Shown here piece by piece: positions 1-34,135 of a stretch of 34,135 nucleotides of DNA (position 1 is its first letter; every line of letters begins with the position of its first letter). This stretch comes from Phycisphaera mikurensis (GTDB lineage Bacteria; Planctomycetota; Phycisphaerae; UBA1845). Made by a program: the position numbers and the translations under genes. The notes under the pieces were generated by a model. That model did no database searches. It saw only the letters and a list, made by a program, of their open reading frames with translations, and was not told where the DNA came from. The stretch is taken from positions 1 to 34,135 of the forward strand of contig SBAX01000230.1 in NCBI GenBank assembly GCA_005240095.1. The letters are read 5' to 3'.

Positions 1-38
1 CCCTTGCCCCCCCTTACCAAGGGGGGGCAAGGGGGGGT
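1..38. repeat. Repeat family D copy 1, inside alaS
   Basis: cccttgcccccccttaccaagggggggcaagggggggtc. Confidence 0.85.
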
Positions 39-2712
39 CGATTGGGAGCTCGAGCCCGACAACGAGGCCCGCGATCTGTGGCTGGGCGTCACGGACATCG
101 ATCCTTCGCACGTGCATCCTGGGAGCATGAAGGACAATTTCTGGGAGATGGGCGATACCGGTCCGTGCGGGCCGTGCAGTGAGATTCACATCGACCTGAC
201 GCCGGATAAGTCGGGGGCAGCGCTGGTCAACAAGGGCGACGCCCGCGTCATGGAGATCTGGAACCTGGTGTTCATCCAGTTCAACCGCTCCGCGGACGGC
301 AAGCTAACGCCCTTGCCCGCCAAGCATGTGGATACGGGCATGGGCTTCGAGCGCCTCTGCGCCGTCCTGCAAGGCAAGAAGAGCAACTACGACACGGACG
401 TGTTTGCGCCGATCTTCGACGCGATCCGAAAGCGCACCGGCGCCCCGCCGTACCAGGGAACGCTGCCCGGAAGGGACGAAGGGACGAGGGGACGTAGGGA
501 CGGAGGAAAGGCGGATTCTGCTCCCTCCGTCCCTGCGTCCCTTAGTCCCTCCGTCCCTCAGCTTATGGTCGACGTCTCCTATCGCGTCATCGCCGACCAT
601 CTTCGCTGCCTGACCTTCGCCCTGACGGACGGAGCGATTCCCAGCAACGAAGGCCGCGGCTACGTCCTCCGCCGCATCCTCCGCCGAGCGGTCCGCTACG
701 GTCGCCAATACTTGGGTCTGCACGAGCCCTTCCTCTGCGACCTCGTCCCCGCCGTCATCGACCACATGGAAAGCGCCTTCCCCGAACTCCGCACCGCCCA
801 TCGCGGCAGTAATGTCGAGCACGTGAGCGACCTGATCCGCGAAGAGGAAACCTCTTTTATCAAGACACTAGATCGTGGTATTAGACTATTCGACGAAGCC
901 GCCCAGGTTGCACTTATCGACGCAACCGACGGATGGGTCGCCTCTACGCCAAAACAACAACCCGTCATCCCGGGGATCGTGGCATTTCGCCTCCATGACA
1001 CGTTTGGTTTTCCCATTGATTTGACTGAACTCATGGCCGCGGAACGCGGGTTGCACGTCGAGATGGGCGAATACGAGCGCCTCATGGAAGAGGCCAAACA
1101 GAGGGCGAGAGGGGCTGGCAAACTAGAGTCTGCCCTGTACAACGTTCCTGCGCAAGGACAAACAGACGACAGTTTCAAATTCGACAACCTTGAGCTCACC
1201 GCCAACATGTACTGGTGCGCACTGCTGGAAGGAAAGTCATCGAACCCCAGTTCGATCTTGCAGCGGGGACAGCAGGCAGAATTATATGTGAACCGCACAT
1301 GTTTTTATTCGGAGCAAGGAGGGCAAGTCGGTGATGTGGGATACATAAGAGGCGACGGCTGGTCGTTCCGCGTGACAAATACAATAAAGGGCGGCAACGT
1401 TGTCGGTCATCGTGGGTTTCTTGAAGAAGGGGACATTCCGTGGTCAGGAGAGAATGAGCCGAGCGTGTTTCTATCGGTCGACACAGCACACAGGCTGCCC
1501 ACCATGCAGAATCACACCGCCACGCACATCCTCAACTGGGCGTTGCGGGAGGTGTTGGGCGAGCACGTGCAGCAGAAGGGGTCGCTGGTCGATCCGGAGA
1601 AGACCCGCTTCGACTTTTCGCACCCCAAGCAGCTCAGCGAGGACGAACTGCGGAAGATCGAGCAGCATGTGCGGTCTCAAATCTCAGATTCATTGGACGT
1701 GCTGACTGCACCGCAAGTGGATCAGAGGGAAGCCCGGGAGATCAACACTCTGCGGGCGGTGTTCGGCGAGAAGTATCCCGACAAAGTGCGCGTCGTTTCC
1801 ATCGGCGCGGGTATCGAGGCCATGCTGCGAGATCCCAAAAACCCCAGGTGGATGCAGTATTCCGTGGAGTTCTGCGGCGGCACGCACTTGGTGAACTCCA
1901 AGGAAGCCGAGGAGTTCGTGCTGGTCAGCGAAGAGGCCGTGGCCAAGGGCGTCCGCCGCGTCGTCGGTGTGACCGCGGACACCGCCCGGCAGGCCGTCCG
2001 CCGCGGCGAAGGATTCCTCGAGGTTGCCGAAGCCCTCCGCACGGGGCGAACACTGGCGGGCAAGCCGCCAGTGGCACCCGTTGATCCGAGGCGCGACCGG
2101 AAGGGAGCGGATGATCAGTACCGCGACCGTGAGGGAGCGGGCATTGCCCCCCTCCTTACCAAGGTGGGGCAAGGGGGGGTCGAGCCTTATGATCTGCCGC
2201 GCCTTCTGCGAGACCTCTCCGAGGCGACCATCCCCATCCTCACTCGGCACCGCCTCGCCGACACGATCGCCAAACTTCAGGAGGCCGCCAAGGAGCAGCA
2301 GAAAAAGTCCGCCGCCCAGTCCCAGCGCGGCGCGGTCGAAACCGTGGCCGAACTCCTCGCCGCCAAGTCGCAGGATATAGGCGGCGTCACCGTCGTAGTC
2401 GGTGAGGTGCCCGGGGCAAATGCCGACGCCCTGCGCAGCGGCATCGACTTCGTCCGCAACAAGAAGGGCTCCTCGGCCGTCCTGCTGGCGGCCGTCGACG
2501 ACGGCAAGGTGACGCTCGTTGCCGGCATGAGCAAGGACCTCGTCGATCGGGGCATCAAGGCCGGCGACCTGGTCAAGGAAATCTGCCCCTTAGTGGGCGG
2601 CAAGGGCGGCGGGCGCCCCGACATGGCCCAAGGCGGCGGAACGGATCCCCAGGGGCTTCCCGCTGCGCTCGATCGCGCGCGTGAATGGATCGCCGGCAAG
2701 GTGACCGGCTGA
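1..2712 (+). CDS. alaS: Alanyl-tRNA synthetase, 5'-truncated by window edge, with in-frame repeat-derived insertions
   Basis: Motifs DNFWEMGDTGPCGPCSEIHID, EIWNLVFIQFNR, VDTGMGFERL, YRVIADHLR, NEGRGYVLRRILRRAVR, NHTATHILNWALREVLG, FCGGTHL, and C-terminal GGKGGGRPDMAQGGG. Confidence 0.97.
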   Translation, partial: PLPPLTKGGQGGVDWELEPDNEARDLWLGVTDIDPSHVHPGSMKDNFWEMGDTGPCGPCSEIHIDLTPDKSGAALVNKGDARVMEIWNLVFIQFNRSADGKLTPLPAKHVDTGMGFERLCAVLQGKKSNYDTDVFAPIFDAIRKRTGAPPYQGTLPGRDEGTRGRRDGGKADSAPSVPASLSPSVPQLMVDVSYRVIADHLRCLTFALTDGAIPSNEGRGYVLRRILRRAVRYGRQYLGLHEPFLCDLVPAVIDHMESAFPELRTAHRGSNVEHVSDLIREEETSFIKTLDRGIRLFDEAAQVALIDATDGWVASTPKQQPVIPGIVAFRLHDTFGFPIDLTELMAAERGLHVEMGEYERLMEEAKQRARGAGKLESALYNVPAQGQTDDSFKFDNLELTANMYWCALLEGKSSNPSSILQRGQQAELYVNRTCFYSEQGGQVGDVGYIRGDGWSFRVTNTIKGGNVVGHRGFLEEGDIPWSGENEPSVFLSVDTAHRLPTMQNHTATHILNWALREVLGEHVQQKGSLVDPEKTRFDFSHPKQLSEDELRKIEQHVRSQISDSLDVLTAPQVDQREAREINTLRAVFGEKYPDKVRVVSIGAGIEAMLRDPKNPRWMQYSVEFCGGTHLVNSKEAEEFVLVSEEAVAKGVRRVVGVTADTARQAVRRGEGFLEVAEALRTGRTLAGKPPVAPVDPRRDRKGADDQYRDREGAGIAPLLTKVGQGGVEPYDLPRLLRDLSEATIPILTRHRLADTIAKLQEAAKEQQKKSAAQSQRGAVETVAELLAAKSQDIGGVTVVVGEVPGANADALRSGIDFVRNKKGSSAVLLAAVDDGKVTLVAGMSKDLVDRGIKAGDLVKEICPLVGGKGGGRPDMAQGGGTDPQGLPAALDRAREWIAGKVTG
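471..559. repeat. Repeat family E: 36-bp inverted repeat inside alaS
   Basis: aagggacgaagggacgaggggacgtagggacggagg (471-506) versus cctccgtccctgcgtcccttagtccctccgtccctc (524-559). Confidence 0.9.
2051..2181. repeat. Composite repeat block inside alaS: hairpin, 2x tandem unit, family D copy 2
   Basis: cactggcgg-gcaag-ccgccagtg (2051-2073); cgcgaccggaagggagcgg (2092-2110) and cgcgaccgtgagggagcgg (2122-2140); attgcccccctccttaccaaggtggggcaagggggggtc (2143-2181). Confidence 0.88.
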
Positions 2713-2762
2713 TCCGCACCGTGATCCGCGCAGACGCCGCCGGCGTGCCACGAGGATCGCAC

Positions 2763-3233
2763 ATGGAACCGGAGTTCAACGATCTCGAGCTTCCCAAAAG
2801 CGGTCTCCTCGTCCGCGAGGGCACGCTGTGCAAGAGGGCGAAGAACGGCGCGCTCGTCGGCCGCCACAACCTCTCCCAGATCCAGTCCATCGAGATTGGA
2901 TGGGAGGTTAACCCGGCCGGCATCGTGTTCGCGGTGCTTTGTCTGGGCTTGGTTTTCGTTGCGTGGTATCTGATTGGGTCCAGCGCTTGGCGCTGGGCGG
3001 CGATCGTGGTCCTCGCAAGCGCCACGCTGATGTCTGCTCTGTGCGTGCTCTCCTATGTGATTAACATCCGCTTCCCTGACGGGCAGGTCCGTTATCCGAT
3101 GCTCGACCTGACCGGGGATGGCGAGGGATTCGTCGCCTCGGTGCGCGAACTCGCCTCCGCAGGTCGGGACCGACACGGCACAACGATTGTCTCATCGGAC
3201 GCTGCGACCAGCGGGACGCTCGAGCGGCGCTGA
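2763..3233 (+). CDS. Hypothetical membrane protein (two predicted TM segments)
   Basis: ORF from internal ATG 2763 (MEPEFNDLELPK...), hydrophobic stretches IVFAVLCLGLVFVAWYLIG and AAIVVLASATLMSALCVL. Confidence 0.6.
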   Translation: MEPEFNDLELPKSGLLVREGTLCKRAKNGALVGRHNLSQIQSIEIGWEVNPAGIVFAVLCLGLVFVAWYLIGSSAWRWAAIVVLASATLMSALCVLSYVINIRFPDGQVRYPMLDLTGDGEGFVASVRELASAGRDRHGTTIVSSDAATSGTLERR

Positions 3234-3416
3234 TTCCTGCTGATCGGGCGCGGTGGCCGCCCGTCGTGGTCGCCGCGAACGCAGCCTCTCTGGTACTCCA
3301 CCGCCGGCCCGGGTCAGCGCCTGACCTCAGGCTGCGAAGCCTTCGACACCGACCTCGACGGTGACGTGGACCTGCGCGACTTCGACTTCTACCAGCGCTG
3401 GATCGAGGGACCGTAA
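3234..3416 (+). pseudogene. Fragment of a dockerin-like/EF-hand C-terminal tail, in frame after the TGA of the preceding ORF
   Basis: Reading frame gives ...LWYSTAGPGQRLTSGCEAFDTDLDGDVDLRDFDFYQRWIEGP*; no start codon of its own. Confidence 0.45.
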
Positions 3417-3482
3417 GGGCCTGTTCGCTTTGTACCCCACCGCAAGTGAACACGCTGCACGTTATAGGGGCGTGGGTGCGAA

Positions 3483-3553
3483 GTGCGACCGCATCGGTCG
3501 CACAGCCTCGAGCGAGTGGCCACTGGCCACTTCGGAAGACCCCGCGCGCGGGG
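3483..3553. repeat. Cluster of three perfect palindromes/hairpins
   Basis: gtgcgaccg-cat-cggtcgcac (3483-3503), agtggcca-c-tggccact (3515-3531), ccccgcgcgcgggg (3540-3553). Confidence 0.7.
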
Positions 3554-3724
3554 CGCAGAAGGCGGCGGTGGGCGGGCGAAAAAAACGCTAATACCAAACG
3601 AACCCAGTTACAAGCGATCTAACCCGTTGCCCAGCAAGAAGTTAGGTATATGTTCGCCGCAATAAACGAACCCAAAAGAACCAGTTGCAGAGCACGGTGC
3701 AACTGCGCCCGTCGATCGTGCGCT

Positions 3725-3750
3725 GCGGCTCGGCAGGAGCCTCGCCCTCC
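3725..3750. repeat. Repeat family A (GCGGCTCGGCAGGAGCCTCGCCCTCCC)
   Basis: Near-identical copies at 10183-10210, 27894-27921, 30988-31017. Confidence 0.85.
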
Positions 3751-3770
3751 CGCAAGGGGACAGCTTGTGC

Positions 3771-3832
3771 GCCTTACCCCCGGCCCTTTCCCGAGATTGG
3801 CCCTTACCTCGACCCTCTCCCGGGGAGAGGGG
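3771..3832. repeat. Repeat family B (CTCACCCCGGCCCTCTCCCGAGGGGAGAGGG-type), degenerate copy
   Basis: cccccggccctttcccgag...gaccctctcccggggagagggg; related to 5228-5295, 10143-10180, 31228-31262. Confidence 0.7.
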
Positions 3833-3861
3833 ATTGACTGGAAGACACGGCTTCGCCGCGA

Positions 3862-4353
3862 TCAGGCGAGCGTCATGATGAACTCTTCGACGGGATCGCC
3901 GCCGGTGGGGGCGGGGCAGTTGTCTTCGCCAGTGACGGTGAAGCCGCTTTTTTCGAGGACGCGGATCGACGCGATGTTGTGCTTGGCCACGTGCGCGTGC
4001 AGCGGGCGAATGGCAACTTCAGCGAGAAACGCGGCTACCGCCCGGCTGGCGATGCCCTTGCCCCAGTAATCGCGCCCGATCCAGTAGCCGATTTCGCGAT
4101 GGCCTTGGGTTTCCCAGCACCCCACGTTGCCGGCCACGGCGCCGTCGAAGAGGATGGTCTTCTTGATCACCGCGGGGTCGGCGAGGATCTTTGTCCAGTG
4201 CTTGGTGAAGGCATCCTGATCCCGGGCGGTGAAGGCGGCCATGCGGCAGCCCTCGGGGTCGGCCTGATGCTCAAAAAACGCGGGAAGATCACCCTCCCGC
4301 ACGTCGCGGAGGACGATCCGCCCGACTGAGGAACTTGAGGCGCCCGGGATCAC
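3862..4353 (-). CDS. GNAT family N-acetyltransferase (RimJ/RimL-like)
   Basis: VGRIVLRDVREGDLPAFFEHQ...REIGYWIGRDYWGKGIASRAVAAFLAEV...NIASIRVLEKSGF; GTG start at 4353 overlaps the stop of the upstream gene by 4 nt (GTGA). Confidence 0.88.
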   Translation of the reverse strand: MIPGASSSSVGRIVLRDVREGDLPAFFEHQADPEGCRMAAFTARDQDAFTKHWTKILADPAVIKKTILFDGAVAGNVGCWETQGHREIGYWIGRDYWGKGIASRAVAAFLAEVAIRPLHAHVAKHNIASIRVLEKSGFTVTGEDNCPAPTGGDPVEEFIMTLA

Positions 4354-4736
4354 GTGGCGCGCTTCCTTGGCGCGGTTGGCTTGCGCTTTTGAGTCGGGGA
4401 ATCCCGTTCCTCGACGAGGCTTTTCGGGGCCGTGTTGAGCCATGCGGTAAGCATCGCGCTTCTTACTGCGGCTTTGTCGGCGGCCCTGAGGCACACCTGC
4501 GTGCAACCCTGGCGACCCCAGCCGCCCTTGACCGGCTGGAAGATATCCGGATCGGCGTCGACGAACTGCCGCTGCTGATCGAGCGTGAGCTTGACCATGC
4601 CCCAGGTGAGATCGTCACGGGTAAAGAGCGTGGCGAAGATCCTGCCCTTCACGCGAAAGTCGGGATGGTCCATGTGGGCACCCTCGGTGGCCTGCGGCAT
4701 GCTCAAGGCCATGCGGCGAAAGTCAGAGGCGGTCAT
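4350..4736 (-). CDS. MmcQ/YjbR family protein
   Basis: MTASDFRRMALSMPQATEGAHMDHPDFRVKGRIFATLF...WGMVKLTLDQQRQF; typical MmcQ/YjbR fold signature. Confidence 0.85.
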   Translation of the reverse strand: MTASDFRRMALSMPQATEGAHMDHPDFRVKGRIFATLFTRDDLTWGMVKLTLDQQRQFVDADPDIFQPVKGGWGRQGCTQVCLRAADKAAVRSAMLTAWLNTAPKSLVEERDSPTQKRKPTAPRKRAT

Positions 4737-4740
4737 AGGT

Positions 4741-5556
4741 TCATTGTAGCTTCGTCGCGACGCAGCAGTAGACCTTCGCACGGCAGCGGTGATCAGGGCG
4801 GGTGAGGCATTCGAGGAACTCGCTGCGAAGGGCCTCGAAATCCGGGCCGCAGAAGTCGCGAAGGAGCTTCATGCCGTCCAGTCGAGTCTGCCATGCATCG
4901 ACGACTTCCGGCCTGGCCGGTCCGTCGAAGGAGAGTTCGTCGTCGCGTACGGTGAATTCCTTGGCCACCGCGAACCCGCTGCGCCGCAGATAATCGCCAA
5001 GCTTGCGACCCATGTGAAAGTCGTAGCGCCCGGCGGCGAGAGCCTCGCGGGCATAGGCGTCGAACAGCGATCTCGTGCGCTCGCCGACCGGCTCGTGGCC
5101 GAAGAAGTCGTCGATTTCCGTGAGGGCGATCCACCCGCCTGGGCGCAGGGATTCGGCCCACAGCCGCAGGATCGCGGGCAGATCGGGAAAATAGGCTGCG
5201 CCGAAGCTGCACCAGACGCCGTCGAACCAGTTCCCCTCTCCCCACGGGAGAGGCTGAGGGCGACCAAGGCGGGAGCCCGAAGGGGGTGAGGGCCAGCTCA
5301 TGTCCAGCGCGCTGCCCAGATCGGCGAGGCGAAACGCAGCGCGGGGCAAGCCTTTGGCGCGCGCCTCGCGGAGAACTTCCTCATTCATGTCGATGCCGAG
5401 GACGTCCGCTCCGCGGGCCACCATCTCGGCGGCCTGATCCCCCACACCGCATCCCAAGTCGAGGACGAGCTGATCTTTAAGAGGAGGCAAGGCGGCGAAG
5501 ATGGCAGGCCAGTCGCGCCAGGCAAACTGCCGCTTGTAGTAGTCTGCAAGGCTCAT
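4741..5556 (-). CDS. Class I SAM-dependent methyltransferase with a repeat-derived insertion
   Basis: [31 protein letters not shown]...[16 protein letters not shown]...[12 protein letters not shown]. Confidence 0.9.
5228..5295. repeat. Repeat family B copy inside the methyltransferase CDS
   Basis: cctctccccacgggagaggctgagggcgaccaaggcgggagcccgaagggggtgagggcc; encodes [22 protein letters not shown]. Confidence 0.8.
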
Positions 5557-5595
5557 GGCTGGTCATGCTCTCCGCCGGGAAGCGTGAGCTGCCTT

Positions 5596-5629
5596 CGAGC
5601 GTCCGCGCGGGCTAAAAGCCCGCGGCTCG
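5596..5629. repeat. Repeat family C (GAGCCGCGGGCTTtaGCCCGCGCGGACGCTCG)
   Basis: gagcgtccgcgcgggctaaaagcccgcggctcg hairpin; reverse complement resembles 26324-26352 and 27848-27880. Confidence 0.8.
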
Positions 5630-5659
5630 TTGCGACTGGAAATGGATGAGACGCTACAA

Positions 5660-5851
5660 CTACGCGGCGGGGGCGGCGGGAGCGGCGCCTTCGGCGGGCT
5701 TGCTCTTTCCCTTCTTCTTTTTGGCGCGGTGCTCGGCCATGCCCTTGGCGGCCTTTTCCCAGAGCTCGTAGGCTTCCTTCCGCTCGCCCTTTTTCCAGGC
5801 AATGGCGGCGTTGATCTTCTGTCGTTTGAACGCTTTCGTCGGTCGGGGCAC
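5660..5851 (-). CDS. Small lysine/alanine-rich hypothetical protein
   Basis: 63-aa [58 protein letters not shown]... Confidence 0.5.
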
Positions 5852-5994
5852 GATTCACCTCATCTTGGACAACGGCCGGAGGACCCCACGGTTCTCCGCG
5901 AACGCCCTCAGTATAGCCTCTGTTCACGATTCCGCCAGCCGTGGCGGAAGTACGGGGCTTCTCGCGGTTCGGCGGACCCCGGATAATCGCGTAG

Positions 5995-7953
5995 ATGAGC
6001 ACAGCGCCGCCCAATGAGCTGGTCCACGCCCCCTGCCGGCATTTCATCCTGGGCACCGCCGGGCATATCGACCACGGGAAAACCTCGCTGGTGAAGGCCC
6101 TGACGGGCACCAATACCGACCGCCTTCCGGAGGAACAGCGGCGGGGCATGACCATCGAGCTGGGCTTTGCCGAGCTGGTGGTCGGCGACACGCGGTTTGG
6201 GGTGGTGGACGTGCCCGGGCATGAGAAGTTTGTCAAGACGATGGTCGCGGGGGCGACGGGCATCGACATCGCCGTGCTGGTGGTGGCCGCGGATGACTCG
6301 GTCATGCCCCAGACCGTTGAGCACGTCGAGATCCTGCACCTGCTGGGCATCGAGCGGGGCGTCGTGGCGATCACCAAGATTGATGCCGTCGATCCGGATA
6401 TGGTTGAGTTCGTGGCCGATGACGTGCGCTCGCTGCTGAGCGGCACGCCCCTGGAGGACGCACCGATCTGCCCGGTTTCGTCGGTAGCGGCCGCGGGAAT
6501 GGAAGAACTCAAACAGGCCCTCTGGAAAACCTCGCAAGGCATCCAGCGAGCTGCCGCGGAATTGCCCTTCCGCATGGCCGTGGATCGCGTGTTCACCGTG
6601 CAGGGGCGGGGCACGGTGGTCACCGGCTCGGTGCTTCGGGGGAAAGTGACACCGGGCGACACTTTGGAGGTCTATCCTGGCGGGCACGCCTGCCGCGTAC
6701 GCGATTTGCAGACCCACGGTGCGCACCAGGAGATGCTCTCGCGCGGCCAGCGGGCGGCGATCAACATCAGTGGCATCGATCGGGAGCAGATCCCCCGCGG
6801 CAGCGAGCTGGCCACGCCCGGCTACCTGCAGCCCACGCGCATCGCCGACGTGAGTTTGCGCTACCTGTCGAGCAATGCGCGTCCGCTTCGATCGGGAACA
6901 ACTGTGCACCTGGAAGTGGGGACCACGGACATGCCCGTGCGGCTCGTGCTCTTTGATGGTGAGGCACTTGGGCCAGGGGCGTCAGGCTACGCCCAGCTTC
7001 GATCGGGCGAGCCGTTTATGGTCGCGTACGGGCAGCGTTTCATCCTTCGCGACGCCGCGGCCACACGGACCCTGGGAGGAGGGATCGTGCTTCGCCCCGT
7101 GGCGCGTCGAAAACGATCCGATACCGCGGAAGCGATCCGGTCGCTCGCTCGCTTGGCGACGGGTGAGCCGACCGATCGGGTGGAGGAAGTGCTGCTTGCT
7201 GCCGCATTTGGTAAGCTCAGCGACCTTCAAATGTGCGCTCGCGCGGGAGTGGAACTCAATGAATTGCCGACGATCTATGACAAGCTGCAAGCGGAAAAAC
7301 GGTGGAACTTGATCGCCGGAACGGACGTTCGCGTGACGCCATCGACGCTGGCGGACATCTCCGCACGACTCGCGGCATGGCTGGAGCGCTTTCACCGAGC
7401 GCATCCGGACCAGCCGGGGCGCCCTGCCGACGCCGTGCTGGGCTGGCTGGAGCGGATCACCATGAACCGCAGCGTGGCCAAGCCGCTGTTCGATCAGTTC
7501 GTGAAGGACGGGGCGATCAAGCTGCTGGGGCGTTTCGCGGGGCTTCCCGCTTTCGCCCCGGCACTTTCGGGCGCGGATGAGAAGGCGCTTCAGGTGATGG
7601 TCCAGGCCATCCGGCAGGGCCGCTTCCAGCCGCCCACGCTCCCCGAATTGGCAACGACCTTGCGTGTGGATCGCAAGCGGCTCGGTCGTCTGGCGACGCT
7701 GGGCGTGGCGCTGGGCGAACTGGTGCTCATTGCCCCGGAGATGTATCTGCATGCGGACAGCGAACGTGAGCTCCGCACGGCCGTCGCCGATCTGATCGAG
7801 CGTAGCGGACCGGTGAGCGTCGCCCAGATCCGCGAGACGCTGGCGTCCAGTCGCAAGTTCGTGGTGCCCTTTGTAGAATACTTGGATCGAATCGGGTGGA
7901 CCCAGCGCGTCGGCGACCAACGCGTGTTCCGCAGGAAGCAGGAGGTTGAATGA
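5995..7953 (+). CDS. selB: Selenocysteine-specific translation elongation factor SelB
   Basis: [42 protein letters not shown]...[22 protein letters not shown]-terminal winged-helix region. Confidence 0.96.
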
Positions 7954-9395
7954 GTCCTGATACGCAACAGCTTCTGCGCTCCTTGCCTTCCGTGTCGGCG
8001 CTCTTGGAGCACGAGGAGGTCAAGGACTGGCTGCACGGGCTGCCTCGAAACACGGTGGTGACGGCCGTCCAGGAGGCGGTGGCGGCGGCGCGGAAAGCCA
8101 TCGTCGAGGGAGCCGTGCGCGAGCCAGTGGATGTGCATCAGGTGCTGGCCCGGGCGGAGGAGGAGCTGGTCCGCCGATCGCTGCCGTCGCCGCGTCGGGT
8201 GATCAACGCCACGGGGATCGTGCTGCACACAGGCCTGGGCCGGGCCCCGCTCAGCGATGCGGCCATCGAGGCCATCGTCGAGGGTGCTTCGGGCTATTGC
8301 AATCTGGAACTGGACCTGGCTACGGGTGAACGTGGGCGCCGAAGCGACCACGTGGCGCAGCTTCTGCGTACCCTCAGCGGCGCGGAAGCAGCGACGGTGG
8401 TGAACAATAACGCCGCGGCAACGCTCCTGATCCTGCACGTCCTGGCCGGAGGACGGGAGGTGATCGTCTCCCGCGGGCAGCTTATCGAAATCGGGGGGAG
8501 CTTCCGCCTGCCGGACATCATGCGGGCCAGCGGGGCGATCCTGCGCGAAGTCGGCACGACGAATCGAACACGTCTTTCGGACTATGAAACAGCGATCACG
8601 GACAACACCGCGGCGCTGCTTCGTGTGCACACCAGCAACTATCGCGTGGTGGGCTTCACCGAGGACGTGGCCATCGGGTCATTGGCGGAGCTCGCCCATC
8701 GCCGCGCTCTGATCGCCATCGATGACCTGGGCAGCGGAGTGCTGTTCGATGCGAAGAGCATGGGGCTGCCGGATGAGCCGTGCGTGACTTCCTCGATTGC
8801 CGCCGGCGCGGATATCGTCTGCTTTTCGGGCGACAAGCTGCTCGGCGGACCGCAGTGCGGGGTAATCGTGGGGAAGAAGGGGCTGATCGATCGCATCAAC
8901 GCCCATCCGCTCATGCGGACCTATCGGGTGGACAAGCTGACGCTGCTGGCGCTGGAAGCGACCCTGCGGCACTATCAGGACCTTGAAGATGCGATGATCA
9001 GCGTGCCGACGCTGGCCATGCTGCGGGCATCGCCGGATGAACTGGCCGACCGCGCCCGCGCTCTGCAGGAGCAACTCACGAAGGCCGCTCCCGGCGAGGA
9101 GTTCCTGGTGTGCTCGGACGTGGGCTTTGCGGGCGGGGGCTCCATGCCCGCGGAGGAATTGCCCACCGTGGTGGTGCAGTGGCGTCCCTCGCGGCAATCG
9201 GCCCAGCAGGCGGTGAGCGCTCTGCGCGAGGCCGACTCGCCGGTGGTCGCCCGCGTGCGGGACGACGCGGTGTGCTTCGACCTTCGCACCATCCGGCCCG
9301 TGGACCTTGAGCCGCTGGTAGCGTCGGTGGCCGCCGTGGCGTGGGAGGAGGGAGAGGAGCCTCCGCGCGGCGGCATCCCCTTGCCGCTGCTGTAG
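7950..9395 (+). CDS. selA: L-seryl-tRNA(Sec) selenium transferase SelA
   Basis: RRVINATGIVLHTGLGRAPLS...VNNNAAATLLIL...SGDKLLGGPQCGVIVGKK; ATGA overlap with selB. Confidence 0.96.
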   Translation: MSPDTQQLLRSLPSVSALLEHEEVKDWLHGLPRNTVVTAVQEAVAAARKAIVEGAVREPVDVHQVLARAEEELVRRSLPSPRRVINATGIVLHTGLGRAPLSDAAIEAIVEGASGYCNLELDLATGERGRRSDHVAQLLRTLSGAEAATVVNNNAAATLLILHVLAGGREVIVSRGQLIEIGGSFRLPDIMRASGAILREVGTTNRTRLSDYETAITDNTAALLRVHTSNYRVVGFTEDVAIGSLAELAHRRALIAIDDLGSGVLFDAKSMGLPDEPCVTSSIAAGADIVCFSGDKLLGGPQCGVIVGKKGLIDRINAHPLMRTYRVDKLTLLALEATLRHYQDLEDAMISVPTLAMLRASPDELADRARALQEQLTKAAPGEEFLVCSDVGFAGGGSMPAEELPTVVVQWRPSRQSAQQAVSALREADSPVVARVRDDAVCFDLRTIRPVDLEPLVASVAAVAWEEGEEPPRGGIPLPLL

Positions 9396-9405
9396 CCTTC
9401 TTTGA

Positions 9406-10062
9406 CTACGCAACCGCTTCCGTCGTCGTGGGTTCTCTGCGTCCGCGGAGCCAGCGGACGAGCAGAAAGATTCCCGCGATGGCGCCCAGGCCAATCAGCG
9501 GAAGATACTTGTCGCCGGCCCGCTCCGGCACGGGGATTTCCACATTAGCGACGACGGCCTCGGTGTCGTCGGCGAACCGCACGCGAACGTTGCCCCGCCC
9601 GCGCATGGTTCCCTTGGTGGCCACCTGCATGCTGAAAGCGGCGGAGTCCCGTGGGGCGATCCCGCCCGCGGCCGATGGGGCCCGCGCCGTACACACCCCT
9701 GGCCGGTCTTCCACGCCCACGTTGACCATGTACGTAGCTTCGCTCTTCCAGCCCTGGGGCACGAAGAAGAGCGTGGCGTGGTAATGCGGGAACTCGGCGA
9801 GGACGATCGGCGAGGAGTGATTGTTGGTGACCGTCCAGTTGTAGCGATGTCCGCCGGGCTCTGCTCCGCCAACGATGGTAACCCGGTTTTCGGCGTCGGC
9901 CGCGGCTTGCCATAGGGTCAGCGCTGCGAAAGCCACAAGGAACCTGTGGTTCCCTGCTCGGGCCGATCGCCGATCTGAGTTGCTCAAGCACATCGGACGG
10001 AAGTTCAACTCCATCTTCGATACTATCGGCGGATAAGCTACACGCTCGGTCGCGCAGGACAA
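9406..10062 (-). CDS. Hypothetical secreted/membrane-anchored protein (exact start uncertain)
   Basis: Signal-like FLVAFAALTLWQAAADA, C-terminal TM LPLIGLGAIAGIFLLVRWLRGRRE. Confidence 0.55.
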   Translation of the reverse strand: MSCATERVAYPPIVSKMELNFRPMCLSNSDRRSARAGNHRFLVAFAALTLWQAAADAENRVTIVGGAEPGGHRYNWTVTNNHSSPIVLAEFPHYHATLFFVPQGWKSEATYMVNVGVEDRPGVCTARAPSAAGGIAPRDSAAFSMQVATKGTMRGRGNVRVRFADDTEAVVANVEIPVPERAGDKYLPLIGLGAIAGIFLLVRWLRGRREPTTTEAVA

Positions 10063-10142
10063 CTACGCCCGCGTCGAGCCGAAGTGATGAACGAATGGCT
10101 CGGCAGGAGCGTCAATGAGCACCGGGACAGGCCTCCCTCCCA

Positions 10143-10180
10143 ATTGCCCTCACCCCGGCCCTCTCCCGAGGGGAGAGGGG
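10143..10180. repeat. Repeat family B copy
   Basis: ttgccctcaccccggccctctcccgaggggagagggg. Confidence 0.85.
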
Positions 10181-10182
10181 AC

Positions 10183-10210
10183 GCGGCTCGGCAGAAGCCT
10201 CGCCCTCCCC
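10183..10210. repeat. Repeat family A copy, 2 nt downstream of family B
   Basis: gcggctcggcagaagcctcgccctcccc. Confidence 0.85.
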
Positions 10211-10249
10211 GGAAAGGTGACTATAATCGCCCTCACGGGGGCCGGAGCC

Positions 10250-11851
10250 ATGCGACAGGGGTATGCGGCGACGTTCGTATTGACCGGACTGTGTTCGGTT
10301 CACGCTCTTGCCGCGGATCTGCAGGTCATCAGTGTCACGCCGGCACGACACGCGCTCAACGTGCCTCGCGAAACGCCGATCGTCGTCCAGTTCGATAAGC
10401 CGGTGAAGCCCAACTCGGTCGTGCCCCTGCAAAGCTTCTGGTCCTTCGGGCGCTGGAGCGGAACGGTACAGGGGACGTTTAGCTTCTCCAACGGCGACAC
10501 GACCGTCACGCTTACGCCCAATCAGCCGTTCTCCGCGGGCGAGCTGGTGACCGTCTTCCTGTCGCACGACATTGAGGCCGCGGACAACACGACCCTGCGG
10601 GCGGGCGGATACTCCTTCCAGTTCTGGACGAAGGCCAATCCCGCGGCCATGGACTTCCAGGAAATCGCCTCCATGACCACGCGGACCACGCCGTCGCAGC
10701 CCTCCACGGCCTACGGCGGCATTGCCTCCGATCTCGACGGCGACCGCTTCCTTGATTTGACCATCGTCAATGAGGAAACCGCAGACCTGCGGGTCTTTCT
10801 AAACCGGGCAGACAATACGGGCCTGTTCGAGCCCTTCCTTCAACCCACGTTTGCGGCGGGATTTCACGCCAGTCCCTCGGAGTCCGCGGACTTCAACCGA
10901 GACGGCAAGGTGGACATCTGCGTGGCCAACATCCTCGACAGTAGCGTGTCCATCCTGCTCGGTAACGGCGACGGCACGTTCGCTACGCAGCAGAAGATCA
11001 CTGTGGGCCTGCGACCCCGAGGCATCGCGGTGATGGATGCGGACGGCGACGGCGATGTGGACATCGCCAACTCCAATTACGTCTCGACCGCAGGGGACGT
11101 ATCGCTGCTGCTCAACGACGGCTCGGGAGCGTTCGGGACGCCCGGCTACTTCGAAACCGGGTTCAACGGGGAGTGGGCCCTGGGCTCGGCGGATATGAAC
11201 CACGACGGGATTCTCGATCTCGTCGTGGGATGCCAGACGGCGCAGCGGATGGTGGTGATGCTCGGCACCGGCGCGGGCACATTCACGCCGGGCGCATCGC
11301 AGAGCAGCGACGGGGCGGTGTGGATGCTCAACACGGGCGACCTCAACGGCGACGGGACGGAGGACGTGGCCGTGGGCAACAGCGGCAGCAACCGGGCGGC
11401 CATCCTCTTCGGAGACGGAGCGGGCAATCTTGGCGCCCCCGTGCGATACCTGACCGACCCGTTCACCATCGCCACGGACGTTGGCGACCTGGACGGCGAT
11501 GGCGATCTGGATTGGGTGACCTCAAGCTACTCCGGCGACTGGTGGATCTACGCGAACAACGGGGCGGGGGCGTTCACCTTCGTCCGCGAGTTCGCCTCGC
11601 CCACGGCCGCCTCCTGCGCCCTCATCTTCGACTTCGACAACGACTTCGACCTGGACCTGGCCCTCATCGACGAAGAGGAAGACCTCGTCATCCTCATGAA
11701 AAACAGCGGAACCACGCTGGTGCCGGCGCTGTCGCAGGGGGCGATGCTCGCGTTCGCAGCGTTGTTATGCATCGCTGGCGCTGTTCTCGCACAACGCCGC
11801 GCGAGCAGGTCGCGCAACGCACGGATGGGCTTGGCTCCTCGCACCTGCTAA
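10250..11851 (+). CDS. Secreted VCBS/FG-GAP repeat protein with N-terminal Ig-like (Big_5-like) domain and IPTL-CTERM-like tail
   Basis: MRQGYAATFVLTGLCSVHALA signal peptide; repeated DxDGDGxxD motifs (DLDGDRFLDLTI, DFNRDGKVDICVAN, DADGDGDVDIANS, DLNGDGTEDVAVGN, DLDGDGDLDWVTS); C-terminus VPALSQGAMLAFAALLCIAGAVLAQRRASR. The track start at 10115 reads through repeats A/B and is unlikely. Confidence 0.85.
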   Translation: MRQGYAATFVLTGLCSVHALAADLQVISVTPARHALNVPRETPIVVQFDKPVKPNSVVPLQSFWSFGRWSGTVQGTFSFSNGDTTVTLTPNQPFSAGELVTVFLSHDIEAADNTTLRAGGYSFQFWTKANPAAMDFQEIASMTTRTTPSQPSTAYGGIASDLDGDRFLDLTIVNEETADLRVFLNRADNTGLFEPFLQPTFAAGFHASPSESADFNRDGKVDICVANILDSSVSILLGNGDGTFATQQKITVGLRPRGIAVMDADGDGDVDIANSNYVSTAGDVSLLLNDGSGAFGTPGYFETGFNGEWALGSADMNHDGILDLVVGCQTAQRMVVMLGTGAGTFTPGASQSSDGAVWMLNTGDLNGDGTEDVAVGNSGSNRAAILFGDGAGNLGAPVRYLTDPFTIATDVGDLDGDGDLDWVTSSYSGDWWIYANNGAGAFTFVREFASPTAASCALIFDFDNDFDLDLALIDEEEDLVILMKNSGTTLVPALSQGAMLAFAALLCIAGAVLAQRRASRSRNARMGLAPRTC

Positions 11852-11901
11852 ACTGGCAATTCAGGACGAGCGTACCATGGCGAACAGGCGTATAATCTAC
11901 C

Positions 11902-11976
11902 GTGTCCACGCCATCCGGCGTGTCCGCCGACGATATTCGCATGGCCCTGGAGAACGGCGAAGTGATCGCCGCGTGA
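11902..11976 (+). pseudogene. Possible truncated DUF4258-like N-terminal fragment (24 codons)
   Basis: GTG start preceded by TATAAT (11891-11896): VSTPSGVSADDIRMALENGEVIAA*. Confidence 0.25.
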
Positions 11977-12010
11977 TCGACTCCGAGCGAAGCGATCGTC
12001 TCGTGCGCGG

Positions 12011-12412
12011 CTAGGCAGGGCGGGGCGCGGGTTCAATTCGCGTGCCACATTCAGGGCAAACGCCGGAGACGTTACCCACGAGCGAGTAGCCGCATTTCCG
12101 GCACCGTGGCGGGTCTTGCACTACCGCCTGATTCGCATGGCGATGGCGACTGATGAATACCGCTGCGCCGAAGACGAGAAACCCGGTAGCAACCAAGTCG
12201 GCCACGAACCCTCCAGCGCGGAACGTGACCTTCGGAGTCCGGTCTCTAAGAACAGCTCTATTCGGAACTGCCACCTCCAACCACGGGAACGGCAGCCCAA
12301 ATCCGGTTGTTTGGTAAGCCTCACGCCCGCTAACCCAAACCAAGCTGCCCAGAAGGGAAAGGGTCAGAAATGACAGGATGACGGCGATGCTCAGGGCTGT
12401 CTTGCGATTCAT
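12011..12412 (-). CDS. Membrane protein with C-terminal zinc ribbon (start uncertain)
   Basis: MNRKTALSIAVILSFLTLSLLGSLVWVSG...CRKCGYSLVGNVSGVCPECGTRIEP. Confidence 0.65.
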   Translation of the reverse strand: MNRKTALSIAVILSFLTLSLLGSLVWVSGREAYQTTGFGLPFPWLEVAVPNRAVLRDRTPKVTFRAGGFVADLVATGFLVFGAAVFISRHRHANQAVVQDPPRCRKCGYSLVGNVSGVCPECGTRIEPAPRPA

Positions 12413-12567
12413 CGATGCCTGCTTGCCGATGCCAATTGCCCCCTCGATTACTCGATTCGTCCCGATCGTCGGATGGTTCACCTATCCACAACATTGTACC
12501 GCGCCCCGGGGACCCTTCTTCCGCCTGGTCAGTCGTCCCTCCGGGACTACCTGACTCTACCGGCTTA

Positions 12568-12587
12568 CCCCGCGTTGAAACGCGGGG
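12568..12587. repeat. Palindromic hairpin ccccgcgttgaaacgcgggg
   Basis: 8-bp perfect stem (ccccgcgt/acgcgggg), intergenic, resembling family C in design. Confidence 0.65.
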
Positions 12588-12708
12588 CTACTCTCGAACG
12601 TACCTCCGGCACGACTGCACGGCGCATGTTTCGACCGATCGGCAACAGGTCGCGCACCCACTACGCCGACGCTACAGTCGCCGATCGGGCTGCGGACAAG
12701 GCGCGACC

Positions 12709-14238
12709 CTACAACTGTCGATCGAGGCGGCGGTAGTGGATGGCCTCGGAGACGTGCTCGGCGTCGACGTGGTCGCGGTCGGCGAGGTCGGCGATGGTGC
12801 GGGCCACGCGCAAGACCTTGTCGTGGGCGCGGGCGGAGAGGCCCAACTCGGTCATGGCTTGGCGCAGGACTAACTCTGCCGTCTCGTCGAGCTTGCAGTG
12901 CTCGCGAAGCATCTTGCCGGTCATGCGCCCGTTGGTCTGCGTGGGATTGTCGGCAAAGCGGCGGAACTGCCTTTCACGGGCCTTGAGCACCTGCCCGCGC
13001 ATCTCGCTGGACGGGGTGCCGTCCTGCTGACTGCGGAGCATCGTAAAAGGCACGCCGGGCACTTCGATGTGGATGTCGATGCGGTCCAGCAGCGGGCCGC
13101 TGATCCGCGAAAGATACTTGTCGATCTGCAGCGGAGTGCATTTGCAGCTCTTGCGGGGGTCGGTGTAGTAGCCGCATGGGCAGGGATTCATTGCGGCCAC
13201 CAAGGTGAAGGCGGCCGGGAAGCTTACCGTGCTCTGGGCCCGGGCGATGGTCACGCGGGCGTCCTCCAACGGCTGCCGCAGGGCCTCCAGAGCCGGGCGG
13301 GTGAACTCCGGGAATTCATCGAGAAAGAGCACGCCGTAGTGGGCCAGCGATACTTCGCCGGCTTGGGGGATTGAGCCTCCGCCGACGAGCGCTGGCGTGC
13401 TGGCGGAATGATGCGGCGTACGCACCGGACGCCGGGCGAGCAGGGCCATGCCCGGCGGCAGCTCGCCGGACACGGAGTGAATCCGCGTGGTCTCCAGAGA
13501 CTCTTCGAGCGTGAGCGGCGGCAGGATGGTGGGCAGGCGCTTGGCGAGCATGGTCTTGCCGCTGCCGGGGGGCCCGATGAGCAGCACGTTGTGTCCGCCG
13601 GCGGCGGCGATGACCATGGCCCGCTTGACGTGCTCCTGCCCGCGGACCTCGCTGAAGTCGCAGTCGTAGAGTGAGGAGTCGGCGAAGACCTTGCTGATGT
13701 CGATGGTCCGGGGCTCGATGGGAAGCTGCCCGGCGAGGAACCCCACGGCCTCGGTCAGGGAGCTGACGGGGATGACCTCGACGGCCTCGACGACGGCGGC
13801 CTCGGCGGCGTTCTCCACCGGGACGATGACTCCGCGAAGGTTTTGCTGCTTGGCCAGCAGGGCCACGGAGAGCGCTCCGCGGGTCATGCGGATGCGCCCG
13901 TCGAGGGCCAGCTCTCCGGCGACGAGATATTGCCCGATGGTGTCGGAGATGACATCGCCGTTGGCGAAGAGGATGCCCAAGGCGATGGGCAGGTCGAAGG
14001 CCGGGCCTTCCTTGCGGACGTCGGCCGGGGCGAGGTTGATGACCGTCTTGTGCCGCGGGAAGAGATAGCCCGAGTTCTGCATCGCGGTGCGGACCCGCTC
14101 GATGCTTTCCTTGACGGCCGCATCGGGCAGGCCCACCAGCGTGGCCCCGGAGAATCCCCGCCGGGCCACGTCGACCTCCACCTCCACGGGCACGGCCTCA
14201 ATGCCGGAAAACGTCGCGCTGTGCAGTCGGGCGACCAT
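12709..14238 (-). CDS. comM: YifB/ComM family Mg chelatase-like AAA+ ATPase
   Basis: MVARLHSATFSGIEAVPVEVEVDVARRGFSGATLVGLPDAAVKESIERVRTAM...GPPGSGKTMLAKRLPTILPPL...AAMNPCPCGYY. Confidence 0.95.
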   Translation of the reverse strand: MVARLHSATFSGIEAVPVEVEVDVARRGFSGATLVGLPDAAVKESIERVRTAMQNSGYLFPRHKTVINLAPADVRKEGPAFDLPIALGILFANGDVISDTIGQYLVAGELALDGRIRMTRGALSVALLAKQQNLRGVIVPVENAAEAAVVEAVEVIPVSSLTEAVGFLAGQLPIEPRTIDISKVFADSSLYDCDFSEVRGQEHVKRAMVIAAAGGHNVLLIGPPGSGKTMLAKRLPTILPPLTLEESLETTRIHSVSGELPPGMALLARRPVRTPHHSASTPALVGGGSIPQAGEVSLAHYGVLFLDEFPEFTRPALEALRQPLEDARVTIARAQSTVSFPAAFTLVAAMNPCPCGYYTDPRKSCKCTPLQIDKYLSRISGPLLDRIDIHIEVPGVPFTMLRSQQDGTPSSEMRGQVLKARERQFRRFADNPTQTNGRMTGKMLREHCKLDETAELVLRQAMTELGLSARAHDKVLRVARTIADLADRDHVDAEHVSEAIHYRRLDRQL

Positions 14239-14249
14239 GGGGACATTCT

Positions 14250-14355
14250 ACGGCGACGAAGCGACGAAGCCACGGAGCGACGAAGCGACGGCGGGACATA
14301 GGGACGAAGTAGGGGCGCCCGCAATCGACAATCGCAAATCGACAATCGACAATTG
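14250..14355. repeat. Degenerate tandem short repeats (gacgaag-type and aatcgacaatcg-type)
   Basis: cgacgaagcgacgaagccacggagcgacgaagcgacggcgggac...; aatcgacaatcgcaaatcgacaatcgacaatt. Confidence 0.65.
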
Positions 14356-14419
14356 GTGGGGGCCGCGTTCGAACGTTTGACAGCCCCTCCGAGGCGGCTA
14401 CACTGGCGGACCAGGAAAA

Positions 14420-14493
14420 GTCCCCGTGGCACAATTGGATAGCGCGTCGGCCTCCGGAGCCGAAGGTTGCAGGTTCGAATCCTGCCGGGGACG
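14420..14493 (+). tRNA. tRNA-Arg (anticodon CCG)
   Basis: Complete cloverleaf: acceptor GTCCCCG/CGGGGAC, anticodon stem TCGGC-CTCCGGA-GCCGA, T arm GCAGG-TTCGAAT-CCTGC; no encoded CCA. Confidence 0.95.
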
Positions 14494-14572
14494 CGTTCTG
14501 GGAAAAAGTCAAGACCGCAACCTCACTCCTGGCGTTGCCTTTTTGCCTGAACCGCCAAGCCCCAGGCACGCC

Positions 14573-14866
14573 CTATTCATTGAACAGTTGCGGGATGTCT
14601 CGCGCCCCGTGAAGCACGCGAATAAACTCGATGCCATCGTTGATTGGCCGGTAGAAGATCAGGTAGTTGCCCACCGGAAAGCTCCGCAAGCCCGGCGCCA
14701 GTTCCTCACAGAGCCGGCCAATCCCCGGGGCCACAGCAAGCAGAGCCAATGTGTCGTCGAACCGATCGAGGAGACGGTCGGCCGCTACGAGGTTGTCGGC
14801 AGCGATGTGGTCCCAGATCTCCGCGTAGTCCTGCCGCGACTGGGCCGTTCGCAGGATGCGGGCCAT
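14573..14866 (-). CDS. RelE/ParE-family toxin
   Basis: MARILRTAQSRQDYAEIWDHIAADNLVAADRLLDRFDDTLALLAVAPGIGRLCEELAPGLRSFPVGNYLIFYRPINDGIEFIRVLHGARDIPQLF; TGATG coupling to the antitoxin. Confidence 0.93.
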   Translation of the reverse strand: MARILRTAQSRQDYAEIWDHIAADNLVAADRLLDRFDDTLALLAVAPGIGRLCEELAPGLRSFPVGNYLIFYRPINDGIEFIRVLHGARDIPQLFNE

Positions 14867-15141
14867 CAGGAGGACCGTTTGCTGCTGAGGCGCCTTCGGC
14901 CTTCAGCCTTGATGACCTGGGCGTCGAACTCCGCGAACTCACCGCGGTCGGCCTGCTGCAGCCCCACGGCGACTTGTCGGCGCAGCTCGGCCAACTCATG
15001 AGGGTCGGTAGGCAGATGCGCCTGGTGGTCTCGAAGAAGGAGCAGGGCGTCGTTAATCATCTCGTTGGCATCGGTAAACTGGCCGGCTCGGACTTTCTCC
15101 GCGACGAACTTCTCCAATTCCGGTGCGAGGCGGATTTCCAT
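14866..15141 (-). CDS. ParD-like (CC2985 family) antitoxin
   Basis: MEIRLAPELEKFVAEKVRAGQFTDANEMINDALLLLRDHQ; GAGGA 10 nt before this ATG favours 15141 over 15171 as the start. Confidence 0.88.
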   Translation of the reverse strand: MEIRLAPELEKFVAEKVRAGQFTDANEMINDALLLLRDHQAHLPTDPHELAELRRQVAVGLQQADRGEFAEFDAQVIKAEGRRRLSSKRSS

Positions 15142-15213
15142 CTTGGATTGTTCCTCAGGGGACGACCTCATGCGCGAAGTCTAGCGAATGCAGCGGCTTG
15201 GTGTCAAGCGTAG

Positions 15214-15259
15214 GGCCTCCGGAGCCGAAGGTTGCAGGTTCAAATCCTGCCGGGGACGC
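15214..15259 (+). repeat. Partial duplicate of tRNA-Arg(CCG) 3' part (att-like direct repeat)
   Basis: ggcctccggagccgaaggttgcaggttcaaatcctgccggggacgc matches 14449-14494 at 45/46 positions; no D-arm or 5' acceptor. Confidence 0.93.
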
Positions 15260-15347
15260 TTCACGGAAACGCCGAAACGTCAAAAAGTCAAAAAGTCAAA
15301 ACGCCGAATTGATAAGGCCACCTTTCTTCATCGACGCTACACCCAAG

Positions 15348-16310
15348 CTAGTGGCAAGCGTCGTATTCCGCCAAAGCGTAGAGAGCCAGGAAGGTGGCGT
15401 GGGGGCTGCTCTTGCCTGGTCCGCGGTCATAACCGACGAACTGCCCGAGGGTGCGCAGCACCGACCGGTCGAATGTCCAGCCCCCGTCGGCGTTCTGGGA
15501 GAGAATCAGGCGCTCGATCCAGCGCTGTTTGAGGGGCGGCGGCTCGTCCATGTAGAGCCAGAAGGCCAGCCTCTCATTGTACAAGTCACTCGTACACGGG
15601 TCCCACGTCTGCGAACGGTAGAGGCGGGTGCTGACCTGCCCGATCAGGCGGTCCACATTGCGCTGTGCGGCCACGGCCGGGTCCGATCGCTTCATCCACA
15701 GATAGGCGAGCAGGGCGTGGGTAAGCTGATAATCGGTGGTGAGCCTCGTGGTGTCGAGCAGCAGGCGCTCTTCCTCCTCGGGGCGAAGCTTGGTCCATGA
15801 CGGGTACAGACCGTGGAACACCCACTCCGCCCAGAAGTTCGCCGGACTGTGGCCCACCGCGTATTCGATGCGGCTGCGGTCCAGGGCGGTTAGCTCGTGA
15901 CGCGGCCAGCCGGGCATGCCGTAGTAGGCCCGCCATTCCCAGTTGTCCTTGTTAAGCTCCTTGGCACGGGCCATCTGCTCGCCCAGGCCGGGATGGTCGT
16001 GGCGACGCAGCACCAGTTCGAGGAAAAAGAAATGCGGCGGGGCCTCACCGCCGTCCTCTATCGCGCGGGCGAAGGCCTCGCTGGCATACAGATAGTCCAA
16101 GCCCTTGCGGATCGCGGGCTCGATCGCCCGGGACGTCCATTCGCGGGAGTGGAAAGACCAGTTGCAAAAGGCGTAGTAATAAGTCGCGCCCGCCAGGGTG
16201 ATCACCACCGCGAGCAGCAGATATTTGAGAGCTCTGCGCCGCGAGGACCGGCCGGTCGGTGAGACCGGTGGCTCGCTGGGCAGCGGGTCTTGAGACGCTC
16301 GCTGAGTCAC
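15348..16310 (-). CDS. Membrane-anchored alpha/alpha-toroid (prenyltransferase/squalene cyclase-like) protein
   Basis: N-terminal TM LKYLLLAVVITLAGATYYYAF; C-terminal WIERLILSQNADGGWTFD repeat-like motif. Confidence 0.55.
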   Translation of the reverse strand: MTQRASQDPLPSEPPVSPTGRSSRRRALKYLLLAVVITLAGATYYYAFCNWSFHSREWTSRAIEPAIRKGLDYLYASEAFARAIEDGGEAPPHFFFLELVLRRHDHPGLGEQMARAKELNKDNWEWRAYYGMPGWPRHELTALDRSRIEYAVGHSPANFWAEWVFHGLYPSWTKLRPEEEERLLLDTTRLTTDYQLTHALLAYLWMKRSDPAVAAQRNVDRLIGQVSTRLYRSQTWDPCTSDLYNERLAFWLYMDEPPPLKQRWIERLILSQNADGGWTFDRSVLRTLGQFVGYDRGPGKSSPHATFLALYALAEYDACH

Positions 16311-16314
16311 CCGA

Positions 16315-16977
16315 CTAACGGTTCCATTGCAAGGCGTCCTGCAGCGGCTTTTTGGGGATGTCGGGCACGACGCAGTCGGCGGCCGGGTAGCCGACGGGAA
16401 TCAGCAGGAACGGCTTCTCGTTGACGGGGCGGCCGAGGATCTCGCGGAGGAAACGCATCGGGCTGGGGGTGTGGGTGAGCGTGGCTAGGCCGACCTGGTG
16501 GCAGGCCATGATGAAGAAGCCCGCGGCGATGCCGGTGGACTCGGCGGGATAGTAGTTCGAGACGCGCTGCCCCGCGATCTCCTCCCAATCAATACGGAAC
16601 ATCACCACCAGCCACGGAGCGATTTCCAGAAACGGCTTTTCCGCATTGGTACCCAGTGGTTCGAGGGCTTCGAGCCATTCCTTGGGCATGCGGTGATCGT
16701 AGCTTTCACGCTCTTCGGCCTCGGCGGCGACGCGGATCTCGTGCCTGATCTTGGGATCGTCTACGGCCACGAAGCGCCAGGGCTTGCGATTGGCCCCGCT
16801 CGGCGCGGAGTGGGCGATGGCGATCAGCGATTCGATCAGGTCCCTGGGCACCGGCTCGTCGCTGAAGAACCGGCAACTGCGCCGCGCGGACATCTCCGCG
16901 TGGAGCGAGGCCGCCCGGGCGCGAATTTCAGGTTCACTGCGGCGAGCTAATGAGTATGGAATCAGTCTCGCGGGCAC
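16315..16977 (-). CDS. Nitroreductase family protein, iodotyrosine deiodinase (IYD)-like
   Basis: RRSCRFFSDEPVPRDLIESLIAIAHSAPSGANRKPWRFVAVDDPKIRHEIR...PVGYPAADCVVPDIPKKPLQD. Confidence 0.9.
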   Translation of the reverse strand: MPARLIPYSLARRSEPEIRARAASLHAEMSARRSCRFFSDEPVPRDLIESLIAIAHSAPSGANRKPWRFVAVDDPKIRHEIRVAAEAEERESYDHRMPKEWLEALEPLGTNAEKPFLEIAPWLVVMFRIDWEEIAGQRVSNYYPAESTGIAAGFFIMACHQVGLATLTHTPSPMRFLREILGRPVNEKPFLLIPVGYPAADCVVPDIPKKPLQDALQWNR

Positions 16978-16992
16978 AAGTCCTCTGGGCTA

Positions 16993-18201
16993 CTAGTCAT
17001 CCTGTCCGACCATGATCCTGGCTACGTCCAGTGCCTTGGGATTTGACGCGGCGGTAATCGTGACCATCAAGGACTCTTTGGCCGGAAAGTCGCGCCTGTC
17101 TTTCAAAACTTCCACGTCGACCACTGCCTTCGATCCCGCCTCAACTTCCACGGATTCCAGGGACAGCTTCAGGGGGAGCTTGGAGTCCGTCTCGGCGCGA
17201 ACGAGAAATCGTTCCCGCTTGCCTTCGTTTCGTATTTCGAATCGATAGGGAGCCGACGTGTCCTCCCATTGGTCATGCCTGAACTGAGCATCTTCGCGAA
17301 CAACGAATGTGACCACTGAGGAGGGGCGGTCGGTCACACGCTGGAACGGATTGCCCGCAGCATCGAGCCCCGCTGCCCTCACCAGGAATCCCTGGTAGAG
17401 GCTTCGGGGGGTGAACGCGCCGGCCATTCCATCCAAGGATTGGGGGTCGACTTGAAGTCGCTCCAGTGGCCGCCCGTCCGCGCTGATGAGATCGAATTCC
17501 ACGCGGCGAGCGTCTCCGTACAATGACGCGCCAAAATAGACTTCTTCGTTGAGCAGGAGGTTGGGTCCAACGTCCTCACCCGCTGGACCACACGGTCCGC
17601 CGAAGGGAAGGAGGCGTACGAAATCGACGCCCAGAAACCGGATTTTTGTCTTGGCGACGGCGATTGCTTGATACGCGCCTTGCCCTTCGATTCTCATTTG
17701 CCATTTGCCGGTCAAGGGTTGGGTGACACGCACGCGACGCAGACCACCTGGGGTGCTGGTTACCTTGACGTCTGGGTCGGCTTCGGCCACGAGCTGGCCA
17801 TCCGGACGCAGTACCGCCATTTGCAGAACACTTCGCTTCGAGTGGTGGAGGATGAAGTCGATTCGGCTTACCGAAATGTCCACCGGCACATCGATGAAGC
17901 GGGGCTCATCCGCCGTGACAACATCACGGATCCAGGCGATCCGCGCGCCGTCTGCATCCCACATGATATCCAGAAACTCGCCCAAATCGTCGAAGCCGCC
18001 GTCATGAGCGAGGCCTCCCGTTTGCTCAGCCAGCTCGCGGTAGATTTCGCTACCGCTCGCGGTGGGCTTATCGTTTCGCTCCTCTCCCGATGCTGCAGCC
18101 TGCGCCTCGGGCACAATCTGCCCCTGCACAGCTCCCGAGTCCTGGGCGTCAAGTCCGCCGGGAAACAAGGCAATCAGCACACCGACGATCGGCAAGATCA
18201 T
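16993..18201 (-). CDS. Secreted protein resembling the post-VWA region of hemicentin-like/VWA7-like proteins
   Basis: Signal-like N-terminus; SEIYRELAEQTGGLAHDGGFDDLGEFLDIM...FIDVPVDISVSRIDFILHHSKRSVLQMAVLRPDGQLV. Confidence 0.55.
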   Translation of the reverse strand: MILPIVGVLIALFPGGLDAQDSGAVQGQIVPEAQAAASGEERNDKPTASGSEIYRELAEQTGGLAHDGGFDDLGEFLDIMWDADGARIAWIRDVVTADEPRFIDVPVDISVSRIDFILHHSKRSVLQMAVLRPDGQLVAEADPDVKVTSTPGGLRRVRVTQPLTGKWQMRIEGQGAYQAIAVAKTKIRFLGVDFVRLLPFGGPCGPAGEDVGPNLLLNEEVYFGASLYGDARRVEFDLISADGRPLERLQVDPQSLDGMAGAFTPRSLYQGFLVRAAGLDAAGNPFQRVTDRPSSVVTFVVREDAQFRHDQWEDTSAPYRFEIRNEGKRERFLVRAETDSKLPLKLSLESVEVEAGSKAVVDVEVLKDRRDFPAKESLMVTITAASNPKALDVARIMVGQDD

Positions 18202-18305
18202 GATGCTTCTCCATGAAGTACGGCCGCATCAATGGTCGTAAGCCGTTGCGGCCGTGTGTTTTCACTGGACCTCCCGTTCGCGCTGGCACTCCGTCGCCGC
18301 TTGTC

Positions 18306-19832
18306 TCATGTCGCATCCTGATCGCTCTTCGCGCCCTCGCGAGTGATCTTGTATTTCTTGAGCCGGTAACGCAGGTTGTCGCGGCTGATGCCTAAGACCC
18401 GGGCGGCCTCGGACTGGTTCCAGTAGGTGTCTTCCAGGGCCTTGATGATCATGGCTCGCTCCTGTCCGCGGAGAGTGGGAGATATCTCGACCTCAGGCGC
18501 CCCACCGGAACCTTTCTTAAGCTCCGCAGGCAAGTGCGACGGCAGGACCTCCAACCCGTCGCAGAGCAGTACCGCCCGCTCGATGACGTTGGCGAGTTCG
18601 CGGATGTTGCCCGGCCAGTCGTAGCCGGAAAGCACCTCCAGCGCCTCGCCGGACACCGCCCTCGGCGGCACGCCCAGCTCTGCGCTGGCCAGTCTGGTGA
18701 AATGCACGGCCAGCGCCGGGATGTCCGCCCGCCGTTCTCGCAGCGAAGGCAGCTCAATCGGAAATACGTTGAGGCGGTAGAACAGATCGTCGCGGAATCG
18801 TCCCGCGGCAATGGCCGCCTTCAAGTCTCGATTCGTCGCCGCGATCACCCGCACATCGCAAGCAATGGTCTGTGTGCCGCCCACGCGGGTGAAGGCCCGC
18901 TCCTGAAGCAAGCGCAGCAGCTTCACCTGCGTCGAGGCGCTGATGTCGCCGATCTCGTCGAGGAACAGCGTTCCGTTGTCGGCCAACTCGAACCTTCCGA
19001 TGTGCTGGGCGAAGGCGCCGGTGAAGGCGCCCTTCTCGTGCCCGAACAGTTCGCTTTCCAGCAGGGTCTCGGGCAAAGCGGCGCAGTTCACGGCCACGAA
19101 TGCTTTTTTCGCCCGCGGCGAGGCGTTATGGATGTACTTGGCGAGGACCTCCTTACCGGTGCCCGTCTCGCCGACGAGCAGGACCGTCGCGTTGGTCGGC
19201 GCCACGCGATCGGCGAGGCGCAGCATCGCCTTCACCGCGGGCGAGGACCCGATGATGTCCGACCGGGCGAGGACAGATTCCCGCAGGACGCGGTTCTCGC
19301 GCTGGAGGCTGGCGTGGGCCTGGGCGTTGCGGGCCCCGAATGCAGCGAGGTTGGCGAACACCTCCAGAAGGGCCAGGTCGGCGGACCCAAACGTGCCACC
19401 TCCGCGGCGATTGAGCACCTCGACCACGCCGATGACCTCCGATTTGTAGACCATCGGGGCAGCCATCAGACCCACGGTGTGAAAGCGAAGCTGTTCGTCG
19501 ATCCCGCGGAAGAAATCCGGGTTCTGGGAGACATCCCCGATGTTTTCCGCCTTGCCGGTTCGGATGACGTGCCCGGCGATCCCCAGTTCGGCGTCGAACT
19601 CCCTCCCCACGAGGGCCGGGCTTTGCTCACCGAAGGCGGCCGCGAAGGTCAGCGTGTTCCGCCGCCGGTCCAGCAGGAGGACGCTGCTAGCCTCGGCCTG
19701 CATGACCGATGCCGCAGTACGGGCGATTTGGGCCAACACCTCGTCCAGATCGAGGGTGGAATTGATGGCCGCGGAGGCCTCCGTCAGGGCTGCCAGCGTC
19801 TTGGGCGGGAAGGTGCTGACCGCTAAATCCAT
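18306..19832 (-). CDS. GAF domain-containing sigma-54-dependent Fis family transcriptional regulator
   Basis: [63 protein letters not shown]-terminal Fis-type [28 protein letters not shown]. Confidence 0.95.
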
Positions 19833-19992
19833 TGCTTTGACCACCCAGGCGTGCAGCACGAGGTGAAAAACCAAGTCCGCAGCATTAGTAGCCTGACGAA
19901 CCGATAACCTCCGACCCCGGCTCATCCACCGGATTTATGGGCCACCCGGGGTGAACTAATGCCGCAGCCGGGCGTAAGGATACAATGATGAC

Positions 19993-20613
19993 GTGGATGC
20001 GCCAACGGACGAGCGACTTCTGCAAGAGTATCTGCGCGGCAAGCCCGGCAGCTTCGAGTTGCTCGTCCGGCGGCATTCCCAGGAACTCCATCAGTTCGTC
20101 ATGCGATTCACCGGTGACTCCGTGGCCGCCGAAGACGTCGTTCAGGAATCGTTCCTTCAGGTTCATACTTCCGCCGATCAGTTCGACCCCCACCGGCGGT
20201 TCAAGCCCTGGCTTTTTACCATCGCCGCCAACAAGGCCCGCGATTATCTGCGCCGTCGGACACGTCGGCGCGAGGTCCCCGCAGACGCGCATCTCGATGA
20301 AGACGGCGACGCCGGCACGCGCTTCGTCCAGTTGCTGTCCAAGGACGACGAATCGCCGGACGTGGAATTGGCCTCCGAGGAGAATCGCCGGCTCGTCCGC
20401 GACGTCCTCGAAGGCATGCCTGAAAAACTCCGCGAGGTGCTCATCCTCGCCTACTACCATCGGTTTCCGTACAAGGACATCGGCGAGGTCGTGGGCATCC
20501 CGCTGGGAACGGTCAAGAGCCGGCTACACGCGGCCGTGGTACACTTCGGCGAGCGGTACCGTGAGGCCCTCGCCGGAACCGAGAATGTCAAACCCAGTCC
20601 CGAGCTACCATGA
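19993..20613 (+). CDS. ECF-type RNA polymerase sigma factor
   Basis: GTG start; AAEDVVQESFLQVHTSADQFDPHRRFKPWLFTIAANKARDYLRRR...VLILAYYHRFPYKDIGEVVGIPLGTVKSRLHAAVVHF. Confidence 0.95.
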   Translation: MDAPTDERLLQEYLRGKPGSFELLVRRHSQELHQFVMRFTGDSVAAEDVVQESFLQVHTSADQFDPHRRFKPWLFTIAANKARDYLRRRTRRREVPADAHLDEDGDAGTRFVQLLSKDDESPDVELASEENRRLVRDVLEGMPEKLREVLILAYYHRFPYKDIGEVVGIPLGTVKSRLHAAVVHFGERYREALAGTENVKPSPELP

Positions 20614-20624
20614 GGAACCTTTAA

Positions 20625-21602
20625 GTGGAACCCGGTAAGCGACCTAACGACGAACACCTGCTCGACCTCCACCTCGACCGTCTGGGTGACGAGGAGCGCT
20701 CCTGGATCGAATCTGAACTCCGTCGCGACCGCGAGCTGCGCGAACGCAGCGAACGGCTGGGGCGCATCTTGCAGCCGCTGGATCACTGGCGCCCGGCGCC
20801 CGGTCCGGCCAATCTTGCGGACAAAGTGCTCAGCCGTATTTATCAAGCATCGCGGCAGACAATTCCGATGGAGCGCGGGCGCGCGCCTTGGGGGCGCATG
20901 CGGGAGCTGATTGCCGTGGCTGCGTGCCTCGTACTGCTGGTCGGCGTGGCCGTGCCGGGCATGGCCAGCGTTCGCGAGCGGGCGCAACGCACCATGTGCG
21001 CTGGCAATCTCGAGGCCATCTTCAAAGGCGTCAGCAGCTACCAGCAGGCGTTTGCCGATTCGCTCCCCTATGCCGGAACTCTGGCGAAGGCCTCCTGGCT
21101 GCCCAGTGCCGATCGCAGTCTTCCCTTCGTTTCCAACAGCCGCCACCCGTTCCTGCTGGTCAAGTACAAGTTCGGCCCCAAGCCAAGGAACTTTCAGTGC
21201 CCTAGTCGCTGCGACGGCGAGCCCATGCCCGATTCGCAGGTCGATACCCGCGACGACTTCGCCTGCGCCCAGAACGTCAGCTATGACTCTTTGAATCTCG
21301 CGGGAGAGTCGCCTAATGTCCGGCCGCCGGTGGCGCTCGCGTACATGAGTGACGCGAACCCTTTGTTCGTCAATGCGCGATTCAATGAGGGCGTCGATCC
21401 CAGCAAGACGAACTCCCCCGCGCATCGCGGGCGCGGGCAGACTGTCCTGCGCCTCGACGGCAGCGTCCAGTTCACGAAGACTCCGGTGTACACCAAAGAC
21501 GACAATCTCTGGACCATCACCGACGTGAAGAAGTACTCAGGTACCGAAGCGCCCACTCGTCCCGACGACGCCTTCCTCGTCCCCGGCTATCCAGCCAGGT
21601 AG
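20625..21602 (+). CDS. Putative anti-sigma factor fused to a pseudopilin/H-x-DG-like extracytoplasmic domain
   Basis: GTG start; N-terminal DEHLLDLHLDRLGDEERSWIESEL; TM VAACLVLLVGVAVPGMASVRERAQRTMCAGNLEAIFKGVSSYQQAF; late SPAHRGRGQTVLRLDGSVQF. Confidence 0.75.
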   Translation: MEPGKRPNDEHLLDLHLDRLGDEERSWIESELRRDRELRERSERLGRILQPLDHWRPAPGPANLADKVLSRIYQASRQTIPMERGRAPWGRMRELIAVAACLVLLVGVAVPGMASVRERAQRTMCAGNLEAIFKGVSSYQQAFADSLPYAGTLAKASWLPSADRSLPFVSNSRHPFLLVKYKFGPKPRNFQCPSRCDGEPMPDSQVDTRDDFACAQNVSYDSLNLAGESPNVRPPVALAYMSDANPLFVNARFNEGVDPSKTNSPAHRGRGQTVLRLDGSVQFTKTPVYTKDDNLWTITDVKKYSGTEAPTRPDDAFLVPGYPAR

Positions 21603-21638
21603 GTGCCGCACTTACCCCTGACTGCGGTTGGCCAAATC

Positions 21639-21830
21639 CTAGGGCTCCTGCTTTAGAGGAGCGCCGCATTGGACGCAGTACCGGGCTTCGAGCTTGCCCC
21701 GATCGAAGCCGCATTCGGCGTGCTTTCCACAACTGAATTCCCTCACTTGATGATTGTGCAATTCGTGCAGGCCGATGCAGCCATTGGCGAGGCCCACTCC
21801 GAGGAGAACAACGAGAATCGCTCTTTTCAC
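21639..21830 (-). CDS. Small exported/lipoprotein-like zinc-ribbon protein
   Basis: MKRAILVVLLGVGLANGCIGLHELHNHQVREFSCGKHAECGFDRGKLEARYCVQCGAPLKQEP. Confidence 0.5.
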   Translation of the reverse strand: MKRAILVVLLGVGLANGCIGLHELHNHQVREFSCGKHAECGFDRGKLEARYCVQCGAPLKQEP

Positions 21831-21847
21831 GAGGGGAACTCCACCAG

Positions 21848-22207
21848 CTACGCCAATGACGGAGCCGCTCTGCCCTGGCGCCTGCGCTGCCTGCGACGCC
21901 GAGAGCTGAACGGGCCGAGCCGCACAGCCTGCTTCGGGAAGCGGGCGATAACCTCCAACTCGCCGCCGAGCGCCTGGACGATCTTCTCCAGCGTGGAAAC
22001 CTGCATGTCCGCCTGCTTTTCCAGCTTGGACAGGCTGGGTTGCTTGATGCCGAGCGCGGCCGCGACTTCGACCTGACTCTTGCCTCGTCCGGCGCGAATC
22101 TCGCTCAGCAGATACTCGCCCAGCAGCTCACGCGTGCGCTGCGCCGTCCGCGCCCGCATTTTCGGAGTCATCGTCCGGCGGGCCAGTGCATCGAATGACT
22201 TTGCCAT
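21848..22207 (-). CDS. XRE-family HTH transcriptional regulator (orphan HigA-like antitoxin)
   Basis: EYLLSEIRAGRGKSQVEVAAALGIKQPSLSKLEKQADMQVSTLEKIVQALGGELEVIARFP. Confidence 0.88.
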   Translation of the reverse strand: MAKSFDALARRTMTPKMRARTAQRTRELLGEYLLSEIRAGRGKSQVEVAAALGIKQPSLSKLEKQADMQVSTLEKIVQALGGELEVIARFPKQAVRLGPFSSRRRRQRRRQGRAAPSLA

Positions 22208-22244
22208 GCTACTTCTCGTCGGATCGCTTCCCGGCCAGGGCTCG

Positions 22245-23084
22245 CTACTTGTCTCCCAACACGCGGAAGGTGATGGACGCCCAGAAGCTCTCCCACTCGG
22301 CCTTGCGCGCCTGTTCATCGTGAGGCGCCGCCTTGGGCTCGGCCAGGGGACGGATGACGTGAGTGCGCACGAACCAGAGGCCGGCGGTCTTGGGTGTAAT
22401 GCTCGCTTCCCCATTGGCGTCGGTGGTCACGTGCTCGACGTAGGTATGAGCCGGCAGACCCTCGTGCCCGACGGACAGGCGCACTCCGGCAGCCGGTTTG
22501 CCTTCGAATAGCACGCGCAGCCGCTGAGTGCTTCCCGGAGGCCAGCCGCACGCGTTGTCCAGAGGCAGGATCTCCAAAACATGACCGAGGGGCCTGGAGA
22601 AATCGCCAGGCAACGGCGAGTGTCCCACCTCGATGAACGTCTTGGCATACTTGGTGTACAGCTCTCGCGCGGGCTTGTCGGGGTCCTGCCGCGCACGCCA
22701 CTTTTCCAGGGCCGCGCTCGCGGCCTCGTCCTTCAGATACTCCTCGAAGTCCTTGGGCGCAAGCTCGATGAAGTTGGCGTGCAGGGCCAGGCCGACGATA
22801 TGCGCCCCAGAATCCTCGAAGGTCAACGTCGCCGCCAGCTCCTTGTCCTCGACCGCGAAGCTTTCGATCTTCCGCGCCCGACCGTCGTGAACGACGACGA
22901 ATTCCGCGACCCGCTCGGCTTTCGGCGCGGCTTCGCTCGTGGGAAAGACCTCACCGGTTGCCAGGGCGACGCGAACGGGCTCCTTGGTGCTTACGGCGTT
23001 CTTCGCGGCCACCAGCCAGGTGTCGTGAGCGAATGCCGGCGCTGCAAACCCGATGAGGGCGATCAAGAGTCGATTAGCTTTCAT
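22245..23084 (-). CDS. DUF4198 domain-containing periplasmic protein
   Basis: MKANRLLIALIGFAAPAFAHDTWLVAAKNAV...LEILPLDNACGWPPGSTQRLRVLFEGKPAAGVRLSV...TDANGEASITPKTAGLWFVRTHVIRP. Confidence 0.85.
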   Translation of the reverse strand: MKANRLLIALIGFAAPAFAHDTWLVAAKNAVSTKEPVRVALATGEVFPTSEAAPKAERVAEFVVVHDGRARKIESFAVEDKELAATLTFEDSGAHIVGLALHANFIELAPKDFEEYLKDEAASAALEKWRARQDPDKPARELYTKYAKTFIEVGHSPLPGDFSRPLGHVLEILPLDNACGWPPGSTQRLRVLFEGKPAAGVRLSVGHEGLPAHTYVEHVTTDANGEASITPKTAGLWFVRTHVIRPLAEPKAAPHDEQARKAEWESFWASITFRVLGDK

Positions 23085-24276
23085 CTTCCATACTCCCGCT
23101 TGGGTCGTAGAACAGGGCGATGCTCGCGGTGAAGCCGTGGACGAAATTCTTCCCCCCGATGGGTCCAAACTCGCCGGCGCAGAAGAAACCCGCGACGGGC
23201 ACGTTGCCGAGAATGTCCCGCAGCACGCCGATGTCGTGGCCGGGTCGGGGCCACATGTGCGTGCCCCGGCCGTTGCAGCCGAAGAGCGCCGCCCCGCGAA
23301 CCGGCGTCCCCGCATGCGCGCTGAGCATGGCCCGCAGGTCCTCATCGGCGCTCTTTGCGTCGCGCACGTGAAACTGCACCGTGGCCCCGGTCTTGGCGTG
23401 GCCGGCGATGCCGATGGAGCCCGTCTTGCGGTCCGCGCCGAGAATGTTGTGAATCAGAAAGTCGCCGCGCTCGAAATGACCCTTGTACTCGTCGATGACT
23501 CGGCCCACGAACAGCGACTGGCGAGCCAGCTCCTGATCGTCATCGGGCAGGTGCACAAGAGTTTCGTGGAGCTGCTCCAACGCCGGTCGGCCGCCGAGTT
23601 CCTGAACGATGTTCCGCTCCCCCTTGGTGATGACGAAGGGCTTGCCGATGGGCCGGCACCCCTGCGAGACCACGGTCCTGACCGCCAAGCGCCCAGTGAG
23701 GGCCACGCCGACCATTCCCTCGTTGTACAACTCCCCATTGAGAATGAGCCGGTTCTGCCGCGGCTGATGGGCGGCGCTGGCCACGCCCCCCACCAGCGGG
23801 GCGTTGGGATAGAACCGATTGACCTGATCGATCGCCGCATGGATGGCCACACTGAACGGGTCGCCGAGGGCGATGAAGGTGGGGTTGCTCTCCGGCGACG
23901 CCCCCACGAGGCGCTCCCAGTCATGGGCCGTCTTGGCCGCCTCCAGGTCTCGTTGTCGAACATGAAATGGGCGAATCCGCACGTCGGGCAGGGATGCGGC
24001 CAGCAGTGACATAGACGCGACCCGCTCCAGCTCGCGATCCACGCCAATCGTGCCTTCGGCCGTGCATCCCAGGAGCACCGCGCTGGGGAGCTTCTCGCTC
24101 ACAGCTTCCAGCACCTGCGGCAGATCGTCGCTGAAGTGCGGTGTGGTGAACAAGATGGCCAGATCGACCATCCCCGGAGTAACCCGCACATCAATCGGCG
24201 AGAGCAATTCCTCGATCGCTTCCCCGACGTTTTCGGAGCTCGTAACGGATGATGCAAAACGCATGTTGTGCGCCAT
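23074..24276 (-). CDS. FIST domain (FIST_N/FIST_C) signal protein
   Basis: AILFTTPHFSDDLPQVLEAVSEKLPSAVLLGCTAEGTIG...ALFGCNGRGTHMWPRPGHDIGVLRDILGNVPVAGFFCAGEFGPIGGKNFVHGFTASIALF. Confidence 0.93.
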   Translation of the reverse strand: MAHNMRFASSVTSSENVGEAIEELLSPIDVRVTPGMVDLAILFTTPHFSDDLPQVLEAVSEKLPSAVLLGCTAEGTIGVDRELERVASMSLLAASLPDVRIRPFHVRQRDLEAAKTAHDWERLVGASPESNPTFIALGDPFSVAIHAAIDQVNRFYPNAPLVGGVASAAHQPRQNRLILNGELYNEGMVGVALTGRLAVRTVVSQGCRPIGKPFVITKGERNIVQELGGRPALEQLHETLVHLPDDDQELARQSLFVGRVIDEYKGHFERGDFLIHNILGADRKTGSIGIAGHAKTGATVQFHVRDAKSADEDLRAMLSAHAGTPVRGAALFGCNGRGTHMWPRPGHDIGVLRDILGNVPVAGFFCAGEFGPIGGKNFVHGFTASIALFYDPSGSMEDES

Positions 24277-24446
24277 CGCCCTGTGGCGGCGTGTGTGCCA
24301 TTGCTCTGTGAGCAGTGGAAACGTGCGCGCTGACCTGTGGCCGCCCGTTTCCCCCGCCGAATCTCATCAGAACTTACGACCGACTGGCGTGGAGATCAAG
24401 GGCGCGGTATGCTCCGCATCGACCGGTAAGAATCGCCGGCACGAAG

Positions 24447-27386
24447 ATGACTACGCCCGCTATGGCGCAACGCGACGATCGCACGATGCGACGCTGGCAC
24501 GTCGAGGTGCGACCGCGCACGCCCGCCCTTGACGTCCACGGGCGTGACGTCCTTGCCGACGTGCGACAGCTCGGCCTGACCCATGTCGAGGGCGTTCGCT
24601 CCAGCCGGCTCTATCTCTTCGAGGGCCCGCTCCTCGAGTCCGACATCCGCCTGCTCGCCGAGCACCTGCTGACCGACCCCGTTTCCGAAGCCTTCGAGTA
24701 TCGCGAAGGATTGTCCACCCGTGCCCCCGCCGATGGTGTCATCGAGGTGCATCCTCTGCCGGGGGTTATGGATCCGCCCGCGCTCAGCGCGCAGGACGCC
24801 GCTCAGGGCGTGCTTCGCGCCGAGGGCCGCGAGAGGTCGATCCACCAGGTGCAGACGGCGAGGCGCTACGTGATCCTCGGGGCCCGCTCCGCCGACGAGC
24901 TCAACACCATCGCCGCCAAGGTCCTGGCCAACGACTGCATCGAGAGCTGGTTCATCAAGGGATTTGGGCGCCATGATGCCATCCCGGATGCGTTTCCCGC
25001 TCCGCCGCTGCGCCCCTTTGAGCTGCGTCACGTGGCCATTCGTGCGCTGAGCGACGATCAACTCACCAGACTGTCTCGCGAAGGCCACCTGTTCCTCTCC
25101 CTGGAGGAGATGCGTGCCGTCCGTGAGCATTTTGCCACGCTGCGGCGCGATCCGTCCGACCTGGAATTGGAAACCCTCGCCCAGACCTGGTCCGAGCATT
25201 GCGTACACAAGACCTTGAAGAGCGCCATCCACTACCGCGGGGAAAACTTTGGAGAGCCAGGGCAGGTAGAGGTCCGCTTCGAGAACCTTCTCAAGGACAC
25301 CATCGTCGCTGCCACGCGTAAGCTCAATCGCGACTGGTGCCTTTCAGTTTTCGTGGACAACGCGGGGGTGATTGCGTTCGACGAGGACTATGGGATTGCC
25401 CTTAAGGTCGAGACCCACAATCACCCTTCCGCGATCGAGCCGTACGGCGGGGCGGCAACCGGCGTGGGCGGGTGCATTCGCGACATCATGGGGTGCGGAC
25501 TGGGCGCCAAGCCCATCGCCTCCACGGACGTGTTCTGCCTGGCCGACGCCGATTTCGATGCTCGGCGACTGCCGGCGGGTGTGCTGCATCCGCGGCGCGT
25601 TCTCAAGGGCGTGGTGGCGGGGGTGCGCGACTATGGCAATCGCATGGGGATTCCCACGGTCAATGGGGCGATCTACTTTGATGAGCGATATCTGGCCAAT
25701 CCCCTGGTGTTCTGCGGCTGCGTGGGACTGATTCCCCGCAACCGCATTCACAAGAAGCCGCAATCGGGGGACTTCATCGTCGTGGCCGGCGGTCGGACGG
25801 GGCGCGACGGCATCCACGGGGCGACGTTCTCCTCCGCGGAACTGACCGATCAGCATGCCGACGAGTTTTCCCATGCGGTGCAGATCGGCAACGCCATCCA
25901 GGAGAAAACGCTGCTCGACGCCATGCTCATCGCCCGAGACCACACGGAAGGCTGTCTGTATTCCGCGGTCACCGACTGCGGGGCGGGCGGACTGAGCAGC
26001 GCCGTGGGAGAAATGGGCGCTGAGCTCGGGGCCGTCGTCAATCTGGAAAAAGTGCCCCTCAAATACTCCGGCCTGCGCTACGACGAGATCTGGATCTCCG
26101 AGGCGCAGGAACGGATGGTCTTCGCCGTTCCGCCGGATCGACTGGAACGCTTCCTGGCTGTTTTTCGCAAGGAAGAAGTCGAGGCCACGGTCATCGGCTC
26201 GTTCGCGAGCGACGGCATCCTGCGCGTTCGCTACAACGGCACGACAGTCGGGGAACTCGACATGCATCTCCTGCACGAGGGTCTGCCCCGCCGATCGCTT
26301 TCGGCTACTTGGAGCATCAAGAGCGAGCCGCGGGCTTCAGCCCGTGCGGACGTGGGATCAACGACGGACGCCAATCAGCTCCTGCTCGCGAAACTCGCCG
26401 ATCTGAACGTCGCCTCGAAGGAATGGGTGATCCGTCAATATGACCACGAGGTCCAGGGGCGCAGCGTGATCAAGCCGCTGGTCGGTCCGGCCTTCGGCCC
26501 TTCGGATGCCGCGGTGCTTCGCCCAAGATACGAAAGCTACAGAGGCATCGCCATCGGCTGCGGCCTATGTCCGGACATCAGAAATATCGACGACGTTGCT
26601 GACCCCTACATGATGGCCATCTGCGCCGTGGACGAAGCCCTGCGCAACGTCATCTGCGTGGGCGCCGATCCCGACCAGACGGCCATTCTCGACAACTTTT
26701 GCTGGCCCAAGTGCGACAGTGAGGAGTCGCTGGGCGCACTGGTCCGCGCCTGCCGCGGCGCAGCCGATGCGGCGATCGCCTATGGCTTGCCTTTCATTTC
26801 CGGCAAGGATTCGCTCAACAATGAATTCTCTATGAGCGCCGAGGAATCGCGGCGCACGGGACTGCCCCGGCAAATGGCCATCCCCTATACGCTCCTCATC
26901 AGCGCCGTCGGCATCGTGCCCGACGTGCGCCGCTGTGTGACGGCGGACTTGAAGGAACCCGGAAATGTGCTGGGCCTCGCAACTGCGGATGCGAGGGTCC
27001 TGCCGCTGAAAGGCGCGGCAGAGTTGCATCGACAGGTCTCCAAGTTCATCCACAGCGGCAAGGTCAAGGCCGCCCACGACATCAGCGACGGCGGGATCGC
27101 GGCGACCGTCGCTGAAATGTGCATTGCTTCCGGGTTGGGCGCGGAAGTTGATCTCACCCCTGATTCTGGAGGCGGGTGGACTACCTGTCACCCGACGTCC
27201 TATGTTCTGGAGATGAGTGAGAAGGATGCCGGTGCGGCCGACTGCCCGCTTCAGATCATTGGCCGGGTGACGGCCCCGCGGCCTGACGGGAATGCCCGCC
27301 TGAGAATCGGCGACATGGTGGACATCTCGGTTGCCGAACTCGCCCAGGCCTGGCGCAGTCCTCTTGCCCAGGGAGGAGGCAAGTAG
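24447..27386 (+). CDS. purL: Phosphoribosylformylglycinamidine synthase PurL with N-terminal tandem PurS-like domains
   Basis: LETLAQTWSEHCVHKTLKSAI, KVETHNHPSAIEPYGGAATGVGGCIRDIMG, WVIRQYDHEVQGRSVIKPLVG, LPFISGKDSLNNEF, AHDISDGGIAATVAEM; start taken at MTTPAMAQ. Confidence 0.95.
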   Translation: MTTPAMAQRDDRTMRRWHVEVRPRTPALDVHGRDVLADVRQLGLTHVEGVRSSRLYLFEGPLLESDIRLLAEHLLTDPVSEAFEYREGLSTRAPADGVIEVHPLPGVMDPPALSAQDAAQGVLRAEGRERSIHQVQTARRYVILGARSADELNTIAAKVLANDCIESWFIKGFGRHDAIPDAFPAPPLRPFELRHVAIRALSDDQLTRLSREGHLFLSLEEMRAVREHFATLRRDPSDLELETLAQTWSEHCVHKTLKSAIHYRGENFGEPGQVEVRFENLLKDTIVAATRKLNRDWCLSVFVDNAGVIAFDEDYGIALKVETHNHPSAIEPYGGAATGVGGCIRDIMGCGLGAKPIASTDVFCLADADFDARRLPAGVLHPRRVLKGVVAGVRDYGNRMGIPTVNGAIYFDERYLANPLVFCGCVGLIPRNRIHKKPQSGDFIVVAGGRTGRDGIHGATFSSAELTDQHADEFSHAVQIGNAIQEKTLLDAMLIARDHTEGCLYSAVTDCGAGGLSSAVGEMGAELGAVVNLEKVPLKYSGLRYDEIWISEAQERMVFAVPPDRLERFLAVFRKEEVEATVIGSFASDGILRVRYNGTTVGELDMHLLHEGLPRRSLSATWSIKSEPRASARADVGSTTDANQLLLAKLADLNVASKEWVIRQYDHEVQGRSVIKPLVGPAFGPSDAAVLRPRYESYRGIAIGCGLCPDIRNIDDVADPYMMAICAVDEALRNVICVGADPDQTAILDNFCWPKCDSEESLGALVRACRGAADAAIAYGLPFISGKDSLNNEFSMSAEESRRTGLPRQMAIPYTLLISAVGIVPDVRRCVTADLKEPGNVLGLATADARVLPLKGAAELHRQVSKFIHSGKVKAAHDISDGGIAATVAEMCIASGLGAEVDLTPDSGGGWTTCHPTSYVLEMSEKDAGAADCPLQIIGRVTAPRPDGNARLRIGDMVDISVAELAQAWRSPLAQGGGK
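26324..26352. repeat. Repeat family C copy inside purL
   Basis: gcgagccgcgggcttcagcccgtgcggacg, encodes SEPRASARADV. Confidence 0.82.
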
Positions 27387-27387
27387 C

Positions 27388-28302
27388 ATGGGTAGCGTGC
27401 GCGTTCTCGTCGTCCGGGCCGCGGGCATCAACTGCGACGAGGAGATCGTGCACTGCTGGCGGCTGGCCGGCGCACGGCCGGACCTGCTACATGTCAATGA
27501 GCTCGTCGCCAATCCGCGTCTCCTGGATGACTACGCCGTGGTTACCATCCCCGGAGGTTTCAGCTATGGCGACGACCTCGGCGCCGGTGTGATCCTCGCC
27601 CAGCGCATGCAGCACGAACTCGCCAGCCCGCTGCGCGAGTTCGTCGATCGCGGCGGCGGGGTCTTCGGGGTCTGCAACGGCTTCCAGGCCCTGGTCAAGA
27701 TGGGCCTGCTGCCCGGCGGGGTCTTCGGCCGCGACAGCCTTACCGTCACCTACAACGACTCCGCGAAATTCGAAGCCCGCTGGGTGAAGCTCGAAGTGTG
27801 TACCGACAAATGCCCCTTCCTCGGCGAGCGGGCCGCGGATACGGAGCGAGCCGCGCGCTTCAGCCCGCGCGGACGCTCGGAGCCAAAGCAAGCCGCGGCT
27901 CGGCAGGAGCCTCGCCCTCCCCTGATGCCGTCAGGAAGGGTTCTCGAACTGCCCGTCGAGCACGCCGAAGGCAAGGTGGTGACGGCCACGCCTGCCATCG
28001 CTGAGCAACTGCTGGCTAATGGCCAGGTCGCCTTGCGCTACGTCGATGATCAGGGCCGAACCGACCGCTATCCCGCCAACCCCAACGGAAGCGTTGCGGG
28101 CATCGCCGGCCTCTGCGACCCTACCGGCCGCATCTTCGGCCTCATGCCCCACCCCGACCGCCACTTCGACCACACCCAGCACCCCTGCTGGACAAGCCGC
28201 ACCGCCACTCCCTTTGGGAGAGGGCAGGGAGAGGGCACTCCCGCCGACGGCCTGACAATCTTCCTGAATGCCGTGCGTCACTGGTGTGGCGCTACCGCTT
28301 GA
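27388..28302 (+). CDS. purQ: Phosphoribosylformylglycinamidine synthase, glutaminase subunit, with repeat-derived insertions
   Basis: RVLVVRAAGINCDEEIVHCWRLAGA...TIPGGFSYGDDLGAGVILAQRM...GVCNGFQALVKMGLLPG...GLMPHPDRH. Confidence 0.95.
   Translation: MGSVRVLVVRAAGINCDEEIVHCWRLAGARPDLLHVNELVANPRLLDDYAVVTIPGGFSYGDDLGAGVILAQRMQHELASPLREFVDRGGGVFGVCNGFQALVKMGLLPGGVFGRDSLTVTYNDSAKFEARWVKLEVCTDKCPFLGERAADTERAARFSPRGRSEPKQAAARQEPRPPLMPSGRVLELPVEHAEGKVVTATPAIAEQLLANGQVALRYVDDQGRTDRYPANPNGSVAGIAGLCDPTGRIFGLMPHPDRHFDHTQHPCWTSRTATPFGRGQGEGTPADGLTIFLNAVRHWCGATA
27848..27880. repeat. Repeat family C copy inside purQ
   Basis: cgagccgcgcgcttcagcccgcgcggacgctcgg. Confidence 0.82.
27894..27921. repeat. Repeat family A copy inside purQ
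   Basis: cgcggctcggcaggagcctcgccctcccc. Confidence 0.88.
28204..28241. repeat. Degenerate repeat family B copy inside purQ
   Basis: ccactccctttgggagagggcagggagagggcactcc, encodes TATPFGRGQGEGTP. Confidence 0.6.
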
Positions 28303-30361
28303 GGATCTCCTCAGCCAAGGGGCCGGCGTCGTAGATCTTTTTCATGGCCTCGATCATGGCCCGGGAATCCACGGATACCGCGCGGGCCTGGTCTTCGGTG
28401 TAGGCGATGTCCAGGACGAGGCTCTGGATGTTGCCGTCGAAGATCAGTCCAACGACCTCGCCCTTGGTGTTGACCACCGGGCTACCGGAGTTGCCGCCGA
28501 TGATGTCCGCGGTGCACACGAAGTTGTAGGGCGTCTTGAGGTCCAGCTTGTCCTTGCGGTCCCACCAGACCTTGGGCAGCTCAAAGCCCTTCTGCCCCTT
28601 ACGCTCCGTGGCCCGCTGGTACATGCCGGCGAAATCCGTGAACGCGGGCACGTCCTTGCCGGTTTCCTTGTAGCCCTTCACCGGTCCGAAGGCCAGGCGC
28701 AGGGTGAACGTGGCATCGGGATAGGCATCCTCGCCGTTGATGGCGAACTGCGCCGCGGCGATCTTGGCGTAGGCTTCCCGCTCGGCGGATTCGATCTCAT
28801 CCTCATAGCGCTTCCGCAGGGCACGGGCTTCCGGATCGAGGTCCTTGGCGAGCTTGATCATCGGATCGGTCGAGGTGGCGATGGCTTCGGTGCCGCCCGC
28901 GGCGATCTTCTTGCGAACCTCGACATCCTTGAGCTTGGTGCCCCTGACCAGCATTTCGGCGCGAGCCTGCGGAGACATGCCGCCCAGGGCCTTTTGCACG
29001 TAGGGGTCGTCATAGCCCAGCATCTCGGCCATGTAGGAAAGTCCGCTGGCGATGCGGTTGATCTCCAGGTCATCGTAGATGGGCTTGGGTGAATACAGGT
29101 CCAGGTACAGCGAGTCGAGGTTGGAATCGGCATACTCACGCAGCCGCTCCGGGCTGGGCTTGGGAAGCTCATCGGCCAGACGAACGAGGTCGCGGGCAAT
29201 GCCGAACAGATCGCCATTGGGGCCGACCTGGCGGCGGAGAGCGAAAGTGCGATAGCTAGTCAGGGCCTTGGCGATCTGGTCCCATGCGTCGCCCCACTGG
29301 CCCTTGTAGTCGGGGTTGGCGTCTACCGCGGCGCGGAGCTTCTTCTCGTCCGCGATCTTCCTGGCCATTACGGCCGGGTCCTGAATGCCGGCGAGCATGC
29401 CCGTGCGGGCCTTACGCCCGTTCTGCACGCCAAAGAAGTCGCCCGATGCGATGCGCTCGAACTCCTCGTTACGGGCCATGAAGGTGGCCAATTGCACCTC
29501 GCGCCGCCACAGACGCTGCAGGCTCAGCGGCATCTCAAAATCCCGCAGGTACTTGAGGTGCTCGACGGTGTTCTGCCGCTGCGTGCGCCCGGGATGACCG
29601 CTGACGAAGACCAGATCGCCATCAGCCGCGCCATTCTGGCTCCACTTGAGGTAATGCTCGGGCTTGAGCGGCTTGCCGTCCTCGTACACACGGAAGAAGC
29701 ACATATCCAGGTCGAAGCGGGGGTACTCGAAGTTGTCCGTGTCCCCGCCGAAGAAGGCGATATCCTGCTCCGGGGCCATGACCAGGCGCACATCGGTGTA
29801 CCGCTTGTACTGATACAGGTGATAGCGCCCGCCCTTGTACAGTGTCACCACCTGACAGTCGAGCTTAGTGGCGTCCTCGCATTCCTTCTCGATGGTCAGC
29901 ATCATCTTGCGGCGGGCGGTGTTGGCGTCGGCCGGGGACATGTCCTTCGCGGCCGCCCCCTTCACCCGCTCGGTCACGTCGTCGATCTTCCAGAGGATGT
30001 TGAGCTCCAGATCCTCGCACTTGAGCTCGTCGGCCGCCGTCTTGGCATAGAAGCCGGTCTTGAGCAGGTTCTTTTCCGGAGTGGAGAACTTCTCCAGGTT
30101 GTCCGAGCCCACGTGATGATTGGTCATCACCAGCCCGCTCGCGGACACCAGCGATCCCGAGCCGCCGGTGTTGAACCGCACCGAGGACTTCTGCACATGC
30201 TCGAGCCATGTGGGCGTCGGCTCGAAACCGTACTTTTCCTTGAGATACTTGGTAGGCGGCTTGGTGTAGAGCCACATGCCTTCGTCAGCGGCGGCAAGGT
30301 TCGCAAACATGACGGCCGCAAGCGCAGCAACAGCCGGGCGGGATACGAAACGCATGAACAT
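28292..30361 (-). CDS. S46 family serine peptidase (dipeptidyl-peptidase 7/11-like); start at 30361 or 30355
   Basis: DEGMWLYTKPPTKYLKEKYGFEPTPTWLEHVQKSSVRFNTGGSGSLVSASGLVMTNHHVG...DIIGGNSGSPVVNTKGEVVGLIFDGNIQSL. Confidence 0.94.
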   Translation of the reverse strand: MFMRFVSRPAVAALAAVMFANLAAADEGMWLYTKPPTKYLKEKYGFEPTPTWLEHVQKSSVRFNTGGSGSLVSASGLVMTNHHVGSDNLEKFSTPEKNLLKTGFYAKTAADELKCEDLELNILWKIDDVTERVKGAAAKDMSPADANTARRKMMLTIEKECEDATKLDCQVVTLYKGGRYHLYQYKRYTDVRLVMAPEQDIAFFGGDTDNFEYPRFDLDMCFFRVYEDGKPLKPEHYLKWSQNGAADGDLVFVSGHPGRTQRQNTVEHLKYLRDFEMPLSLQRLWRREVQLATFMARNEEFERIASGDFFGVQNGRKARTGMLAGIQDPAVMARKIADEKKLRAAVDANPDYKGQWGDAWDQIAKALTSYRTFALRRQVGPNGDLFGIARDLVRLADELPKPSPERLREYADSNLDSLYLDLYSPKPIYDDLEINRIASGLSYMAEMLGYDDPYVQKALGGMSPQARAEMLVRGTKLKDVEVRKKIAAGGTEAIATSTDPMIKLAKDLDPEARALRKRYEDEIESAEREAYAKIAAAQFAINGEDAYPDATFTLRLAFGPVKGYKETGKDVPAFTDFAGMYQRATERKGQKGFELPKVWWDRKDKLDLKTPYNFVCTADIIGGNSGSPVVNTKGEVVGLIFDGNIQSLVLDIAYTEDQARAVSVDSRAMIEAMKKIYDAGPLAEEILKR

Positions 30362-30519
30362 GATCTTTGGTCCTTTCAAAACGGTAATCACGAAAGAGCC
30401 ATTATGCAGCTTACGTACCGTACAAACAAAGCCGGGCGGTGAGCCGACGGTTTTTTACGTGGCGGGCTTTGAGCGTATGTGGGGGCTATTGGGTTCTCGC
30501 CTCCCCAGGGCGCGGCGTT

Positions 30520-30550
30520 ATGTAACTCCTTGTAGTTCAAGAAGTTACAT
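30520..30550. repeat. Intergenic inverted repeat atgtaactccttg-tagtt-caagaagttacat
   Basis: 13-bp arms, 12/13 pairing, 5-nt loop. Confidence 0.85.
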
Positions 30551-30564
30551 GGCTGGGTTGGCCG

Positions 30565-30590
30565 GGTGGCATGACCAAGCGCCGCCATGC
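30565..30590. repeat. Repeat family F (GGCATGACCAAGCGCCGCCATGC)
   Basis: Related to catggccaag...gccgccatgc at 32206-32263. Confidence 0.6.
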
Positions 30591-30641
30591 CTCTGGAAGG
30601 CGTCTCGCGAGCCGGTCTACGATCCTTGCGGAGGTACTGCC

Positions 30642-30944
30642 ATGGCCGCCCCAAGGCGATGGTCGCACAAGGTCAAAACGGTATCGACCTATCCGCCCGC
30701 GGGATTGTTCACCAAGGATGCTGTAACTGTAGCCCGGGTGATGGCCAGCAAGCGGATAAGTCCCAAGGGGCTAGGCTCCGGCATCCGCATGATCCAGTTT
30801 TTCATCAACCGCGCCGGAAAGAACCTGCCCGCGGCCCGCCGCCGGGAACTGGAGAAGGCCAAGAGAATCCTCCAGGAGCGAGCAAGGAACGCGAAGGCAG
30901 CTCCGCGCTCCCGACGGCGACGCAGGAAACGCAGTCCCGAGTGA
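30642..30944 (+). CDS. DUF3175 domain-containing protein
   Basis: RRWSHKVKTVSTYPPAGLFTKDAVTVARVMASKRISPKGLGSGIRMIQFFINRAGKNLPAARRRELEKAKRIL. Confidence 0.85.
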   Translation: MAAPRRWSHKVKTVSTYPPAGLFTKDAVTVARVMASKRISPKGLGSGIRMIQFFINRAGKNLPAARRRELEKAKRILQERARNAKAAPRSRRRRRKRSPE

Positions 30945-30987
30945 TGGGGCAGCGCAGCCAGGCACGGCGGGCCGCGTGTCCCTTGAG

Positions 30988-31017
30988 ACGGCTCGGCAGG
31001 AGCCTCGGCCTCCCTCC
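30988..31017. repeat. Repeat family A copy
   Basis: acggctcggcaggagcctcggcctccctcc. Confidence 0.82.
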
Positions 31018-31167
31018 TTAATGGCGCTTGAAGTATTGGACGGCGCGTTCGTGCTTTTCGGCGGCCTCGCGGGTGGGGAAGGTTCCGAGGTTGCGCCGCT
31101 TGCCGGTCTTGGGATTGATCGATCGCGAGTAGAGCCGGTATTCGCCTGAGGGGAGTTTGCGGATCAT
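31018..31167 (-). CDS. 49-aa small conserved-looking protein, not in the supplied ORF track
   Basis: MIRKLPSGEYRLYSRSINPKTGKRRNLGTFPTREAAEKHERAVQYFKRH*, read from the reverse complement. Confidence 0.8.
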   Translation of the reverse strand: MIRKLPSGEYRLYSRSINPKTGKRRNLGTFPTREAAEKHERAVQYFKRH

Positions 31168-31227
31168 GGCCCGTTCTCCAGCCCCGACCTTGCTCGAAGG
31201 ATTCTAGGCGAGCGGGCTCGGTGGGAC

Positions 31228-31262
31228 CCTCACCCCGGCCCTCTCCCTGCGAGGGAGAGGGA
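31228..31262. repeat. Repeat family B copy
   Basis: cctcaccccggccctctccctgcgagggagagggag. Confidence 0.85.
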
Positions 31263-31275
31263 GTTTGCCGGTTTG

Positions 31276-31587
31276 TCACCGGACGGCGGTGGTTGCCCGC
31301 ATGGACTTGCGGTGCGTGCGGATGTGTGCGGCCACGGCGGCCTCGGCCTCGCGAAGGCCGGCGCCCGTCTGCTGCCGATGGAGCTTCACTGCGGCGAACT
31401 TCTTGCGCGGCTGAAGCGCCAGGGCTTTCACTTCCTCGGAAAGGATCGCCGCGGGGGAGTCGTCAAGCTTCACCCCGATGTGTTCGAGGATCAGGTTGAC
31501 CTTGGCCTCCAGCCGTTGCAGGCGCTGGTCGTCCGGTCGATTGAACAGGGATTCCCAGAAGCGTTTCGTGCCGGTCACAGGACGCAC
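31276..31587 (-). CDS. Small protein with ribosomal L7/L12 C-terminal-like domain
   Basis: KKFAAVKLHRQQTGAGLREAEAAVAAHI resembles the L7/L12 CTD helix pattern (AIKLxRExTGLGLKEAKDAV). Confidence 0.65.
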   Translation of the reverse strand: MRPVTGTKRFWESLFNRPDDQRLQRLEAKVNLILEHIGVKLDDSPAAILSEEVKALALQPRKKFAAVKLHRQQTGAGLREAEAAVAAHIRTHRKSMRATTAVR

Positions 31588-31835
31588 TCCATCTCTTACC
31601 TGTCTATCGGTGTTTTCCGGGGCGGCGCGCGGTTGCCATCGCCTGCTTCTCGGACCGCTTGCAGCGAACCAGGATGGTCAAATAATCTTTGGACCTGTGG
31701 AGCCTGCTCGGTGTACCACAGACGCGTAGCGCTGCGGCTCGCAAGTCGCCAGGCTTGCCGATACAGTGCCAGGCGATCCTACGAGTTGGTTGCGCCGGCC
31801 TCGGCGAGCCCACGGCAAAGCCGGGCGGAGAAGTC

Positions 31836-32195
31836 ATGCTCCAGGGACTACGGCGGTACGAAGTTCAGGCACGGTATGCGTTGGCGTTGGCCGTACTATC
31901 GGCCGTGCCCGGCGTCGCGGCGCTGGTGCTCGGGCTTACGCGCTTCGACGCCATGCTTGGGCGAATCGTCTACGGTTCGCACGGACGCTTCGTGCCCGCC
32001 TTCGTGGGGTGCGTATTCCTGTCCATGATCCCCGCCGCACTGGGCTTCGTCCTGGGACTGAGCAGCGCCGGGCAGCGCCGCAACGACCGCTCAGGCCTGT
32101 CCTGGATCGGCTTCTTCCTCGGCGGCACCGTGCTGAGCATCGACCTTATTCTGCTGATTGCTTTCTACATGCTCCGCCTGGAGCGTCCGGTCTGA
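31836..32195 (+). CDS. Small integral membrane protein (DUF4190-like)
   Basis: Three hydrophobic segments: ALALAVLSAVPGVAALVLGL, FVGCVFLSMIPAALGFVLGL, FFLGGTVLSIDLILLIAFYML. Confidence 0.55.
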   Translation: MLQGLRRYEVQARYALALAVLSAVPGVAALVLGLTRFDAMLGRIVYGSHGRFVPAFVGCVFLSMIPAALGFVLGLSSAGQRRNDRSGLSWIGFFLGGTVLSIDLILLIAFYMLRLERPV

Positions 32196-32205
32196 TCGGC
32201 GGCTC

Positions 32206-32263
32206 GCATGGCCAAGGGCCAGCGCGCCCGTGAGTGCCATGGCCAAGCGCAGCGCCGCCATGC
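32206..32263. repeat. Repeat family F, two tandem degenerate units
   Basis: gcatggccaagggccagcgcgcccgtgagtgccatggccaagcgcagcgccgccatgc. Confidence 0.6.
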
Positions 32264-32350
32264 AGTGCCGCATAACGCCCGGGGCGGCAAGGCTTGGTCC
32301 GGATCAGTTGGCAAGACCGCGTTTCGCGGCTATGCTCACCATTAGCTGAG

Positions 32351-32424
<74 letters not shown>

Positions 32425-32445
32425 GTCTCCTAAAGCCTACTGCGT

Positions 32446-33168
32446 TTAATTCCCCTCCCCCTGGGCTTGGCGCACAGCTTCGGTGATCGCCCGGCGCAGG
32501 GGAAGGGCACAGTCGCGGGCAAACGACTCCACAAGGGCGGCGGCATCGTCGCTCGCGGATTCGCCGAGCGCGGTGATCTGAACCTGGGCAACGTAGCGGA
32601 CGTCGGTTTGCGGGCGCCAGGATTTCGAACGCAGAAGGGACACGTCCGGGCAGTACGTCTCATCGACGAGGTAGTAGTTGAGCACCGTGGAGCGCTGCGG
32701 CGTGAGTCCCCCGCGCGAGAAGGTCAGCACGCGAGAAGGCAGAGTCTCTCCGCGTTCCAGAGCGATGTCGATGGTCTTGCTATCCACCAGCGTCCAGCCC
32801 GCGCCGGGGTAGCAGACTTCGGGCCGGTGGGGCATCAGGTCGCGGAGGCGAATGCCGTAGCCCACGAAGAGCGTGACGGCCTCGCGAGAGCCCGTCCGGT
32901 TGTAGCTGCGGAATACGTGATCGTCGGTGTCGGTGGCGCGGATGATGCCCTCGGTGAGGGGCACGTCCACGCCCGTCCAGCCGTCGATCTCCAGCGGCAG
33001 GTGCTGGGCGATGGTCCCGCACTCCAGGGGCACCGCCGCCTGGATCAGAGCATACCGCCTGGCCACCGCCCGGTACCCCACGCCCGAGCCGACGAGAACC
33101 AGCAGCGCAAGGATGACGCTCAATCGCATGCGACTACCAGCTTTCGGTCCATCGATACCAGTGGCCAT
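32446..33168 (-). CDS. Exosortase-associated EpsI (DUF3485)-like protein; start 33168 or 33129
   Basis: N-terminal TM MRLSVILALLVLVGSGVGYRAVA; IDGWTGVDVPL, LFVGYGIRLRDLMPHRPEVCYPGAGWTLVD. Confidence 0.82.
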   Translation of the reverse strand: MATGIDGPKAGSRMRLSVILALLVLVGSGVGYRAVARRYALIQAAVPLECGTIAQHLPLEIDGWTGVDVPLTEGIIRATDTDDHVFRSYNRTGSREAVTLFVGYGIRLRDLMPHRPEVCYPGAGWTLVDSKTIDIALERGETLPSRVLTFSRGGLTPQRSTVLNYYLVDETYCPDVSLLRSKSWRPQTDVRYVAQVQITALGESASDDAAALVESFARDCALPLRRAITEAVRQAQGEGN

Positions 33169-33898
33169 GGAAATGCCTATAATAGTCCTCACCCAACCGC
33201 GCGGGCGGCCCGGCTGGGCTGTACGCAAACCCCTCGGAGTCTCCAAACATCCCCGGCCCACCGACCACAAACCGCATTCCGCCAGGGATTACCTCGATGC
33301 GCCCAACTCGGTAGAGACCTATCCGAGTGGGCGTGGGAATTCCAGGTGTTGCAATGACCTGACGTGCCACCCTATTCATGTCGCGAACGGATAGCAGAAA
33401 GGTGAGGCGCAGAGGAAGTTGAAGATCCAACACCAACCAGGCGCCGAGGGTGATGACAGGCACTCCTACCCAACGCAGGACCGTACCGCGATCGCGCAAT
33501 CGGTTTCGTCGAACGCAACACGCCGTAAAGGCGGCCATGGCGGCCCGCAGACCCCATGACAAGACCACCGCCATTCCGACAATGAAGGGCAGCTCGATCT
33601 CAAAGCCAAGAAGATTGCCTGGCACGGACGCATCGATGAGGAACACCAAAGCGCACAACATGACCAAACTATGCGTGATCCAACCTGGTGGCCTGAAAAG
33701 AGCAGAGGTAAGTGAAGGCAAGAAACCGTTGCCATCGTCGAACGTGGCAGGATCATCAGGATTGAAAGACCGTCCACACTCGGGACAACGGTTGGCGGTT
33801 AGTCCAACGAGGAGGTATCTGCAGCCAAGACAACGCGGCGCAGAGCTGCCTGGTGAACTCCCGCCTACGGTTTGGTGGTCAGCGGACATGGACGTCAA
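33134..33898 (-). CDS. Zinc-ribbon membrane protein (Planctomycetota-type)
   Basis: CLGCRYLLVGLTANRCPECGRSFNPDDPATF followed by several TM segments. Confidence 0.7.
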   Translation of the reverse strand: MTSMSADHQTVGGSSPGSSAPRCLGCRYLLVGLTANRCPECGRSFNPDDPATFDDGNGFLPSLTSALFRPPGWITHSLVMLCALVFLIDASVPGNLLGFEIELPFIVGMAVVLSWGLRAAMAAFTACCVRRNRLRDRGTVLRWVGVPVITLGAWLVLDLQLPLRLTFLLSVRDMNRVARQVIATPGIPTPTRIGLYRVGRIEVIPGGMRFVVGGPGMFGDSEGFAYSPAGPPARLGEDYYRHFHGHWYRWTESW

Positions 33899-34135
33899 TC
33901 AGAGTTTGCCTTCGACAAGCTGGATGATTTCTCGCTCGCGGGCGATGGCGTTGTTCTTGAGACGCTCGGCGCGCGAGAGAACTTCTGAGGCGAACGCCTT
34001 ATCGTCCAACGTCTTGGCGTTGATTCTCACATTCAGCCCCGCACCGAGGACAGCCGTTCGGGCGCAGAGGGCGGCGACGCCGGCGTCGGAGACGGAGTTG
34101 GGGTTGCCGATGTCGGCCATGGCGCGGATGACTTC
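33899..34135 (-). CDS. Cyclodeaminase/cyclohydrolase (FtcD/FchA family), truncated by window end
   Basis: EVIRAMADIGNPNSVSDAGVAALCARTAVLGAGLNVRINAKTLDD; frame open to the window end. Confidence 0.88.
   Translation of the reverse strand, partial: EVIRAMADIGNPNSVSDAGVAALCARTAVLGAGLNVRINAKTLDDKAFASEVLSRAERLKNNAIAREREIIQLVEGKL

Follow-up and report, generated by a model that had tools for sequence, protein, structure and literature searches.

Additive islands, composed of cassettes that end in a repeated part of a tRNA gene, have been described in Ca. Actinomarinales (PMC7771536) and in Ca. Methylopumilus (PMC10872708), the islands of the latter ranging from 330 bp to 42 kb (PMC10872708). The CIMEs, or cis-mobilizable elements, are flanked by att sites and devoid of recombination genes (PMC7563491, PMC5704250). 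Among the known subsites of integration into tDNA, one is centred on the anticodon (PMC4383910). The locus analyzed here is a 765-bp islet whose sole content is a ParD/ParE toxin-antitoxin operon on the minus strand, located between an intact tRNA-Arg(CCG) gene and a displaced copy of the 3' part of this gene.

Structure and content of the islet

The window, i.e., the whole stretch of 34,135 nucleotides that was analyzed, is contig C109 of a 4.67-Mb assembly of 488 contigs (genome G000). The features of the islet are given in Table 1. A BLAST comparison of the tRNA-Arg(CCG) gene with the window returned the distal copy with 97.8% identity over 46 nt (E about 3e-14); it corresponds to tRNA positions 30 to 75, lies at an offset of 765 bp, and is devoid of the 5' half. 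Both repeats have the same orientation, the similarity breaks off sharply at each end, and the flanks are unlike. The preliminary description had claimed this match of 45 of 46 positions and its offset, an intact upstream tRNA with a truncated downstream copy, and no integrase between the copies. The match and offset were confirmed by BLAST and the state of the two copies by ARAGORN, Rfam, and BLAST, and no integrase was found among the genes of the 765-bp islet.

Table 1 Features of the tRNA-Arg(CCG) islet (window coordinates)
Feature	Position	Strand	Evidence
Intact tRNA-Arg(CCG), integration target	14420..14494	+	ARAGORN and Rfam RF00005, 64.3 bits
att core within the tRNA, anticodon arm to 3' end	14449..14494	+	45/46 identical to 15214-15259
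ParE toxin gene, 97 aa	14573..14866	-	PF05016, 74.8 bits, E 8e-21, cut-off 23
ParD antitoxin gene, 101 aa as listed	14866..15171	-	TIGR02606, 43.7 bits, cut-off 46.2
Sigma70-like promoter TTGACA-18-TAGACT, before parD, just inside the islet	15178..15207	-	10/12 consensus positions
Displaced 3' copy of tRNA-Arg(CCG), distal att site	15214..15259	+	BLAST; weak tRNA match too

The operon fills nearly the whole islet, with both genes read towards the tRNA and parD overlapping the parE start by 1 nt. As to the claimed ParD/ParE pair, the toxin scored far above the profile cut-off, whereas the antitoxin match remained below its own. Since the TIGR02606 match begins at residue 11 of ParD, the start of parD is likely the ATG at 15141, which would give a protein of 91 aa. 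The promoter-like site, of which 0.1 were expected from shuffled sequences, lies 7 bases from the distal copy and probably drives parD and parE as the operon's own promoter. Relatives of ParE occur on cyanobacterial plasmids with up to 57% identity. The genome has further ParDE copies on C244 and C84; ARAGORN called no tRNA in the portions of these that were read, and their fetched sequence contained no T-arm motif. In one relative (G017:C687, L105 1204-1900), a ParDE pair lies directly after tRNA-Lys(TTT), and a part copy of this tRNA was not found within the short locus.

Short dispersed repeats are located beside the tRNA (14253-14354) and beside the distal copy (15264-15308), and they recur at dozens of sites in the same genome and in the congener. 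An Acido-Lenti-1 RNA (RF01687) was identified at 12568-12613 of the window, and the genome contains many sequences similar to it.

tRNA-targeted insertions in the same genome and in the family

The detected tRNA genes of G000 were compared against all fetched stretches. Identical 3' copies of 44 to 46 nt were found on other contigs for tRNA-Ala(GGC), tRNA-Phe(GAA), tRNA-Gly(CCC), and tRNA-Gln(CTG), beginning at tRNA positions 28 to 31, as in the window. Integrase ORFs or domains were located about 20 to 730 bp from seven tRNA genes and from the Gln 3' copy; for six tRNAs, the integrase domains lie 186 to 724 bp past the 3' ends, tRNA-Ala has a further integrase-like ORF about 20 bp past the gene, and another integrase is situated beside the Gln copy. 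The genome is rich in tRNA-targeted elements. The integrase-tRNA sites are on contigs C362, C487, C123, C12, C22, C375, C185, and C262 (loci L183, L185, L189, L190, L192, L199, L174, and L167), and on C487 the integrase ORF extends into the antisense of tRNA-Phe. Contig C428 carries two inverted integrase genes about 5 kb apart, 13220-13714(-) and 18589-19083(+), which score equally against the profile and share a C-terminal sequence of 150 residues.

A mirror case was observed for tRNA-Gly(TCC), whose displaced 5' half (positions 1 to 37, C37:8279-8315, L180) ends in the anticodon loop, while the intact gene is at C260:3120-3191 (L196) with an upstream flank unlike that on C37. This case represents the rarer 5' type of integration. 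Because the 3' copies begin at positions 28 to 31 and the Gly(TCC) 5' half ends at 37, the site of exchange is placed, from these sequence boundaries, in the anticodon arm of the tRNA.

The family comparison covered 35 genomes in which tRNA-Arg(CCG) is intact and its surroundings were fetched; the relatives with named records are metagenome assemblies of Phycisphaerae or Planctomycetota. Downstream 3' copies of the tRNA were present at 5 of the 35 loci, including the window, and about 30 of the 35 genomes showed a single tRNA with no clear downstream copy in the sequence available, some with weak partial matches. Besides the 765-bp islet of the window, four relatives from several genera hold one to three modules each, of 0.66 to 11.4 kb and some in tandem: one of 11431 bp in G041, one of 1769 bp in G031, two modules of 778 and 662 bp in G025, and three of 2394, 6951, and 2326 bp in G010. 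The other cargo at this tRNA that was looked for in relatives following the preliminary description was thus found in four of them, namely, glyoxalases, a CBS-domain membrane protein, a hydrolase, protein kinases, and a trypsin-like protein. Neither Pfam nor phmmer with the G000 integrases detected an integrase in these modules. In the family, tRNA-Arg(CCG) is a hot spot of such modules.

The glyoxalases of the second G025 module and of the G031 module, from two genera, share 87% protein identity, and the HD-GYP response regulators just upstream of the two tRNAs are 57% identical. The closer similarity of the cargo than of the adjacent core protein suggests that the glyoxalase module moved horizontally, although the glyoxalase could also be a slowly evolving protein. 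Kinase cargo (G010, G022, and G017) was considered as proof of transfer and dropped, the proteins being close only in the kinase domain and the full protein less conserved than the core gene. In G047, a stretch of 140 bp consisting of the tRNA 3' part plus downstream sequence (L069 6105-6244 and L070) recurs with 98% identity on the opposite strand, at a distance of about 0.8 Mb, and the upstream end of the far copy resembles the end of the 11.4-kb island of G041.

The tRNA-Arg(CCG) of the window adjoins comM/yifB on its upstream side, whereas in the only congener it lies beside an HD-GYP gene and comM/yifB has no adjoining tRNA. Empty sites, which the preliminary description proposed to look for in relatives, were not found there with the same two flanks, nor were homologs of the right-flank gene found beside tRNA-Arg(CCG). 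The att pattern was searched in 51 family genomes with 3 mismatches, in 114 order genomes with 2 mismatches, and in the genome collection and viral contigs with exact matches only. These narrow patterns revealed no integrase-bearing element with the tRNA-Arg(CCG) att, and so no tyrosine integrase matching the att core; this is weak negative evidence, as metagenome-assembled genomes lose mobile DNA and the patterns are narrow. At L238, the one locus where an integrase ORF is close to a matching tRNA, this ORF was rejected as a partner, since by eye it looks like a housekeeping XerD.

Origin of the islet

The islet is, with high confidence, the product of a site-specific insertion of some kind, and its geometry gives good support to a tyrosine integrase as the agent. 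The arrangement had been compared to attL and attR of tRNA-targeted elements, and both the tRNA cases of the same genome and the integrase-less modules of relatives support this comparison. Integration would have occurred at tRNA-Arg(CCG), with the strands exchanged in its anticodon arm. The tRNA would have been restored by the copy of its positions ~30-75 that the incoming DNA brought along, and the old 3' part would have been pushed 765 bp downstream. The incoming DNA was most likely a gene-cassette-like molecule without an integrase, either a putative circle or a composite, which a tyrosine integrase acting in trans may have inserted, as for the other small modules of the family. From the known behavior of toxin-antitoxin systems, ParD/ParE as the only cargo probably selects against loss by excision.

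The preliminary description had named both mobilisation in trans and a remnant as options. Arrival of the islet without an integrase of its own, with movement in trans, is given close to an even chance. It is slightly favored over a deletion remnant for two reasons: modules at this tRNA, one to three per genome and some of operon size, occur in several genera with no integrase leftover, and the islet contains little besides its operon. Against it stand the failure of the searched collections to yield an integrase-bearing element with this att, the lack of a same-flank empty site in relatives, and the fact that deletion, too, could produce small modules without integrases.

The alternative of a deletion remnant, or strict CIME, in which a larger integrase-bearing element lost all but its att sites and ParDE because loss of the antitoxin is costly, is a serious candidate somewhat short of an even chance. 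Autonomous-looking elements with integrases beside tRNAs are common in G000, and CIMEs have been described as decayed elements that retain attL and attR (PMC7563491; PMC5704250). Also, the two copies in the window differ at one position while those of the four other tRNAs are identical, so the insertion in the window may be older. However, no integrase or other element genes are left, modules numbering one to three in several genera would require repeated accretion and deletion, and no more than 7 bp separate the operon promoter from the end of the islet.

In a further reading, the family might keep a cassette system at tRNA-Arg(CCG), in which an integrase encoded elsewhere collects and reorders single-gene or single-operon modules with a tRNA-derived att, similar to an integron with a half-tRNA att; this reading is considered unlikely.

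It is highly improbable that recombination between dispersed tRNA copies or a chromosome rearrangement placed an unrelated ParDE by the tRNA with no integrase event. The surroundings of the window tRNA do differ from those in the same-genus genome, and G047 has a tRNA copy that lies on the opposite strand, at a great distance from the tRNA itself, but the constant extent of the copies from the tRNA end to the anticodon, in five tRNAs and several genomes, would be left unexplained. A tandem tRNA duplication with decay of the second copy, named in the preliminary description as a refuting case and favored only by the copies being direct repeats, is barely credible given the absent 5' half with its sharp edge at the anticodon arm, the same edge in remote copies of other G000 tRNAs, some beside integrases, and the relatives, in which the tRNA is either single or followed by module arrays that have this edge, and which show no decayed tandem tRNA.

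Comparison with known systems

Like type II ParDE systems, the islet has genes for a predicted ParE family toxin and a candidate ParD-like antitoxin in an operon overlapping by 1 nt; it differs from them in its genomic setting. Islander tDNA islands (PMC4383910) share the intact tDNA with a displaced 3' fragment downstream in the same orientation, as well as an anticodon-centred crossover subsite (a copy from position 30, and the Gly-TCC half to 37). In contrast to them, the islet has no integrase and its 765 bp are below the 2-kb minimum, and the Islander filters would reject it; these demands are one reason that such islets get overlooked.

As in CIMEs, the att sites are retained without recombination or transfer genes, and accretion occurs in tandem at the 3' end of the target gene. 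The islet is smaller than the 1.2 to 13 kb of classical CIMEs and larger than the gene-free microCIMEs (PMC7563491). CIMEs are by description derived from ICEs or IMEs through deletion and mobilized in cis once an ICE or IME has accreted; no related full element was found here at tRNA-Arg(CCG). The likeness to additive tRNA cassettes consists in the differing cassettes, or none, held by tRNA-Arg(CCG) across the 35 family loci. The differences are the other phylum and tRNA, the toxin-antitoxin operon as the single cassette of the islet, and the abundance of integrases at other tRNAs of the genome.

Since integrase-less modules occur at one tRNA across the family, the question can be put whether such cassettes move in trans or are only leftovers. 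With a toxin-antitoxin operon predicted to be self-expressed and two att sites, the islet is close to the smallest useful tRNA-targeted insertion. By analogy, it fits both additive tRNA cassettes and CIMEs, and it is a very small example of an already known kind of mobile gene cassette.
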